Below, piece by piece: positions 1 to 64,000 of a DNA stretch of 64,000 nucleotides; the first letter of the stretch is position 1, and each line of letters starts with the position of its first letter. The notes beneath the pieces are model-generated. The model searched no databases. It was not told the DNA's origin and saw nothing but the letters and a program-made list of their open reading frames with translations. The stretch covers positions 1 through 64,000 of the forward strand of contig JAICUI010000009.1 of assembly GCA_025935925.1 (NCBI GenBank), read 5' to 3'. Both the position numbers and the translations under genes were made by a program. This DNA comes from Chloroflexota bacterium (GTDB lineage: Bacteria > Chloroflexota > Limnocylindria > Limnocylindrales > CSP1-4).

Positions 1-239
1 CGCACGGCCCGGCCGACCCAGGGTTCGATGTCGTGCGCCGCGCCGATGCCCACGCCCGGGCGGTCTTGAAGCAGCGACCGCACCTGATCCGTCTCGTCCA
101 GCCCGCGCCGGACGATCACCGGGTCGTCGGACGGTTCGAGCGCCTCCGCAAGCCGCCGCGAGGGGTCGAACGACGTCTTCTCGGCCAGCCGGGCGCGGAC
201 CGCCGGGAACTCGAGGAGCGCGATCGAGCGGCTGTCCAT
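1..239 (-). CDS. mutS2: Endonuclease MutS2, N-terminal part (truncated by left window edge)
   Basis: Read by hand on the minus strand: ATG at 239..237, MDSRSIALLEFPAVRARLAEKTSFDPSRRLAEALEPSDDPVIVRRGLDETDQVRSLLQDRPGVGIGAAHDIEPWVGRAV; typical MutS2 N-terminus. Starts in a TGATG overlap with the upstream glycosylase gene. Absent from the ORF track because it runs off the edge. Confidence 0.8.
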   Translation of the reverse strand, partial: MDSRSIALLEFPAVRARLAEKTSFDPSRRLAEALEPSDDPVIVRRGLDETDQVRSLLQDRPGVGIGAAHDIEPWVGRAV

Positions 240-925
240 CACGCGGTCGCGCGCGGGGACCGGCCGCTCACCGACGGGCTGCCCGCGACGAGGAACCGCC
301 ACGGCATCGAGGTCCACGGCTCGCCGGCGTAGTCGATCCCGATCCGCGGCGTCTCGACGATCGGCGGCCCGGGTTCGCCGGCAGGGGCTGCCTCGAGCCG
401 CAGCGGCGACGTCGCCGCGCACAGGTCCAGGCCGGTGTGGGAGCGGTCGATCGAGAAGGCGGCGCACACGAGCCCGGGGCCGGAGGCCAGCCGCGCGTCG
501 GGTGGCGGACGCGTCCCGGTGCCCCGCCGGGTCGCGGCCCGGGCAGCGCGCATCGCGGCCACGCCGGCGACGGGCTCGACCGCGCGGACGAGCAGCGCCG
601 CCGGCCGCGTCGCAGGCTCCGAGACGACGTTGAGGCAGTGGTGCATCCCGTAGACAAGGTACACGTAGGCGATGCCCGGCGGCCCGAACATCACCCGGTT
701 GCGCGCGGTCGGGCCGAACCTCGCATGCGAGGCGCGATCCGCCTCGCCGATGTACGCCTCCACCTCGACGATGCGCCCCGCGCGGCGCTCGCGGATCGCG
801 TCGGCAGGGGCGGGGTCGCGGACGAGGTGGGCGCCGAGCAGTGCCCGCGCGGCCGCGAGCGTGTCGCCGGCCAGCAGCTCGCGCGGGAACGGCCGCGACG
901 GCGCGTCGGGGCCGGTTCGAGGCAC
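239..925 (-). CDS. 3-methyladenine DNA glycosylase (Mpg/AAG family)
   Basis: ORF 228 aa; LLGAHLVRD...GRIVEVEAYIGEADRASHARFGPTARNRVMFGPPGIAYVYLVYGMHHCLNVV is characteristic of the AAG fold. Confidence 0.93.
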   Translation of the reverse strand: MPRTGPDAPSRPFPRELLAGDTLAAARALLGAHLVRDPAPADAIRERRAGRIVEVEAYIGEADRASHARFGPTARNRVMFGPPGIAYVYLVYGMHHCLNVVSEPATRPAALLVRAVEPVAGVAAMRAARAATRRGTGTRPPPDARLASGPGLVCAAFSIDRSHTGLDLCAATSPLRLEAAPAGEPGPPIVETPRIGIDYAGEPWTSMPWRFLVAGSPSVSGRSPRATA

Positions 926-1522
926 CTAGCCGGCCGAACCCACGCCGTACGTCGCCTCGATGGAGTCGGGCAGCAGGAACTGGAAGAAGCCGACGAACCC
1001 CGGGATCACCTGGGTGTGCAGGAACGTCCCGGTTCCGGACTGGTCGAGCGCGTTCCAGAACGTCCGGAGGAACCCGAGCGGCTCGTTGTCGGCCGCGACG
1101 GGCACGTTGAGGTAGAACTGGTCGAGGATGATCGTCACGAACAGGAGCAGCAGCAGCCCCTGGCAGACGCCGAGCACGCCGCCCAGCACCTCGTCGATGA
1201 CGGGGTACTTCACGAAGATCTCCTGCTTCTGGTACGTCCCCTGGACGACCAGCGCGAGGGCGACGACCGCCGCCACGAACGGCACCAGGAACCCGACCAT
1301 CGCCGAGTATTCCTTCGGGTAGTACGTCCAGTTCGCGGCCAGGAAGTTCCCGATCGGCACGGACAGGATCGCCGCCAGGAAGAACGCGAACGTGATCGAC
1401 AGCAGGCCCACCGCGCGCCGGATCGTGCCCTGGACGTAGCCCAGCACGAACATGGCGAACAGGAACAGGAGGACCAGCAGGTCGAACAGGTTGAACGAGT
1501 TGAAGAACGCGACGAAGTCCAC
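926..1522 (-). CDS. CvpA family membrane protein
   Basis: 198 aa, N-terminal FNLFDLLVLLFLFAMFVLGYVQGTIRRAVGLLSITFAFFLA, multi-TM CvpA-like. Confidence 0.75.
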   Translation of the reverse strand: MDFVAFFNSFNLFDLLVLLFLFAMFVLGYVQGTIRRAVGLLSITFAFFLAAILSVPIGNFLAANWTYYPKEYSAMVGFLVPFVAAVVALALVVQGTYQKQEIFVKYPVIDEVLGGVLGVCQGLLLLLFVTIILDQFYLNVPVAADNEPLGFLRTFWNALDQSGTGTFLHTQVIPGFVGFFQFLLPDSIEATYGVGSAG

Positions 1523-1642
1523 GCAACTCCCCTCGAGTCGGTTCCGGACCCCCGCCGGGCGCGAGTCCCGGCGATACGGTAGCCGTTGGCGGGTCCGGGT
1601 CGCAACGACCCGATCTCCCTATGTCCGCCCGGTTGCCGGCGA

Positions 1643-4144
1643 TCAGGCGCGGCGGCGGCCTCCGATCACGCCGAGCGCGTCGACGACCGCGCCGACCGCG
1701 GCCTCGACCTCGCCCTCCGTCAGCGTCCGCGCCGACGAACCGAAGCGCAGCCGCCAGGCGAGGCTCTTCTCGTCCCCCGCGAGCGGGACGCCTCGGTAGA
1801 TGTCGAACAGCCGGAGGTCGCGGAGGAGGGCTCCGGCGTGCGCCCGGACGACGTCGGCGACGTCGGCGGCGCGCGTCGCCTCCGGAACCACGATGGCAAG
1901 GTCGCGTTCGACCTCCGGGTAGCGACCGACGACGGGCGCCTGCTCGGCCGGGAGGCGGCCGCCGCTCAAACCGGCCAGCGCAACCTCGGCGACCAGGACG
2001 CGCGTGCCGGCGCGCAGCTCCCAGGCGTCCGCGATCGACGGGTGCAGCTCGCCGACGATGGCGTGGAGCCGGTCGTCGACGTCGGCGCGGGCCGTCCGCC
2101 CCGGGTGGAACAGCGGCTCGGCGCCCTCGGCCGTGTATGCCGGTGCCGGCAGACCGAGGCGCGCCGCCAGCAGCTCGAGGATGCCCTTCGCGTCGTCCAG
2201 GTCGAACGGCCGTGCCGGACGGTTCCACGCGGCGGGCTCCGCCGCGCCGACCAGCGCGAACCCGAGTCGCCACCACTCGCGCGGCTCGTCGGCGGTGCGC
2301 GCGTAGCCCTTGCCGATCTCGAACACCGCGACGTCATCCGTCCCGTGCCGGAGGTTCGTCCCGACGACGTCGAGCAGGCTGCCGAACAGGTTCCGCCGCA
2401 GCAGCGCGTGGTCGCGTGACAGCGGGTTGGTCACGCCGATCGCCTCGCCGCCGGGCGGCTCGTCCCCCGGCACCGACGGAACCTCCCGCCGCAGGACGAA
2501 CGTCTCGACATGTTTCGGCGACACCAGCGCCGTCGTCACCACCTCGGTGAGCCCGGCGCCCGCGAGCGTGTCGCGGACGAGCTCCCGGACCTCGAGCGGC
2601 GACGCGCGGAACTCCGGCATCGCGGTGTCGGGCGTCATTGACGGGACGAGCTCGTAGCCGCGGACTCGTGCGATCTCCTCCGCGACGTCGGCCTCGATCG
2701 CGATGTCCCGGCGCCACGTTGGCACGATCGCCGTGAGCGCGCCGTCGCCCGCCTGGACGTCGAGCGGCTCGGGCTGGAGCGCGACCGTCACCCGCTCGCC
2801 GGCCGCCGTGGGCTCGGTCGCGACCTCGACGCGGTGCAGCAGGCTTTCCTGCTCCGCCGCCGTCAGGTCCGTGCCGAGGAGCCGGTTGATGCGCCAAGGG
2901 CGGAACGCCACCCGCGCGGGCGGCGCCGGCTCGGGCGAGGTATCCAGCGCACCCGGCGCGATCGTCCCGCCGGCCCAGTCGCGGATGAGCTGCGCGGTGC
3001 GGTCGGCGCCGAGGCGCGCGAGCCGCGGCTCCTGGCCCTTCTCGAACCGGGACGACGCCTCGGAACGCAGGGCCAGCCGCTGCGCCGTGCGCCGGATGCT
3101 GACCGGGTCGAAGATCGCGGACTCGATCGCGACGTCCGTCGTCCCGTCGGACACCTCCGTCGTCGCGCCGCCCATCACGCCCGCGACCCCGATCGCGCCC
3201 GACGGGTCGGCGATGACCAGCGTGTCGGGCGTCAGCTCGCGCACGACGTGGTCGAGGGTCTCGAGCCGCTCGCCGGCCTCCGCGCGGCGCACGATGATCG
3301 TGGGACGCCCGTCGCCCGCCTTGGCGATCGTGGAGCCGTCGTAGGTGTGGATCGGCTTGCCGAGCTCGAGCATCACGTAGTTCGACGCGTCGACGACGTT
3401 GCTGATCGGCCGCTGTCCGGCGGCGAGCAGCCGCATCTGGACGCGGTCGGGCGACGGCCCGACGGTGACGCCGCTCACCCAGCGGGCCGCGAAGCCGGTG
3501 CACAGGCCCGGGTCGCGGACGTCGATCGCCAGCCGCTCGGCGGTCGCGGGGCCGCTCCCCTCCTCCACCCGGACATCCGGCTGCCGTACGCGCTGGCCGG
3601 TCGCGGCGGCGACCTCGCGGGCGAGCCCGAGGATCGACAGCGCGTCGCCGCGGTTGGGCTTCACGTCAACGTCGAGGACGACGTCGCCGTACAGGTCCGC
3701 GAGCGGGACGTTGAGCGGCGTGTCGGCGGGGAGGATCAGGATGCCGTCGCCGTCCGCGGTCAGGTTGAGCTCGGCGCCCGAGCACAGCATGCCGTTCGAC
3801 ACGACGCCCATCTTCTCGGCACGCTCGATCCGACGGTTGCCCGGCAGCACGGCGCCCGGCAGCGCCACGGGGACGCGCTGGCCGGGGGCGATGTTCGTGG
3901 CCCCGCACACGATCTCGAGCGGCGGCTGCCCGTCGCCGAGGGTGACCGTCGTCAGGCTGAGCCGGTCGGCGCGCGGATGCTTCTCGACCGTCAGCAGCTC
4001 GCCCGTGATGACGTGCTCCCAGTCGGCGCCCCAGCGCTCGATCGTCTTGACCTCCATCCCGAGGAGGGTCAGGCGCTCGGCGAGCTGCTCCGGGGTCAGC
4101 TCGACATCGACGAACTCGGAGAGCCACGAAAGCGGGACCCTCAC
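1643..4144 (-). CDS. pheT: Phenylalanyl-tRNA synthetase beta subunit
   Basis: VRVPLSWLSEFVDVELTPEQLAERLTLLGMEVKTIERW... GTG start at 4144 overlapping the pheS stop (GTGA). The track ORF start at 4702 is a spurious extension. Confidence 0.96.
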   Translation of the reverse strand: MRVPLSWLSEFVDVELTPEQLAERLTLLGMEVKTIERWGADWEHVITGELLTVEKHPRADRLSLTTVTLGDGQPPLEIVCGATNIAPGQRVPVALPGAVLPGNRRIERAEKMGVVSNGMLCSGAELNLTADGDGILILPADTPLNVPLADLYGDVVLDVDVKPNRGDALSILGLAREVAAATGQRVRQPDVRVEEGSGPATAERLAIDVRDPGLCTGFAARWVSGVTVGPSPDRVQMRLLAAGQRPISNVVDASNYVMLELGKPIHTYDGSTIAKAGDGRPTIIVRRAEAGERLETLDHVVRELTPDTLVIADPSGAIGVAGVMGGATTEVSDGTTDVAIESAIFDPVSIRRTAQRLALRSEASSRFEKGQEPRLARLGADRTAQLIRDWAGGTIAPGALDTSPEPAPPARVAFRPWRINRLLGTDLTAAEQESLLHRVEVATEPTAAGERVTVALQPEPLDVQAGDGALTAIVPTWRRDIAIEADVAEEIARVRGYELVPSMTPDTAMPEFRASPLEVRELVRDTLAGAGLTEVVTTALVSPKHVETFVLRREVPSVPGDEPPGGEAIGVTNPLSRDHALLRRNLFGSLLDVVGTNLRHGTDDVAVFEIGKGYARTADEPREWWRLGFALVGAAEPAAWNRPARPFDLDDAKGILELLAARLGLPAPAYTAEGAEPLFHPGRTARADVDDRLHAIVGELHPSIADAWELRAGTRVLVAEVALAGLSGGRLPAEQAPVVGRYPEVERDLAIVVPEATRAADVADVVRAHAGALLRDLRLFDIYRGVPLAGDEKSLAWRLRFGSSARTLTEGEVEAAVGAVVDALGVIGGRRRA

Positions 4145-5181
4145 CGGAAGGCACCGAGGAAGCGGAGGTCGTCCTCCATGTACAGCCGCAGGTCGCCGAC
4201 GGCGTGGCGGAGGTTCGCGATGCGCTCCACGCCCATCCCGAAGGCGAAGCCCTGGTAGCGCTCGGGGTCGATCCCGCCGTAGCGCAGGACGACCGGGTGG
4301 ACCATGCCGGCCCCGAGGATCGTCATCCAGCCCGTCCTCGAGCAGGCCGGGCACTTCGCGCCGTCGCAGATGACGCACAGGATGTCGAACGCGACGCTCG
4401 GCTCGGTGAACGGGTAGTAGCCGGGCCGGAACCGGGTCGCGCGCCCCTCGCCGAACATCGCGTGCGCGAACTGGTCGAGCAGGCCCTTGAGGTCGGCCAT
4501 CGACGTGCCCTCGTCGACCATCAGCCCCTCGACCTGGAAGAACTCGCTTGCGTGGCTGGCGTCGACGGCCTCGTACCGGAAGCAGCGTCCCGGCAGCAGC
4601 GCGCGGATCGGCGGGCGCTCCTGGTGCATGACCCGGATCTGGCCGGGGCTCGTGTGCGTGCGCAGGAGCCGCTGGTCGACGTCGAGATACAGCGTGTCCC
4701 ACAGGTCCCGCGCGGGGTGGTCGGGCGGGATGTTGAGCATCTGGAAGTTGGTCCGGTCGTCCTCGATCTCGGGGCCCTCGTAGACCACGAACCCGAACTG
4801 GGCGAAGACGTCGGCGATCTCGCGAGCGGTCTCGACGATCGGGTGCAAGGACCCGCGGCGGATCGGGCGGCCGGGCGTCGTGACGTCGACGGCTTCCGCA
4901 CGGAGGCGGGCTTCGAGCTCCGCGCCGCCGACCCGCGATCTCGCCTCGCCGAGGGCCGCTTCGACCGCGGCCCGGACCTGGTTCGCGACCGCGCCGACCT
5001 TCGGGCGGTCCTCGGCCGGCAGCCCGCCGATGCCGCGCAGGATCGCGGTCAGCTCGCCCTTCTTGCCGAGGACCTCGACCTCCAGCTGGTCCAGCGCCGC
5101 GGTGTCGGGGGCGGCCGCCGCCTGACCCGTCGCGCGATCGCGCAGGCCGTCGAGGTCGGCGGTCAGCTGGGCGAGATCCAT
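4141..5181 (-). CDS. pheS: Phenylalanyl-tRNA synthetase alpha subunit
   Basis: MDLAQLTADLDGLRDRATGQ...HPIVETAREIADVFAQFGFVVYEGPEIEDDRTNFQMLNIPPDHPARD...GMVHPVVLRYGGIDPERYQGFAFGMGVERIANLRH. Start placed at ATG 5181 rather than 5271. Confidence 0.96.
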   Translation of the reverse strand: MDLAQLTADLDGLRDRATGQAAAAPDTAALDQLEVEVLGKKGELTAILRGIGGLPAEDRPKVGAVANQVRAAVEAALGEARSRVGGAELEARLRAEAVDVTTPGRPIRRGSLHPIVETAREIADVFAQFGFVVYEGPEIEDDRTNFQMLNIPPDHPARDLWDTLYLDVDQRLLRTHTSPGQIRVMHQERPPIRALLPGRCFRYEAVDASHASEFFQVEGLMVDEGTSMADLKGLLDQFAHAMFGEGRATRFRPGYYPFTEPSVAFDILCVICDGAKCPACSRTGWMTILGAGMVHPVVLRYGGIDPERYQGFAFGMGVERIANLRHAVGDLRLYMEDDLRFLGAFR

Positions 5182-5206
5182 GTGCGAAGCCTGTCCCTCA
5201 AATGAC

Positions 5207-5234
5207 GAACCCTCGATCGATGGATCGAGGGTTC
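5207..5234 (-). terminator. Perfect 12-bp stem/4-nt loop hairpin between rplT and pheS (terminator or attenuator)
   Basis: gaaccctcgatc-gatg-gatcgagggttc; followed on the minus strand by GTCATTTGAGG (weak U tract). Confidence 0.6.
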
Positions 5235-5292
5235 CATGCGGTGAGCTGTCCGAGGGTCGACCGGGCTCCACGGAGCCGATCGACCCGAGGAG

Positions 5293-5643
5293 TCAGGCCT
5301 GCGCGGCAACCTCGGCGATCGCGCCGAACGTCGCGTCGTCGCGCGCCGCGATGTCGGCCAGGATCTTACGATCGAGGTCCACCCCGGCCTTCTTGAGGCC
5401 GGCGATCAGCTTGCCGTACGTCGTGCCGTGGATGCGGGCGGCGGCATTGATGCGCACGATCCAGAGCTCGCGCATGTCGCGCTTGCGCTGCTTGCGGTCC
5501 CGCGTCGCGTAGGCGAGCGCGTGGAGCTCGGATTCGTGCGCGCGCTTGACGAGCTTGCGGTTCGTGCCACGACGCCCCTCGGCGTCGTGGAGGAGGCGCT
5601 TGTGCCGCTTGTGGGCGGTGACGCCCCGCTTGACGCGTGCCAT
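5293..5643 (-). CDS. rplT: 50S ribosomal protein L20
   Basis: [87 protein letters not shown]. Confidence 0.97.
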
Positions 5644-5651
5644 CGGTGCTC

Positions 5652-5849
5652 CTAGAGGTGCGGCAGCAGCCGGCGGAGCTGCTCCTGGTGCTCGGGCCCG
5701 ACGACCTCCTTGCCGGCGTAGCGGCGGGTCCGGCGCGAGGACTTGATCTCGAGGTGGTGGCCCCGCCACGACTTGACGCGGATGAACTTGCCCGACCCGG
5801 TGACCCCGACTCGCTTCTGGGTCCCCTTGTGGGTCTTCATCTTCGGCAC
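5652..5849 (-). CDS. rpmI: 50S ribosomal protein L35
   Basis: [50 protein letters not shown]. Confidence 0.97.
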
Positions 5850-5856
5850 GCTGGCC

Positions 5857-6570
5857 TCACTCTCCTGCTGGCGCCGCCTCGGCCGCCGGAGCGGGAGCGG
5901 GCATCGGTTCGACGGCCGCCTCGGCCGCCGGGGCGGGTGCGGATGCTGATGCGGCCGGGGCGACCGGCTCGGGAGCCGGTTCGGCTCCGTTCGCCACGTC
6001 GGGCGCCTCGTCGGCGCCCTCGGGCCTCGCCCCTGCGGTGCGGTGCTCGTGGACCCTCGGCTTGTGGACCGAGGCGAGCGTCATGAACATCGACTTCCCC
6101 TCGAGCGCGGGTGCGCGGTCCACGGTCCCGTGGTCCTTCACCGCCTCGCTGAACTTCGCGAGGAGGCTGCGCCCGATCTCCGGGTGCGTGAGCTCCCGTC
6201 CGCGGAACCGGACGGTCACCTTGATCCGATCACCGTCCTCCAGGAACTCGACCGCGCGGTGGACCTTCGTCTCGAAGTCGCCCGTGCCGATCTTCGGCGT
6301 GAGGCGGACCTCCTTGAACTCGACCGCGCGCTGCTTCCGCTTCGCCTCCTTCTCCCGCTTCGCCAGCTCGTAGCGATACTGGCCGAAGTCGAGGAACTTG
6401 ACGACCGGCGGTGCCGCCGTGGGCGCGACCTCGACGAGGTCGAGCCCCCGCTCCTGCGCCATCCCGAGGGCCTGGTGCGTCGGCATGATGCCGAGCTGTT
6501 GGCCGTCTTCATCGAGGACCCGGACCTGGGGGACTCGGATCATCTGGTTGACGCGGAGGTCTCGGCTGAT
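5857..6570 (-). CDS. infC: Translation initiation factor IF-3 (probable non-canonical AUC start)
   Basis: ISRDLRVNQMIRVPQVRVLDEDGQQLGIMPTHQALGMAQERGLDLVEVAPTAAPPVVKFLDFGQYRYELAKREKEAKRKQR. ATC codon at 6570..6568 preceded by AAAGGGAA SD with 7-nt spacing; alternative GTG at 6609. Confidence 0.93.
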   Translation of the reverse strand: MSRDLRVNQMIRVPQVRVLDEDGQQLGIMPTHQALGMAQERGLDLVEVAPTAAPPVVKFLDFGQYRYELAKREKEAKRKQRAVEFKEVRLTPKIGTGDFETKVHRAVEFLEDGDRIKVTVRFRGRELTHPEIGRSLLAKFSEAVKDHGTVDRAPALEGKSMFMTLASVHKPRVHEHRTAGARPEGADEAPDVANGAEPAPEPVAPAASASAPAPAAEAAVEPMPAPAPAAEAAPAGE

Positions 6571-6908
6571 GGCGTGTTCCCTTTGTTTGAGTGACTGATC
6601 TCGCGGCACGCGTGGGCAGACAACCCCTGCGGCAGCCGGGGGATGGTAGCACAGCGGTTCTCGGGATCGCCACCGCGGGGGGGCCCATCCGAGGCGGCTC
6701 GCCGGCCGGCCGGGGAACCCGCCGACGCGCCGCTGGCGCCTGGGCGGCGGGGGCGCCCGGTACGTCGCGAACGGACTGCGTCCGGGCACCCCGGGCGCCC
6801 GATCAGGCCGATTCCGGGTGGGATTCGGGGCGCGCCGGGCGCCGGTGCTCCGGATGGACGGCAGCCGGTGCGCAACCGGGCGGTGCGAGCGCCCGGCACC
6901 CCGGGGTG

Positions 6909-8795
6909 CTACCCCAGGCTGCGGCTCCGGACCTCCTCGCCGAGGCGCCACGCGAGGTCGGACCAGGACAGCGTCTCCTGGGGCGCCTCCTTCGCCGCAC
7001 CGCGCTTGCGGACCGTCGCGCTCCGTGCCTCGACCTCGCGGTCGCCCAGGATCAGCATGTACGGCACCTTCTGGCCCTGCGCGAGCCGGATCTTGTTCTG
7101 CATCCGGTTGTCGGACGCGTCGACGTCGACGAACCGGACCCCGGCCGCCCGCAGCTCCCCCGCCAGCTCCTTCGCGGCATCGACGTGGCGGTCGGCGATC
7201 GGGATGACGACCGCCTGGACCGGCGCGCACCACAGCGGGAACGCGCCCGCGAAGTGCTCGGTGAGCACGCCGATGAACCGCTCGAGCGAGCCGTAGATCG
7301 CGCGATGGATCGCGACCGGGCGCTGCTGGCGGCCCTGGTCGTCGATGTACCACAGGTCGAACCGCTCGGGCAGCATCAGCCGGTCGACCTGGATCGTCGC
7401 CGTCTGCCACTCGCGGCCGAGCGCGTCGGTGATCTGGATGTCGATCTTCGGTGCGTAGAACGCGCCGTCCTTCTCCTTGACCCGGTACTCGAGGCCCGAC
7501 CGGTCGAGCTCCGCGCGCATGATCGCCTCGGTCTCGTCCCAGATCGCCGGGTCGCCGAGCGCCTTGTCGGGTCGCGTGCCGAACGTCAGCGTCGGCGTCA
7601 GCCCGAACCACGAGTACGCCTCGCGGATCTCGCCCATCAGCGCCTCGATCTCCGCGCCGATCTGGTCCGGCCGGACGTAGATGTGCGCGTCGTCGGTCAC
7701 GAAGTGCCGGACGCGCGTGAGCCCGGACAGGACGCCCGACAGCTCGTTCCGATGCAGCACCCCGTACTCCGCGAGCCGGAGCGGCAGGTCGCGGTACGAG
7801 CGGAGCTGCGTCTTGTAGATGTACGTCGACTCCGGGCAGTTCATCGGCTTCAGGCTGAACCACGTGCCCTCGACGTCGACGAGGTACATGTTGTCGCGGT
7901 AGAAGTCCCAGTGGCCCGACTGCTGCCACAGCTTCTGGTGCACGAGCGGCGGCGTGTACACCTCGTCGTAGCCCCGCCGGTCCTGGAGCTCGCGCATCGC
8001 GTTGCGCAGCGTCTGGTAGAGCCGCCAGCCCTTGGGATGCCAGAACGCGGAGCCCGGCGAGACGTCGTGGAAGCTGAACAGGTCGAGCTGCACGCCGAGA
8101 CGACGGTGGTCGCGCTTCTTGGCCTCCTCTCGCCGCCAGATGAACTGGTGGAGCTCTTCGTCGGTCTCCCAGACCGTCCCGTAGATGCGCTGGAGGGCGT
8201 CCCGTGACTGGTCCCCGCGCCAGTACGCGCCCGAGACCGCGAGCAGCTTGAACGGCCCGATCTTGCCCGTCGACGGCACGTGCGGGCCGCGGCACAGGTC
8301 GTGGAACGAGCCGTGGGCATAGAAGCTCGTGACCGGAGGCGGCTCGCCCGCCGCCTCGGCACGGGCCCGCAGGTCGTCGAGGATCTCGACCTTGAACGAC
8401 TGGCCCTCGCCTTCGACCCGTGACCGGGCGTCGTCGAACGGCAGCTCCTCGCGGACGAACGAGTGATCGGCCTTCACGCTCGCGCGCATGCGCTGCTCGA
8501 TGGCCTCGAGATCGGCCGGGGTGAGCGCCCGCGGGAGCTGGAAGTCGTAGTAGAAGCCGTCGGCGATCGCGGGCCCGATGCCGAGCTTCGCACCCGGGAA
8601 CAGGTCGAGCACGGCCTCCGCCATCACGTGCGCCGCCGAGTGCCGCATGGCATCGATCGGCGCGTGGGCACCGGCGTCGAGCAGCTCTTCCGCCGAGCCG
8701 CGCGTCGGCGCCTCGAACGACAGGTCCTCCTCGTTGGCCGCCTGGTCCGCCGCCTCGACCGCGATCGCGGCCGCCTGTGCCTTGTCTTCAGCCAT
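6909..8795 (-). CDS. thrS: Threonyl-tRNA synthetase (lacking N-terminal TGS domain)
   Basis: MRHSAAHVMAEAVLDLFPGAKLGIGPAIADGFYYDF...MNCPESTYIYKTQLRSYRDLPLRLAEYGVLHRNELSGVLSGLTRVRHFVTDDAHIY. Confidence 0.96.
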   Translation of the reverse strand: MAEDKAQAAAIAVEAADQAANEEDLSFEAPTRGSAEELLDAGAHAPIDAMRHSAAHVMAEAVLDLFPGAKLGIGPAIADGFYYDFQLPRALTPADLEAIEQRMRASVKADHSFVREELPFDDARSRVEGEGQSFKVEILDDLRARAEAAGEPPPVTSFYAHGSFHDLCRGPHVPSTGKIGPFKLLAVSGAYWRGDQSRDALQRIYGTVWETDEELHQFIWRREEAKKRDHRRLGVQLDLFSFHDVSPGSAFWHPKGWRLYQTLRNAMRELQDRRGYDEVYTPPLVHQKLWQQSGHWDFYRDNMYLVDVEGTWFSLKPMNCPESTYIYKTQLRSYRDLPLRLAEYGVLHRNELSGVLSGLTRVRHFVTDDAHIYVRPDQIGAEIEALMGEIREAYSWFGLTPTLTFGTRPDKALGDPAIWDETEAIMRAELDRSGLEYRVKEKDGAFYAPKIDIQITDALGREWQTATIQVDRLMLPERFDLWYIDDQGRQQRPVAIHRAIYGSLERFIGVLTEHFAGAFPLWCAPVQAVVIPIADRHVDAAKELAGELRAAGVRFVDVDASDNRMQNKIRLAQGQKVPYMLILGDREVEARSATVRKRGAAKEAPQETLSWSDLAWRLGEEVRSRSLG

Positions 8796-8821
8796 CGTCC
8801 TCGCTCCCGAGAATCACGAAA

Positions 8822-9015
8822 CCTCTCGTCCCGACAGGACGAGAGGCTCGACCTCCCGCGGTTCCACCCGCCTTCGCTCCCCCGCCATGCGGCGAAGCGC
8901 TCTCGTGGCCGCGCTAACGGGCGGATCCCGGGCCGGTTCGCCGGCCGCTCGCGGGTGGTGCCGTGGTCCCGGTGACCCCGACGCGACTCTCAGCCCGTGA
9001 CCGCGTCTCTCTGGT
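8822..9015 (-). promoter_or_regulatory. T-box leader of thrS (boundaries approximate)
   Basis: Minus-strand transcript contains GACGCGG..GGCTGAGAG..CGCGTC stem, ..CCGTTA.., the T-box AGGCGGGTGGAACCGCGGG (8852-8871), then terminator CCTCTCGTCCTGTCGGGACGAGAGG (8822-8846) 27 nt before the thrS start; candidate ACC (Thr) specifiers in GGACCACGGCACC. Confidence 0.88.
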
Positions 9016-9051
9016 GGGTGCGGGGCCGGGCGTGTCCCGGTCGACGCTGTG

Positions 9052-9128
9052 TGGTGGGCGATACTGGACTCGAACCAGTGACCTCATGCATGTCAAGCAT
9101 GCGCTCTAACCAGCTGAGCTAATCGCCC
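9052..9128 (-). tRNA. tRNA-Val(GAC), CCA encoded
   Basis: GGGCGATTAGCTCAGCTGGTTAGAGCGCATGCTTGACATGCATGAGGTCACTGGTTCGAGTCCAGTATCGCCCACCA folds as a full cloverleaf; anticodon loop CTTGACA. Confidence 0.96.
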
Positions 9129-9265
9129 GTCGGCGGCGCAGTCTAGCACGGTCGACCCCGCGAACCCTCCCCAACGCGGTCGCCGAACACGCACGTCCCG
9201 GGCTGGGCGCAGGCGCGACCCGGCATGGCGATCGCGGCACTCCTCGCGGTACGCTCGCGACCACG

Positions 9266-11164
9266 ATGGACCGATCCTTGGGCCACGCCACCTCCACCCG
9301 GGGGCACGCCGGCGGCCGGTCGGCGTTCCCGCCGATCCGCGACTACGGGTTCCTCTCGGACTGCGAGGTCACCGCCCTTGTCGCGCCGTCGGGCAACGTC
9401 GAGTGGCTGTGCGCGCCGCGGCTCGACGGGCCGAGCGTGTTCGGCGCCATGCTGGACCGCGACGCCGGCGGCTTCCGCTTCGGGCCCACCGACGTCTTCG
9501 TCCCGGCCGCGCGGCGGTACCTGCCGGGCACCATGGTCCTCGAGACGAGCTGGGGGACGCGCACCGGGTGGGCGATCGTGCGCGACGTCCTCCTGTTCGG
9601 CCCGTGGCACCACGAGCGCGACCGGTCGACCGTCCGCCGCCGAGCACCGACCGACTACGCCGCCGAGCACATCCTGCTGCGGATGGTCCGGTGCGTGAAC
9701 GGCGAGGTGCAGATGGCGCTCGACTGCGAGCCCGCCTTCGACTATGGCCGAGCGGCCGGCTCCTGGAGCTACACCGAGGACGGCTACCACCAGCTGCGGT
9801 GCACGCCGGCGGGCGCGGGCCCCGAGCTCGTGCTGACGAGCGACCTCAACATGGGCATCGAGGACACCCACGCCGTCGCGCGGACGCTGATCAAGCAGGG
9901 CGAGACGCGGTTCGTCGCGCTGTCGTGGAAGGATGCGCCGCCGCCGCGCACGTCCGAGGAGGCGTACGCGAAGCTCGTCTGGACGGCCCACCACTGGCAG
10001 CACTGGCTCGGCCGCGGCGAGTTCCCCGATCACCCGTGGCGGCAGTACCTCGAGCGCTCGGCGCTGACGCTCAAGGGGCTCACGTACGAGCCGAGCGGCG
10101 CGGTCGTGGCCGCCGCGACGACGTCCCTTCCCGAGACGCCGGGCGGCGAGCGGAACTGGGACTACCGCTACACCTGGATCCGGGACTCGACCTTCGCCCT
10201 GTGGGGGCTGTACACGCTCGGCTTCGACTGGGAGGCCGAGGACTACCTGCGCTTCATCGCCTCGGTCGCGGGCGGCGACGAGGACCTCCAGATCATGTAC
10301 GGGATCGACGGCGAGAAGGCGCTCGAGGAGCGGACGCTCGACCACCTCTCGGGCTACGAGGGCGCCCGGCCGGTCCGGATCGGCAACGGCGCCTACAACC
10401 AGCGCCAGCACGACATGTGGGGCGCGGTGCTGGATTCGGTCTATCTCCACACGACGTCGCGCGATCGGCTCGACGACTCGATCTGGCCGATGCTGGTGCG
10501 CCAGGTGGAAGCGGCGCTCGCCAGCTGGCGCGAGCCCGACCGCGGCATCTGGGAGGTGCGCGGCGAGCCGCAGCACTTCACGTCGTCGAAGTTCATGTGC
10601 TGGGTCGCGGCCGATCGTGGGGCGAAGCTCGCGCAGCTGCGCCAGGAGGAGGAGCTGGTCGCGCGATGGCAGGCCGGGGCGGACGAGATCCGGGACGACA
10701 TCCTCGCCCACGCCCTCGACGCGCGCGGCGTCTTCACCCAGGCCTACGGGTCGTCCGCGCTCGACGCGTCCGTGCTGCTCCTGCCGCTCCTCCACTTCCT
10801 GCCGTCGGACGACGAACGGATCCGGAAGACCGTGCTCGCGATCGCCGACGAGCTGACGGTGGACGGGCTCGTGCTCCGCTACCGGACCCAGGAGACGGAC
10901 GACGGCCTGTCCGGCGAGGAGGGATCGTTCACGATCTGCTCGTTCTGGCTCGTGTCCGCGTTCGTCGAGATCGGCGAGCTCGACCGCGCACGCCGGTTGT
11001 GCGAGAAGCTCCTCGGCTTCGCGTCACCCCTCGACCTCTACGGGGAGGAGATCGACCCCGCGTCGGGTCGGCACCTCGGCAACTTCCCGCAGGCGTTCAC
11101 GCACCTCGCGCTCATCAACGCCGTCATGCACGTGATCGACGCCGAGGAGGCGCAGGCCGGCTGA
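9266..11164 (+). CDS. Glycoside hydrolase family 15 protein (glucoamylase/trehalase-like)
   Basis: FPPIRDYGFLSDCEVTALVAPSGNVEWLCAPRLDGPSVFGAMLDRDAGGFRFGP...ERNWDYRYTWIRDSTFALWGLYTLGF...RGIWEVRGEPQHFTSSKFMCWVAADRG. Confidence 0.93.
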   Translation: MDRSLGHATSTRGHAGGRSAFPPIRDYGFLSDCEVTALVAPSGNVEWLCAPRLDGPSVFGAMLDRDAGGFRFGPTDVFVPAARRYLPGTMVLETSWGTRTGWAIVRDVLLFGPWHHERDRSTVRRRAPTDYAAEHILLRMVRCVNGEVQMALDCEPAFDYGRAAGSWSYTEDGYHQLRCTPAGAGPELVLTSDLNMGIEDTHAVARTLIKQGETRFVALSWKDAPPPRTSEEAYAKLVWTAHHWQHWLGRGEFPDHPWRQYLERSALTLKGLTYEPSGAVVAAATTSLPETPGGERNWDYRYTWIRDSTFALWGLYTLGFDWEAEDYLRFIASVAGGDEDLQIMYGIDGEKALEERTLDHLSGYEGARPVRIGNGAYNQRQHDMWGAVLDSVYLHTTSRDRLDDSIWPMLVRQVEAALASWREPDRGIWEVRGEPQHFTSSKFMCWVAADRGAKLAQLRQEEELVARWQAGADEIRDDILAHALDARGVFTQAYGSSALDASVLLLPLLHFLPSDDERIRKTVLAIADELTVDGLVLRYRTQETDDGLSGEEGSFTICSFWLVSAFVEIGELDRARRLCEKLLGFASPLDLYGEEIDPASGRHLGNFPQAFTHLALINAVMHVIDAEEAQAG

Positions 11165-11173
11165 CGCCGCACG

Positions 11174-11575
11174 TCACCCCGCCGCCGGCGGCCGGTCGTT
11201 CGCGGCGGACCGCGACGCCACGGCGCCGTCCCACTCGAGGAACTGCCCGCACGACCCGCAGAACGACTCGCCGGGCGCGTTGACCGTCCCGCACGTCGTG
11301 CAGGCGCCCTCGCGCAACGGCACGGGCGGCACCGGTGTGGCCGGAACGGGGCCGGGCGGCCGCTCCCACATCCGGTCCAACCCGGTCGTGAGGTTCGCGA
11401 AGCACCGACCGCAGTCCGCCCGGCCAGGAGCGTTCGGCGCGCCGCACCGGGGACAGCGTCGCGCGGCAGCGGGGGCCCACGAGGGATCGCCCAGGAACAC
11501 GCCGCACCGCTCGCAGAACTGGCGCGAGCCGTCGAACGGCGTGCCGCACGTGCCGCAGAACGTCGTGCCGGCCAT
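11174..11575 (-). CDS. Multi zinc-ribbon protein
   Basis: MAGTTFCGTCGTPFDGSRQFCERCG...RRCPRCGAPNAPGRADCGRC...ACTTCGTVNAPGESFCGSCGQFLEW; repeated CxxC pairs. Confidence 0.75.
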   Translation of the reverse strand: MAGTTFCGTCGTPFDGSRQFCERCGVFLGDPSWAPAAARRCPRCGAPNAPGRADCGRCFANLTTGLDRMWERPPGPVPATPVPPVPLREGACTTCGTVNAPGESFCGSCGQFLEWDGAVASRSAANDRPPAAG

Positions 11576-11682
11576 GCCGCGAGGATAGACAGCCGGCGTC
11601 CGACGGGGAAGCGCGACCTGTCCGAGCAGGACGTACGCGACCTGCGCCCCGGGCGGCCGCGGCACCATGCGACGATGGATCC

Positions 11683-12504
11683 GTGGCGGATCTCGAGCTC
11701 ATCGACTGCGGCGACGGGCGCCGGCTGGAGCGCTTCGGCGGGGTGATCGTGGAGCGGCCGGCGCCGATGGCCACGGATGCCATGCAGCTCCGTCCGGCCG
11801 ACTGGGCGAAGCCCGACCTGCGCTGGTCGAAGGGAGCATGGACGCGCGGCGCGGCCCACGATCCGTGGCCGGTCGCGGCCGCCGGCCTCACGTTCGAGTG
11901 CCGGCCCGCGGCGGGCGGGCAGGTCGGCGTGTTTCCGGAGCATGCGGCCTCCTGGTCGTGGCTCGCGGGCGCGGTGCGCGAGGCGAGCGACCGGCTCGGC
12001 CGGCCGCCCGAGGTCCTGTCGCTGTTCGCGTACACCGGCGGTGCGTCGCTCGCGTGTGCGCGGGCCGGGGCACGCGTCGCGCACGTGGACGCCTCGCGGC
12101 CGGCGGTCGCGTGGGCGCGCCGGAACGCGGAGCTGTCGCGTCTCGCCGATGCGCCGATCCGCTGGCTCGTCGACGACGCCCGCGCCTTCGTCCGCCGGGA
12201 ACGGCGCCGCGGCCGGACGTACGATGGCGTCGTCCTCGACCCGCCGACCTACGGCCACGGGACCGGCGCCTGGCAGATCGACGCCGACCTGGACGCTCTG
12301 CTCGAGGACCTCGCGGCGCTCGCGGGCCGGCGGCCGTCGTTCGTCGCCCTCAGCGCGCACACGCCCGGCTATGACGCGGATCGCCTGGCCGCGCTGGTCC
12401 GCGACGGCTTCGGGGTCCGCGCGGACGGCGAGCCGCTGGTGCTGCGCGCGCGCTCCGGCGCGGTGCTCCGGCTCGGCGCGTGGGCGCGGGGCGGCGCGAG
12501 GTGA
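11683..12504 (+). CDS. Class I SAM-dependent (rRNA-type) methyltransferase, RlmI-like
   Basis: VLSLFAYTGGASLACARAGARVAHVDASRPAVAWARRNAELS...YDGVVLDPPTYGHG. Confidence 0.85.
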   Translation: MADLELIDCGDGRRLERFGGVIVERPAPMATDAMQLRPADWAKPDLRWSKGAWTRGAAHDPWPVAAAGLTFECRPAAGGQVGVFPEHAASWSWLAGAVREASDRLGRPPEVLSLFAYTGGASLACARAGARVAHVDASRPAVAWARRNAELSRLADAPIRWLVDDARAFVRRERRRGRTYDGVVLDPPTYGHGTGAWQIDADLDALLEDLAALAGRRPSFVALSAHTPGYDADRLAALVRDGFGVRADGEPLVLRARSGAVLRLGAWARGGAR

Positions 12505-13301
12505 CCGACCGCGACCCGATCACCAGCACGCGCAACCCACGGGTGACCGCGGCGGCCGCCCTGCGCGACCGGCGTGCCCGGGACGATGCGGGCCGGACGC
12601 TCGTCGATGGCGTGCGCGAGCTGTCGCGGGCGCTCGACGGCCGAGCCCGCGTGGCCGAGGTGTTCGTGGACCCGTCGACGGCGTCGACGGCGGCACTGGC
12701 GGTCGCCGAGCGGGCGCGCGCGGCGGGTGCGGCGTTCACGACCGTCGGCGGGCCCGTCCTCGCCCGGCTCGCGTACGGGGACCGCAGCGAGGGAATCGTT
12801 GCCACGGTCGCCATCCCGCCGCTCGACCTCGAAGCGCTCTCGCTCCCCGCCGCTCCCCTGGTCGTCGTCCTCGAGGCGGTCGAGAAGCCCGGCAACCTCG
12901 GCGCGGTGCTGCGAAGCGCGGACGGCGCCGGTGCCGACGCCGTGATCCTCGCGGATCCCCGCACCGACCCGTTCAACCCGAACGCGGTTCGGGCGTCGCT
13001 CGGGACGATCTTCGGGATACGGCTCGCCGCCGGGACCGCGGCAGACGTGCGGGCGTGGCTTGTCGGCGCGGGCCTCCGGATGCTCGCGGCCCGCGTGGAT
13101 GGCGAGCTGGACTACGCGGCGGCGGACCTGACGGGCGGCGTGGCGATCGTGCTGGGCAGCGAGGCCGCCGGGTTGACCGATGCCTGGTCGGGCGACGCGG
13201 TGACCGCGGTGCGGCTCCCGATGCTCGGCATCGCGGACAGCCTCAACGTGTCGATCACGGCGGCCGTGCTGCTCTACGAGGCCCGGCGCCAGCGCGGCTG
13301 A
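12501..13301 (+). CDS. TrmH/SpoU family RNA 2'-O-methyltransferase
   Basis: ITSTRNPRVTAAAALRDRRARDDAGRTLVDGVRELSRAL...VVVLEAVEKPGNLGAVLRSADGAGADAVILADPRTDPFNPNAVRASLGTIF...IVLGSEAAGLTDAW. GTG start overlaps the preceding stop (GTGA). Confidence 0.92.
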   Translation: MTDRDPITSTRNPRVTAAAALRDRRARDDAGRTLVDGVRELSRALDGRARVAEVFVDPSTASTAALAVAERARAAGAAFTTVGGPVLARLAYGDRSEGIVATVAIPPLDLEALSLPAAPLVVVLEAVEKPGNLGAVLRSADGAGADAVILADPRTDPFNPNAVRASLGTIFGIRLAAGTAADVRAWLVGAGLRMLAARVDGELDYAAADLTGGVAIVLGSEAAGLTDAWSGDAVTAVRLPMLGIADSLNVSITAAVLLYEARRQRG

Positions 13302-13382
13302 CGCTGACGAGCGCATCGGTCCACGGCACGTCGGGCAGGTCGCGCTTGACCGCCGCATGACCCGCCCGCGACGATGCCGGCC

Positions 13383-14750
13383 ATGGAGCCCTTCGACTTC
13401 GTCGTCATCGGTGCCGGCCCGGCCGGCGAGGCCGCCGCGAACAAGGCCCGCGAGCTGGGTGCGACCGTCGCGGTCGTCGACCGGCGATGGTTCGGCGGCT
13501 CGTGCCCGCACATCGGATGCATTCCCTCGAAGAGCCTGCTCCACGCGGCGGAGCGACACTGGAGCGGCGCGGACTACAGCTGGCGACGCGCGTCGGACCG
13601 GCGCGACTACATGGTCAACCGCGCGGCGGGCGCCGCCGAGCCGGACGACACGTCGCACGTCAAGGCGCTCGAGGCGGCGGGGGCCGTCTGCTACCGGGGC
13701 ACCGCGCGGATCACCGCGCCGGGCGTCGTGACGGTGAGCCACGACGGGACCGAGCACGAGCTTCCGGCGCGCAACGTCATCGTGGCGGTCGGCTCGTCGT
13801 CGAAGGTGCCGCCGCTCGACGGGCTCGCGGACGCCCATCCGTGGACCAACGAGGAGGCGACGCTCACCCGCGAGCTGCCGAAGAGCCTCGTCGTGCTCGG
13901 CGGCGGCCCGACGGGCTGCGAGCTCGCCCAGGTCTATGCGCGGTTCGGCGTCCCGGTCACCGTGTGCCAGTCCGGCCCGCGGCTCGTGCCGACCGAGCAC
14001 CCCCGGAACGCCGCGGCGATCCGCGTCGCGCTCGAGCGCGACGGCGCGAAGGTCCGGCTCGGCGCGCGCGCCGTCCGCGTCCGCGCGCGGGCGGGAGCCG
14101 ACGGCGAGCACCTCGTCGACCTCGACGACGGCTCCTCGGTGGCGGGGCACGAGATCCTCGTCGCCGTCGGGCGGGAGTTCCCGCTCGACGGGCTCGGCCT
14201 CGATCGCTACGGCATCCCGGTATCCGGTCCGGACGCGTACCGGCGCGACGGTTCGTTGCGCCTCGCCGACGGTCTCTGGATCGCCGGCGATCCGGCGGGG
14301 CCCGAGCTGCATACCCACCAGGCGCACTACCAGGGCGAGCTCGCGGTGCGGATGGCCCTCGGCGAGGCGGTCGAACCCGACTACCGGGCATTGCCGCGCG
14401 CCACGTACATGGAGCCCGAGGCGGCGTCGGTCGGGCTGTCGCTCGACCAGGCGACGGACGCCGGGTTCGACGCGTTCGAGTGCGTCGCCGACTTCCCCAA
14501 GACCGCGAAGGGCTACTCGGTCGAGGCCGAGACGGGGCACGTCACGATCGTCGTCGACCGGGAGACGCGGACCCTCGTCGGCGCGGCGATGGCCTGCCCG
14601 GACGCGTCGGCGGCGATCCACGAGTGCGTCGTCGCGATCAAGGCGCGGATCCCGGTCGACGTGCTCGCGGAGACGATCCACGCCTTCCCGTCGACGTCCC
14701 GCATCTTCAACGGGCTGTTCGCGGAGGCGAAGCACCGGCTCGACGGCTGA
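13383..14750 (+). CDS. Pyridine nucleotide-disulfide oxidoreductase (dihydrolipoamide dehydrogenase / mercuric reductase family)
   Basis: DFVVIGAGPAGEAAANKARELGATVAVVDRRWFGGSCPHIGCIPSKSLLHAA (redox C-x4-C), SLVVLGGGPTGCELAQVYARFG. Confidence 0.88.
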   Translation: MEPFDFVVIGAGPAGEAAANKARELGATVAVVDRRWFGGSCPHIGCIPSKSLLHAAERHWSGADYSWRRASDRRDYMVNRAAGAAEPDDTSHVKALEAAGAVCYRGTARITAPGVVTVSHDGTEHELPARNVIVAVGSSSKVPPLDGLADAHPWTNEEATLTRELPKSLVVLGGGPTGCELAQVYARFGVPVTVCQSGPRLVPTEHPRNAAAIRVALERDGAKVRLGARAVRVRARAGADGEHLVDLDDGSSVAGHEILVAVGREFPLDGLGLDRYGIPVSGPDAYRRDGSLRLADGLWIAGDPAGPELHTHQAHYQGELAVRMALGEAVEPDYRALPRATYMEPEAASVGLSLDQATDAGFDAFECVADFPKTAKGYSVEAETGHVTIVVDRETRTLVGAAMACPDASAAIHECVVAIKARIPVDVLAETIHAFPSTSRIFNGLFAEAKHRLDG

Positions 14751-14756
14751 CCCGCG

Positions 14757-16400
14757 TCAGGCCTCGAACGCGATCTCGCCGTCGACGAGGACGAGCCGCG
14801 GCCGGGCGTGCCACAGCGCGCCGTCGATCTCGACGGGCTGCGCGACGACCGCCGCCGGCAAGACGACCAGATCCGCGCGGCAGCCGGGCACGAGGCGGCC
14901 GCGATCCCGCTCGCCGGCGCTCCGCGGGGCATCGAGGCACGCCGCACGGATCGCGCGCCAGAGGCTCAGGCCGTTCTGCGCGCCGAACGGTCGCGTGCCC
15001 TCCGGCCAGTCCGGCGCGGCGCGGGTGACGGCGCACGCGATGCCGGGCCACGGGTTGACGGGTTCCACGGGGGCATCGGTGCCGAACGGGATCACGGCGC
15101 CCGTGACGTCGAGCGCGGCGAGCGCGTAGCCGCGGGCTTCCGCGCGCGGACCCCACAGCCGGCGCGCCTGCTCGGCGTCGGAGCGGACGTGGATCGGCTG
15201 CATGGACGCCGCGATGCCGAGGGCCTCGAACCGGGGGATGTCGACCTCCGAGACGAGCTGCGTGTGCTCGACCCGCGGCATCAGGGGCGTCGCGCCGACC
15301 GTCGGCGCCAGCGCGTCGAGGGCGGCCCGGACCGCCGCGTCGCCGATCCCGTGGATCTGGGTCGCGATCCCCAGCGAGGCCGCGATCCCGGCCTGCTCGA
15401 CGAGCTCGTCGGGCGGGACGACCCACACGCCGTAGCCGTCGTTGGGCGGCGCGGGCTCGTCGGGCACGGGGTCCAGCGGTTCCAGCAGCCGCGCCGTCCG
15501 GGATCCCAGCGACCCGTCGGCGAACGTCTTGAGCCAGCCCAGGCGAAGGCGATCGAGCGGGTCCGGGCCGAGCGGCTGCCCGCTGCGCAGGCCCTCGCGG
15601 GCCGCGGCGTCGAGCTGCGCGGCGCGGACCGACGCGTGCACGCGAATCCCGAGCGAGCCCGCCGCGGCGAGCCGCCGGTACGCCTCGATGCCGCCCCCGA
15701 GGTCGGTGCGACCGCCGAGGCCGCCGGGGTCGTGGACCGCGACGACGCCGAGCGCGAGGAGCTCGGCGATCAGCGGCGGAAGCGGGTCGGCCACGGCCGC
15801 ACCCGAGGGCGCCGGCACCGTCGCGCCCACGAGGCGGGCCGCTGACTCGTGGAAGATGCCCGTCGGCGTGCCAGCGTCGTCGCGCCGGATCACGCCGCCG
15901 TCGGGGTCGGGCGTCGCAGCCGTCACCCCCGCGTCGGCGAGCGCCCGCTCGCTCGCGAGCAGCGAATGGTGGTCGTGCGCCCAGAGCGCGACGTGCCGGC
16001 CGGGAGCGGCGGCCTCGAGGTCGGCCGCGCTCGGCCACCGGCCCAGCCGGTCTGGATCCCAGCCCGCGCCCTCGATCCAGCCGCCGGACCGGTCGCCGGC
16101 CGCCGCAGCGACGAGGCGGCGGAGCTCCTCGATCGACGTGACGCCCTCGAGCCCCACGTGCTGGCGCGCCATCGCGGCCTCCGCGAGGTGCAGGTGGGCG
16201 TCGGTCAGGCCCGGGAGCGCGACCTCGTCCGGCGCGAGGTCCAGGCGTCGCGTTCCGACGCGGATCGCGGGCTCGACGTCGTCGAGGGTCCCGGCCGCGA
16301 CCACGCGCCCGCCGTCGATCGCGATCGCGTCGACCCACTCGGGCCCGTCCGACCCGGCGAGCGTCGCGATCCGCCCGGTGACGAGGAGCGTGCCGGGCAC
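14757..16400 (-). CDS. Amidohydrolase family protein (YtcJ-like)
   Basis: LLVTGRIATLAGSDGPEWVDAIAIDGGRVVAAGTLDDV...LPGLTDAHLHLAEAA...VIPFGTDAPVEPVNPWPGIACAVTR. Confidence 0.9.
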   Translation of the reverse strand: MPGTLLVTGRIATLAGSDGPEWVDAIAIDGGRVVAAGTLDDVEPAIRVGTRRLDLAPDEVALPGLTDAHLHLAEAAMARQHVGLEGVTSIEELRRLVAAAAGDRSGGWIEGAGWDPDRLGRWPSAADLEAAAPGRHVALWAHDHHSLLASERALADAGVTAATPDPDGGVIRRDDAGTPTGIFHESAARLVGATVPAPSGAAVADPLPPLIAELLALGVVAVHDPGGLGGRTDLGGGIEAYRRLAAAGSLGIRVHASVRAAQLDAAAREGLRSGQPLGPDPLDRLRLGWLKTFADGSLGSRTARLLEPLDPVPDEPAPPNDGYGVWVVPPDELVEQAGIAASLGIATQIHGIGDAAVRAALDALAPTVGATPLMPRVEHTQLVSEVDIPRFEALGIAASMQPIHVRSDAEQARRLWGPRAEARGYALAALDVTGAVIPFGTDAPVEPVNPWPGIACAVTRAAPDWPEGTRPFGAQNGLSLWRAIRAACLDAPRSAGERDRGRLVPGCRADLVVLPAAVVAQPVEIDGALWHARPRLVLVDGEIAFEA

Positions 16401-16406
16401 GCGGTC

Positions 16407-18071
16407 CTACTCGTGCTCGTCGGGGCTCGGCTCGAACGGCCGATCGGCGCGCGCGGGATCCGGCTGCCACGTTGGAGCGGTCGCGGAGGAAGGGCTCGCA
16501 GCCGAGCGTGGCGTCTCGGAACCGGGAGCGGTCGCGGAACCGGGAGCGGTCGCGGAACCGGGAGTCGCCGCGGGCCCCGGTGCGGTCGCGGAGCCGGCCC
16601 GCCGGCCGCCCTCCCGGCCACCGGACGCCGTCGCGACGGCGACCGGATCGAGCCCGGAGGAGATCGCGGGGCCGGTCGCCGGGCTGTGGGCCTCCTCCTC
16701 CTTGAGCGGGCCGCGACGGATGATCGAGATGATCCCGCATGCCGTGATCGCGATCGCGACGAAGATCAGGACCCGCGTCGTGCCGATCACGTCGGACACC
16801 GGCCCGACCACGATGATCGGCAGGAAGCTCGACACGGACACGAGCATGTTGAGGACGCCGAACACCCGGCCGCGGCCCTCCTCCGGGATGTCCTCCTGGA
16901 GCTGGGTCTGGGACGGGATGGCGACGAACGCGTACGCGATCCCGGCGAGCAGCGCGATGAACACGACGATCGCGAGCAGCGACGTGAGCGACGCCACGGA
17001 CTGACCGACCGCCGTCGACGCGGTCGCGCTCTGGAACGCGCGCGCGATCGGGCCCGCGGACACGATCACGGCGACGAAGATCCCGAGCGCGACGAGCCCG
17101 CCCTCGATGATCCGCCGGCGCGGCACCAGGTGGCCGAACGAGTTGAGGATCAGGATTCCCATGACGATGCCGAACCCGAGCGGCAGCACGACGACCGCGA
17201 AGTCCTTGGGCTGCAGGCCCAGCGAGTCCTTGGCGAACTGCGGGCCGAGCACGCCCAGGACGCCGACGAGCGACGCCGCGATCCCCAGGTACACCAGCGA
17301 CCAACCGATGGACCGGTTCTCGCGGATGAACTCGATCCCCTCGCGCAGCTGGCCGAACACGGAGCCCATCGCCGCCTCGGTCTCGGGCAGCAGCGGGCCC
17401 GTCTCGGTCTCCTCGTCGGCGGCGGACGCCGGCGGTGCCGGCGGCAGCGTCCAGCAGAACGCCGCCGCGATCAGGTAGCACGCCGCCACGACGAGGATCA
17501 GCCCCGGCGCGCCGACGAGCGCCACCACGAGCGGCCCCGCCAGCGCGTAGCCGAGCGCGAATGCCGCGTTGAGCGTGAGCGTGAACAGGCCGTTGCCGGC
17601 CAGCAGCAGCCGCCGCGGCAGGACCTCCGGGATCATCGATGCCTCGGCGGGCGCGAAGAACACGGTCACGCTCGAGATGAGCGCGTTGATCACCAGCAGC
17701 AGCAGGAGATTCGCGCCGACGAGCCACAGCAGGACGAGGAGCCCGGCCCGCAGCAGGTTCGTCGCCACGAGCACGAGCCGTTTGTCCAGCCGGTCGACGT
17801 AGACGCCGGCGACCGCCGAGAACAGCACGGCGGGCGCGAGGAACGACAGGATCAGCACGCTGACGGCCGTGTTGCCCGCGCCCGAGTCGAGCACGATGAC
17901 GGTCAGGCCGAACAGCACCATGTTGCCGCCGATCTGCGTGAACACCTGGCTGAGCCAGAGCAGCAGGAACGGGCGGTGCTGGAAGACCTCGAGCGCGCCG
18001 GGCGCCTCGTCGTCATCGTCGACGGCGATGGCGGGGAGGGTCGGGTCCTGGGCCTCGGGCGGGACGGTCAC
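16407..18071 (-). CDS. MFS transporter
   Basis: VFQHRPFLLLWLSQVFTQIGGNMVLFGLTVIVLDSGAGNTAVSVLILSFLAPAVLFSAVAGVYVDRLDKRLVLVATN; 12-TM hydrophobic pattern, Ala/Pro/Ser-rich tail. Confidence 0.9.
   Translation of the reverse strand: MTVPPEAQDPTLPAIAVDDDDEAPGALEVFQHRPFLLLWLSQVFTQIGGNMVLFGLTVIVLDSGAGNTAVSVLILSFLAPAVLFSAVAGVYVDRLDKRLVLVATNLLRAGLLVLLWLVGANLLLLLVINALISSVTVFFAPAEASMIPEVLPRRLLLAGNGLFTLTLNAAFALGYALAGPLVVALVGAPGLILVVAACYLIAAAFCWTLPPAPPASAADEETETGPLLPETEAAMGSVFGQLREGIEFIRENRSIGWSLVYLGIAASLVGVLGVLGPQFAKDSLGLQPKDFAVVVLPLGFGIVMGILILNSFGHLVPRRRIIEGGLVALGIFVAVIVSAGPIARAFQSATASTAVGQSVASLTSLLAIVVFIALLAGIAYAFVAIPSQTQLQEDIPEEGRGRVFGVLNMLVSVSSFLPIIVVGPVSDVIGTTRVLIFVAIAITACGIISIIRRGPLKEEEAHSPATGPAISSGLDPVAVATASGGREGGRRAGSATAPGPAATPGSATAPGSATAPGSETPRSAASPSSATAPTWQPDPARADRPFEPSPDEHE
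16518..16564. repeat. 18-bp tandem repeat (about 2.6 copies) in MFS C-terminal tail
   Basis: ggaaccgggagcggtcgc at 16518-16535, 16536-16553 and partial 16554-16564; encodes PGSATA repeats. Confidence 0.9.
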
Positions 18072-18307
18072 TGCGCCGCGGGCGCCACGGCTGCGGTGAC
18101 GGCGGGGTCGCCGCGGCGGACGAAGCCCGCGATCCGGCGCTCGAGCGCCCGACGCTCGACGAGCACGTGCCGGCGGCACGTCTCGCAGCGCAGCCCGATG
18201 TCGGCACCGAGGCGGTCGACGAGCCACGTGTCCCCGCCGCACGGGTGCTGCTTCCGGAGGCGGACGACATCGCCCAGCAGGAGCTCGAGCACGGGCTGTC
18301 CGGACAT
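18068..18307 (-). CDS. DUF951 domain protein
   Basis: GDVVRLRKQHPCGGDTWLVDRLGADIGLRCETCRRHVLVERRALERRI matches the DUF951 pattern. Confidence 0.85.
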   Translation of the reverse strand: MSGQPVLELLLGDVVRLRKQHPCGGDTWLVDRLGADIGLRCETCRRHVLVERRALERRIAGFVRRGDPAVTAAVAPAAQ

Positions 18308-18372
18308 CGCGGCCGAGGGTAGCAGAGGGACTGCGATCGGCCTCCGGGGCTGCCGACAGGCCGCCGAGGTCG

Positions 18373-19047
18373 TCAGAGCGTGGGGCGCCCCAGCTTCGGC
18401 GCGAGGTCACGGGTCGTCGCGGGCACCGTCAGCCGGTCCTCGCCCTCCACGGTGATCACCACCTCGGGGTAGCGCGCGGCGAGCTGGGCGATCGGACCGC
18501 CGGCGCGCGTCAGCGACCCGCTGAGGGTCTCGGACTGCCCGATGGCCTCGATGGTGGCCGGGCTGGGGAGCGCGTTGCCGGCGACGGTCACGGCGTCGGC
18601 GGGCCCCGTCGCGACGACCCCGGGCACGAGCCGCACCCCGCCGACGCTGATCGCCTCGGCGCCGGCGTTCCGGAGCTCGTTGACCAGGAGCTCCAGCGCA
18701 TCGCCCGGCAGGTGGCCCTCGATCGTGACGCGCGCGCCGGTCCCGGTGACGGGCACGGCACCGGACCACCCCAGGATCCGGGTCAGGTCCTGGCGCACCT
18801 GCAGCGCCGAGCTGTCGCCGCGGTTGACGGTCGCCTTCAGCTGGTCGCGCTGCTGCTGGAGCGACTCGACCTCGCCGCGCAGCTCGTTGTTCTGGGTCGT
18901 GACGTTCGCCACGAGCTCGCCGAGCTCCTGCACCGACAGCCCGTTCAGCCCGACGTTCGGCGCCTGCGAACGAGCCTGGGCGTAGACGAGGAAGCCGAGC
19001 AGCACGAGCACGGCCGTGAGCGTGATCTGGCTCGATCGCCGGCGCAT
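18373..19047 (-). CDS. DUF881 family protein
   Basis: MRRRSSQITLTAVLVLLGFLVYAQARSQ...ELVANVTTQNNELRGEVESLQQQRDQ...VPVTGTGARVTIEGHLPGDALELLVNELRNAGAEAISVGGVRL. Confidence 0.85.
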   Translation of the reverse strand: MRRRSSQITLTAVLVLLGFLVYAQARSQAPNVGLNGLSVQELGELVANVTTQNNELRGEVESLQQQRDQLKATVNRGDSSALQVRQDLTRILGWSGAVPVTGTGARVTIEGHLPGDALELLVNELRNAGAEAISVGGVRLVPGVVATGPADAVTVAGNALPSPATIEAIGQSETLSGSLTRAGGPIAQLAARYPEVVITVEGEDRLTVPATTRDLAPKLGRPTL

Positions 19048-19838
19048 CAGGGCGCCTCGGTGGCCGGCGCGGCGGGCGTGCCGCTGGGCGCCGCGCTCGG
19101 ATCGGGCCGGCCGTGCCGCAGCGTGACGACGCCCGCGTAGGCGGGCAGCTCCACCTGGTCCGACGTGGCATAGCGGACGTCGATCCCGAATGCCTCCTGG
19201 CGCGCCCGGATGAAGTCGACGAAGCCCTCCGAGTGGGTCAGCTTGTCGAACATGTCGCTCGGCCCGATCGCGGACACCTGGTAAGGCGGCGCGAGATACG
19301 CGGAGTTCACGAGCACCGATCCGCCGATGTCCACGATCGCCGTCGCGACGGTGACACGCTCGCCGTTCACCGCCACGCCCTCGGCGCCCGCGAGCCACAG
19401 CTCCTCGACCACGCTCAGCACGTCCTGGCCGGACACCTGGTAGTCGCGCCCGTTGGTGTCGGGCGGGACGGCGACGGTCGAGTCGTCGAGCTGGATCACG
19501 AGGCCGGGGCCCCGCATCGCCACGAGCCCGGCCGCGACGCGCGCGTCCTCGAGCCGCTGGTTGAGATCGGCCGTCGCGGCGGCCCCGCCCTGCCCCGTCG
19601 CCTCGAGGTCCTGGATCTCGGCGCGCAGGTCCAGCACCTGCTTCTTCAGCTTCGTCTGCTCGTCCTGGAGGTCGAGCGCCGTCTCGACGAGCGGCGTCCG
19701 CTCCTGGGACGTGTACCGGATCCGCGGCCCCTCGGAGGCCACCTGCGCGGCGACGAGGAAGCCTAGCGCCATGAGCGCCACGCCGAGCGTGACCTGCCAC
19801 GTCGGGATCGCGCGGATCCGCGCGGTGACCGTGGTCAT
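19047..19838 (-). CDS. DUF881 family protein (second copy)
   Basis: MTTVTARIRAIPTWQVTLGVALMALGFLVAAQVASEGPRIRYTSQERTPLVETALDLQDEQTKLKKQVLDLRAEIQDLE...LAGAEGVAVNGERV; ATGA overlap with the downstream copy. Confidence 0.87.
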   Translation of the reverse strand: MTTVTARIRAIPTWQVTLGVALMALGFLVAAQVASEGPRIRYTSQERTPLVETALDLQDEQTKLKKQVLDLRAEIQDLEATGQGGAAATADLNQRLEDARVAAGLVAMRGPGLVIQLDDSTVAVPPDTNGRDYQVSGQDVLSVVEELWLAGAEGVAVNGERVTVATAIVDIGGSVLVNSAYLAPPYQVSAIGPSDMFDKLTHSEGFVDFIRARQEAFGIDVRYATSDQVELPAYAGVVTLRHGRPDPSAAPSGTPAAPATEAP

Positions 19839-21238
19839 GCCGGCGGCGTGCGGCGGCGTGCGACCGCGAGCCCGGCCACGACGACGACCAGGACCACGGC
19901 CACGCCGACGAGGGCCACGGCCGTCGTCGAGCCGTCGCCGCCGCTGGAGGCCGCGGCATCGGGCGGGGCGCTCGGCGCCACCGTCGCGCTCGCGGCGGGT
20001 CCCGCCGGCGTCTCGGCGGGCGCGGTCGTCGGCTGGCCGGGCGCCTGACCCTCCCAGCCCGGTGGCACGGGCCCCGTCGGGTCCGGTTGCGGGCCGCGCT
20101 GCTGCGGCGCCGCCGCGCCCAGCTCGTCGAGCCAGCCCTGCTGGAACGCCGCGACGTCCTTGCCGATCGCCGTGGTGAACGCCTCGTCGTCCGTGGGGCC
20201 GGTCGCATACGCGTCGACGAGCTTGTACAGCGCGGCCTCGCCGTAGGTGCGGACGAGATGGTCGATCGCCGACACGGCCTCGGCGTAGGCGAGGCTCGTC
20301 AACGACGGGTCCGTGGGGAACTGGCCGGTCAGCGCCGTGAGCGGCATCAGCTCGCCGCTTCGCACCGCGTCGTGCACGGCCGCCTGGTCGCCCGAGTCGT
20401 AGCCCTGCGAGAGGTACACGGCGAGCCCCTCGTTGAACCATCGCGGCGGCGCGCGGAACGGGTTGTCGACGGCGTCGCCGAACACGAGGTGGACGAGCTC
20501 GTGCGGGATGACGATGCCGACCCACGGGTCGTCGATCGCCGACGGCTCGATCAGCGCGAACAGCGTCCGGATGTCGGCGTGCGCTTCGCCGCCGACGTTC
20601 TCGCGGGTCCCGGGTCCGAGCGCCTTGCGGAAGCTGTCGTTGTCGGCGTAGATGAAGAAGTCGACCGGCCGGACGTTGTCGACGCCGAGCTTGGCCGACG
20701 TGTCCTTGACCGCCTGGTCGCCGATCGCGACGGCCCGCCGCGCGAAGGCGTCGCTCCCGTCGTACCAGTGGACGGTGACGACCTCGCCCTTGAGCGTCCG
20801 CCACTGGTGCTCCGTGTCGTCGTAGTCGACGGTCTCCGTCGGCGAGAGAACCGGCGGCTTGCCGGCCTCCGGGTACGCGGCCCAGGTCGCCTCGATCGTC
20901 GTGTTCGGGACGATGTGGCCGCTGCCCGACACGTCGAGCGTGTACATCGCCGTCTGCGACGCCGCGGCGGTCACGGGCACGTTGACGACCAGCGGACCGA
21001 GGGTCGCCGGGAAGCGCAGCTGGAGCTCGACGCGAGCCAGCGGTCCGGAGTGGTCGATCGGCACGGTGAACGTGATCGACTCGCCATAGACCGGGCGCGC
21101 GGCCGGCTCGCCGAACGTCACCGTCGCGGCAGACGCCGGCGCGGCCGCGGGGCCGAGGGCCGCGAGCGCGAGGGCGAACCCGGCGAGCAGCCGGCCGGGC
21201 CGCCCGGTGATCCGGACGGCGGTCCGGACGGCGGTCAC
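19835..21238 (-). CDS. Peptidase MA-like (gluzincin) metallopeptidase, secreted/membrane-anchored
   Basis: IVIPHELVHLVFGDAVDNPFRAPPRWFNEGLAVYLSQGYD; N-terminal signal sequence and C-terminal TM segment VALVGVAVVLVVVVAGLAVARR. Confidence 0.85.
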   Translation of the reverse strand: MTAVRTAVRITGRPGRLLAGFALALAALGPAAAPASAATVTFGEPAARPVYGESITFTVPIDHSGPLARVELQLRFPATLGPLVVNVPVTAAASQTAMYTLDVSGSGHIVPNTTIEATWAAYPEAGKPPVLSPTETVDYDDTEHQWRTLKGEVVTVHWYDGSDAFARRAVAIGDQAVKDTSAKLGVDNVRPVDFFIYADNDSFRKALGPGTRENVGGEAHADIRTLFALIEPSAIDDPWVGIVIPHELVHLVFGDAVDNPFRAPPRWFNEGLAVYLSQGYDSGDQAAVHDAVRSGELMPLTALTGQFPTDPSLTSLAYAEAVSAIDHLVRTYGEAALYKLVDAYATGPTDDEAFTTAIGKDVAAFQQGWLDELGAAAPQQRGPQPDPTGPVPPGWEGQAPGQPTTAPAETPAGPAASATVAPSAPPDAAASSGGDGSTTAVALVGVAVVLVVVVAGLAVARRRTPPA

Positions 21239-22884
21239 GGCTGCCACGCGAGCCCCGCGAGGCGCAGGATCCCGGTCCCGGTCGACGCCGCGCCCAGCAG
21301 CCCCTCGCGCACCAGCGAGTACGACGTCCCGTACGTGACCGGCACGGCCGGCGCGTCGTCGCGGACGATGCCCATGGCTCGCGCATAGGCGGCCGTCGCC
21401 TCGGCGGGGGTCGTTGCGGAGGTGGCGGCCTCGATCGCCTGGTCGAACGGCGCCGACGACCAGCCGCCCTGGTTCGCGGTCGAGCCGGTCCCGAGGAGCA
21501 CACCAAGGAAGTCGTTGGGACCCGGGTAGTCGGCGACCCAGTCGATGCTCCAGATCTGCGGCGGGTCCGTCGCGAGGCGCTCCTGGTACGTCGCGAAGTC
21601 CATCGTCGAGTACCCGATGTCGACGCCCAGGTTCTGCTCCAGCATCGTCAGGATCCCGCCGTCGTAGCCGCCGCCGTTGCTCACGAAGGAGATCGGCCCG
21701 AGCGCCTTGCCGTCGGCATAGCCGGCGCGGGCGAGGAGCTGTTTGGCGCCGGCGGGGTCGTAGGACGGAACGTAGTCGCCCTCGGGCGTGCCCGGGATGC
21801 CCTTCGGCACCATGCCCGTCGCGGCCAGGGTCGACCCCGGCTCGTCGAGCGCCGCGAGGCGCCGCCAGTCGACGGCCTCCGCGAACGCCCGCCGCACGTC
21901 GGGCGTGTCGAACGGCGGCCGTCGCGTCTCGAAGCCGTAGTACACGACCGACAGCGACGGGTCGCTGCGCAGCGACGGCCCGAGCGTGCTGTTGTATGCG
22001 ATCCAGCCGGCGTCGAACCAGCCGATCGGCGCCACGTCGAGCGTCGACGACTCGAACGCCTCCACCGGGCTGCCGCCGTTCAGGGTCGTGACCATCTTCA
22101 CCGTCTCGATGGCCGGCTTCCCCGCCCAGTAGTTGGGGTTCGCCTTGAGCGTGAACGCGTCGGGGTCCACGCGCTCGAGCGTGTAGCCGCCGCTCCCAAC
22201 CAGGCTTCCCGGCGTCGGGGAGATCTCCCCCTCGCCCGCGGACGGCGGGACGATCGCGAACGGCGCGCTGGAGACGATCGCCGGCAGGTCGTTCCCGCCG
22301 CGCTCGAGCTCGACGGTCACGGTCCGGTCGTCGGGCGCCGTCACGCCCAGGGTCGAGGTGTCGGTCGACGTCCCGGCGAGCAGCTCGCGGGCGCCCTTGA
22401 CGTCGGCGATCAGCGACGCGAGCGGCGACGGGTCGCGGGGATCGAACAGGCGACGCCAGCTGTGCACGACGTCCGAGGCACGGAGCGGCGAGCCGTCGCT
22501 GAACCGCAGGTCGGGCCGGAGGTGGAAGGTCACCTCGCGGGCGCCGTCGGCGACGTCCCACGACGCGGCGAGGGCCGGCCGGATGGCGAGCGCGGGATCG
22601 ACCGCGGTGAGCGTCTCGTAGAGCTGGCTGACGTACGAGGCACTGGTCAGATCGCCGTGATGGGCCGGGTCGAGCGACGACGGCTCGCCGGCGAGGATGG
22701 ACACCGTGCTGGGGTCGGTCGCCGCGGCGGCCACCTCGGGCGCCGAGCCGCCCTGCGTCCCGAGCAGCCGCACGGAGGTCGCCAGCAGCGCGATCGCGAC
22801 CAGGACCGCGAGCGCCCCGATGGCCAGCCGGCGCGCCCGTGACGGCGGCGCCTCCGGCTCGAGCCCGGTCAGGTCAGGGTCCAC
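21235..22884 (-). CDS. ABC transporter substrate-binding protein, family 5 (oligopeptide type)
   Basis: LAGEPSSLDPAHHGDLTSASYVSQLYETLTAVDPALAIRPALAASWDVADGAREVTFHLRPDLRFSDGSPLRASDVVHSWRRLFDP; starts GTG 22884 in frame; GTGA overlap with the next gene. Confidence 0.9.
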   Translation of the reverse strand: MDPDLTGLEPEAPPSRARRLAIGALAVLVAIALLATSVRLLGTQGGSAPEVAAAATDPSTVSILAGEPSSLDPAHHGDLTSASYVSQLYETLTAVDPALAIRPALAASWDVADGAREVTFHLRPDLRFSDGSPLRASDVVHSWRRLFDPRDPSPLASLIADVKGARELLAGTSTDTSTLGVTAPDDRTVTVELERGGNDLPAIVSSAPFAIVPPSAGEGEISPTPGSLVGSGGYTLERVDPDAFTLKANPNYWAGKPAIETVKMVTTLNGGSPVEAFESSTLDVAPIGWFDAGWIAYNSTLGPSLRSDPSLSVVYYGFETRRPPFDTPDVRRAFAEAVDWRRLAALDEPGSTLAATGMVPKGIPGTPEGDYVPSYDPAGAKQLLARAGYADGKALGPISFVSNGGGYDGGILTMLEQNLGVDIGYSTMDFATYQERLATDPPQIWSIDWVADYPGPNDFLGVLLGTGSTANQGGWSSAPFDQAIEAATSATTPAEATAAYARAMGIVRDDAPAVPVTYGTSYSLVREGLLGAASTGTGILRLAGLAWQP

Positions 22885-23027
22885 CAGGCCTCCTCCGGGA
22901 GGTCCGCGTCCCGGACGGCATCCAGCAGGCGCTCCACCGGGATCGGGATCCGCGACCGTGCGGACCACGCGTAGTCCTGCCGGGTGAACCCCCACAGCAA
23001 GGCCACGACACACACCCAGCGACGCAC
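22869..23027 (-). CDS. Small hypothetical protein (53 codons including stop)
   Basis: VRRWVCVVALLWGFTRQDYAWSARSRIPIPVERLLDAVRDADLPEEAWWTLT; plausible signal-anchor, overlaps the SBP start. Weak. Confidence 0.35.
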   Translation of the reverse strand: MRRWVCVVALLWGFTRQDYAWSARSRIPIPVERLLDAVRDADLPEEAWWTLT

Positions 23028-23276
23028 GGCGGGAGTATACGGGCGGGCCTGCCGGAGGCCCTCGCGGGGCCATCGACGGACAGGAAGTGAGGCCTCGCCG
23101 TGCCACACCGCCGGGGGAACGATGCTTGTCTGCGAGGCCTCTGCGTCAGATAACGCGTCGCCGCGCCGTCCGTTAGGCCCGCGCCGGGCATTTTCACGAC
23201 GACGTTTCGACGCGCGGGAATCGGGGTCGCGCGCCGACCGGCGGTAGGATTCCGGCGTTCCCACGGAGCTCCTTGC

Positions 23277-24854
23277 GTGACCACCCTTCGCCTCCGAAAC
23301 ACCCTGACGCGCACCGTCGAACCCGTCGAAGCGCCGCCCGACGGTGCGGTCCGGATGTACACCTGCGGGCCCACCGTCTACCGCTGGGCGCACGTCGGGA
23401 ACCTCCGGAGCTACCTGCTCGCGGACGTCATCCGGCGCGCGCTGCTGTACCACGGCGTCCCGGTCCTGCACGTGAAGAACATCACGGACGTCGGCCACCT
23501 GCGCGATGAGCGCTTCGATCGCGGCGAGGACCGGATGCTCGTCGCGGCGGGGCTCGAGTCGAAGACGCCGGCGGAGATCGCCGACGCGTACGAGGCCGGG
23601 TTCCACGCCGACGAGGCGCTGGTCAACATCCTGCCCGCGCACGTCTTTCCGCGGGCCACGGAGCACGTCCCCGAGATGCTCGACCTGGCGGAGCGGCTGG
23701 AGGCCTCCGGCCACGCCTACCTCTCCCCCGCCGGGAACCTGTACTACGAGGTGGGCGCCTTCCCGGAGTACGGGCGACTCTCCGGCAACACGCTCGACGC
23801 GCTGCGCGCCGGGCATCGCGGCGAGGTCGAGCCCGACAAGCGCGACCCGGCCGACTTCGCGCTCTGGAAGGCCGCCGGCGAGGGCCGGCTGCTGAAGTGG
23901 GACTCGAGGTGGGGCGAGGGCTACCCGGGCTGGCACCTCGAGTGCTCCGCGATGGCGATGCGCTATCTCGGACCGCGATTCGAGATCCACACCGGCGGGA
24001 TCGACAACGTGTTCCCGCACCACGAGGACGAGATCGCGCAGTCGGCGCCGGTGGTCGGCGGGGTCCCGGCGCGGCACTGGGTGCACGGCGAGCACCTGCT
24101 GATGGACGGCTCCAAGATGGCCAAGTCGGCGGGCAACTTCGAGCGCGTCACGGAGCTCGCGGCGCGGGGCATGGACCCGCTCGCACTCCGCTACCTCGCG
24201 TTCACCGTGCGCTATGGCCGCAAGCTCAACTACTCGCACGCGTCGCTCGCCGCGGCCGCCGCCGCGCTGTCGTCCCTGCGCAGCCGGGTGGCCGCGCTCG
24301 GCGCCCCGCCCGCCGATGGGCGGTGGGGCCCGCCGCCGCCGCTCCGTGCCGGCGCCGCGGGCGACCGTCCGACGGGCATCGCGATCGGCGCCGCCGGGCA
24401 TCAGGCGGACCCCGTCCTCGCCGCCGAATCGGACCGGTTCCCGCTCACCGACCGGGCCGGCGATCCGTCCGCGAGGCTGTCGGCCACGGGCCGCGCCCTT
24501 CACGACCGGTTCGTGGCGGCGATCGACGACGACCTCGACCTGCCGACGGCGCTCGCGGTGATCCGCGAGACGCTCCGCTCGGACGTGTCGCCCGACGAGA
24601 AGCGCTGGCTCGTCCTCGACGCCGATCTCGTGCTCGGCCTCGACCTCGACCGCGCGACCGACAGCGCGGCCGCGACGGACGGCGAGATGCGCGACGACGA
24701 GCGAGCCCTGCTCGCGGCACGTGGCGCCGCCCGGGCCGCTCGCGACTGGGCCCGCGCGGACGCGCTTCGCGACGAGCTGGCCGCCGCTGGGATCGAGGTG
24801 GCGGATGGTCCCGGCGGCACCACCTGGCGCCGCACGGGTGACGCGGCGTCCTAG
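23277..24854 (+). CDS. cysS: Cysteinyl-tRNA synthetase
   Basis: MYTCGPTVYRWAHVGNLRSYLLADVIRRALLYHGVPVLHVKNITDVGHL...WHLECSAMAMRYLG..IHTGGIDNVFPHHEDEIAQS...LLMDGSKMAKSAGNF. Confidence 0.96.
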   Translation: MTTLRLRNTLTRTVEPVEAPPDGAVRMYTCGPTVYRWAHVGNLRSYLLADVIRRALLYHGVPVLHVKNITDVGHLRDERFDRGEDRMLVAAGLESKTPAEIADAYEAGFHADEALVNILPAHVFPRATEHVPEMLDLAERLEASGHAYLSPAGNLYYEVGAFPEYGRLSGNTLDALRAGHRGEVEPDKRDPADFALWKAAGEGRLLKWDSRWGEGYPGWHLECSAMAMRYLGPRFEIHTGGIDNVFPHHEDEIAQSAPVVGGVPARHWVHGEHLLMDGSKMAKSAGNFERVTELAARGMDPLALRYLAFTVRYGRKLNYSHASLAAAAAALSSLRSRVAALGAPPADGRWGPPPPLRAGAAGDRPTGIAIGAAGHQADPVLAAESDRFPLTDRAGDPSARLSATGRALHDRFVAAIDDDLDLPTALAVIRETLRSDVSPDEKRWLVLDADLVLGLDLDRATDSAAATDGEMRDDERALLAARGAARAARDWARADALRDELAAAGIEVADGPGGTTWRRTGDAAS

Positions 24855-25846
24855 CGGGCGATCTCGCCCACGAGCAGGTCGCGCCGCGTCGCGAACCGCT
24901 TGAGGATCCGGTAGAAGTTCTTCCTGGACAGGCGGTCGCGCTCGTCCCCGGGGAGCGAGGTCCAGCCACGGTGCTCGTGACGCACGACCGGGAGGCCCGC
25001 GACCCGGAGCGCCCGTCGCGCCCGCGTGTCGTCGTCGGCGTCGTCCGGCTGGTCGCGCAGGACGAGGCTCCACCAGATGTCGAGGTTCCGGTAGAACGCG
25101 AAGTGCTCGTCGAGCGGCCCGCGGTCGACGTAGTCGGCGCGCCGGAACGCGACGGCGTAGCCCTCGATCGCGTCGACGTCGGTCGCGTCCTCGTCCGCGT
25201 CCCGGAACCGCCGCAGGTCGTCCGACACGATGCCGAATGGCCCGGCGACCGCGACCGTCGGATCCTCGAGCGCGGCGACGAGCGGCGTGACGAGGTCGCC
25301 CTCGGGCTCCACGCTGGTGTCGAGCAGGATGACGACGGGCGCGACGGCGCGCCGGATCCCGGCGTTGAGGGCGGCCGCCCAGCCGAGGCGCGCGGACGTC
25401 AGGACGACCTCCGTGACGATGCCCGGCGCGCCCGGATCCGTGGCTGCGACCTCGTCGAGCGCCTCCGCCTGTTCCGCCGACGGATCGTTCGCGACGACCA
25501 CGAGCTGCGTGCCGTCCGGCGAGTGCTCGACGAGCGCGCGCAGCGCGCGGACGAGGTCCTCCGGCCAGTCCGTCGCGACGAGCACGACCGACGCGGCGCC
25601 GACGGGCGCCTCGTCGAGCCGGGACGGCACCGACGCGCTCGACCCGTAGCGCACCGCGCCCGACTCCTCGACATCCGGCGGTGCGGCGCGCTCGAGGTCG
25701 TACAGGGTGCCGCTGTCGACGACCTTCCAGCCCGCCGCCAGCAGCTCGTCGCGCAGCGCATCGGCCGTCGCCCAGTCCCGCGCGCGACGCGCCGAGGCCC
25801 GTCGGTCGGCGAGGTCGCGGATGTCGGCGGGAATGTCCTCGGGCAC
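24851..25846 (-). CDS. GT2-like glycosyltransferase with N-terminal CysRS C-terminal-domain-like module
   Basis: N-term ADRRASARRARDWATADALRDELLAAGWKVVDSGTLYDLER resembles the CysRS C-term; then VVLVATDWPEDLVRALRALVEHSPDGTQLVVVANDPS...LGWAAALNAGIRRAVAPVVILLDTSVEPEGDLVTPLVAALEDP (GT-A/GT2). GTG start 25846. Confidence 0.75.
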   Translation of the reverse strand: MPEDIPADIRDLADRRASARRARDWATADALRDELLAAGWKVVDSGTLYDLERAAPPDVEESGAVRYGSSASVPSRLDEAPVGAASVVLVATDWPEDLVRALRALVEHSPDGTQLVVVANDPSAEQAEALDEVAATDPGAPGIVTEVVLTSARLGWAAALNAGIRRAVAPVVILLDTSVEPEGDLVTPLVAALEDPTVAVAGPFGIVSDDLRRFRDADEDATDVDAIEGYAVAFRRADYVDRGPLDEHFAFYRNLDIWWSLVLRDQPDDADDDTRARRALRVAGLPVVRHEHRGWTSLPGDERDRLSRKNFYRILKRFATRRDLLVGEIAR

Positions 25847-25863
25847 GGACCGAGGATACGGGC

Positions 25864-26664
25864 TCAGGCCCCGACGAGCCCGCCGGCGCCCGCGGCGATG
25901 ACGACGAGCGACAGGATCCACGTGTGGGCGAGGCCGCTCCACAGCACCGACCCGGTTCGCCAGTCGAGCCAGCCGTACGCGAGCCCGCCCGCGACCGTGC
26001 TCAGCGTCTCGAGCTCGGGCTTGCCGAGGTGCGCGAACGCGAAGGGAACGGTCGCGATGACGACGGCGATCGGCCCCGTGACGCGCAGCAGGGCGAACAT
26101 CAGGAAGCCGCGGAAGAAGAACTCGGCGGGGATGACCTCGAGCGCGGTCGTCAGCACGACGCCGGGCGCCGTCGTGGACTGCGGCGCGTAGTAGGCGGCG
26201 AACTCCGGCACGCGCGCGATCGCGAGCACGATCGGCGTCATGACGGCGGACCCGGCAACGGCGATCGCGAGCCCGGCCCGCCAGTCGCCGAGCCGCACGC
26301 CGTAGCGCGACGGCCGGTCGCGCATCGCGAGGACGACCAGCGCCAGGGGGACGGCGCCGAGCAGCACGAGCCGCCCGATGGACTGGATCCGCTTCAGGTC
26401 CACAGCGCTGCCGGTGCCCGGTCCCAGCGCCCAAGTGACCAGCGGATCGATCCGTCCGTGAGCGTCGAGCAGCAGGATCAGGGTGACGGCGACGATCGCG
26501 ATCGTGGCGCGGACGGGAAGCCGGAGTCCCAGGACCTCGACGGCGCGGAGGTCGCCGGCCGTGGCCGGATAGGCGGGCGCCCCGACGACCCAGCTCCGGA
26601 GCCGCGAGACGGCCGTCGAGACGCCCGCCTCGCGCGTCGTGCCGTCCGCCGGCCGCTCGGTCAT
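25864..26664 (-). CDS. CPBP family intramembrane metalloprotease
   Basis: ALEVIPAEFFFRGFLMFALLRVTGPIAVVIATVPFAFAHLGKPELETLSTVAGGLAYGWLDWRTGSVLWSGLAHTWI (EExxxR-like and FxxxH motifs). Confidence 0.8.
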   Translation of the reverse strand: MTERPADGTTREAGVSTAVSRLRSWVVGAPAYPATAGDLRAVEVLGLRLPVRATIAIVAVTLILLLDAHGRIDPLVTWALGPGTGSAVDLKRIQSIGRLVLLGAVPLALVVLAMRDRPSRYGVRLGDWRAGLAIAVAGSAVMTPIVLAIARVPEFAAYYAPQSTTAPGVVLTTALEVIPAEFFFRGFLMFALLRVTGPIAVVIATVPFAFAHLGKPELETLSTVAGGLAYGWLDWRTGSVLWSGLAHTWILSLVVIAAGAGGLVGA

Positions 26665-26799
26665 CCGCTCCCGCCTCCTGGCGCGGAGGCTACCGCAGCG
26701 GCATGGCGCCATGCGGCGCGACGTGCGATGCGGGCCCGCGCGACGGTCCCCGGCGCCGCGGTTGACGGGCTCCGCGAGCGCGTGCCACCATCCCGCCCC

Positions 26800-27450
26800 G
26801 TGACGGACGGCGGGCGGCGGCGGCGGGCGGGAGCTGCGCCGCTGACCCGCGAATCGCTGGTCGACGCCACCATCCGGATCGCCGACACAGAGGGCTCGGC
26901 GGCGGTCACGATGCGCCGCCTCGGGACCGAGCTCGGCGTCGATCCCACGGCCGTCTACCGGCACTTCCGCGACAAGCAGGCGCTGCTGCAGGCCGCCGCG
27001 GACTGGCTCGTCGCGGGTGTGTTCGACGGCTGGACGCCCCGCGGCGACTGGGCGGACGACCTGCGCACGTTCATCCTCCACGCCCGTCGGCGGTACCTCG
27101 AGCATCCGGGGCTCCTGGTGCTCGTCGCGTCGTCGAGCGGTCCCGTCCAGAGCGAGGCGTCCGCGACCGACCGGGTGCTCGGGATGCTGCGCTCGGGTGG
27201 CCTGGACGTCGAGGACGCCGTTCGCGGGTTCGAGGTCCTGCAGGACTGGCTCGTCGCCGTGACGGTTCTCGACGCGAGCCCGCAGGCGGAGTCGCAGGAG
27301 CCGTGGCGCCGCTCGTTCGCCGCCCTGCCGGCCGCCGAGGTGCCGCACCTCGCGGAGGCCGCTCCCCTCCTCTACGAGGATCTCGATGCCCGCTTCCGGT
27401 TCGGCCTCGACCTGATCATCGACGGGCTCGACCGCCGCCGCGGGCCGTAG
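26800..27450 (+). CDS. TetR family transcriptional regulator
   Basis: LTRESLVDATIRIADTEGSAAVTMRRLGTELGVDPTAVYRHFRDKQALLQAAADWL (HTH). Confidence 0.92.
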   Translation: MTDGGRRRRAGAAPLTRESLVDATIRIADTEGSAAVTMRRLGTELGVDPTAVYRHFRDKQALLQAAADWLVAGVFDGWTPRGDWADDLRTFILHARRRYLEHPGLLVLVASSSGPVQSEASATDRVLGMLRSGGLDVEDAVRGFEVLQDWLVAVTVLDASPQAESQEPWRRSFAALPAAEVPHLAEAAPLLYEDLDARFRFGLDLIIDGLDRRRGP

Positions 27451-27500
27451 ACGGCGGCCGCCGCGCGGCGGCGTCCGGGACCGCGGCGCAACCGGCCTTG

Positions 27501-27541
27501 TTGCGCGCGCAATCGCCTGCTACCGTGGTTGCACAAGCAAC
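27501..27541. promoter_or_regulatory. Pair of TTGC-N4-GCAA palindromes upstream of the deazaflavin-type oxidoreductase gene
   Basis: TTGCGCGCGCAA (27501-27512, perfect) and GTTGC-ACAA-GCAAC (27528-27541), centres 28 bp apart. Confidence 0.5.
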
Positions 27542-27561
27542 GACATTTCGGGGCCCGACCG

Positions 27562-27987
27562 ATGACCGACCCCAACGACTGGGAAGAAGCCCTCCTCGCC
27601 GACATCCGCGAGCACGACGGCACCCCGTCACAGGGCCCGCTCGCCGGCGACCCGCTGCTCGTCCTCTATTCCAGGGGCATCCGGTCCGGCGAGCAGCGCC
27701 GGGCCATCCTCACCTACTCGCGCGATGGCGACGCCTACGTCGTCGCCGCGTCCGCGGGCGGTTCCCCCAAGGATCCCGCGTGGCTCGCGAACGTGGTCGC
27801 CGACCCGGAGGTGACGGTGGAGATCGGCCGGCGGTCCTTCCCGGCGACGGCCGAGGTCGCCGATCAGGGCGCGGACCACGACGCCCTCTGGCAGCGCCAC
27901 GTCGACGCGCTTCCGCGGTTCGCCGAGTACCCGGAGAAGGCCGGCCGCGAGATCCCGGTCGTACGGCTTCGCCCGACGACCGCCTGA
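27562..27987 (+). CDS. Deazaflavin (F420)-dependent nitroreductase-family protein (DDN-like)
   Basis: DPLLVLYSRGIRSGEQRRAILTYSRDGDAYVVAASAGGSPKDPAWLANVVADPEVTVEIGRRSFPATAEVA; ALPRFAEYPEKAGREIPVVRL. Confidence 0.88.
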   Translation: MTDPNDWEEALLADIREHDGTPSQGPLAGDPLLVLYSRGIRSGEQRRAILTYSRDGDAYVVAASAGGSPKDPAWLANVVADPEVTVEIGRRSFPATAEVADQGADHDALWQRHVDALPRFAEYPEKAGREIPVVRLRPTTA

Positions 27988-28143
27988 CGTCCCCCGTCGC
28001 TCGGCCCGACGCCCGGACAGCACCGCGCCGGCAGAGCGGCGAGCACATCGCGGCACCCCCACGACCTGGCGACAGCCGTCCGCAACGGTCGATCGCCTGC
28101 CTGACCTCGTGTCCCTGTCGCGCGAGGCGCACCATGGGCCACG

Positions 28144-29643
28144 ATGCCCGACCTTGGCGCGCCCGACGCCACCGTGGCGCGGTTCATCCTCGAACGCGGG
28201 ATCGCCGCGATCTACCTCGTCGCGTTCGTCGTCGCCTACCGGCAGTTTCCGGCGCTGTCCGGCGAGCGAGGCCTCGAGCCGGCGCCGGCTCTCCTCCGCC
28301 TCGTCCCCCGCTTCCTCGACGCACCGACCGTCTTCCACTGGATCCGCTATTCGGACCGGCGGCTGCGCGCGATGTCGGTCACGGGTGCCGTCATCGCCCT
28401 CGCGTTGCTGCTCGGCATCCCGCAGACGCTCGCGCTGCCCGTCGATCTCGGGCTGGCGGTCACGATGGCGGCCTGGCTCGTCCTGTGGGGGCTGTACCAG
28501 TCGATCGTCAACGTCGGCGGCACGTTCTACGGCTTCGGCTGGGAGAGCCTCCTCCTCGAGGCCGGCTTCCTCGCGGTCTTCCTCGGGACCTCGGCGATCG
28601 CGCCGCCGCTGCCGGTCATCCTCGCCTTTCGTTGGCTGGCCTTCCGCGTGGAGTTCGGCGCCGGGCTGATCAAGCTCCGTGGCGATCCATGCTGGCGCGA
28701 GCTCACGTGCATGGACTACCACCACGAGACGCAGCCGATGCCGAACCCGCTCAGCTGGGCGTTCCACCGGCTGCCGCGGCCGCTCCACCGCGTGGAGACC
28801 GTCGGCAACTTCGTCGCGCAGCTCGTGCTGCCGTTCGGACTGTTCCTGCCGCAGCCGATCGCCACGATCGCCGCGGTCCTGATGATCGCGACGCAGGCGT
28901 ACCTCGTCGTCAGCGGCAACTACGCGTGGCTCAACTGGCTGACGATGATCGCGATCGGGGCCGGCCTCTCGGACGGCGTCGTCAACGCGGTGCTCGGGAT
29001 CGTCGGCCTCGGGCCCGTCGGCGTCCCTGCCGACGGTGGCGGCGTGACCACGTTCACGGCGATGCCCGCGTGGTTCGTCATCGCGGTCCTCGCGCTCACG
29101 GTCGTCGTCGTCGTGCTGAGCTACGGCCCGGTGCGGAACCTCCTCAGCCGCAACCAGGCGATGAACACCTCGTTCGACCCGTTCCGCCTCGTCAACACCT
29201 ACGGCGCCTTCGGGTCCGTGAGCCGGCACCGCGACGAGGTCGTCGTCGAGGGCACGACGGCGGACACGCCGGGTCGCGACGCCGACTGGCGCGAGTACGA
29301 GTTCAAGGGCAAGCCCGGCGACGTCCGGCGCCTGCCGCGCCAGTTCGCGCCCTACCACCTGCGACTCGACTGGTTGATGTGGTTCCTGCCGCTCTCGCCG
29401 CGCTACGGCCAGTCCTGGTTCGTCACCTTCCTGTTGCGCCTCCTCGAAGGCGACCGGCCGACGCTGCGGCTGCTCCGGCGCAACCCCTTTCCCGACCGTC
29501 CGCCGAGGTTCGTCCGCGCGCGCCTGTTCCGGTACCGGTTCGCGTCGTGGGCCGAGCACCGCGCGACGGGCGCGTGGTGGACGCGGGAGCTCGTGGGCGA
29601 CTACGTGCGCCCGATCTCCCTGCGCGAGGAGGGCCCGCGATGA
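28144..29643 (+). CDS. Lipase maturation factor family protein
   Basis: YRQFPALSGERGLEPAPALLR...LWGLYQSIVNVGGTFYGFGWESLLLEAGFLAVFLG...RWLAFRVEFGAGLIKLRGDPCWRELTCMDYHHETQPMPNPLSW. Confidence 0.92.
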   Translation: MPDLGAPDATVARFILERGIAAIYLVAFVVAYRQFPALSGERGLEPAPALLRLVPRFLDAPTVFHWIRYSDRRLRAMSVTGAVIALALLLGIPQTLALPVDLGLAVTMAAWLVLWGLYQSIVNVGGTFYGFGWESLLLEAGFLAVFLGTSAIAPPLPVILAFRWLAFRVEFGAGLIKLRGDPCWRELTCMDYHHETQPMPNPLSWAFHRLPRPLHRVETVGNFVAQLVLPFGLFLPQPIATIAAVLMIATQAYLVVSGNYAWLNWLTMIAIGAGLSDGVVNAVLGIVGLGPVGVPADGGGVTTFTAMPAWFVIAVLALTVVVVVLSYGPVRNLLSRNQAMNTSFDPFRLVNTYGAFGSVSRHRDEVVVEGTTADTPGRDADWREYEFKGKPGDVRRLPRQFAPYHLRLDWLMWFLPLSPRYGQSWFVTFLLRLLEGDRPTLRLLRRNPFPDRPPRFVRARLFRYRFASWAEHRATGAWWTRELVGDYVRPISLREEGPR

Positions 29644-31091
29644 CCACGTCCGACGAACGAGCGGTCGACGCGGTCGTCGTCGGGTCGGGACCGAACGGCC
29701 TCGCTGCCGCGATCACGCTCGCCGCCGCCGGCCGGACGGTCACGGTGCTCGAAGCCGCGGACGAGCCGGGCGGCGGCGCCCGATCGTCGCGCGACGTGCT
29801 GCCGGGCTACGTCGTCGACGCGTGCAGCGCGGTCTACCCGTTCGGCCGCTCGTCGCCATTCTTCGAGGATCTCGACCTCGAGCGGGACGGGCTCCGGTGG
29901 ATCGACCCGCCGGTCGCGTTCGCGCACCCGCTCGACGGCGGCCGCGCCGTCCTGGTCACGCGCGAGGTCGAGGCGACCGCCAGCCAGCTCGGGCGCGACC
30001 GCGACGCGTACCGCCGGCTCGCGGTGCCGCTGCGCCGGCGCTTCGGCGAGCTCATCCCCGACATCCTCGCGCCGTTCCATGTTCCCGTGCGGTCGGCGAG
30101 CCGCACCGCGCGACTCGCGTGGTTCGGGCTCCACGCGATGCAGCCCGCGACGCTGCTCGCCCACCGGTTTCGCGACGAGGCGGCCCGGGCGCTCGTCGCC
30201 GGCGCGGCGGCGCACTCGGTGCTGCGCCTCGACGAGCCGGTCAGCGGCGCGGCCGCGATGGTCATGCTCGGGAGCGCCCACCACGACGGCTGGCCGTTGC
30301 CCGTGGGCGGCGCTGGCTCGATCACGCGGGCGCTCGCGACGAGGCTCACCGAGCTGGGCGGCGCCATCGAGCTGGGACGGCCCGTCCGGTCGGACGGCGA
30401 TCTGCCCGCCGCGGCGCTCACCGTCTTCGACACCTCGCCGCTCCAGCTCGATGCGATCGCCGGCCGGCGGCTCCCCGGCCGTTACCGCCGCTCGTTGCGC
30501 CGGTTCCGCTACGGGCCGGCGGTGTTCAAGCTCGACATCGCGATCCACGGCACGATCCCGTGGACCGCGGACGGCGTCGGGCATGCCGGGACCGTGCACG
30601 TGGGCGGCAGCTTCGAGGAGATCGCCGCGTCCGAGGCCGACGCGAACGCCGGGCGCATCAGCCCGCGACCGTTCGTCCTGCTGGCGCAGCCGAGCCTGTT
30701 CGACCGGTCACGCGCGCCCGACGGACGCAACGTCGTCTGGGCGTACTGCCACGTGCCGAGTGGGTCCAGGGCCGACATGACGGACGCGATCCTGGGCCAG
30801 GTCGAGCGGTTCGCTCCCGGGTTCCGTGACCGGATCCTCGCCGTCGCCAAGACGACGCCGGCCGACCTCGAGCGGCGGAACCCGAACAACGTCGGCGGCG
30901 ACATGAGCGGCGGCCGGATGTCGATCGGCCAGCTGTTCACGCGACCGGACGGCATCCGCACCGTGCTCGATCCGTACGCGACGCCCCATCCCGGGACGTA
31001 CATCGCCTCGTCGTCCACGCCGCCCGGAGGCGGCGTCCACGGCATGTGCGGCTGGCACGCCGCGTCATCCGCGTTGCGGCACGTGGGCTGA
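29640..31091 (+). CDS. FAD-dependent oxidoreductase, phytoene desaturase/CrtI-like
   Basis: VDAVVVGSGPNGLAAAITLAAAGRTVTVLEAADEPGGGARSSRDVLPGYVVDACSAVYPFG; C-term TYIASSSTPPGGGVHGMCGWHAASSAL. Confidence 0.9.
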   Translation: MTTSDERAVDAVVVGSGPNGLAAAITLAAAGRTVTVLEAADEPGGGARSSRDVLPGYVVDACSAVYPFGRSSPFFEDLDLERDGLRWIDPPVAFAHPLDGGRAVLVTREVEATASQLGRDRDAYRRLAVPLRRRFGELIPDILAPFHVPVRSASRTARLAWFGLHAMQPATLLAHRFRDEAARALVAGAAAHSVLRLDEPVSGAAAMVMLGSAHHDGWPLPVGGAGSITRALATRLTELGGAIELGRPVRSDGDLPAAALTVFDTSPLQLDAIAGRRLPGRYRRSLRRFRYGPAVFKLDIAIHGTIPWTADGVGHAGTVHVGGSFEEIAASEADANAGRISPRPFVLLAQPSLFDRSRAPDGRNVVWAYCHVPSGSRADMTDAILGQVERFAPGFRDRILAVAKTTPADLERRNPNNVGGDMSGGRMSIGQLFTRPDGIRTVLDPYATPHPGTYIASSSTPPGGGVHGMCGWHAASSALRHVG

Positions 31092-31114
31092 CAAGCGGCG
31101 CGCAGCACGGCGAA

Positions 31115-31170
31115 CGCGCTACTTGACGGTAGCGCGGTTGCGACTCCATAGTTGCTACACTGTAGTAGCA
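31115..31170 (+). promoter_or_regulatory. Candidate promoter with two GCTAC-N6-GTAGC operators
   Basis: CGCGCTAC-ttgacg-GTAGCGCG (31115-31136) and TGCTAC-actgta-GTAGCA (31153-31170); TTGACG -35 (31123) and CATAGT -10-like (31147) with 18-bp spacing. Confidence 0.55.
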
Positions 31171-31186
31171 CGTTGGAGCCGACGCG

Positions 31187-32176
31187 ATGGACGGAGCACC
31201 GAACGGACGGGTGACGAGCAGCGTGCAGCGACCCTCTGACTCGGCCGCCGCGTTCGCTCCCACGGCCGCCGGTCTCGTAGCCTGGGCCGGCGCGTTCCTG
31301 CTGCTTCCGGTACCGCTCGCCGCGCGGATCTTCCTGCTCGCGCCCCTGGTGGTCGTGCCGCGGATCGTCGCGCTCCTCCCCGACCGTGCGTGGTTGGCGA
31401 CACTCGGGGCGTGGCCGCTGCTCGCCGCTGCGCTGCCGCTCATCGCGGCGTTCTCGATCCCGGCTGGCGCCGTCGCGTCGGCGTTCACGGTGCCGTGGCT
31501 CCTGTGTGCCGTGGCCGGAGCCGCGGCAGCGATCCGTCATGGCATCGCTCGATGGCCGACGATCCTCGCGCGGCGCCATCTCGCGGACCTCGGGGTGGAC
31601 GCGGCCCTCGCGTTCTGGGCCGTCGGCGCGGCGTTCACGTTGATCGAGCGCCTGGGGCTCGAGACCGGCTTCCCGCCCGCAATCGTCCTGCTGACCGCGA
31701 CGCACTTCCACTTCGCCGGCCTCGGGCTCCTCGCCATCGCGAGCCTCGTGGCACGGCAGAGGCGGTGGCTGTCGGACTCGGTCGGCGGTCTCATCGTCGG
31801 GATCCCGCTGACGGCCCTCGGGTTCGTGACGACGTCGACGGCGATCGGTGCCCTCGGCGCGTCGATCGTCGGCATCTCCGGAATCGGGGTGGGGGTCGCC
31901 CTGCTCGCGGCCGACGGCCCCGGGCGACGAGCCCTGGAGCGCATCGCGGGTGCCGCCCTTCTCGTCGGGATGCCGATGGCGATCGCGTGGTCACTGTCGA
32001 TCGCGCTCGGCGTGTCGTTCCTCGATCTCGAGACGATGGTCCGAACCCATGGCGCGCTGAACGCGACGGCCGTGCTGCTCGGCGCGATCGCGATGACCCG
32101 GAACCGCGATCGATCGCAGGCCCACGCGGGCGCCGGATCGATACCTGACACCGCCCGGCCGGTTCCCGCGCGATGA
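31187..32176 (+). CDS. YndJ-like multi-TM membrane protein
   Basis: Strongly hydrophobic; HLADLGVDAALAFWAVGAAFTLIERLGLETGFPPAIVLLTATHFHFAGLGLLAIASL resembles YndJ proteins. Confidence 0.6.
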   Translation: MDGAPNGRVTSSVQRPSDSAAAFAPTAAGLVAWAGAFLLLPVPLAARIFLLAPLVVVPRIVALLPDRAWLATLGAWPLLAAALPLIAAFSIPAGAVASAFTVPWLLCAVAGAAAAIRHGIARWPTILARRHLADLGVDAALAFWAVGAAFTLIERLGLETGFPPAIVLLTATHFHFAGLGLLAIASLVARQRRWLSDSVGGLIVGIPLTALGFVTTSTAIGALGASIVGISGIGVGVALLAADGPGRRALERIAGAALLVGMPMAIAWSLSIALGVSFLDLETMVRTHGALNATAVLLGAIAMTRNRDRSQAHAGAGSIPDTARPVPAR

Positions 32177-32183
32177 TCGCCGC

Positions 32184-32645
32184 ATGGACGACGCCCAGCC
32201 CGTCGAGTTCCTGCTCGAGGCCTATCCCCCGGCGATCCGGGAGACGGGTCGCACGCTGCGCGAGCTGATCTTCCGGACCGTGCCCGGGACGGTCGAGACG
32301 ATCCGCCCGGGCTGGCACTGGGTCGCGTACTCGCTCCCCGACGGCAAGCGGGTCCGGAACTTCGCCTGGATCGGCCCCGAGCGGCGGCACATCCACCTCG
32401 GCTTCGAGCACGGGACGCTGCTCGCGGATCCGGATCGACGGCTCCACGGCGCCGAGGAGCGGCTCAGGAAGTTCCGGTACTTCACGTTCGAGCCGTCGAT
32501 CGACGTCGACGAGGCCGTGCTCGCGGATTTCGTGCGCCGTGCGGCCGACGTCGCGACCCTGTCGTCCGCGGCACGTCGCGCGCTGACCCCGGATCCCGAA
32601 CGCCTGCCGGACGTGATCCCCGACGACTGGGTCCGGATCTCCTAG
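32184..32645 (+). CDS. DUF1801-type (YdhG-like) protein
   Basis: AYPPAIRETGRTLRELIFRTVPGTVETIRPGWHWVAYSLPDGKRVRNFAWIGPERRHIHLGFEHGTLLADP. Confidence 0.7.
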   Translation: MDDAQPVEFLLEAYPPAIRETGRTLRELIFRTVPGTVETIRPGWHWVAYSLPDGKRVRNFAWIGPERRHIHLGFEHGTLLADPDRRLHGAEERLRKFRYFTFEPSIDVDEAVLADFVRRAADVATLSSAARRALTPDPERLPDVIPDDWVRIS

Positions 32646-33556
32646 TCGCTCGCCGCGCGCCGCGCGCCGACGACGCACAGCACGACGACGGCACACGCCG
32701 CGACCATCGCCGGCGCGACAGGTTCGCCGAGGAGCGCGGCCGCGAGGAACAGCCCCATGAACGGCTGGAGCAGCTGCAGCTGACCGACGCCGGCGATGCC
32801 GCCGAGCGCGAGGCCCCGATACCAGAACACGAACCCGATGAACATGCTGAACACCGAGACGTAGGCGAGGCCCAGCCAGGCGCCCGCGGTCACGCCGGCC
32901 GGCGACGCCGGCGCAGACGCGACCGCGGCGACGAGCATGAGCGGCAGCGCGAGCACGAGCGCCCACGAGATGACCTGCCAGCCGCCGATCCGGCGCGAGA
33001 GCGTCGCGCCCTCGGCGTACCCGAGCCCGCCGAGCGCGATCGCCCCGAGCATCAGCAGATCGCCCTCGACATCACCGCCGCCGCTCGTGAGCAGCGCGAA
33101 CCCGGCGACCGTCGCGGCGCCGATCACCGACCACACCCAGAACTGGAGACGCGGGCGCTCGTCGGCTCGGAGCACCCCGAAGACCGCCGTCGCCAGGGGC
33201 AGCAGGCCGATGAACACGATCGAGTGCGCGGCCGTGATGTGCTGGAGCGCGATCGCGCTCAGCATCGGGAAGCCGAGCACCACGCCGATCGAGACGATCA
33301 CGAGCGACCGGAGCTCGGCACGGGTCGGCCGCGCCTCGCGCGCGATCGCGAGGCAGGCGAGCGCGATGGCGGCCGCGATGCTCGCGCGAGCGGTGGTGAC
33401 GAACAGCGGCGACAGGCTCGCGACCGCCACCCGGGTCGCGGGCAGCGTCCCGCTGAAGATCACGACCCCGATGAGGCCGCTCAGCCAGCCCTCGGTGGCG
33501 CGGTCCGCCGACCTCGCAACGGGCAGCTCGACGGACGACGCGTCGCCGGATCCCAC
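32642..33556 (-). CDS. EamA/DMT family transporter
   Basis: GLIGVVIFSGTLPATRVAVASLSPLFVTTARASIAAAIALACLAI...VPAMVAACAVVVLCVVGARRAASD-type end; 10-TM pattern. Confidence 0.85.
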   Translation of the reverse strand: MGSGDASSVELPVARSADRATEGWLSGLIGVVIFSGTLPATRVAVASLSPLFVTTARASIAAAIALACLAIAREARPTRAELRSLVIVSIGVVLGFPMLSAIALQHITAAHSIVFIGLLPLATAVFGVLRADERPRLQFWVWSVIGAATVAGFALLTSGGGDVEGDLLMLGAIALGGLGYAEGATLSRRIGGWQVISWALVLALPLMLVAAVASAPASPAGVTAGAWLGLAYVSVFSMFIGFVFWYRGLALGGIAGVGQLQLLQPFMGLFLAAALLGEPVAPAMVAACAVVVLCVVGARRAASD

Positions 33557-33576
33557 GCCGGCCCCCCGCTCCGTGC

Positions 33577-34728
33577 TCAGGACGGAACGGCGCGGAGCGC
33601 CACGTCGAGATCCGCCCACAGGTCGTCGACGTGCTCGAGCCCGATCGACGCGCGGCACAGCGTGGGCCCGACGACGGCGGCGTCGCCCGGGTACCGCGCA
33701 CGCCGTTCGATGAGCGACTCGACCCCGCCGAGGCTCGTGGCGTGCGCGAACAGCCGCAGGCGACCCAGGAACGCCTCGGTCTCCTCGACGCTGCCCGCGA
33801 CCTCGAACGAGACCATCGAGCCGCACCCGCGCGGAAGCACGCGCACTGCCGTCGCGTGCTGCGAGTCGCCCGGCAGTCCCGGATAGTGCACGGCCGAAAC
33901 GCCGGGATGCGCAGCGAGGCGTCGCGCAAGCTCCCCGGCGGTCGCCTCCGCTCGATCCAGCCGGACCCCGAGCGTGCGCAGCCCGCGGAGCGCGAGGAAC
34001 GCCTCGAGGGCACCGGGCATCGCGCCGTGGTCGTGGCGGAAGGCGGCCATCGCACCCGCGTGCACGCCGTCGCGGCAGGCGACCGCGCCGAGCAGCAGGT
34101 CCGAGTGCCCGCCGATGAGCTTCGTGGCGGAATGGAGCACGACGTCGGCGCCGAGGTCGAGCGGCCGCTGGCGGAGCGGCGTCGCGAACGTCGCATCGAC
34201 GACGGTCAAGGCGCCGCGCGCGCGTGCCCCCGCGGCGATCGCCGGCGCGTCGGCCACGACGAGGAGCGGGTTGGCGATCGACTCGACCCAGACCATGTCG
34301 GCCCCGTCCGCGGCGGCGAGGACCGCAGCCGTGTCGTCCGCCGCCGCCGTCCTCACGCGAAGCCGTCCCGCGGCCTCGAGCCGCGCGAAGATCGCCTTGA
34401 CGCCGTGGTACGTCACCGTCGAGAGCACGACCGTCCCGCCTGCCGGCACGAGGTCGGCGATCGCGGTCGCCGCCGCGAGGCCCGACGCGAACGTGACCGT
34501 CCGTCCGCCGTCCAGCGCGCCGAGCGCCGCTTCGAGGGCCGCGGTCGAAGCGCTGCCGTCGCGCGCGTACTCGATCGTCGCGTCCTGGACGTAGGTCGAG
34601 CTCAGGCTCAGCGGCTCGTTCATCGGGGCGCCGGGACTCCGGCGAGGCCGGCCCGCCTGCACGGCGAACGTCTCGGCGGACCAGGCCGGGTCGAGCGCCA
34701 GGAGCGTCTCCTCGGGCGACTCGGGCAA
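33577..34728 (-). CDS. Cys/Met metabolism PLP-dependent (trans-sulfuration) enzyme
   Basis: ALEAALGALDGGRTVTFASGLAAATAIADLVPAGGTVVLSTVTYHGVKAIF...LTVVDATFATPLRQRPLDLGADVVLHSATKLIGGHSDLLLGAV. Probable TTG start (34728) after GAGAGGAG SD. Confidence 0.9.
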   Translation of the reverse strand: MPESPEETLLALDPAWSAETFAVQAGRPRRSPGAPMNEPLSLSSTYVQDATIEYARDGSASTAALEAALGALDGGRTVTFASGLAAATAIADLVPAGGTVVLSTVTYHGVKAIFARLEAAGRLRVRTAAADDTAAVLAAADGADMVWVESIANPLLVVADAPAIAAGARARGALTVVDATFATPLRQRPLDLGADVVLHSATKLIGGHSDLLLGAVACRDGVHAGAMAAFRHDHGAMPGALEAFLALRGLRTLGVRLDRAEATAGELARRLAAHPGVSAVHYPGLPGDSQHATAVRVLPRGCGSMVSFEVAGSVEETEAFLGRLRLFAHATSLGGVESLIERRARYPGDAAVVGPTLCRASIGLEHVDDLWADLDVALRAVPS

Positions 34729-34900
34729 GCTCCACTCCTCTCGCGCGACGGATCGGCCGCACCATAGTGCCAGCGCCCGACGCGCGGGGCGCGGACGCAC
34801 CACGAGCTGCGCCGACTGGGACTTTGGGCGCGGTTGACGGTGGGTCCTCGTCGCGCATCGTTGATGTCACTTGCGCCACCCTCGGGGGACCACCGCGTTC

Positions 34901-36283
34901 ATGCACCGACCTCGCCAGCGCCTCCATCGGCTTGCCGTCGCCGCGGCCCTGCTCGTCCTGGCCGTCGGGTCGGTGGGCTCGGCGCAGCCCGTCGCGGCGT
35001 GGTCCAACAACGCCGACGACTACGGGACGCACGACTGGATCCTGGACCAGGCGCTGCGCGTGATGGGCGGCGCACCGGCGTGGATGAACGTCCGGGTCGC
35101 CCTCGAGGCGACCGACGACCCCGACACGATCGAGCGCGTCCAGGACGCGCGCCTCGTCATGTACCACGTCTACCGTGAGAAGGGCCGTCGCGGCGGAGCG
35201 CCCGACGCCGTGCTCATGCGCTACGCGCAGGCGATCGATGCCGTCGCGGAAGGCGACCGGCTGGCCGGCGAGGGCGACGCGACCGGCGCGCGGGCGTCGT
35301 ACGACGAGGCGAGCCGGCTCGTCGGGCTGCTCGCCCACTACGAGGGCGACCTTGCGCAACCCTTCCACACGGCGTACGCGGCGCTCGACTACGAGCAGCT
35401 CCACGAGAGCTACGAGCACATCGTCGGGCCCCTCACGCGTTCGGCGACCGACATGCCGTCGTGGCAGACCCCCGCGCACCCGATCACGCCGTCGACGGAC
35501 GTCCGCCGGACGGCGATCCGGACGGCGGCCTACTCGCGCGGGTTCTTCACGGACCTCAAGAACCACCTCGCGGCGCACCCGGGGACGCTCGATGCGCGGG
35601 CGAAGGAGATCACCGGCCTCGTGCTGCGGCGGGTCGCGGACGACCTCGCGACGATCATCGCCGCGATCGGGACGAAGGGCGGCTACGGCCCCGACGTCCG
35701 TGTCTCGATGTCGATGCGCGACCACTACATCGCGGCGGGCCGCGGGGAGTACATCTCGATCCACGCGACCGATCCTGCGGGCCACCCGCTGGAGGGCGTC
35801 GAGTTCTTCGCCGACGTGCCGAAGGCCGGCGGCGGCACGGACCGCGTCGCGTGGGCGACGGACGCCAGCGGCGACGCCCATTTCTACTTCGTGGTCGGCG
35901 CGTTCCCGAGGAGCACCAGGATCAACGTCCCGGTGGTCGCGACGGAGGGCACGACGGTCATCAGCCGGCCGCAGTGGTTCATGGTGACCCCGGTGCTCGG
36001 GACGTTCAAGGTGAGCGCCACGCCGACGAAGGCCGTCGTCGGGCAGGTCGTGCAGGCGCGCGCCGTCGCCAGGGACCGGTCCGGGCGCGGCGTGCGGAAC
36101 CTGGCGGTCACGTTCTCGTGGAACGACGGCACCACGATCGTGAAGACCAGCGCGACGACCAACAAGGACGGCGTCGCCGTTTCGTCCCGCACGATCTCGA
36201 AGGCCGGCTCGGTGACGGTGACCGCGAGGACGCGGTCGGGCTCGACGGGCTACACCAAGGCGGCGTCGTTCGCGGTTCACTGA
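34901..36283 (+). CDS. Secreted zinc-dependent phospholipase C / S1-P1 nuclease-fold protein with C-terminal Ig-like region
   Basis: Signal peptide; WSNNADDYGTHDWILDQAL..., LLAHYEGDLAQPFHTAYAALDYEQLHESYE (HYxGDxxxPxH zinc motif); C-terminal VSATPTKAVVGQVVQARAVARDRSGRGVRNLAVTFSWNDGTTIVKTSATTNKDGVAVSSRTISKAGSVTVTARTRSG. Confidence 0.78.
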   Translation: MHRPRQRLHRLAVAAALLVLAVGSVGSAQPVAAWSNNADDYGTHDWILDQALRVMGGAPAWMNVRVALEATDDPDTIERVQDARLVMYHVYREKGRRGGAPDAVLMRYAQAIDAVAEGDRLAGEGDATGARASYDEASRLVGLLAHYEGDLAQPFHTAYAALDYEQLHESYEHIVGPLTRSATDMPSWQTPAHPITPSTDVRRTAIRTAAYSRGFFTDLKNHLAAHPGTLDARAKEITGLVLRRVADDLATIIAAIGTKGGYGPDVRVSMSMRDHYIAAGRGEYISIHATDPAGHPLEGVEFFADVPKAGGGTDRVAWATDASGDAHFYFVVGAFPRSTRINVPVVATEGTTVISRPQWFMVTPVLGTFKVSATPTKAVVGQVVQARAVARDRSGRGVRNLAVTFSWNDGTTIVKTSATTNKDGVAVSSRTISKAGSVTVTARTRSGSTGYTKAASFAVH

Positions 36284-36322
36284 TCGGGGCCGACGCTCGA
36301 GGGAGCCGCTACCCTCGAGCGC

Positions 36323-37279
36323 ATGACGCCCGCCATCACGATCGGGCCGCTCGCCGCGGAGCCGGGCACGCGCGTCACCGGTCTCGTGCCGGTCGACGTC
36401 GGCACGACCACGCTGCACGTCCCGGTCGCGATCGTCCATGGCCGCCGCCCCGGGCCACGCGTCGCGGTGACGGCCGGGATCCACGGTGCCGAGTACGTCT
36501 CGATCGCGGCGCTGCGGGAGGTCGTCCTCGGGCTCGATCCGGCGCAGGTCACCGGGTCGGTCGTCGCCGTGCTGACCGCGAGCCCTGCGGCGTTCGCCGC
36601 CCGCTCCATCTACGTCAACCCGCTCGACGGGCTGAATCTCAACCGCCAGTTCCCGGGCGATCCAGACGGCGCCCCGACCCGGCGTCTCGCCCACTGGCTC
36701 ACGAACGAGGTGATCGCGGGCGCCGACGCCTACGTCGACATGCATTGCGGGGACATGAACGAGGCGCTCGTGTCATTCACCGGGATCGAGGACACCGGCA
36801 ACCCGACCGTCGATGCGCGGAGCCGCGAGCTCGCCGAGGCGTACGGCCTGCGGTACCTGCTGATCGGGCCGAGCCCGGGGACGACGACGACGGCTGCCGC
36901 GGCGCTCGGGATCCCGGCCGTGCTCGCCGAGGTCGGCGGCCAGGGCCGCTGGCCGCGCGACGACGTCACGCTCCACGCGGCCGGCTTCCAGCGGGTCCTC
37001 CGCGCGGCCGGCGTCGTCGCCGATGCGCCCGACGAGCCGGCGCACGCGACACAGGTCCTGCCGACCGAGGCGTGGATGCGCGCGACGACGAGCGGCTACT
37101 GGCACCCGGCAGTCGGCGTCGGCGAGCGCGTCGCCGCGGGGACGGTGGTGGGCGAGATCCAGGACGCCTTCGGCGCCGGGCTCGAGCGCCCGGCCGCGCC
37201 GATGGACGGCGTGGTGATCTTCCTCGTGACCTCGCTCGCGATGAACGCCGGCGATCCCCTGCTGGCGCTCGCCGGCTGA
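36323..37279 (+). CDS. Succinylglutamate desuccinylase/aspartoacylase family (M14-like) hydrolase
   Basis: RPGPRVAVTAGIHGAEYVSIAALREVVLGL...YVNPLDGLNLNRQFPGDPDGAPTRRLAHWL...DAYVDMHCGD. Confidence 0.88.
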   Translation: MTPAITIGPLAAEPGTRVTGLVPVDVGTTTLHVPVAIVHGRRPGPRVAVTAGIHGAEYVSIAALREVVLGLDPAQVTGSVVAVLTASPAAFAARSIYVNPLDGLNLNRQFPGDPDGAPTRRLAHWLTNEVIAGADAYVDMHCGDMNEALVSFTGIEDTGNPTVDARSRELAEAYGLRYLLIGPSPGTTTTAAAALGIPAVLAEVGGQGRWPRDDVTLHAAGFQRVLRAAGVVADAPDEPAHATQVLPTEAWMRATTSGYWHPAVGVGERVAAGTVVGEIQDAFGAGLERPAAPMDGVVIFLVTSLAMNAGDPLLALAG

Positions 37280-37324
37280 GTCGCCGCGGCGTACCCCAGC
37301 GCGCGGGCCTCCGTCAGGCCACCG

Positions 37325-37684
37325 TCACGCGCGCAGCACCTTCTCCAGCGCCTTGCCCTTCGCGAGCTCGTCGACGAGCTTGTCGAGATACCGGATCTGC
37401 TGCATGAGCGGATCCTCGATGGCCTCGACGCGGACGCCGCACACGACGCCCGTGATCAGGGCCGCGTTCGGGTTGATGCGCGCCGCCGCGAAGAACTCGG
37501 CGAACGTCGTGTCCGTCGCGAGCTGCCGCTGCAGCTCCACGTCGTCGTACCCGGTCAGCCACGTGATCACCGCGTCGAGCTCGGCTTGCGTGCGGCCCTT
37601 CCGCTCGAGCTTCGCGAGGTACAGCGGATAGACCGACCCGACGGTCGTCGTGAAGATCCGGTGCCCGGTGCTCGTGGCCGTCAT
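37325..37684 (-). CDS. DUF2200 family protein
   Basis: [104 protein letters not shown]. Confidence 0.85.
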
Positions 37685-38046
37685 CCCACGATCACCGCGA
37701 ACCACTTGCCCTCGGGGTCCGCGAACGCGAAGCTCGGCGTCCCGCCGTGGTCGGCGATCTCGCTGACCTGCACGCCACGCCCGGCGAGGTCCGCATGCGC
37801 CGTCTCCAGGTCATCGACCCGGAGCGCGATCGACGGCGTGGCGAGATCGAGGTTGTCGGGGTTGTCGCGCATCAGCTCGAGCGGCACGAGCTCGAAGGCG
37901 AACGTGTCGTCCGCGAAGCCGACCTGCACGATCGTGGAGGCGCCGGCCGCGGTACGCCGCTTCTCGACCATGCCCACCTGGTCGACCCAGAACCGCCGGC
38001 ACGCCTCCGCGTCGGTGACGTAGAGGACGACGTAGCCCACCTTCAT
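37681..38046 (-). CDS. VOC/glyoxalase superfamily protein
   Basis: [31 protein letters not shown]...FELVPLEL...[48 protein letters not shown]. Confidence 0.9.
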
Positions 38047-38158
38047 GCTCGGCTCCCGATCGCTGTCGGTCACGTCGTCCGGACCCCTCGGCCGGCCGCT
38101 CGATGACACGTACTACCGTAGCCCCACGCGGTCCGATCCACGAGGCGGAAGGAGTCCG

Positions 38159-38953
38159 ATGCTGCGGCAGGTCGCCGAGGGCGTGCTGGTCCACGAGAGC
38201 GAGTTCCTCCAGAGCAATGCCGTGGTCCTGCTCGGGCCGGCCGGGGTGCTGGTCATCGATCCCGGTGTGCGGGAGCCGGAAGTCGTCGCCCTCGCCGATG
38301 CCCTCCTCGAGCTCGGCCACCCGGTGGTCGCCGGCTTCTCGACCCACCCACACTGGGACCACGTGCTGTGGCACGAGCGGCTGGGCGCCGCGCCGCGCTA
38401 CGGGACGGCCGGCGCCGCGGAGGCGATGGCCGCGCTGCTGTCGGACGCCGGCTGGACCGACCGGCTCGCGCGGGTGGTGCCGCCCGACGTCCTCCGCGAG
38501 CTGCCGCTCGACGGCTTCGGCCGCATCACGGGGCTGTCGCCGGGTGCCACGGAGGTGCCGTGGGACGGCCCGCGCGTCCGGGTGATCGAGCATCGGGGTC
38601 ACGCGCAGGGCCACGCCGCCCTCCTCGTCGAGGAGCCGCGCGTGCTCATCGCCGGGGACATGCTGTCGGACACCCTGATCCCGATCCTCGACGCCGGCGC
38701 GGCCGACTCGATCGCGGACTCCCTGGCCGCGCTCGGCCGGCTCGAGGCCGCGGCGGACGATGCGGACGTGGTCGTCCCCGGCCACGGGTCCGTCGGCGAT
38801 CGCGATGAGGTCCGGGCACGGATCGACCGCGACCGGGCGTACCTGCTCGCGCTTCGCGAGGGCCGCGGCGATGACGACCCGCGGCTGGCCCCGTCCGCGG
38901 TGCACGGCGCGTGGCTCCCCGGCGTGCACGCACGCCAGGTCCCGGATCGCTAG
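38159..38953 (+). CDS. MBL-fold metallo-hydrolase
   Basis: VLVIDPGVREPEVVALADALLELGHPVVAGFSTHPHWDHVLWHERLG...IEHRGHAQGHAALLVEEPRVLIAGDMLSDTLIP. Confidence 0.9.
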   Translation: MLRQVAEGVLVHESEFLQSNAVVLLGPAGVLVIDPGVREPEVVALADALLELGHPVVAGFSTHPHWDHVLWHERLGAAPRYGTAGAAEAMAALLSDAGWTDRLARVVPPDVLRELPLDGFGRITGLSPGATEVPWDGPRVRVIEHRGHAQGHAALLVEEPRVLIAGDMLSDTLIPILDAGAADSIADSLAALGRLEAAADDADVVVPGHGSVGDRDEVRARIDRDRAYLLALREGRGDDDPRLAPSAVHGAWLPGVHARQVPDR

Positions 38954-40899
38954 TCGGCGGCCGTCGCCTTCTTCGTCCCCACGACGAGGACACCGTTGAC
39001 CGCCGGGTAGTTCGAGAAGTACCGCTTGCGCCAGTGCAGCTTGCCGTGGTCGTAGATGGACACGGTGACCCACACCTTGGCGCCATCCGCCGGTGCGTTG
39101 TTCCGGAACGCGTAGCCGACCGGTTTCGTCGGGTCCTTCACGGTCGTGTCGATCGCCCGCGGGCCGCGCTGGATCACGGTGTTGCTGACCTTCGCGGTCC
39201 GGCCGTTCGGGACGCTCCAGATCTTGAACGTCAGCCACCGGCGGCTGCCATCCTGGGTCACGGTCCGGGTGATCAGGATCGGGTACTTGGTGTCATTGCG
39301 GAAGCTCATCGTCTGCTTCGCCTTGCCGACGATCCACACCGTTGCGTCGAGGCCCGGCGGATACCGGTCGATGAACTCGTTGTGGTTCTGGCGCGCGAGC
39401 GGGATCATGCCGGCCCGGAACGCCGCGTTGAACAGCGTCGTCGACGTGGTGCAGATGCCGCCGCCGAACGCGCCCGTGACGGTGATCTTGCCGCCCTCGA
39501 TCGCATTCCCCGGACCGGCGCCCGGGAGGTCGTGCAGGTCGCCGACGGTCTTCCAGAAGTCGAACTTCGCGCCTGCGGGCACCACGGTGCCGTTGATCTT
39601 CGTCGCCGGGGCCTCGATGTTGCCGCCCCAGTGGTTGTTGACGATGACCCAGTAGAACACGCTGTACTTGCTGATCATCCGCATCTTCGGCGCGAACGCC
39701 TTGGCGTCCGCCGCGGTCAGCTTGGGCTGGACGGCCTTCACGACGGCCTCGACCGGCGCCGCGGCACCGCCCGCCTGGCGCGCCGCGATCGCGCTGACGA
39801 TCGAGGCCTTCATGCCGTCCGTGTTAAGCGTCCGGCCCTCGCGACTCGAGCCCGTCGCGACGACGTGGCCGCCGACGAGCTTCAGACCCGCGTCCCTGGC
39901 GATCTGATTGACCTGCTTGCCGAGCGACTTGAGGAGCGGATCGAGGCCCGACGCGTCGAAGACCGGGTTGATGGTGCCGTCGGCCGCGGTCGCGAACGAG
40001 ACGAGCGGCGCCAGCTTGGAGCCGGCGATGGTCCAGCTTTCCTTGCCCCTCGCGACGACGACGTCGGCCGCCATTCGAACCGCGGCCGCCTTCGCGGCCT
40101 CGACGGTCTCGGTCGACACGGAAGGTGCGATGGCCGCGACCGGCACCTCGGCCGCGATCGACGACGGCGTCTCGAGCGAGGCGAGCTGGCGGTCCAGCGC
40201 GTCGAGCAGGGCCGCCCTGTCGACCGCCCGGCCTTCGGTGGCGGGGGTCGTCGCGAACGTCCCCTGATCGGCCGACACGGTGGCGTCGACGGGCGCCTGG
40301 TCGATCGACGCCGCGAGCGCGTCGATGGCCGCCTCGAGCTTTCCACGGTCGTAGGCGACGGCGGAGTCGACGGTGACGCCGTGGATCGCGGCCTGCGGTG
40401 CGCCGATCAGATTCGCGATCGGCTCGCCCTCCCGACCCGCAGCGAACGCGGCAGCCACCATGGCCGCCATGTCCGGTCCGCGTCCGAGATCCGCGTAGCT
40501 GATGGTCGTCACGTGCCCGTCCGGGCCGGTGAGCGTCACCTGTCCCGCGCCCAGCGACCCGTAGGCACTCGTGAGCGCCGCCTCTGCCTGCTCGCGGTTG
40601 AGCCCGCCGAGGTCCGTGCTCCCGACGCGAACGCCGGGCAGGACGCGTCCCTCGTACTGCTGTCCCCAGGCGTACAGCGCGCCCGCGCCGATCGCGAGGG
40701 CGAGCACGGCCCCGAACACGAAGGCGATGCCGAAACGGAGGGCGAGCGACCGCCCGCGGCGACGCCTGGGCGGCTCGCCGCCGGGCACGACGGGAGTGAC
40801 GGGCAGGACCGGCACGGCGGCATCGCCGGCGGGCAGGTCGCCGTCGGGGGCGGATGCGGTGGCAGCGACGTCGGCGGCCGAGTTGGGCAAGTCGGTCAT
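38950..40899 (-). CDS. VanW family protein with N-terminal TM and peptidoglycan-binding-like repeats
   Basis: GRVLPGVRVGSTDLGGLNREQAEAALTSAYG...FDFWKTVGDLHDLPGAGPGNAIEGGKITVTGAFGGGICTTSTTLFNAAFRAGM...HNEFIDRYPPGLDATVW (VanW). Confidence 0.9.
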   Translation of the reverse strand: MTDLPNSAADVAATASAPDGDLPAGDAAVPVLPVTPVVPGGEPPRRRRGRSLALRFGIAFVFGAVLALAIGAGALYAWGQQYEGRVLPGVRVGSTDLGGLNREQAEAALTSAYGSLGAGQVTLTGPDGHVTTISYADLGRGPDMAAMVAAAFAAGREGEPIANLIGAPQAAIHGVTVDSAVAYDRGKLEAAIDALAASIDQAPVDATVSADQGTFATTPATEGRAVDRAALLDALDRQLASLETPSSIAAEVPVAAIAPSVSTETVEAAKAAAVRMAADVVVARGKESWTIAGSKLAPLVSFATAADGTINPVFDASGLDPLLKSLGKQVNQIARDAGLKLVGGHVVATGSSREGRTLNTDGMKASIVSAIAARQAGGAAAPVEAVVKAVQPKLTAADAKAFAPKMRMISKYSVFYWVIVNNHWGGNIEAPATKINGTVVPAGAKFDFWKTVGDLHDLPGAGPGNAIEGGKITVTGAFGGGICTTSTTLFNAAFRAGMIPLARQNHNEFIDRYPPGLDATVWIVGKAKQTMSFRNDTKYPILITRTVTQDGSRRWLTFKIWSVPNGRTAKVSNTVIQRGPRAIDTTVKDPTKPVGYAFRNNAPADGAKVWVTVSIYDHGKLHWRKRYFSNYPAVNGVLVVGTKKATAAD

Positions 40900-41194
40900 C
40901 AAAGGCTCTTACGCGGTTGGCCGGCGTCTGGACTCGTCCCCGGCAGCCGCGACATCTTCGCGTGTGCGCGCGATTTTGTCAGGCGGCCTCCGGCGGGCCG
41001 GCGCGTCTGGGACGCGGGACGGTGTCCGGACGTTGCGCGGGATCCGGCGACGCCGGCATCTCCCGCGCTCGATCACCGAAGGATACGTGCGATCGCGCGA
41101 CGCGCGGCCGGACGCCGGGTCGGCACGCCGTAGAACCGCCATCACAAACATGGGTGAACACCCGCTGTGATGAACGGCCTGCCGCGGGCAACGG

Positions 41195-41491
41195 TCAGCC
41201 GCGCTCGGCGTCCTTCTCGGCGCGGTCCCAGTACGCCGCCTCGCGCTCCCTCCCCCATCGGCGCGACTCCGCGGACATCCGCTGCGCGTGGTCGCGGCGG
41301 TCGTCGGCGGTGGCACGGGCGAACACGATCGATGCGCGGTCGTCGCACTCGGGGCAGCGGAAGTCGACCTGTCCCTCGCCTTCGGCATCGATCGGCTCGA
41401 GCAGCGTCTCCCGGTTCCCGTGCAGGTGTGCGAACCGGCCGGTGCCCGGGCCGTCCACCGGCGGGTAGTAGCGAGAGATCGTCCCGGACAC
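41195..41491 (-). CDS. Hypothetical protein with a CPEC zinc-ribbon-like pair
   Basis: MSGTISRYYPPVDGPGTGRFAHLHGNRETLLEPIDAEGEGQVDFRCPECDDRASIVFARATADDRRDHAQRMSAESRRW. Confidence 0.55.
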   Translation of the reverse strand: MSGTISRYYPPVDGPGTGRFAHLHGNRETLLEPIDAEGEGQVDFRCPECDDRASIVFARATADDRRDHAQRMSAESRRWGREREAAYWDRAEKDAERG

Positions 41492-41507
41492 GGCGGCTCC
41501 TTCGGGA

Positions 41508-41828
41508 TCAGGCCCGGTCCGATGCGACGTCGGCGACCTCGTCCGCGCTCAACGTCCCGACGCCCCGCCACTCGACGAGGATCGGCGCCTTGCCACGAGG
41601 CGCGGAGCCGGCGCCCACGAGCGCCATCCGACCCCGCACGAGCCGGCCATCCCGCATCCGTCCCGCGATCGTCCCGATGGCCGGCACGTCGCGCGATGGC
41701 ATCAGCACGCGGACGGACCAGCAGTTCGAACGGGTTGCGTCCTGCCAGACGTCGACGGTCGCCCCACCGACCGGCGCATCGTCGAACGTCACGTCCACGA
41801 GCGCGAAGCGCCGATGGTGGCGGATCAC
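41508..41828 (-). CDS. Hypothetical protein translationally coupled to the cold-shock gene
   Basis: VIRHHRRFALVDVTFDDAPVGGATVDVWQDATRSNCWSVRVLMPSRDVPAIGTIAGRMRDGRLVRGRMALVGAGSAPRGKAPILVEWRGVGTLS; GTGA overlap with cspA-like stop. Confidence 0.6.
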   Translation of the reverse strand: MIRHHRRFALVDVTFDDAPVGGATVDVWQDATRSNCWSVRVLMPSRDVPAIGTIAGRMRDGRLVRGRMALVGAGSAPRGKAPILVEWRGVGTLSADEVADVASDRA

Positions 41829-42034
41829 TGCGCCGCCGGCTCCACGTTCCTCGCCCGGGCGCCCTTCGGGTCCTGCTCGACCTCGAACTGCACCCGCTCT
41901 CCGCCGACGAGCCGCTCGAAGTCGAGGGTCGGTGCGACGGCGCTCCTGTGGAAGAAGTAGTCCTTGCCGTCGTCCGACGTGATGAACCCGAAGCCGCGCT
42001 CCGCGACGAGCTTCTTGACGATGCCGGTGGCCAA
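41825..42034 (-). CDS. Cold-shock domain protein (CspA family), probable TTG start
   Basis: (L)ATGIVKKLVAERGFGFITSDDGKDYFFHRSAVAPTLDFERLVGGERVQFEVEQDPKGARARNVEPAAQ; SD GGGAGG 7 nt upstream of TTG 42034. Confidence 0.9.
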   Translation of the reverse strand: MATGIVKKLVAERGFGFITSDDGKDYFFHRSAVAPTLDFERLVGGERVQFEVEQDPKGARARNVEPAAQ

Positions 42035-42089
42035 GGCACGCCTCCCGTGGTCTCGAACTGCGGGAGGCGGACATGCGGTCCGTTCGAGA
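42034..42089 (-). promoter_or_regulatory. Candidate SD-sequestering RNA switch in cold-shock gene 5' leader
   Basis: Minus transcript CTCTCGAACGGACCGCATGTCCGCCTCCCGCAGTTCGAGACCACGGGAGGCGTGCCTTGG: helix A TCTCGAAC/GTTCGAGA and helix B CGCCTCCCG/CGGGAGGCG (contains SD), mutually interlocking. Confidence 0.6.
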
Positions 42090-42335
42090 GGAGTGGCCGC
42101 ACGAGGGTCGCCACTGACGTGGCCCGCGAAGCGTACCACGCGCCGATCCCTCCACCGCCTCCGGCGCCCGGCCATCGCACCCGGCGCGCGGGCGGCCCGG
42201 GACGCCGCGGACACCAGCGCGCAACGCGGGACTGGTCCACCGTTTCGTTCGTGGCGGATGTTCGGCGCAGGATGACGTGATCAGCGTGCGCCAGCCGAGC
42301 GACGGCGTGAACGCGACCGAACCGCGAAAGGAGCC

Positions 42336-42815
42336 GTGACGATGACGAGCGCCACGAGCGGGCTGCCCCGAGAGCCATCGACCAACGACCCCGACGCGCG
42401 ACCCTCCGCGGTGGACCAGGTGCTGTCACCCCAGCACGAGCTCCAGGGATGGCAGGACGACACGTATCGGACGCTGCACCAGCACCCGGAGCTTGCGAAC
42501 GCCGAGGTCAAGACGTCCGCCGCGGCCGCGGTCGCGCTGCGTGACGCCGGGTACGAGGTGCACGACCATGTCGGACGACGGGAGTCGTCGGCATCCTGCG
42601 CAACGGCGACGGGCCGGTCGTGCTGATGCGCGCCGACATGGACGCGCTCCCGATGCGGGAGGAGACCGGTCTCGCGTACGCCAGCACGGACGAGCAGCCG
42701 GACGCCGACGGTCAGCTCGTGCCCGTGGCGCACGCGTGCGGGCATGACGTGCACGTCGTGAGCCTCATGGGCGCAGCGCGCCTGCTCGCGCAGGGCACCC
42801 GCGATACGTCGTGGT
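42336..42815 (+). pseudogene. M20 family amidohydrolase/peptidase remnant (1-nt frameshift and 3' truncation)
   Basis: Frame 1: LQGWQDDTYRTLHQHPELANAEVKTSAAAAVALRDAGYEVHDHVG; after about 42570 continues one frame over: (T)TGVVGILRNGDGPVVLMRADMDALPMREETGLAYAST...VAHACGHDVHVVSLMGAARLLAQGTRDT, then homology stops. Confidence 0.8.
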
Positions 42816-43233
42816 CTCGATCCTGGCCGGGCTGCTCGTCTTCGCCGGGTTCCACACGGTGCGGCGCGCCCGCGACGCGGTCCTCATGCTCGATGCGCTG
42901 GGCCTGGCCGTGTTCGCCGTCGCGGGATCGTTGAAGGCGCTGGCGTTCAACGCGGACCCACTGGCCGCGATACTCCTCGGCATGCTCACGGCGATTGGCG
43001 GCGGGATGCTGCGCGACCTCCTCGTGGTGGAGGTTCCGACGGTGCTGCGCGCCGAGCTGTACGCAGTCGCCGCGCTCGCCGGGGCCGCGGTCGTGGTCGG
43101 GGGGCAGCTGCTGGGACTGCCAACGGGTCCCGTGGCCGTCGCCGGAGGTGCCCTGTGCTTCGCGCTGCGCGCCATCGCGATCCGACGCGGGTGGCGGCTG
43201 CCGGTCTCGCCGGCCGCCGGTCGCGCCGAATGA
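42803..43233 (+). pseudogene. TRIC/UPF0126-type cation channel remnant (N-terminal half missing)
   Basis: LDALGLAVFAVAGSLKALAFNADPLAAILLGMLTAIGGGMLRDLLVVEVPTVLRAELYAVAALAGAAVVV is the second half of the duplicated UPF0126 fold; the first half is absent. Confidence 0.7.
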
Positions 43234-43288
43234 GGTCCGCGGTCCGCGTCGCTGAACCGGGCTCCGAGCGCGTCCGGCGTCGCGACGC

Positions 43289-45553
43289 TTGACCGGGATG
43301 GGTGACGCTCGTCGCACGACGCGCCGGGGTGTCATGGCGTCGGCGGCGTCTGCGATCGCGGCGGTGCTGTTCGTCGCGCTGCTCGCAGCATGGGCAGCCG
43401 GTGGCGGATCCGTCAGCCTGCCGTGGGCGCCGACGCTCGGCATCCGCCTCGAGCTGAGCCTCGACGGCTTCGCGATCCTCTATGCGCTGCTGGCGACCGG
43501 GATCGGGTTCCTCGTCTTCGTCTACGGCTCGGGCTACCTCCCGGCGCACCTCGGACACCAGCGGCGGCCCGCCTCCGATGCCCGCCGGTTCTGGCCATGG
43601 ATGGTCGTGTTCATGGCGGCCATGGTCGGCCTCGCGATGGCGCTCGACCTCGTCCTGCTGTTCGTCCTGTTCGACATCACGGCGGTCGCGTCGTATTTCC
43701 TGATCGGCTTCGACCGGCAGCGTGCCGAGGCCCGCGGCGCCGCGTTCATGGCGCTCCTCGTCACCGCCGGGAGCGCGGTGGCGATGCTGCTGGGCGCCGT
43801 GCTCCTGTACTCCGAGTACGGCACGTTCTCGCTGCCCGTGCTGTTCGAACGGGCCCACCCGACGCCCGTCACGACCGCGGCGGCGGCCCTGATCGCCGTC
43901 GCGGCGCTCGCGAAGAGCGCGCAGGTCCCGTTGCACTTCTGGCTCCCCCGCGCGATGGAGGCGCCGACGCCCGTGTCGGCGTATCTCCACTCGGCGGCGA
44001 TGGTCGCGGCCGGCGTCCTGGTCCTCGGCAGGATCCACCCGCTCCTGGCGCTCGATCCGGCGGTCCTCGATGCGCTGCTCTTGATCGGCTTCGCGTCGAT
44101 CGCCGTCGGGGGGCTCATCGCCCTCGCGCAGGATGAGCTGAAACAGGTCCTCGCCCACTCCACGATCTCCCAGTACGGGTACGTCGTCGTCCTGTACGGC
44201 ATCGGCGGCGCGCACGGCGCGGTCGCGGCGGCGCTGTACGTCGTGGCGCATGCGATCGCGAAGAGCGCCCTGTTCATGACCGCCGGAGCCGTCACCGAGG
44301 CGACCGGCGAGTCGCGCCTGTCGCGGCTCGGCGGGCTCGCCCGAGAGCTCCCGGTCGTCGCCGTCGCGAGCGGCATCGCGGCCGCGTCCCTCGCCGCGCT
44401 GCCGCTGACCCTCGGGTTCTTCAAGGACGAGCTGTTCTTCGAGGCCGCGGCGGAGGAGAGCCCGCTGGTCGGCGCGCTGGCCGTCGTCGCGGCCGGGCTG
44501 ACCTTCGCCTATCTCGGGCGGTTCTGGCTCGGCGCGTTCATGGGTCGCCGGCGGACGCCCGCCAGCCGGATCTCGCCGCTGCTCGTGGCGCCGATCGTCG
44601 TGCTCGCCGTCGTGTCGATCATCGGCGGGCTGTTCGTCGAGCCGTTCGCGCGACTCGCGGCCGGGGCCGGCGCGGTGACGGTCGGCGCACCGGTCGACGC
44701 GTCGCCCGGCTACCACCTCGACCTGGGCCTCGCGAACGTGATGGCCGCCGCGGCATGGACGCTCGGGATCGTGATCCTGCTCGCGACGAGCGTGCGCGAG
44801 CCGGTGGCGCGCGCGGTCGCGGCGGCGGGCGACCGGCTGGGTCCGCGGCGCGTGTACGGGCTGGGTCTCCTCGCGTTCGAGCGGCTGTCCGAGGCGGCGC
44901 ACCGGGCCGAGGTCCGGGACCTGCGAACCAGCCTCGCCGCCGTGCTCGTCCCGGGTGCCGTGCTCGCCGCCCTCGGGTTCTTCGCCACGCCCACCGAGGG
45001 CGCGTACGCCGTGGGCCCGATCAGCGCGGCCGACCTGCCGATCGTCGCGCTGCTCGCCCTCGGCGTGGTCGCGGCGTTCACGGCGGCGCGCGACCGCGGC
45101 CGGCTTCGACCCGTGCTCGCGCTGTCCGTGCTCGGCGCCTCGCTCGCCGGCGTCTACGCGGTCATGGGCGCCCCGGACGTCGCGCTCGTCGCCGTCGTCA
45201 TCGAGACGGTGGTCACCCTCGTGTTCGTCACGGTCTTCTCGCAACTGCCCGCGACCGTCATGGGCCGCGCCGGGCCCGCGGCGCCGTCGCCACACCGGAT
45301 CCGGAACGTCGCCGCGGGGATCGTCGCCGGCGTGACGGCCTTCGGCGTCATCTGGACGGCGCTCTCCCGGCCGCCGCTGGGCAGCAGCGATGCGGCGCAG
45401 GACATCCAGCTCACGCCGCTCGCCCACGGTGCCGACGTCGTCACCGTGATCCTCGCGGACTTCCGCGGCCTCGACACGATGGTCGAGATCACGGTCCTCG
45501 CCGTTGCCGTCCTCGGCGTCGCGAGCCTCCTCCGACGGGAGCGCGAGCCGTGA
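43289..45553 (+). CDS. mrpA: Na+/H+ antiporter subunit A (MrpA/MnhA)
   Basis: LSLDGFAILYALLATGIGFLVFVYGSGYL...KSAQVPLHFWLPRAMEAPTPVSAYLHSAAMVAAGVLVLGRIHPLL...AQDELKQVLAHSTISQYGYVVVLYG; MbhD/E-like C-term. Confidence 0.95.
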   Translation: MTGMGDARRTTRRGVMASAASAIAAVLFVALLAAWAAGGGSVSLPWAPTLGIRLELSLDGFAILYALLATGIGFLVFVYGSGYLPAHLGHQRRPASDARRFWPWMVVFMAAMVGLAMALDLVLLFVLFDITAVASYFLIGFDRQRAEARGAAFMALLVTAGSAVAMLLGAVLLYSEYGTFSLPVLFERAHPTPVTTAAAALIAVAALAKSAQVPLHFWLPRAMEAPTPVSAYLHSAAMVAAGVLVLGRIHPLLALDPAVLDALLLIGFASIAVGGLIALAQDELKQVLAHSTISQYGYVVVLYGIGGAHGAVAAALYVVAHAIAKSALFMTAGAVTEATGESRLSRLGGLARELPVVAVASGIAAASLAALPLTLGFFKDELFFEAAAEESPLVGALAVVAAGLTFAYLGRFWLGAFMGRRRTPASRISPLLVAPIVVLAVVSIIGGLFVEPFARLAAGAGAVTVGAPVDASPGYHLDLGLANVMAAAAWTLGIVILLATSVREPVARAVAAAGDRLGPRRVYGLGLLAFERLSEAAHRAEVRDLRTSLAAVLVPGAVLAALGFFATPTEGAYAVGPISAADLPIVALLALGVVAAFTAARDRGRLRPVLALSVLGASLAGVYAVMGAPDVALVAVVIETVVTLVFVTVFSQLPATVMGRAGPAAPSPHRIRNVAAGIVAGVTAFGVIWTALSRPPLGSSDAAQDIQLTPLAHGADVVTVILADFRGLDTMVEITVLAVAVLGVASLLRREREP

Positions 45554-46005
45554 GCCCGGTCATCGGCGTCGTCGCGCCCCGGATCCTCGCGCCTGCCGTC
45601 ATGCTCGCGGCCGGGCTCATCGTCAAGGGCTACTCCGACACCGGCGAAGGATTCAGCGCGGGCGTGATCGTCGCGCTCGCGATCGGGCTGCGGTACATCA
45701 CGCTCGGACGGCGCCGCGCCGACCGGACGCTCGCGGTGGCCCGGCACGCGAACGTCGTGGCGGCCGCGGGGCTGCTCATCGCCCTCGGGTTCGGCTTCCA
45801 GGGCGTGCTGTCCGGTGCGCCACCGTTCACGCACCTGCCGCCACCGGGGAGCCCGGTCATCGGCATCGGGACGCTGGAGCTGACGACGGCCGTCGGTTTC
45901 GACGTCGGCCTGTTCCTGCTCGTGGCCGGGAGCCTGACGGTCCTGATCCGCTACCTGACCGAGCTGCTGCCCGATCCTGCCGACGACCCGGGTGACGAGC
46001 GATGA
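45550..46005 (+). CDS. mrpB: Na+/H+ antiporter subunit B (MrpB)
   Basis: APAVMLAAGLIVKGYSDTGEGFSAGVIVALAIGLRYITLG...ELTTAVGFDVGLFLLVAGSLTVLI; GTG start 45550 overlaps mrpA stop. Confidence 0.92.
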   Translation: MSPVIGVVAPRILAPAVMLAAGLIVKGYSDTGEGFSAGVIVALAIGLRYITLGRRRADRTLAVARHANVVAAAGLLIALGFGFQGVLSGAPPFTHLPPPGSPVIGIGTLELTTAVGFDVGLFLLVAGSLTVLIRYLTELLPDPADDPGDER

Positions 46006-46400
46006 ACCTCGTCTTCGCGCTCGCGGCCGCGATCCTGTTCGGCATCGGCGCGTACCTCGTCCTCCAGCGCGACCTCGTGCGGCTGGTCCTCGGCGTGGCC
46101 GTGATCTCGCAGTCGGCCGTGCTGACGCTGCTCGCGGCCTCGCTCCGGCTGGGCGCCGCGCCGATCTATCCCCTGCCCGAAGGGACGCTCAGCGATCCGC
46201 TGAGCCAGGCGATGGCCCTGACGGCGATCGTCATCGGGATGGCGGTGACGGCCCTCCTGCTCGTCCTCGTCTTCCGCGTCGCGGTCGCGTTCCGGTCCGA
46301 CGAGCTCGAGGAGGTGGCGGGCGAGGAGGTCTCGCTCGACGCACGCCTGGAGGAGACGGAGGGCGAGGCCCACGAGCGCGAGGAGGCGGCGGCGCGATGA
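46002..46400 (+). CDS. mrpC: Na+/H+ antiporter subunit C (MrpC/NuoK-like)
   Basis: LFGIGAYLVLQRDLVRLVLGVAVISQSAVLTLLAASL...DPLSQAMALTAIVIGMAVTALLLVLVFRV. Confidence 0.92.
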   Translation: MNLVFALAAAILFGIGAYLVLQRDLVRLVLGVAVISQSAVLTLLAASLRLGAAPIYPLPEGTLSDPLSQAMALTAIVIGMAVTALLLVLVFRVAVAFRSDELEEVAGEEVSLDARLEETEGEAHEREEAAAR

Positions 46401-47773
46401 CGGCGTTGTCGATCGCGCTCCTGATCCCGTGGGCGGCCGGCGTCGCGCTGCTCGCGGTCGACGGGCGCCGTGCCTGGGTCCCGTGGATCTCGGTGGGAGC
46501 GCTCGCCGCGACGCTGATCACGCTCGGGGCCGTCGCGGCCCAGGTGCTGGCGAGCGGGCCGGTCACGATGACCACCGGAAACTGGCCGGTCGGCGTCGGG
46601 ATCACGCTTCGCGCCGACGCCCTCGGCGTGACGTTCGCGCTGCTGTCGGTCGCGATGCTCACCGCGGCGGTCGTCCACGAGGCGTTCGACGGCGTCGCCG
46701 AGCGCGAGTTTCCTGCGCTCGTCCTGCTCCTCGCCGCGGGTCTCGAGGGCGCGTTCCTGACCGGCGACATCTTCAACTTCTACGTGTTCTTCGAGCTCGC
46801 CCTCGCCGCGTCGTACGTCCTTGCGCTCCACGGCCCGGGGCCGCGGGTCCTGGGCGCCGGTCTCGTGTTCACCGCCGTGAACGTGGTGGGGACGTTCGTG
46901 TTCCTGCTGTCCGTCGCGGGCGTGTACCGCGTGACCGCGACGCTCGACATGGCGCGCATCGGGGAGCGGATGGCGGTCGCCGACCCGAACGCCGCGATCC
47001 TCATCGCCGTCGGGTTCTTCGTGGCGTTCAGCGTGAAGCTCGGCCTGTTCCCGTTCCATTTCTGGCTGCCGACCGTGTACACCGCCGCCCGGCCCGCCGT
47101 GGCCGCGATCCTGAGCGGGAGCGTGGCCAACATCGGTGCGTACGGCCTGCTGCGCTTCGGGGCCGGCCTGCTGCCCCGCGAGCTCGAGCTCGCCGCCGGC
47201 GCGCTGATCGTCCTCGGCGGGGCGTCGATCCTGTACGGCGGGGTGCTCGCGATCTCGCGCCGGAGCGCGGGCGAGATGCTCGCGTATTCCGCCATCGGCC
47301 AGGTCGGCTATGTGCTCGTCGCGATCGGCATCGGCGGGCCCGTGGGATTCGCCGCCGCCATCGCCTACGCGATCGTCAACGCCGCCAACAAGACGATGCT
47401 GTTCCTCACCACGAGCCAGCGCGGCGTCGTCGTCGGCGGGCTGTTCGCGCTCGGCGCCCTCAGCATCGCCGGCATTCCGCCGGCCGCGGGCTTCGTGGGC
47501 AAGCTGGAGGTCTTCCGCGCCGTCGTCGGCGATCCCGTGGTCGCCGGCGTGCTGCTGCTCGGCAGCCTGCTCTCGCTGGTGTACGCGTTCGAGGTGTACC
47601 AGGTGGAGCACTGGCGACCCGCCGCCGATGCCACCGCCGTCCGCGTGTCCTGGCGGGCGTGGGTCGTTCCCGTCGCGCTCGGCGGCGTCATCCTGGCGCT
47701 CGGCGTGTGGCCGGAGCCGCTCCTCGCGCTGTCGGACGCCGCGGCGCGTGTCCTGCCCGGAGCGAACCCGTGA
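46397..47773 (+). CDS. mrpD: Na+/H+ antiporter subunit D (MrpD)
   Basis: LRADALGVTFALLSVAMLTAAVVHEAFDGVAEREFPALVLLLAAGLEGAFLTGDIFNFYVFFELALAASYVLALHG...LGLFPFHFWLPTVYTAARPAVAAILSGSVANIGAYGLLRF. Confidence 0.94.
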   Translation: MTALSIALLIPWAAGVALLAVDGRRAWVPWISVGALAATLITLGAVAAQVLASGPVTMTTGNWPVGVGITLRADALGVTFALLSVAMLTAAVVHEAFDGVAEREFPALVLLLAAGLEGAFLTGDIFNFYVFFELALAASYVLALHGPGPRVLGAGLVFTAVNVVGTFVFLLSVAGVYRVTATLDMARIGERMAVADPNAAILIAVGFFVAFSVKLGLFPFHFWLPTVYTAARPAVAAILSGSVANIGAYGLLRFGAGLLPRELELAAGALIVLGGASILYGGVLAISRRSAGEMLAYSAIGQVGYVLVAIGIGGPVGFAAAIAYAIVNAANKTMLFLTTSQRGVVVGGLFALGALSIAGIPPAAGFVGKLEVFRAVVGDPVVAGVLLLGSLLSLVYAFEVYQVEHWRPAADATAVRVSWRAWVVPVALGGVILALGVWPEPLLALSDAAARVLPGANP

Positions 47774-48249
47774 TCGGCGCCCTGGTGCGGGTCGCGGGCC
47801 TCGCGGCGATCTACCTGCTCGTGCTGACGAGCCTCGAACCGGGTGACATCGCGGTCGGCGTCGTCCTCGCTGTGGCGCTCGTGGTCGCCGGGCGGACGCG
47901 GGGCCCGCATCGAACCGTCGCCGGCTGGGGGACGTGGTCGCTCGCCGTCGCTCGGATGATCCTCGTGACGGGGTGGGAGATCGCCGTGGGCACGGTGCGC
48001 GTCGCCCGGTTCTGCCTGTCCGGCGCCGGGAGTCCCGGCTTCGTCGAGATCCCGCGCGGCGACCGCTCGCGCCACGAGGTCGCGTTGTGGGGCGTGCTCA
48101 CGGGCGAGGCGCCGGACGAGTACCCGGTGATCGTCGACGACGAGCGGCACGTGCTCGTCGTCCACAACGTCGACGCGCGGGATCCCGCCGCGATCCGCGC
48201 CCGCCACGAGGCGGCCCGGACCCGCTACCAGCGCGACCTGGTCCGCTGA
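47770..48249 (+). CDS. mrpE: Na+/H+ antiporter subunit E (MrpE)
   Basis: SLAVARMILVTGWEIAVGTVRVARFCLSGAGSPGFVEIPRGDRSRHEVALWGVLTGEAPDEYPVIVDDERHVLVVHNVDARDP. Confidence 0.88.
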   Translation: MIGALVRVAGLAAIYLLVLTSLEPGDIAVGVVLAVALVVAGRTRGPHRTVAGWGTWSLAVARMILVTGWEIAVGTVRVARFCLSGAGSPGFVEIPRGDRSRHEVALWGVLTGEAPDEYPVIVDDERHVLVVHNVDARDPAAIRARHEAARTRYQRDLVR

Positions 48250-48250
48250 C

Positions 48251-48523
48251 GTGATGCCCGACGTCGTCGTCGCGGTCGCCTTCGTGTGGGCGACGCTGCT
48301 CCTCGTCGCGGGCGGGCTCGTGCTGTTGCGCGCCTCCGACGTCCTGCAGCGCCTGCTCGCGCTCGACGTGCTCGGCACGATCCTGATCCTCGTGCTGACG
48401 ACGCTCTCGTACCTCCTCGGCACGTCGTTCTACATCGATGCCGCGCTGGCGATGGCGCTCCTGTCGTTCTCGGGGACGCTGGTCGCGGTCCGCTACCTCC
48501 GCGGCCGACGGGGGTCCGCGTGA
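48251..48523 (+). CDS. mrpF: Na+/H+ antiporter subunit F (MrpF)
   Basis: VVAVAFVWATLLLVAGGLVLLRASDVLQRLLALDVLGTILILVLTTLSYLLGTSFYIDAALAMALLSFSGTLVAVRYLRGRRG. Confidence 0.9.
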   Translation: MMPDVVVAVAFVWATLLLVAGGLVLLRASDVLQRLLALDVLGTILILVLTTLSYLLGTSFYIDAALAMALLSFSGTLVAVRYLRGRRGSA

Positions 48524-49722
48524 TCGAGACCGTGGTCGGGCTGGTGGGCGGCGCGGCGCTGCTCCTGGGTCTCACGCTGGCCACGATCGGGCTGTACGGG
48601 ATGCTCCGGAGACCCGCGATCTTCGACCAGCTGCACGCGGCGGGGCTGATCAGCGGGTCCGGCGTGATCCTCGTGCTCCTCGCGTCGCTCGCGACGGGCA
48701 GCGCCGAGATCGCGACGAGCGGCCTGCTCGTCGTCGCGTTCGTCCTGATCACGTCGTCGCTGTCCACGCACGCCATCGCGCTCGCCGCCTGGCGGGATGC
48801 GGCCTCCGCGCGCCCGGGCGGGTCATGGGCGGGGCCGGCCGTCGTGCCGCCGGCCGCGATGCGCGTGGTCCTCGCCCACGACGGGTCGGATGGCGCCGCG
48901 GTCGCGACGTCGTTCGCGGCCTCCGTGCCGTGGACCGAGGGGTCGTCGATCCGCCTGGTCCTCGTGACCGAGGGCGGCCTCCGGCCGTTCCCGAGCGAGG
49001 CGGCGTCCGCGCGGCACGAGCCGGCGTCCGCCGGTCTTCGCGAGGTCATCGATGCGGCGGCCACGAGCCTCCGGCGCCCGGGTCTGGCGATCGACGAAGT
49101 GACGGTGCAGGGCGACGCCGCGGCCGCGATCGCGACCGAGGCGACGGCATTCGGCGCGGACCTCGTGGTGATCGGCAGCCGCGGCCTCGGGCCGGTGCGG
49201 TCGATCCTGCTCGGTTCCATCGCGCCCGCCGTCATCGACGCCGCGCCATGCCCGGTTCTCGTCGCCCGCGTGCCGGTCGCGCGCTCGGCGCTCGTGGCCG
49301 TGGACGCCGCGGGCACGGGCGACGCGGCGATCGATGCCGTCGCGCGATGGCCGATGTTCCACGGCGTGCGAATCGTCGTCGTCAATGTCGCGACCGCAGC
49401 GGCGGCCGAGGACGGCGCGGACGGGGACGTCGCGGAGGCGGCCGCCACGCGACTGCGAGCAGCGGGCCGCTCGGCGGTGTCGATCGTGCGGACGGGCGAC
49501 GCCGCGACCCGCATCCTCGAGGTCGCTCGAGCCGAAGCGGCGGACGTCATCGTCCTCGGGTCGCGCGGGCAGACCGGCGTCCGCCGTGCGTTCCTCGGGA
49601 GCGTCGGCCGCAGCGTGGTGTCCTCGGCGGACGTGTCGGTCCTCGTCGTCGAGGGACGCGCGTCACGCGGCAGACCGGCGCCGGAACCACACGAAAACGC
49701 CCGAAGGAACCTCGATCACTAG
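48520..49722 (+). CDS. mrpG: Na+/H+ antiporter subunit G (MrpG) fused to two universal stress protein (UspA) domains
   Basis: N-term VIETVVGLVGGAALLLGLTLATIGLYGMLRRPAIFDQLHAAGLISGSGVILVLLAS (MrpG); Usp1 MRVVLAHDGSDGAAV...VVIGSRGLGPVRSILLGSIAPAVIDAAPCPVLVARV; Usp2 ...VIVLGSRGQTGVRRAFLGSVGRSVVSSADVSVLVVEG; continuous frame, no SD before the Usp part. Confidence 0.9.
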   Translation: MIETVVGLVGGAALLLGLTLATIGLYGMLRRPAIFDQLHAAGLISGSGVILVLLASLATGSAEIATSGLLVVAFVLITSSLSTHAIALAAWRDAASARPGGSWAGPAVVPPAAMRVVLAHDGSDGAAVATSFAASVPWTEGSSIRLVLVTEGGLRPFPSEAASARHEPASAGLREVIDAAATSLRRPGLAIDEVTVQGDAAAAIATEATAFGADLVVIGSRGLGPVRSILLGSIAPAVIDAAPCPVLVARVPVARSALVAVDAAGTGDAAIDAVARWPMFHGVRIVVVNVATAAAAEDGADGDVAEAAATRLRAAGRSAVSIVRTGDAATRILEVARAEAADVIVLGSRGQTGVRRAFLGSVGRSVVSSADVSVLVVEGRASRGRPAPEPHENARRNLDH

Positions 49723-49761
49723 TTGTTCCACCATTCAAGAACAGTGGATCACTAGATGTTC
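49714..49761. repeat. Two 15-bp direct repeats GATCACTAG(T/A)TGTTC
   Basis: 49714-49728 gatcactagttgttc and 49747-49761 gatcactagatgttc (14/15 identical), 33 bp apart; the first overlaps the mrpG stop. Confidence 0.85.
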
Positions 49762-49909
49762 GTGGCCCCTTCGGGCACGACCAACGGTAATCGGCGGAGG
49801 ACGGCTGGGTCAACCGGCAGCCGCATCGCGGATGGGGTCGGCGGCATCACGTCGGCATCGCATGCGCGAACGCGGGGCGCTGGATGAGCGGCTTTCCCGG
49901 TTTCGCGCC

Positions 49910-52021
49910 TCAGACGGTCGCGAGACGCGGGGCGGCGGGCGGCGGCTCGGCGTCGCGGCGGAGCCGCAACCGGCGCAGGAGCTGGGCGTTCGCCGCGACG
50001 ACGATCGTCGAGGCGCTCATGGCGATCGCACCGACGGCCATCGGGAGGTCGATCCCCCACGGCACGAACAGGCCGGCGGCCACGGGGATCGCGACGAGGT
50101 TGTAGCCGGTCGCCCAGGCGAGGTTCTGGAGCATCTTGCGGTAGGTCGCGCGCGAGAGCTCGATCGCGCCGACGACATCACGTGGATCGCTGCGCACGAG
50201 GACGATGCCGGCGCTCTCGACGGCGACATCGGTGCCTGCACCGATCGCGATCCCCACGTCCGCGGTCGCGAGCGCCGGCGCATCGTTCACGCCGTCGCCG
50301 ACCATGGCGACGGTCCGGCCACCGGCCTCGAACCGCCGCACCGCATCGGCCTTGTCCGCCGGCAGCACCTGCGCGGCCACCTCGTCGATGCCGAGGCGGC
50401 GGGCGACGGAATCGGCGACCGCCTGGCTGTCGCCCGTGATCATCGCGACCCGCACGCCGAGCGCGTGGAGGGCGTTCACCGCGTCCGCCGACTCCGGCCG
50501 GATCTCGTCCTCGAGCGCGATGATGCCCGCGACGCCGCCATCGACGACGACGTGGAGCACGGTCCGCCCCCGCCGATCCCAGCCGGCTGCCTCAGGGTGG
50601 GGCTGGAGCCCACCCTCGGCCAGCAGCCTGGGTCCGCCGACGGCGACGTCGTGGCCGTCGACCGTGGCACGCGCGCCGCGGCCGGCCAGCGCCTCGAAGC
50701 CGGTCGCGCGCCGCGCGTCGATCCGGCGCTGCGTCCCCCCTTCGACGATCGCGCGAGCGAGCGGGTGCTCGGAGTCACCCTCGACGGACGCGGCCAGCGA
50801 GAGGACGCGGTCGACGTCGAGCGAGCCCGCCGCGACGTCCACGAGGACGGGCTCGCCCCTCGTGAGCGTCCCCGTCTTGTCGAAGATGACGGTGTCGATC
50901 ATCCGGGCCCGCTCGAGGGCGAGCCGGTCCCGAACCAGCAGGCCGTTCCTGGCGCCGAGCGAGGTCGAGATCGCGATCACGAGCGGGATCGCCAGGCCGA
51001 GCGCGTGCGGACAGGCGATGACGAGCACCGTCGCCGTCCGCACGAGCGCGCCCTCGGGATCGCCGAGGAGCCACCAGACGACGAGCGTTATCACGCCCGC
51101 GGTGAGCGCGATGTAGAACAGCAGGGCAGCTGCGCGGTCCGCGAGGGCCTGCGCACGGGATCCAGAGGCCTGCGCCTCGGCGACGAGGCGCATGATGCCC
51201 GACAGCGCCGTCGCGTCGCCGACGGCCGTCACGCGCACGCGCAGTGAGCCCCCGGAGGCGACGGTCCCGGCGACCAGCGAGTCGCCGGCTTCCTTCGCGA
51301 TGGGCCGCGACTCGCCGGTGATCATCGACTCGTCGACGTCGGCCGCACCTTCGACCACCACCCCGTCGGCGGGCACCCGCGCCCCCGGCCGGACGAGGAC
51401 CGTGTCGTCGACGCGCAGGGATGCGACGGCGACCTCCTCCGTGCCGTCCGCCGTCACGCGCTCGGCCGTGTCGGGCAGGAGATCGGCAAGCGCCGCCAGC
51501 GCACCCTGCGCCTGGGCGATCGAGCGCATCTCCAGCCAGTGCCCGAGCAGCATGATCGTGATCAGGGTCGCGAGCTCCCACCAGATCTCGACCTCGAACA
51601 GCCCGAGCGTGCCGGCCCACGAGGTGACGAACGCGACGAGGATCGCGAGCGAGATAAGGGTCATCATCCCGGGCCTGCGGTCCGCGAGCTCGCCTCGGGC
51701 CCCTCGGATGAACACGAGGCCGCCGTACCAGAAGATCACCGTGCCGAGGACGGCTGCGGCGTACTCGGCGCCGGGGAACGTCGGCAGCGTGTAGCCCAGC
51801 CAGTGCTGGACGTCGGCGCTGAGCAGGACGACGGGGATCGTCAGCGCGAGCGAGAGCCAGAACTTGTCCCGGAACATCGCCACCGAGTGCCCCTCGTGGC
51901 GGTCATGACCCGCGTGGTCGCCGGCGTCCTGGTGTCCGTCGTGCGCGGCTGGCGCGGCCGGGGCCGACGGATGTCGATGCGCGGGATCGGCGACGATGTC
52001 GTGGCGTTCGCGGTGGTCCAT
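49910..52021 (-). CDS. P-type heavy-metal (copper/silver) ATPase, CopB-like (CPH motif)
   Basis: His-rich N-term HRHPSAPAAPAAHDGHQDAGDHAGHDRHEGH; VLVIACPHALGLAIPLVIAISTSLGARNGLLVRDRLALERARMIDTVIFDKTGTLTRGEP; MVGDGVNDAPALATADVGIAIG. Confidence 0.94.
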   Translation of the reverse strand: MDHRERHDIVADPAHRHPSAPAAPAAHDGHQDAGDHAGHDRHEGHSVAMFRDKFWLSLALTIPVVLLSADVQHWLGYTLPTFPGAEYAAAVLGTVIFWYGGLVFIRGARGELADRRPGMMTLISLAILVAFVTSWAGTLGLFEVEIWWELATLITIMLLGHWLEMRSIAQAQGALAALADLLPDTAERVTADGTEEVAVASLRVDDTVLVRPGARVPADGVVVEGAADVDESMITGESRPIAKEAGDSLVAGTVASGGSLRVRVTAVGDATALSGIMRLVAEAQASGSRAQALADRAAALLFYIALTAGVITLVVWWLLGDPEGALVRTATVLVIACPHALGLAIPLVIAISTSLGARNGLLVRDRLALERARMIDTVIFDKTGTLTRGEPVLVDVAAGSLDVDRVLSLAASVEGDSEHPLARAIVEGGTQRRIDARRATGFEALAGRGARATVDGHDVAVGGPRLLAEGGLQPHPEAAGWDRRGRTVLHVVVDGGVAGIIALEDEIRPESADAVNALHALGVRVAMITGDSQAVADSVARRLGIDEVAAQVLPADKADAVRRFEAGGRTVAMVGDGVNDAPALATADVGIAIGAGTDVAVESAGIVLVRSDPRDVVGAIELSRATYRKMLQNLAWATGYNLVAIPVAAGLFVPWGIDLPMAVGAIAMSASTIVVAANAQLLRRLRLRRDAEPPPAAPRLATV

Positions 52022-52104
52022 CTCGTCCCAATCGTCACGCGCGTGGCGCGTCGGCGGATGGTCGCCCGAGGGACCCGCAGGAAGCGCGGCGCGTCACGAG
52101 ATTG

Positions 52105-52180
52105 TGGCGCCCCCGGACGGACTCGAACCGCCGACGCGCACCTTAGGACGGTGCCGCTCTATCCACTGAGCTACGGGGGC
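52105..52180 (-). tRNA. tRNA-Arg(CCT), CCA encoded
   Basis: GCCCCCGTAGCTCAGTGGATAGAGCGGCACCGTCCTAAGGTGCGCGTCGGCGGTTCGAGTCCGTCCGGGGGCGCCA; anticodon loop GTCCTAA. Confidence 0.95.
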
Positions 52181-52233
52181 GCGGCGCCAGTCTAGCCCGC
52201 GGCGGATCGCGGACGGTGGTCCCGCGGTTCGGG

Positions 52234-52707
52234 CTACCAGGTCGCGAGGTCGGTCGCGTCGTGCGCCTTGGAGGCGGTGATCGCCCGGTACTCGTCGCGC
52301 AGGCGTTCGATCTGGTCGGCTGCCGCGTCCGCCTCCGCCGAGCCGGGTGCGGCGATCTCGAGTCGCAGCTGCGCCTCTCGCCAGGCGGCGAGGATCCGGT
52401 CGAGGGCCCGGGGCTGGACGTCCGTGAGCCGCAGGTCCTGCTGCAGCCCGCCCTGCGCCCGGCGCTCGGCGGCGGTCCTCGCGAGCTCGAGCTGGAGGCC
52501 CGTGAACCGGAACACGAGCCGGCCCTGCGCTTCCGCGGCCTCTGCGAGCGACACGAACTCGTCGGAGCCGAGCGTCTCGTTCCGCTTGCGTTCCTCCGTG
52601 GCGCGAAGCTCGGCGAGCACGGCCAAGAACTGGTCGGCGACGGCGCGCAGCTCGCCGCCTTCAGCCCCGGAGGCCTCGCAGGCGGCACCGTGAAGCTCCT
52701 CGCTCAT
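52234..52707 (-). CDS. Hypothetical protein, helical
   Basis: MSEELHGAACEASGAEGGELRAVADQFLAVLAELRATEERKRNETLGSDEFVSLAEAAEAQGRLVFRFTGLQLELARTA...; codon-position GC pattern looks coding; no family recognised. Confidence 0.6.
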   Translation of the reverse strand: MSEELHGAACEASGAEGGELRAVADQFLAVLAELRATEERKRNETLGSDEFVSLAEAAEAQGRLVFRFTGLQLELARTAAERRAQGGLQQDLRLTDVQPRALDRILAAWREAQLRLEIAAPGSAEADAAADQIERLRDEYRAITASKAHDATDLATW

Positions 52708-52821
52708 CCCGGCTCCGGCCCTCCAGCCTCGAAGCCTCGCCCCAGGTCCGCGAGGATGCTCAGCGACGAGTCGACGAAGGGTCGAGGCAGGGACGCGTCC
52801 TCGTCGGTCATCTGCCGCCGG

Positions 52822-52974
52822 TCAGACCGTGCGCCGGCCGCTGATGAACTGGAAGATCAGCACGATGATCGCCAGCACGAGGAGCAGGTGGATGAACGCG
52901 CCCCCGATGCTGCCGATCAGGCCCAGCAGCCACAGGATCAACAGGATCGCGATGATGGCCCAAAGCATGGACAT
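52822..52974 (-). CDS. Small lmo0937-like membrane protein
   Basis: MSMLWAIIAILLILWLLGLIGSIGGAFIHLLLVLAIIVLIFQFISGRRTV; AGGAGGATGTCC SD/start. Confidence 0.75.
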   Translation of the reverse strand: MSMLWAIIAILLILWLLGLIGSIGGAFIHLLLVLAIIVLIFQFISGRRTV

Positions 52975-53161
52975 CCTCCTTGGGTGAGCGTCACCGCCCG
53001 CGTGGGCGGCGCGAATCGTGATCCGATGGTCGCCAAGCGGCGGTGCCCGACGCCTGCCGCGACCGCTCGATCCGCTCACAGGGGTGTCGCAGTCCGCCTG
53101 CGACCGGGCGGCGCACCTCGCCCGCGGGGTCGAACGGCGAACGCTCCTACAATCGTGACCC

Positions 53162-53449
53162 GTGACCGCTCCCCTCCCCGACCTCGTGCTGTACGGCAAG
53201 CCCGGTTGCCACCTGTGTGAGGATGCGCGATTCGCGCTCGACGCCGTGCTCGCCGAGCGCGCCCGCGCGGGCCTGCCGAACCCCGTGCTGCGCGAGGCGG
53301 ACATCCTGGCCGACGCCGGCCTCCACCACCGCTATCGCGACTGGATCCCGGTCCTCGCCCTCGGCGATCGCGAGCTCCGGCTCGTCACGCAGCCCGCGCG
53401 GATCCGGCGGCTGCTCGCCGACGTCATCGATGGCGTGGCATCCCGATGA
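53162..53449 (+). CDS. Glutaredoxin-family (DUF836-like) protein
   Basis: LPDLVLYGKPGCHLCEDARFALDAVLAERA...READILADAGLHHRYRDWIPVLALGDRELR (CxxC). Confidence 0.85.
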   Translation: MTAPLPDLVLYGKPGCHLCEDARFALDAVLAERARAGLPNPVLREADILADAGLHHRYRDWIPVLALGDRELRLVTQPARIRRLLADVIDGVASR

Positions 53450-54267
53450 CCGGCGACTACACGCTGCTCGGCGCGATGCTCGCGGGACTCCTGTCGTTCC
53501 TGAGCCCGTGCGTGCTGCCGCTCGTCCCCGCCTACCTCGGGCAGCTCACCGCGGTCGCCGTCGCCGCGCATGGCGCCGGCGCGCGACCGAGCCGCTGGGC
53601 CGCGGTCCGCCATGCGCTCGCCTACGTTGCCGGCTTCGGAGCGATCTTCACCCTGCTCGGGCTCACCGCGACGTTCGCCGGCGGCGTGCTCGCCGACTGG
53701 CTGCCTGCGCTTCGGATCGTCGGCGGCGCGGTCCTCGTCGTCATGGGCCTGAGCCTCGCCGGGATCCTCCGCATCGGCGTCCTCGAGCGCACGTGGCGGC
53801 CCTTGGACGCCGGGGCGTCCGCGAGCGTCGCGCGGGCGACCGGCGGGATGGCGCTCGCGCCCGCCGGCGCCGGCGGCGGGCAGACGTTCGGCAACCGTGT
53901 CGGGAGCGGCCTCGTCGCGGGCAGGACCGGGCTCGGCGCGGCCTTCGCCCTCGGCGCGATCTTCGCCGTGGGCTGGACGCCGTGCATCGGCGTGATCCTC
54001 GGCGGGATCCTCATGCTGGCGGCGACGTCGGGGGGCAAGCTCCAGGGGGCGCTGCTGCTGGTGGGCTACACGGCGGGGCTCGGGATCCCGTTCCTGCTCA
54101 TCGCGGCGTTCTACGACCGGTCCCGGCGGCTCATCGCGGCGCTCGTCCGCCACGGTCGCATCGTGTCGCTGGTCGGCGGCCTCCTCGTGGTCGCGATCGG
54201 GATCGCGATGATGCTCGACTGGCTCGTGCTGCTGCCGCGCTACTTCCAGTTCGTCCCGGCGCTGTGA
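53446..54267 (+). CDS. ccdA: Cytochrome c biogenesis protein CcdA
   Basis: AGLLSFLSPCVLPLVPAYLGQLT...FALGAIFAVGWTPCIGVILGGILMLAATSG. Confidence 0.93.
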   Translation: MTGDYTLLGAMLAGLLSFLSPCVLPLVPAYLGQLTAVAVAAHGAGARPSRWAAVRHALAYVAGFGAIFTLLGLTATFAGGVLADWLPALRIVGGAVLVVMGLSLAGILRIGVLERTWRPLDAGASASVARATGGMALAPAGAGGGQTFGNRVGSGLVAGRTGLGAAFALGAIFAVGWTPCIGVILGGILMLAATSGGKLQGALLLVGYTAGLGIPFLLIAAFYDRSRRLIAALVRHGRIVSLVGGLLVVAIGIAMMLDWLVLLPRYFQFVPAL

Positions 54268-55043
54268 GCGAGGCGCCCGAGGCCGGACCGCTGGCGCCCG
54301 ATCGCGCGACCCCGCCGGACGATCCGGCCGCTCGCGAAGCGCCGCTGCTCGTGACGGAGCCTCCGCCGGCGCGACGCGGCTTCATCGGCCCGTTCACCAG
54401 GCGGCAGCTCGCCGGCATCCTGGGCGTCATCGTCCTCGCGGCCGCGATCCTCGTGGTGATCACGCGACCCATCGCCCCGGGCCCCGACGCCGGCCCGCCC
54501 ACGGCGCTCCCCGGGGCGACGCCGTTCCTCGTCGGCCAGGCGCGCGTCGGTCTGCAGCCCGGCGACCTCGCCCCGGCGCTCTCGTGGACGAAGCCCGACG
54601 GGACCTCGGGCCAGCTCCTGGACCTCGACGGCCACCCCGTGCGCCTCGAGGACCTGCGCGGCAAGCTCGTGTGGCTGAACTTCTGGGCGAGCTGGTGTCC
54701 CCCGTGCCAGTCGGAGACGCCGGTGCTCCGCGACATGGCCGATCGGTACGCGGACGATGGGCTCACGATCGTCGGGGTCGCCGTGCAGGAGACGACGGTC
54801 GACGACGTGAAGGCCTATGCGCAGCGGTACGAGCTCCCGTTCACGATCGCATTCGACGCGACCGCGGACGCGTTCAACGCGTACGACGTCTACGCGCTGC
54901 CGACCCAGGTCTTCATCGGGCCCGATGGGCGGGTCCTGGAGGTGGTCAACGGCCCGATGACCGACGCCGCCGCGACCGCCCGGATGCAGGCGTGGCTCCC
55001 TGGTGCGGCGTCGCCCGCGCCGGTGGCGTCGCCGTCCGGCTGA
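54264..55043 (+). CDS. TlpA/ResA-like thiol-disulfide oxidoreductase, membrane-anchored
   Basis: GDLAPALSWTKPDGTSGQLLDLDGHPVRLEDLRGKLVWLNFWASWCPPCQSETPVLRDMADRYADDGLTIVGVAVQET (WCPPC). Confidence 0.93.
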   Translation: MSEAPEAGPLAPDRATPPDDPAAREAPLLVTEPPPARRGFIGPFTRRQLAGILGVIVLAAAILVVITRPIAPGPDAGPPTALPGATPFLVGQARVGLQPGDLAPALSWTKPDGTSGQLLDLDGHPVRLEDLRGKLVWLNFWASWCPPCQSETPVLRDMADRYADDGLTIVGVAVQETTVDDVKAYAQRYELPFTIAFDATADAFNAYDVYALPTQVFIGPDGRVLEVVNGPMTDAAATARMQAWLPGAASPAPVASPSG

Positions 55044-55053
55044 GCTCGAGGGC

Positions 55054-55518
55054 CTACCGCGAGAGGTCCGGCCGGCCCGCGTACCGGACGTGCTCGAACG
55101 GCCAGTCGCGCGCCAGCCACGCCGCGACGGCCTCGGCGAGCGGCACGTCGAGCTCGAGGCGATCCGCCCGGACCCACGACTCCACCTGGGCGCCGGGCGC
55201 GTCCTTCTCGGGGTAGATGTACACGCAGCCGATGACGGCGTTGTCGTCGGGGTCGAGCACCGTGTACGTGAACCCGGCGCGGTTCGCGAAGTCTCGCGCA
55301 TGACGCTCGAGGTCGCCGAGGTTCTCGTCGAGCGACATCATCACGGGCCACCGGCTCGTGGCCCACCCGGGCAGCGCGTGGATCTCGTCGACCGACGACG
55401 TCCATGCCGCGTAGTCGCGCTCGTTGTGCTGCGGACCGAGCGGCTCCAGCACGAACTGGCTCCGCGCCAGGCTCGTGGGCGGGGTGAACGAGTCGGGAAC
55501 GAACGGCGTGTCGGTCAT
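55054..55518 (-). CDS. GNAT-like N-acetyltransferase
   Basis: ARSQFVLEPLGPQHNERDYAAWTSSVDEIHAL...GFTYTVLDPDDNAVIGCVYIYPEKDAPGAQVESWVRAD. Confidence 0.75.
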   Translation of the reverse strand: MTDTPFVPDSFTPPTSLARSQFVLEPLGPQHNERDYAAWTSSVDEIHALPGWATSRWPVMMSLDENLGDLERHARDFANRAGFTYTVLDPDDNAVIGCVYIYPEKDAPGAQVESWVRADRLELDVPLAEAVAAWLARDWPFEHVRYAGRPDLSR

Positions 55519-55565
55519 GCCCGCGAGCGTACTCGCGGCTCAAGCTGCTGCGTCGCGGTCGCCGC

Positions 55566-56369
55566 CTACAGCCCTTCGAACTTGAAGCGGTCGCGGTCCG
55601 GCACGAGCTTGCCAACCGGCGAGCGGACCTCGTGCGAGAGCACGACCGTCCAGTCGTCTTCGACCGCCCGGCGGAAGAGCTCGCCCTTGACCTCGACCGA
55701 GTCGAGCGGGAAGTCGTCGAACGCCGTCACCCAGCGGGGGTTCGCCGACCACGGGCGCATCGCGAGGTCGCCGAAGAACGCGACCGTCCGGGCGCCCGCG
55801 CCCGAGCCCTCGACGACGATCGCCTGGTGGCCCGCCGAGTGGCCGCCGGTCCGGACGACGCGGACGCCCGGCAGCAGCTCGCGGTCGCCCTCCTCCCAAC
55901 CCTCGGCGCCCCAGTCCGCGACGAGCCGGAGCTCCGGCTGGTCATACGACGCCACGAGGCGGCTGTTCGTCCCGAGCGCGATCTCCCACTCCTGGCGCTG
56001 CGCGACGATCCGCGCCCGCGGAAACGCCTTCGACCCGTCCGCGCGGAGCAGCCCGCCGGCGTGGTCGTAGTGGAGGTGGCTCACCGCCACGACGTCGACG
56101 CTCGCCGGGTCGAAGCCCGCGGCGCGGAGCGTGGGAACGATCGGATCGCCGGCATAGCCGCGCATCGCGACGTTCTTCGCGTCCAGACGCTCGCCGATCC
56201 CCGTCTCGATGAGCACGCGCCCGGCCGGCGTCTCGACCAGCAGGCAGTTGAGCGCCTGGAGCAGCCGCCGGTTCTCGTCGAGCTCGCCTTCGGCCCAGTC
56301 ACGCCACAGGACCCAGGGCACGGGACCCAGGATCGCGCCGCTGTCCGTCCGGAACGTGCCGGCCTGCAC
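55566..56369 (-). CDS. MBL-fold metallo-hydrolase (start probably further upstream, near 56430, non-ATG/GTG)
   Basis: VLIETGIGERLDAKNVAMRGYAGDPIVPTLRAAGFDPASVDVVAVSHLHYDHAGGLLRADGSKAFPRARIVAQRQEWEIA; homologous-looking GINDAVHWRSELGGGTTVALV continues upstream of M56369. Confidence 0.88.
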   Translation of the reverse strand: MQAGTFRTDSGAILGPVPWVLWRDWAEGELDENRRLLQALNCLLVETPAGRVLIETGIGERLDAKNVAMRGYAGDPIVPTLRAAGFDPASVDVVAVSHLHYDHAGGLLRADGSKAFPRARIVAQRQEWEIALGTNSRLVASYDQPELRLVADWGAEGWEEGDRELLPGVRVVRTGGHSAGHQAIVVEGSGAGARTVAFFGDLAMRPWSANPRWVTAFDDFPLDSVEVKGELFRRAVEDDWTVVLSHEVRSPVGKLVPDRDRFKFEGL

Positions 56370-56433
56370 GAGCGCGACGGTCGTCCCGCCGCCGAGCTCC
56401 GACCGCCAGTGGACCGCGTCGTTGATGCCCAGC

Positions 56434-57027
56434 TCAGGCCTCCTCGCGGACCCGCCGGCCGCGATCGAAGTCGGCGTGGAACGCCGACGCCGTCGGCTCG
56501 GACTGGCCCTGGTACTTCGACCCGAGCTCCTTCGACCCGTACGGCCGCTCGACCGGGCTGCTCATCCGGAAGAAGCTGATCTGGCCGATGCGCATCCCGT
56601 AGTACAGGGCGATCGGGAGGTTCGCGACGTTCGACAGCTCGAGCGTGAGCGTCCCCTTCCAGCCCGGATCGACGTAGCCCGCGGTCGAATGGATCAGGAG
56701 CCCAAGCCGGCCGAGCGAGCTCTTGCCCTCGAGCCGCGCCACGAGGTCGTCCGGCAGCTCGACCCACTCCAGGGTCTGGCCGAGCACGAACTCGCCCGGG
56801 TGCAGGATGAACGGGTCGTCGTCGGCGACGGTCAGCAGCTCCGTCAGGTCCGGCTGCGGCATGCGCGGATCGATGTACGCGTAGCGGTTGTTGCGGAACA
56901 CCCGGAACGAGCGGTCGAGGTGGAGGTCGACCGACGACGGCTGGAGGTCCGCCTCGTCGTAGGGATCGATGCGCACGCGGCCCGCCTGCAGCTCGGCGCG
57001 GATGTCACGATCCGAGAGGACGCTCAC
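56434..57027 (-). CDS. dcd: dCTP deaminase
   Basis: [46 protein letters not shown]...[49 protein letters not shown]. Confidence 0.95.
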
Positions 57028-57512
57028 CGCGTGGCGGCCCGCTTGCCGTTGCGCGGCGAATCCTCGGCGAACAGCTGGTCCACCTCGCGCTTGAGGTCCG
57101 CGAGGTCCTCGAACGACTGGTACACCGACGCGAACCGGATGTAGGCGATGTGGTCGAGGCCCCGGAGCCTGTCCATCGCCATGGCGCCCACGCGCGACGA
57201 CGGGACCTCCGAGTTGCCCGACGCGCGCAGCTCGGCCTCGATCCCGTCGGCGGCGCGCTCCGCGGCGTCATCCGCGACGGGCCGCCGGGTGAGCGCCTTC
57301 GCGAGCCCGGACGCGAGCTTGTCGCGGTCGAACTCCTGGCGCGTCCCATCACGCTTGACGACGACGAGCCGGGCCGCCTCGACGCGCTCGTAGGTGGTGA
57401 ACCGCGACCCGCACGCCGCGCACTCGCGTCGGCGTCGGATCGTCGCCGACTCGTCGAGGTCGCGCGAGTCGACGACGCGGCTGTCGCGGGTAGCGCACTG
57501 GGGGCAGCGCAT
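57024..57512 (-). CDS. nrdR: Transcriptional repressor NrdR
   Basis: [82 protein letters not shown]-cone. Confidence 0.96.
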
Positions 57513-57533
57513 CGACCCTCCCGTCCTTCACCA

Positions 57534-57580
57534 CCACTATCCCTTGTGGTGTGGCAGGAGGATACCACTACATGCGGGGT
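57534..57580 (-). promoter_or_regulatory. Candidate tandem NrdR boxes upstream of nrdR
   Basis: CCACTATCCCTTGTGG (57534-57549) and weaker CCACTACATGCGGGGT (57565-57580), 31 bp start-to-start. Confidence 0.45.
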
Positions 57581-58182
57581 TCGAACCCGCCGTCACCGTC
57601 GTCCGCGCCCGGCACCTGGTATGGCGCGAGGCCGGCCACCGTCGTCGTCGTCGGGGCGCCTCCGGCCGCGATGTCGACCGGGCGGAGCGCCGCCACGTCG
57701 CGGGCAAGCCGGGCGATCGCCTCGCGCGCATGCCGCAGGTTCAGGGCGCCGCGCTTGAGGGACGTCTGCGCCTCCAGGTCACGCCCGCGGGTCCCGGTGG
57801 CGAGCGCGTTGAGCCCGTGCTCCGCCATGTCGGCAGCACGCGCGGCTCGGTCGAGCTCGGCGACCAGGGACACGGTCGTGGACACGAGGGGCGCCGGGGT
57901 GGCGAGGCCGCGCGCCTCGGCCGCGAGCTCGGCCATCGACGCCTGCGCCGCGTTGACCGCGTCCCGGAGCGCGCCCGGGTTCGCGCTGTTGCGGCGTGCC
58001 TCGTCGAGCTCGCGGACGAGCGGGTCGACGAAGGCCGCCGAGCGCAGGTCGAGGCTCGCGACGGCCTTCTGGTAGCGCTCGAGGTCACGGGTCCTGGCGA
58101 CGAGCGCCGACATCCGGCGCAGGACGACCGCGGCGAGCATCACGAGGACGAAGAGGACCAGCAACCAGACGATCGTCGGCAT
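57568..58182 (-). CDS. Hypothetical membrane-anchored helical protein
   Basis: MPTIVWLLVLFVLVMLAAVVLRRMSALVARTRDLERYQKAVASLDLRSAAFVDPLVRELDEARRNS... Confidence 0.65.
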   Translation of the reverse strand: MPTIVWLLVLFVLVMLAAVVLRRMSALVARTRDLERYQKAVASLDLRSAAFVDPLVRELDEARRNSANPGALRDAVNAAQASMAELAAEARGLATPAPLVSTTVSLVAELDRAARAADMAEHGLNALATGTRGRDLEAQTSLKRGALNLRHAREAIARLARDVAALRPVDIAAGGAPTTTTVAGLAPYQVPGADDGDGGFEPRM

Positions 58183-58213
58183 CGGTCCCCTCCCCGCGTC
58201 CCCGGCTTCGCGC

Positions 58214-59188
58214 TCAACCGCCCTTGCGGGCGCGGATCTCTGCGGTGAGGGCGGGCACGACCTCGAACAGGTCGCCGACGACGAACAGGTCGGCAACCTC
58301 CGCCATCGGCGCATCGGGATCGCGGTTGACGATGACGATGGCCTTCGACGCCTGCATGCCGACACGATGCTGCATCGCGCCCGACACGCCGAGCCCGAGG
58401 TACAGCTCCGGCTTCACGACGCGGCCGGTCTGCCCGATCTGGCGGGCGTACGGGATCCAGCCCGCATCGACGGATGCCCGCGTCGCGCCCACGACCCCGC
58501 CGAGCGCCTGCGCCAGCTCCTCGACGATCCGGAAGCCGTCCGGCCCGCCGACGCCCCGGCCGCCGACGACGACGACCTTCGCGTCCTCCAGCGACACCTC
58601 GGCGCCGGCCTCGGCGACGCGATCGAGGACCTTCGCCGCGGGAACGGCGGGTGCCGTCGCGTCCCGGCGCTCGACGGTGCCCGCGGACGCCGCCGGCTCG
58701 GCCGTGACGCCGCCCGGCCGGACGGTCACGATCCCGCGGTCGCCCGTGAGCGTGCTGCTGGTCACCGCCTTGCCGGCCAGCACGCTCGCGTGCGTCACCG
58801 GGCCGGCGTCCTGCCAGGTCACCGTGTCGGCGTTGGCGAGCAGCCCGAGCCCGGTCAGCCCGACGAGCGAGCCCGCGACGTCCCGGCCGTCCGGCGTCAC
58901 GCCGAGGACGACGTGCGTGACGCCCTCCTCGATGAGCTTCGCGACCGCGGCGACGACGTGCGGCGCGACGACCTCGCTCGTGACCGCCGGGTTCGTGACC
59001 GCTATCACCGTGGGGAGGTACGTCGCGAGCTCCTGGGCCGCGGCGTCCGGCGAGGCGTCCACGACGAGCCCGAGCGCCTCGCCGCCGGCCGCCTCGGCGA
59101 GCTGCCGCGCGACCGTCGCGACCTCGGTCGAGAGCTTGGTCAGGGAGCCGTCGGCGACTTCGGCGACGGCGAGGATCCGGGGCGCCAT
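58214..59188 (-). CDS. etfA: Electron transfer flavoprotein alpha subunit
   Basis: MAPRILAVAEVADGSLTKLSTEVATVARQLAE...VVVGGRGVGGPDGFRIVEELAQALGGVVGATRASVDAGWIPYARQIGQTGRVVKPELYLGLGVSGAMQHRVGMQASKAIVIVNRDPDAP. Confidence 0.96.
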   Translation of the reverse strand: MAPRILAVAEVADGSLTKLSTEVATVARQLAEAAGGEALGLVVDASPDAAAQELATYLPTVIAVTNPAVTSEVVAPHVVAAVAKLIEEGVTHVVLGVTPDGRDVAGSLVGLTGLGLLANADTVTWQDAGPVTHASVLAGKAVTSSTLTGDRGIVTVRPGGVTAEPAASAGTVERRDATAPAVPAAKVLDRVAEAGAEVSLEDAKVVVVGGRGVGGPDGFRIVEELAQALGGVVGATRASVDAGWIPYARQIGQTGRVVKPELYLGLGVSGAMQHRVGMQASKAIVIVNRDPDAPMAEVADLFVVGDLFEVVPALTAEIRARKGG

Positions 59189-59970
59189 CAGATGATCCTC
59201 CGGTCGGCCAGGAAGTCGGCGATCTCGCGGGCCGCGTCCGCTGCCGGCTCACGGACCACCCGTCCCGCGGCCCGGGCGGACGGCGGCTCCGCCTCGAGCA
59301 CCTTCGTCGCCCAGCCGCCCGGCGGCGCCACGTCCGGGCCGATGTCCGCGAGGGATCTCGAGGCGATCTCGCGCGACCGCGCGGCCATGATCCCCTTCAA
59401 CGACGGGTAGCGGGGCGCGCCCAGGGCCTGGGTGCACGCGACCACTGCCGGCATCGGCGCCTCGATGACGTCGTAGCCCTTGGCGGAGAGGCGCTTCACA
59501 CGAACCGTCTCCGTCTCGCGGATCGGCTCGATCGACGCCGCCGAGGACAGGAGCGGCAGGCCCAGCTGCGCCGCGACGCCCGCGGCGACGGCGCCGCCCA
59601 TGCCATCGGACGTGTCGATGCCGGCCAGCAGCAGGTCGAACGGCTCGGCCTTCGCCTCGGCGGCGAGGACCCGGATCGTCGTCGGCATGTCGGCGCCCTC
59701 GAGCGCGGGGTCGGTGACGTGGATCCCGCGCGTGGCCCCCATGGCGAGCGCCTTGCGCATCGTCTCGGCCGCGTTCGCGGGCGCCATCGAGAGCACGATG
59801 ACCTCGCCTCCGTGCGCCTCCACGAGCTGCAGCGCGGCCTCGAGCGCGTACTCGTCGTTGCCGTTCACGACGGTCGGCGAGGCGGCCCGGTCGAGGCGGA
59901 AGTCCGCGCCGAGGCGCTCCGCACCCGCGGCCGGGTCCGGGACCGGCTTGGTCAGGACGAGGATCTGCAC
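59188..59970 (-). CDS. etfB: Electron transfer flavoprotein beta subunit
   Basis: VQILVLTKPVPDPAAGAERLGADFRLDRAASPTVVNGNDEYALEAALQLVEAHGGEVIVLSMAPANAAETMRKALAMGATRGIHVTD; GTG start 59970. Confidence 0.95.
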   Translation of the reverse strand: MQILVLTKPVPDPAAGAERLGADFRLDRAASPTVVNGNDEYALEAALQLVEAHGGEVIVLSMAPANAAETMRKALAMGATRGIHVTDPALEGADMPTTIRVLAAEAKAEPFDLLLAGIDTSDGMGGAVAAGVAAQLGLPLLSSAASIEPIRETETVRVKRLSAKGYDVIEAPMPAVVACTQALGAPRYPSLKGIMAARSREIASRSLADIGPDVAPPGGWATKVLEAEPPSARAAGRVVREPAADAAREIADFLADRRII

Positions 59971-60005
59971 GTGCCCTCCGTGGTTCGTGTGGCCGGCGGC
60001 GCGCC

Positions 60006-61178
60006 CTAGCTCCGGGCGAGGAGCGAGCGGGCGACGATGAGCCGCTGGATCTGCTGGGTGCCCTCGTAGAGCTGCGTGATCTTCGCGTCGCGCATCATCC
60101 GCTCCACCGGGTACTCGTCGACGTAGCCGTAGCCGCCGAGCACCTGGACGGCATCCGTGGTCACGCGCATCGCGGTGTCCCCCGCGACGAGCTTGCAGAT
60201 CGCCGCCCAACGCGCGGCATCGTGACCGGCGTCGATCTCCTGACAAGCGGTGTACAGGAGCTGGCGGGCCGCCTCGGTGGCCGCATCCATGTCGGCGAGC
60301 ATCGCCTGGATCATCTGGAGCTCGGCGATCGGCTTTCCGAACTGGCGGCGCTCCTTCGCGTACCGGCTCGCGACCTCCAGCGCGCCTTGGGCGATCCCGA
60401 CGGCCTGCGCCGCGATCCCGGGCCGCGACCGCTCGAAGGTCTGCATCGCGATCGCGAAGCCCTGGCCCTCCTCGCCGAGCCGGTTGCCGACCGGGACGCG
60501 GACGTTGTCCAGGGCGAGCTCGGCCGTGGGCGAGCCGCGGATCCCCATCTTGTGCTCGAGCCGCGTGACCTTGAACCCGGGCCGGTCCGTCTCCACGAGG
60601 ATCGCGGACAGGCGGCGGCTCGGTTTCTCGGCATCGGGGTTCGTCACGGCAAAGACGACGACGTAGTCCGCGACCGATCCGTGGCTGATGAACCGCTTCG
60701 CGCCGTTGATGACGTACTCGTCGCCCTCGCGTTCGGCCCGCGTCCGCAGCGCCGACGGGTCGGACCCCGCCTCGGCCTCCGTGAGCCCGAAGGCGATCAG
60801 CTTCTCGCCCTTGGCGATGCCCGGCAGCCAGCGGTCCTGCTGCTCCTCGCTGCCACCGACCTGGATCGGGATCGCGCCGAGCGCCTGGACGGCGACGATC
60901 AGCCCGGACGTCGCACACGCGCGGCTGATCTGCTCGATGGCGAGGATCAGCGTCAGGAGGTCCGCTCCGAGGCCGCCGTGCCGTTCCGCGAACGGGATCG
61001 CCAGGATGTCGTGCTCGGCGAGGAGCCGCCGGACGTCGTCGGGCCACTCGGCCTGGCGGTCGATGTCCGCCGCCCGCGGCGCGATCCGCTCGTCGGCGAG
61101 GACGCGCACGGCGTCGCGCAGGAGCAGGTGCTCCTCGGTCAGGCGCACGGGGCCGGTGGCGGGCGGGCTGGCAGTCAC
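60006..61178 (-). CDS. Acyl-CoA dehydrogenase
   Basis: LTEEHLLLRDAVRVLADERIAPRAADIDRQAEWPDDVRRLLAEHDILAIPFAERHGG...LTEAEAGSDPSALRTRAEREGDEYVINGAKRFISHG...QVLGGYGYVDEYPVERMMRDAKITQLYEGTQQIQRLIVAR. Confidence 0.95.
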   Translation of the reverse strand: MTASPPATGPVRLTEEHLLLRDAVRVLADERIAPRAADIDRQAEWPDDVRRLLAEHDILAIPFAERHGGLGADLLTLILAIEQISRACATSGLIVAVQALGAIPIQVGGSEEQQDRWLPGIAKGEKLIAFGLTEAEAGSDPSALRTRAEREGDEYVINGAKRFISHGSVADYVVVFAVTNPDAEKPSRRLSAILVETDRPGFKVTRLEHKMGIRGSPTAELALDNVRVPVGNRLGEEGQGFAIAMQTFERSRPGIAAQAVGIAQGALEVASRYAKERRQFGKPIAELQMIQAMLADMDAATEAARQLLYTACQEIDAGHDAARWAAICKLVAGDTAMRVTTDAVQVLGGYGYVDEYPVERMMRDAKITQLYEGTQQIQRLIVARSLLARS

Positions 61179-61339
61179 CGCGCCTCATGCTAGCAGCGGC
61201 CGGTGGCGCCGGCGCCGATCGGGCGGGGTCGAAGGTCGTGGATGACACCGCCGGCCCGCCGGACTAGGCTCGCCCCGCGACCGGGGCGGGCGAAGCTGTC
61301 CACGGGGGAACGCCATCCCGCCCCGGGTGGAGTGTCGTC

Positions 61340-61561
61340 ATGGACCAGACGTTCCTGCTCGCCCTCGCCGTGGCCTTCGTCGTCGTGCTGGCCGCGATCG
61401 GCCGCATCGCCACGCGGTCGCCGTCGCCTTCGGGACAGGCCGCGGCCGACACCGGGATCGGCGTGTCGACCGAGGGCATGAAGGTCTGTCCCAAGTGCCG
61501 CATGGGCAACCTGTGGACGGAACGCACGTGCATCAACTGCGGGACGAAGCTCCGGGGCTGA
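61340..61561 (+). CDS. Small membrane-anchored zinc-ribbon protein
   Basis: MDQTFLLALAVAFVVVLAAIGRIATRSPSPSGQAAADTGIGVSTEGMKVCPKCRMGNLWTERTCINCGTKLRG. Confidence 0.7.
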   Translation: MDQTFLLALAVAFVVVLAAIGRIATRSPSPSGQAAADTGIGVSTEGMKVCPKCRMGNLWTERTCINCGTKLRG

Positions 61562-61589
61562 GCCGGCCGCCCGGCACGGCCCCCGGGCG

Positions 61590-63902
61590 TCATTCGAAGC
61601 GGTTCGCCTCGGCGCCCGTGATCCGGCCGACCAGCGGCATCGCTGCGAGGACCACCGCCATCGCCCCGGCCGTCGCGACGGCGAGCAGGGCGGCGACCCC
61701 GAGGTCGGGCGCCGGCACGTCCACTCTCCCCGCGGCGCGCAGCAGCAGCTGCGACACGAACATGCCGAGCACCGTCGACAACGCCGCCACCGCGACGAGC
61801 GGCGCCGCCGCCTCCAGGAGAAGCACCGCCCGCAGCCGGGCGAGGGGCATGCCCGCCAGTCGCAGCAGCGCGAACGGGGTCCGCCGCTCGACGAGACCCG
61901 AGATGACGGCGATCGCGAGGCTCGCGCCGGCGAGCAGCATCGCGACGACCACCCCGAGGCTGACGACCCGCCCGAGCTCCGCCACGAGGGCGCCGGCGTC
62001 GGTCGCGGCCTCGCCCACCGTGCGGGCCACGGATGTCGGCATGGCCAGCTGGACGGCGGTGCGCGCGCGCTCGATGGACGCGGGATCGCCGTCGGTGCGG
62101 ATCGCGATCCTGGTGACCGGGAACGCGTCGACGCCGTCGGGGAACGCGGCGGGCTCGATCACGACGGCCGGCAGCGCGAGGCGCGCCTCCGGCGCCATCG
62201 CCTCCGGCGCGTAGCGGTCGACCGCACCGGCGGGCACCGTGAGCGGGATGTCCCTGATCTCGCCGCCGAAGTAGCTCACCGGGCCGAGGAAGCCGGCGCT
62301 GTGCACGGTGGTGCTCGTCACCGGCGTCCCGCCCGGGCCCAGGTGCACCAGCCCCGGGCCACACGTCAGGCCGGGCGCGCTCAGCACCGCGACGAGCGAC
62401 GGGCAGTCCGCGACGACGCCCAGCTGGCTGACGCCGTCGGCGCCTTCGATCGCGACCTCGCGGATCGCGGCGACGTCATCGACGCCCTCGACGGTGGCGA
62501 GCGCGCGCATCGCGGCGGCCGCCCGCGACCCGTCGCCGGGAACGGTCGCCATCAGGACGTCGGGACGCACCGCCAGCCGCTCCTCGACGGGCGACGCCGC
62601 GGAGGCGAAGGCTGCGATCGACAGGTAGGCGGAGCCGACGAACACCGCCATCACGACGCCGCCGATGGCGCCGAACGCGCCTCGTGGCTCGTCGTTGAGG
62701 CGCCGGCCCGCGAGCAGCGCGACCGGTCCGCGCGCCAGCCGGCTCAGGACGGCGCCCACCGCCGCCGTGATCCACGGACCGGCGATCGCGATCGACACGA
62801 TGATCCCGAAGAACCCGATGCCCAGGATCAGGAGCAGCTGGTCGTCGGCGCTCGCGCTGTCCGCCGCGAACCGAGCGACGCCGAAGGCGAAGACCGCGAT
62901 GCTCGCGAGCAGCGGGAGCAGCCGGGCCTTGCGCAGCGGCCGCCGGCCTTCGCGGCGGCGGACGCCGAGGGGCGACACGTGGACACGCCGCAGCGCGACG
63001 ATGGCGGCCGCGACGCCCACGACCTGGACGAGGACGAGCAGCGCGACCGCGGGCAGCGGCGGCGGGACGATCGAGTCGGCGAACCAGGTCGCCTGGCCGA
63101 GCGGCACCGACGCGATGGCCGGGCGGAGCACGTAGAACAGGAGCACGCCGGCGAGGGCGCCCGGGATCGTGGCCACGAGCGCCTCGACGGCGGCGAGGCG
63201 CGTCACCTGGCCGGGCGTCGCGCCCGCGAGCCGCAGCGCGGCGAGACGCTGCTCGCGGCGGGCGGCGGCGAGACGCGTGGCGCTCCCGACGAAGACGGCC
63301 ACGGGCGCAAGCGCGCCGATGACCGTGATCACGACGAGGATCCGGATCAATGGATTCGGGGGCACGGGGATCGGGCGCGTGCCGTTGAGCTGCTCGACGA
63401 CGCGGGCGCCGTCGATGCGCAGGTCGGCCGGCGTACGCCCCACGATCGCCGCGAGCTCGTCGGGCGCCATCAGGCCGTCGTCGTCGATCGTCCCGATCAC
63501 CGTCCCGAACCGGGCCGCGAGCTCGTCCACGGGCATGGACGCCATGAGGGTCGCGAGCGCAGGCGACACGTAGCTGTCGCCGGGCTCCGGGACCTCGGGG
63601 ATGCCGGGCGGGACGGGCGCGTCGGCCGACAGCGCGGCCACGTCCATCCGCACCAGCTTCCGGCCCGTCACGTGGTCGTCGGTGCGCGCAAGCATGAGGC
63701 CGTGGTCGGCCGTCTCGAGGTCGAGCCTGCCCGGCGTGTCGCGCCACGCGGCGTGGTTGTAGCGGGTGCCGACGGCGGGCTCGAACGACAGCGCGAACAG
63801 CAGGATCGACGTGCCGAACGCGACGGCGAGCGCGGTCAGGACGACCGAGACGGCGCTGGACCGGCCGCCCGCGGCGACGAGCCGGAGCGCGAGGCGGATC
63901 AC
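61590..63902 (-). CDS. FtsX-like ABC transporter permease
   Basis: Two large loops and TM clusters; RILVVITVIGALAPVAVFVGSATRLAAARREQRLAALRLAGATPGQVTRLAAVEALVATIPGALAGVLLFYVL; VISGLVERRTPFALLRLAGMPLARLRAVLLLEAAAPLV. Confidence 0.9.
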   Translation of the reverse strand: MIRLALRLVAAGGRSSAVSVVLTALAVAFGTSILLFALSFEPAVGTRYNHAAWRDTPGRLDLETADHGLMLARTDDHVTGRKLVRMDVAALSADAPVPPGIPEVPEPGDSYVSPALATLMASMPVDELAARFGTVIGTIDDDGLMAPDELAAIVGRTPADLRIDGARVVEQLNGTRPIPVPPNPLIRILVVITVIGALAPVAVFVGSATRLAAARREQRLAALRLAGATPGQVTRLAAVEALVATIPGALAGVLLFYVLRPAIASVPLGQATWFADSIVPPPLPAVALLVLVQVVGVAAAIVALRRVHVSPLGVRRREGRRPLRKARLLPLLASIAVFAFGVARFAADSASADDQLLLILGIGFFGIIVSIAIAGPWITAAVGAVLSRLARGPVALLAGRRLNDEPRGAFGAIGGVVMAVFVGSAYLSIAAFASAASPVEERLAVRPDVLMATVPGDGSRAAAAMRALATVEGVDDVAAIREVAIEGADGVSQLGVVADCPSLVAVLSAPGLTCGPGLVHLGPGGTPVTSTTVHSAGFLGPVSYFGGEIRDIPLTVPAGAVDRYAPEAMAPEARLALPAVVIEPAAFPDGVDAFPVTRIAIRTDGDPASIERARTAVQLAMPTSVARTVGEAATDAGALVAELGRVVSLGVVVAMLLAGASLAIAVISGLVERRTPFALLRLAGMPLARLRAVLLLEAAAPLVAVAALSTVLGMFVSQLLLRAAGRVDVPAPDLGVAALLAVATAGAMAVVLAAMPLVGRITGAEANRFE

Positions 63903-63906
63903 CGGG

Positions 63907-64000
63907 TCACCGTCCCGACGTCGTCGCGATCCTGCCGTCCCGGACCACGACCTCGCGATCGGCGTAGGCCGCGATCCGCGGCTCGTGGGTCACCAGGACG
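63907..64000 (-). CDS. ABC transporter ATP-binding protein, C-terminal end (truncated by right window edge)
   Basis: Minus-strand reading VLVTHEPRIAAYADREVVVRDGRIATTSGR*, the post-H-loop end of an FtsE/LolD-type ATPase, directly upstream of the FtsX permease. Confidence 0.8.
   Translation of the reverse strand, partial: VLVTHEPRIAAYADREVVVRDGRIATTSGR

Follow-up and report, generated by a model that had tools for sequence, protein, structure and literature searches.

In several branches of the Chloroflexota, comparison of upstream regions indicates that almost all cold-shock genes are preceded by an apparently undescribed leader RNA, which is predicted to form a 5′ hairpin (P0) and then an H-type pseudoknot whose 3′ stem ends just before the Shine-Dalgarno (SD) sequence. 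This element probably acts in cis to govern how translation of the cold-shock protein is initiated, and that protein most likely opens it. No description of the leader element was found in the open-access literature.

In the window, the whole stretch of 64,000 nucleotides analysed here, a sequence-only reading had proposed that a cold-shock gene is preceded by a structured cis-element in which two mutually exclusive helices, A and B, act as a bistable switch. The gene (41825..42034, minus strand; TTG start, 69 amino acids) does encode a cold-shock protein (PF00313, E = 2.1e-17), and it is the only cold-shock domain (CSD) gene found in the window's genome, where it is present in single copy. 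Downstream of the cold-shock gene region, a VanW/PG_binding_4 protein is encoded at 38950-40902, also on the minus strand. The SD, GGGAGG, was read from the sequence at 42041..42046 (minus strand), 6 nt upstream of the TTG at 42034. Further upstream lies an extended −10 promoter element, TGG-TACGCT (TGGTACGCT, 42130..42138, minus strand), whose TGnTAnnnT pattern recurs in almost all relatives, at an equal distance from P0/P1 on their upstream side. Because this conserved motif sits just upstream of P0, the 5′ end of the transcript is predicted to lie at P0, with the transcription start site (TSS) at about 42123 (±2), and this predicted position, upstream of both helices, favours the earlier reading on one point by which it could have failed.

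One relative (L038, genome G018) has, just upstream of the extended −10, a palindromic sequence, CGAACATCTGTTCG, that is similar to the LexA/SOS box of Gram-positive bacteria. It is degenerate in L007, L011, L032, L033 and L028, and several relatives carry GAACATnnGTGC at this site, where a transcriptional repressor may act in addition.

Both helices were confirmed on the minus strand. In helix A, TCTCGAAC (42089-42082) forms 8/8 Watson-Crick pairs with GTTCGAGA (42058-42051), and in helix B, CGCCTCCCG (42069-42061) forms 9/9 with CGGGAGGCG (42047-42039), covering the SD at 42046-42041; as simple hairpins the two cannot coexist, as had been claimed. What the earlier reading missed is a third helix, P1, in which CGTGCGGCC (42103-42095) makes 8/9 pairs with GACCGCATG (42080-42072). 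The partner of the helix A loop is this conserved upstream strand, and helix A, here termed P2, becomes half of an H-type pseudoknot. P0 is formed in the window (42110..42123) by GCCAC (42123-42119) and GTGGC (42114-42110) around a GTCA loop, the 3′ strand of P2 ends 4 nt before the SD, and the 13-nt pseudoknot loop L3 (42059..42071) holds the window-specific anti-SD strand of helix B. With a covariance model of P0 and P2 (R1), the window's leader scores as a divergent copy of the element (37 bits, E = 3e-6), and the third pair of its P1 is U-A, a two-sided change from the C-G of the family. The stability of the leader (141 nt) is ordinary for its composition (z = −0.73). This leader is also the sole copy in the genome, the next match (21 bits, C38) falling inside a coding sequence.

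For the comparison, cold-shock genes were found by protein search in 29 of the 61 genomes searched, the window's own included, and the regions upstream of them were examined together. A conserved leader RNA emerged in the relatives, bearing out the proposal of a structured element in this position, with the order P0, CGYGUGGUC, a short C-rich loop, CUUCUCGAAC, G, GACCGUGCG, a loop of 9-22 nt, GUUCGRGAAG, SD and start codon. The consensus of P2 is CUUCUCGAAC/GUUCGRGAAG and that of P1 is CGYGUGGUC/GACCGUGCG, which pairs across P2; the strands thus alternate as P1a-P2a-P1b-P2b, as they do in an H-type pseudoknot, and both stems are conserved (98.0% and 95.0% of cells paired in P1 and P2, respectively). 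P1 comprises 9 bp and P2 8-11 bp, with about 1 nt between the stems, and the lengths of the loops (L1, 3-13 nt; L3, 9-22 nt, median 12) can be accommodated by such a fold.

Across 36 aligned cold-shock leaders, P0, P1 and P2 together were paired in 90.4% of cells and showed 44 two-sided changes where shuffling gave 18.9, and sliding the helix partners cut the pairing to 35-51%. Most of the covariation comes from P0, which contributed 6 of the top 7 column pairs in an APC-corrected scan of all column pairs in 99 leaders. The high sequence conservation of P1 and P2 keeps the corresponding counts small. For P1 alone, over the 68 rows in which it was scored, two-sided changes occurred at 4 pairs where shuffles gave 1.0, and pairing never exceeded 69.6% when the strands were slid. 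Compensated variants are found in L025 and L038 (each A-U for G-C) and in L042 (C-G for U-A), L012 has a shifted nine-pair version, and in the distant clades P1 has been rewritten with bulges while keeping 8-10 pairs. The sequence of P2 is so conserved that its covariation is weak, and G-U pairs are frequent in both stems. On these comparative grounds the structure of P0 and P1 can be taken as demonstrated, and P2 as strongly supported by its conservation and by exchange between G-U and A-U pairs; we infer that P1 and P2 coexist instead of forming alternately.

The tie between this RNA and cold-shock genes is close. With R1, the leader was found in 95 of the 177 genomes of the class and, in several further families, in 66 of the 399 genomes of a phylum-wide sample; a model retrained on 99 leaders (R2) gives the distant leaders higher scores. 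Among the genomes listed for the window's family, the leader is present in 81 of 82 with a cold-shock gene, as against 4 of 25 without one. The cold-shock genes of another family of the class (f3) showed no convincing leader by the covariance models. A search of 85,462 species genomes with a strict DNA pattern gave at least 80 stretches, and among the matches listed every one came from a Chloroflexota or Dormibacterota MAG, apart from one that carries the label Bacillota (L158). R2 matched 83 times in these stretches, and among the matches listed 81 end directly before a cold-shock start codon, the remaining two preceding a degenerate cold-shock gene (L192) and a remnant-like frame (L191).

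Three individual loci may be recorded here. In L144 (G100:C442) two leaders point apart, one before a normal cold-shock gene and the other before an apparent remnant. L249 (G518:C93) has a CSD fused in frame to a further ~220 amino acids, possibly a thioredoxin/DsbA-like domain, which could be real or an assembly error. L130 (G037:C8), from a reduced genome in the same order, has a weak match (31.5 bits) upstream of a ClpC-like gene, and this match disappears with R2. The candidates L126, L131, L134, L143, L257 and L260-L266 were rejected as leaders, their scores being low and typical of background inside or beside other genes.

A few good matches do precede unrelated genes. Two lie before glycosyltransferase-like genes (L151, G033:C56, 56 bits; L138, G018:C69, 45 bits), and no cold-shock gene was detected in G033; leader-like elements also stand before short proteins with zinc-ribbon-like cysteine motifs (L135, L139, L140 and L141), which comprise two pairs of related genes from two genera. 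A purely autogenous element need not precede such genes, and these leaders count against one. They would fit with a ligand-binding riboswitch, in which the pseudoknot, with its conserved UUCUCGAA and GACCGUGCG strands, forms an aptamer by the SD as in the small translational riboswitches, and the H-type topology adjoining the SD and the high sequence conservation are likewise what such an RNA would display. However, the conserved residues are mostly paired, and the near-exclusive tie to one family of RNA-binding proteins favours protein feedback, so that we assign the riboswitch a low probability.

The best clue to the mechanism comes from the geometry relative to the SD. In all 97 leaders measured, the end of P2 lies −2 to 8 nt ahead of the SD, with a median of 4 in the class and 0 in the distant clades, and some of the distant leaders (L116 and its relatives) allow the P2 strand to continue over the SD. 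Comparison of the related leaders establishes the structure of the element, its association with cold-shock genes and its geometry beside the SD. A folded pseudoknot adjoining the SD would lie within the ribosome footprint. Translational control is proposed because P2 lies so near the SD in all of these leaders, and structured standby sites are a studied control point of initiation (PMC3936740). Furthermore, no terminator-like U run, as an intrinsic terminator or attenuator would have, follows P2 or helix B in the window or in the leaders of its relatives, which makes translation the likelier target. A DNA operator of the inverted-repeat type was considered and rejected, since the variable L3 spacing of 9-22 nt and the frequent G-U pairs in P1 and P2 speak for RNA. 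The tight distance between P2 and the SD is, in addition, not accounted for by mRNA stability alone. An element whose P0 and pseudoknot shield the 5′ end or determine decay, and hardly affect initiation, would explain why P0 starts at the predicted TSS and why its sequence varies freely while its pairs are kept, but we regard it as very improbable.

For translational control we envisage the following course. The folded pseudoknot, lying within the expected 30S footprint, would limit initiation, and opening of P2 would free the region before the SD. The opener would most likely be the cold-shock protein, a single-strand binder, acting on the pyrimidine-rich L1/P2 strand (consensus CCCCUUCUC) and so exerting autogenous control. 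We infer that control is exerted at translation, that the folded state corresponds to lower expression and that the protein is the effector. Two cold-shock leaders from the same genus (L027 and L028, in G007 and G008) keep P1 but have lost P2, and carry a CUCCC/GGGAG hairpin near the SD instead; this loss of P2 counts against the explanation that we prefer. In crude energy calculations, with no coaxial bonus and with the loops frozen, the combination of P1 and P2 comes out less stable than the nested ensemble by about 8 kcal/mol, which likewise counts against it.

In the window, helix B may constitute a second lock that uses L3, such that P1 with P2 would leave the SD open and P1 with helix B would bury it. 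As noted above, the earlier reading took helices A and B together as a compact functional device with SD sequestration. Helix A, the half of that proposal that stands, is stem P2, and its conservation throughout the phylum shows that it did not arise by chance. A regulatory role for helix B is not supported, for pairing between L3 and the SD is not conserved and the window is alone among 98 leaders in having helix B. When the L3-SD duplex was compared with shuffles of L3, leader by leader (n = 98), the window reached −20.6 kcal/mol with 9 contiguous pairs and the best of the 97 others −10.2 kcal/mol with 6 pairs, while in the median leader the pairing was no better than in shuffles (p 0.65). 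Helix B was accordingly discarded as a conserved feature. Pairing of the SD with L1 or P1, common in nested folds, was set aside as well, L1:SD pairing being no stronger on median than in shuffles.

Helix B, a GC helix of 9 bp lying over the SD, is nonetheless the best nested fold in the window. An uninterrupted run of 9 Watson-Crick pairs with the SD region arose in 0.4% of shuffles of the loop strand and in 1.3% of shuffles of the whole 82-nt leader; this chance of 0.4-1.3% is nominal, before allowing for the 64-kb scan in which helix B was first noticed. Two leaders of the same genus, L007 and L013, contain a weaker anti-SD, CCUCC, in the same loop (−9.3 kcal/mol), a weak hint in favour of the two-helix device. 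Against the two-helix device stand the lack of helix B in all other leaders, its excessive stability and the omission of P1 from the scheme, and together these make it an improbable account of the element. As a lineage-specific SD lock that competes with P2, helix B may be either functional or a product of chance, and its formation would need blocking by P2, the ribosome or a protein.

Sensing of temperature through melting finds no support. In the nested model, the SD with helix B stays closed from 5 to 55 °C (unpaired probability <0.001), and because of this helix B would not be a melting thermometer; an RNA thermometer acting by SD melting was rejected on this result. A sensor of the cspA type would work differently, with the pseudoknot as the cold, translation-competent fold and nested folds pairing the SD with L1 or L3 as the warm, closed state. 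Such a sensor would suit a cold-shock gene, and the E. coli cspA mRNA is an established two-fold thermosensor (PMC9947658, PMC4166951). It would also suit the distant clades, in which forcing the pseudoknot opens the SD (unpaired 0.61 versus 0.33); in the class, forcing it neither clearly opens nor clearly closes the SD (medians 0.31 and 0.30). Yet no temperature-dependent reversal appears between 5 and 55 °C in the nested model, and both L1:SD and L3:SD pairing are at the shuffled level on median. Nor is there an Rfam cspA match outside coding sequence: a search of 41500-42700 in the window gave no Rfam match to E = 5, and among the leaders of 16 relatives the only one was a sub-threshold match to RF01766 in L021 (29.6 bits against a gathering score of 78), which starts 15 nt upstream of the coding sequence and lies nearly all within it. 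A cspA-type sensor thus seems unlikely.

To our knowledge, the control of cold-shock genes outside the Proteobacteria and Firmicutes is largely unknown. The present element is a compact, phylum-level RNA, associated almost one-to-one with cold-shock genes; its stems are defined, compensatory variants of it occur in nature and its position by the SD is fixed. Although the organisms that carry it are known for the most part through metagenomes, it lends itself to tests as a short leader in a reporter. It thereby makes self-control by cold-shock proteins through RNA structure a testable question in another phylum. Returning to autogenous control, we tentatively suggest, as a broader reading that is rather less probable than not, that this RNA class is old within the Chloroflexota and that the cold-shock protein senses whether the pseudoknot next to its own SD is folded, the mRNA thereby reporting how much free RNA chaperone the cell contains; to this the window's species would have added a second SD lock in L3.

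Several known systems share parts of this arrangement. The preQ1 and SAM-II RNAs are small translational riboswitches with an H-type pseudoknot next to or including the SD, whereas the gene here encodes an RNA-binding protein and the element has no Rfam match. ROSE and fourU are RNA thermometers, and helix B of the window resembles them in burying the SD, but it is not conserved and, in the model, is too stable for melting at physiological temperatures. The translational operator of E. coli rpsO (S15), mentioned in PMC3014915, also contains a pseudoknot and serves an RNA-binding protein, although both protein and RNA differ and the start codon here lies outside the pseudoknot. The E. coli cspA thermosensor (RF01766) is likewise a structured 5′ leader of a cold-shock gene that acts on translation, and in the cold CspA promotes the translation of the mRNA that encodes it (PMC9947658); the topologies differ, however, the element described here being about 100 nt long and cspA a long fold that includes coding sequence. 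In phage T4, the single-strand binder gp32 controls itself via a leader pseudoknot, which is H-type as well, and protein feedback of this kind is proposed here; the T4 pseudoknot, however, is separated from the start by 67 nt that include an A+U-rich stretch (PMC3014915), while the present element abuts the SD. The parallels with cspA and gene 32 may serve as analogies for autogenous control of the Chloroflexota cold-shock genes.

Follow-up and report, generated by a model that had tools for sequence, protein, structure and literature searches.

Mrp antiporters are related to complex I. Within the Mrp complex, the third transmembrane helix (TM3) of MrpG contacts the cytoplasmic, ferredoxin-like domain of MrpE at a proline, and one proposal has Na+ enter at the MrpE/MrpG interface (PMC7419157, PMC9568556); the TM3 proline of MrpG has been reported to be both invariant and essential (PMC7419157). 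In known cases, universal stress (Usp) proteins with a G-2x-G-9x-G-S motif are ATP-binding, and one tandem protein has been observed with an ATP in each domain (PMC4686210, PMC12159084), while the KdpD Usp of S. aureus is without the ATP motif (PMC4686210). TrkA_C/RCK_C and Usp domains are known types of c-di-AMP receptor in K+ and Na+ transport (PMC5575661, PMC4686210). In haloarchaea, a composite of MnhE and Usp has been published as family 1906 (PMC5992828). In the literature that we searched, no report was found of MrpG fused to Usp or TrkA_C, nor of direct ligand control of MrpG.

The window analysed here is a stretch of 64,000 nucleotides on a 75-kb contig of the draft genome (3.3 Mb, 120 contigs, 87.3% complete) of an uncultured Chloroflexota-like bacterium, probably of Limnocylindria type, and it carries a gene in which MrpG is followed by two Usp domains (Table 1). 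The 400-aa frame is open throughout, with no internal stops, as an earlier note on this DNA had described, and its GTG start overlaps the mrpF stop. The MrpG profile PF03334 matches residues 14-90 at 43 bits against a cut-off of 23.4 (E 5e-11), the same part matches solved chains of Mrp and related complexes (6z16_G, 7qru_G and 7d3u_G), and three transmembrane helices are seen as hydropathy segments and as low-confidence model helices. The single-sequence structure model reached a pLDDT of 48, too low for use in a fold search. The rest of the protein matches PF00582 (Usp) in two stretches, at 135 bits against a cut-off of 24 (E 3e-39), and also matches the solved structures 1wjg, 3loq, 2jax, 3cis and 1mjh. 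Each of the two domains contains an exact G-2x-G-9x-G-S motif, so the claim of two complete nucleotide motifs was borne out; two such motifs occurred by chance in 4 of 5000 shuffles.

Table 1. Features of the mrpG-usp-usp locus, and loci of other MrpG fusions in the phylum.
Feature	Position or locus	Strand	Basis or remark
M20 peptidase remnant joined to the last part of a PF03458 (Gly_transporter) protein	42336-43233		scar of a rearrangement, before mrpA
mrpA, including MbhD/MbhE-type C-terminal part	43289..45553	+	Pfam; 66% identical to G095 orthologue
mrpB	45550..46005	+	PF04039
mrpC	46002..46400	+	PF00420
mrpD	46397..47773	+	PF00361; 6z16_D match
mrpE	47770..48249	+	PF01899
mrpF	48251..48523	+	PF04066; LALD aspartate kept
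mrpG-usp-usp fusion gene, 400 aa	48520..49722	+	continuous frame; PF03334 and two PF00582
MrpG part, three hydrophobic helices, residues 1-93	48520..48798	+	Pfam, hydropathy, solved MrpG chains
Ser80 codon, at A. flavithermus MrpG Pro86 position (TM3)	48757..48759	+	alignment to 6z16_G
Linker, about 20 residues, G/A/P-rich	48799..48858	+	translation
ATG (M114), where stand-alone tandem Usp relatives natively start	48859..48861	+	sequence comparison
Usp domain 1	48859..49275	+	Pfam residues 115-250; 1wjg match
Usp1 G-2x-G-9x-G-S motif, GSRGLGPVRSILLGS	49174..49218	+	residues 219-233, exact
Usp domain 2	49285..49653	+	second Pfam stretch; 3loq, 1mjh matches
Usp2 G-2x-G-9x-G-S motif, GSRGQTGVRRAFLGS	49558..49602	+	residues 347-361, exact
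MrpG-single Usp loci	L149/L174, L163, L164/L173		three genomes, Usp without ATP motif
MrpG-TrkA_C loci	L042, L148, L150-L153, L161, L165-L171		

Pfam identifies all seven subunits, in the order A, B, C, D, E, F, G, and confirms that the fusion gene is the last of a complete operon. MrpE is encoded by a separate gene, and it is MrpG that carries the Usp domains. In alignments to the solved chains, the key residues of MrpA, MrpD and MrpF are mostly retained; at one conserved site of MrpA an Asp replaces Glu, and the same replacement is present in the MrpA of G095, a member of another genus of the family. The membrane part had been described as a full MrpG with three transmembrane helices, and its PF03334 score and helices agree with that description, but the protein is divergent. 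It falls below the curated cut-off of the NCBIfam equivalog TIGR01300 (CPA3_mnhG_phaG), scoring 37.8 against 63.1 bits. Among 77 MrpG sequences compared, the TM3 proline column has P in 73 and the aspartate of R-x-P-D is D in 74; the window protein has S80 and A33 at these positions. The proline is also missing from three other sequences among the 77. MrpG proteins without it are found at L036 (TSATAAH) and L062 (TNATGAH). The TM3 proline is therefore common in MrpG rather than strictly defining, and the window protein's membership rests on its domain score and its operon. With a residue reported as essential replaced, the window MrpG may work differently or poorly.

Similarity to MrpG stops near residue 93, and the linker leads to a methionine, M114. 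In the same family, tandem Usp proteins that stand alone begin with MRILLATDGS and similar sequences at exactly the position of M114, so the gene looks like an mrpG that lost its stop codon and now reads into a tandem-usp gene. Two separate genes could have been merged by a missed stop, an indel or a chimeric join in the assembly, and the draft state of the genome, the single assembly and the damaged genes upstream of mrpA are in keeping with such an error. We regard it as unlikely. Past the MrpG core, the other two frames run to a first stop at 174 nt in one and 996 nt in the other, so a single indel would not yield a short, natural MrpG end; the joint itself is open in the same frame, and coding composition is consistent on either side of it. 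The earlier note had also argued for a fusion from the lack of a Shine-Dalgarno sequence before the Usp part. No Shine-Dalgarno-like sequence was found upstream of ATG 48859, but the argument is weak because such sequences are also weak before several other genes of the operon.

The locus has been rearranged, as the broken genes upstream of mrpA show. The M20 peptidase remnant has a frame break near 42580 and is cut off near 42810, and the remnant of the PF03458 membrane protein is truncated and matches one domain copy only. At the corresponding place upstream of mrpA, the G095 locus has different genes. This fits a fusion that arose by rearrangement, and a chimeric assembly is also possible.

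The lineage of the parts argues against a chimeric join, since the MrpG part, the Usp part and the flanking ATPase all come from one lineage. Within the family, orthologues of the downstream P-type ATPase share about 70-81% identity with it, and the contig is thus not foreign. A convincing MrpG was found in 2 of 107 genomes of the family, namely the window genome and G095. A further MrpG match, in G027 (23.6 bits), was dropped, as mrp subunits were absent nearby. G095 has the same gene order, with every subunit 57-66% identical to that of the window; this level of identity is kept across A to G, and the operon therefore does not appear to be decaying as a whole. The G095 MrpG is 63% identical to the window MrpG, ends normally and has no Usp after it. 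The earlier note had set separate genes in all relatives against its own reading, and the locus comes close to that situation, as its sole close orthologue has a tail-less MrpG.

The best matches of the Usp tail are at 44-47% identity. In a tree, the tail falls among tandem Usp proteins from its own family and class, on a long branch and with its sister unresolved, and the stand-alone tandem Usp relatives in the family also have the ATP motif in both domains. At least two tandem Usp genes stand alone in the window genome itself (G000:C4:71435-72328 and G000:C23:12852-13772). No Usp gene was found beside the P-type ATPase in relatives, and so there is no sign that the tail arrived with that neighbour. 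The simplest history would be that the mrp operon is held by few members of the family and that mrpG was later fused to a tandem-usp gene.

Fusions to MrpG were then sought across the phylum, where most listed frames long enough for an extra domain were read. MrpG was found in 149 of 396 genomes of one class, in 88 of 158 of another and in 5 of 177 of the window's class. In three genomes (G543, G570 and G594), from two genera of one distant family in a different class, MrpG runs in frame into a single Usp domain; the two of these three proteins that were scanned score 56-58 bits for Usp (cut-off 24), and the genes stand after genes for mrpA, C, D and F. The window MrpG is only 28-32% identical to these Usp-bearing proteins, as against 63% to the tail-less MrpG of G095, and the two kinds of MrpG-Usp fusion most likely arose independently. 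Fusions of MrpG to TrkA_C are present in 14 genomes from six families of the phylum. The MrpG proteins of G740 and G805 (L156, L176) are extended at the C-terminus by about 130 residues, with no Pfam match to this part in G805, the one scanned. No second case of a tandem, ATP-binding Usp on MrpG was found in the data searched, in which fusions outside the phylum could be missed. A contig scan of other genomes gave a Usp match in one planctomycete and nothing else; viral contigs gave no match, and plasmids gave Usp matches only, over a third of the query. The search for the combined architecture thus turned up single-Usp cases in three genomes, and the tandem form in one assembly only.

That like fusions are present in other genomes also argues against an assembly error. 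The frame is unbroken, the contig fits the lineage, and three genomes of another family have MrpG-Usp fusions of independent origin; one fused gene rather than two, as originally proposed, is the best reading. Domains of sensor type have been attached repeatedly at the C-terminus of MrpG, the tandem Usp being a further variant, and these separate attachments suggest that this end is a favoured attachment point for regulation of the pump.

We suggest that mrpG, as the last gene of the operon, lost its stop codon and came to be read through a short linker into a formerly stand-alone tandem Usp gene. The cytosolic C-terminus of MrpG would then carry two Usp domains, probably paired within the chain and probably binding adenine nucleotide. 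A domain at this end would sit at the cytosolic mouth of the MrpE/MrpG cation path. By virtue of the contact between TM3 and MrpE near the proposed cation entry, a nucleotide-dependent change in the tail would most likely adjust antiport, or the stability of the complex, to the energy or stress state of the cell. Adenine nucleotides could plausibly regulate the antiporter, and we take an adjustment of antiport in response to them to be the most likely role of the tail. Taken as a whole, from stop loss to nucleotide-dependent control, we consider this explanation about evenly balanced between being right and wrong. Against it stand the tail-less closest orthologue, S80 and A33, and the broken upstream genes; the tandem version is known from a single assembly, and an undetected stop at the joint is possible.

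A real fusion could also have a tail that is irrelevant to antiport. After a recent, chance loss of the stop codon, the Usp part would work as before, either tethered to the membrane or also made separately from ATG 48859. The occurrence of the tandem form in one genome, the native start methionine kept at the joint, the G095 orthologue without a tail, the missing proline and the rearranged surroundings all speak for such an accident, and we take it as a serious, if rather doubtful, account. However, tails on MrpG have been maintained elsewhere, with Usp in two genera and with TrkA_C more widely, and a separate Usp product would have to be started without a Shine-Dalgarno-like sequence.

A third account keeps the tail as a sensor but makes c-di-AMP its ligand, as for the Usp of KdpD and the RCK_C of K+ transporters. 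A diadenylate cyclase gene is present in the genome (PF02457; L183, G000:C68:80051-80398), both receptor types are known from cation transport, and in this phylum Usp and TrkA_C have each been fused to MrpG. We nonetheless think it very unlikely, for the SXS-X20-FTAXY motif of c-di-AMP-binding KdpD Usp was not found in the tail, and the intact ATP motif points instead to ATP or AMP.

One could also propose, with some doubt, that the C-terminal end of MrpG serves Mrp antiporters generally as a regulatory port, where separate lineages have installed Usp (single or tandem) and TrkA_C, letting cytosolic nucleotides act directly to gate the MrpE/MrpG cation entry, the window gene being the tandem, ATP-binding version. 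Repeated attachment of sensor-type domains to one small subunit, beside a proposed cation entry, would give an indication of where and how such complexes can be gated, and MrpG-sensor fusions would be natural constructs for testing gating.

The earlier note did not recognise the architecture as a described one, and this stands for the tandem version, but not for the wider type, given the published MnhE-Usp and the MrpG-Usp and MrpG-TrkA_C proteins elsewhere in the phylum. Like the window protein, the haloarchaeal MnhE-Usp joins an Mrp/Mnh antiporter subunit to Usp; it differs in being archaeal, in carrying a divergent Usp and in doing so on subunit E rather than G. The MrpG-Usp proteins of the distant family share the MrpG core and a C-terminal Usp within an mrp gene set, but have a single Usp without the ATP motif. 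In the MrpG-TrkA_C proteins, a ligand-type soluble domain is likewise found at the MrpG C-terminus, with TrkA_C replacing Usp. The family's stand-alone tandem proteins, like 3loq, 2jax and 3cis, have two Usp domains but no membrane part, and the family members share the paired ATP motifs with the window tail. KdpD Usp and the RCK_C of CpaA are also ligand-binding domains that control cation transport, although in other proteins, and the c-di-AMP motif of KdpD sets it apart from the window tail. The window gene is thus a real and unusual fusion, of which a related form is known and whose kind recurs on MrpG.
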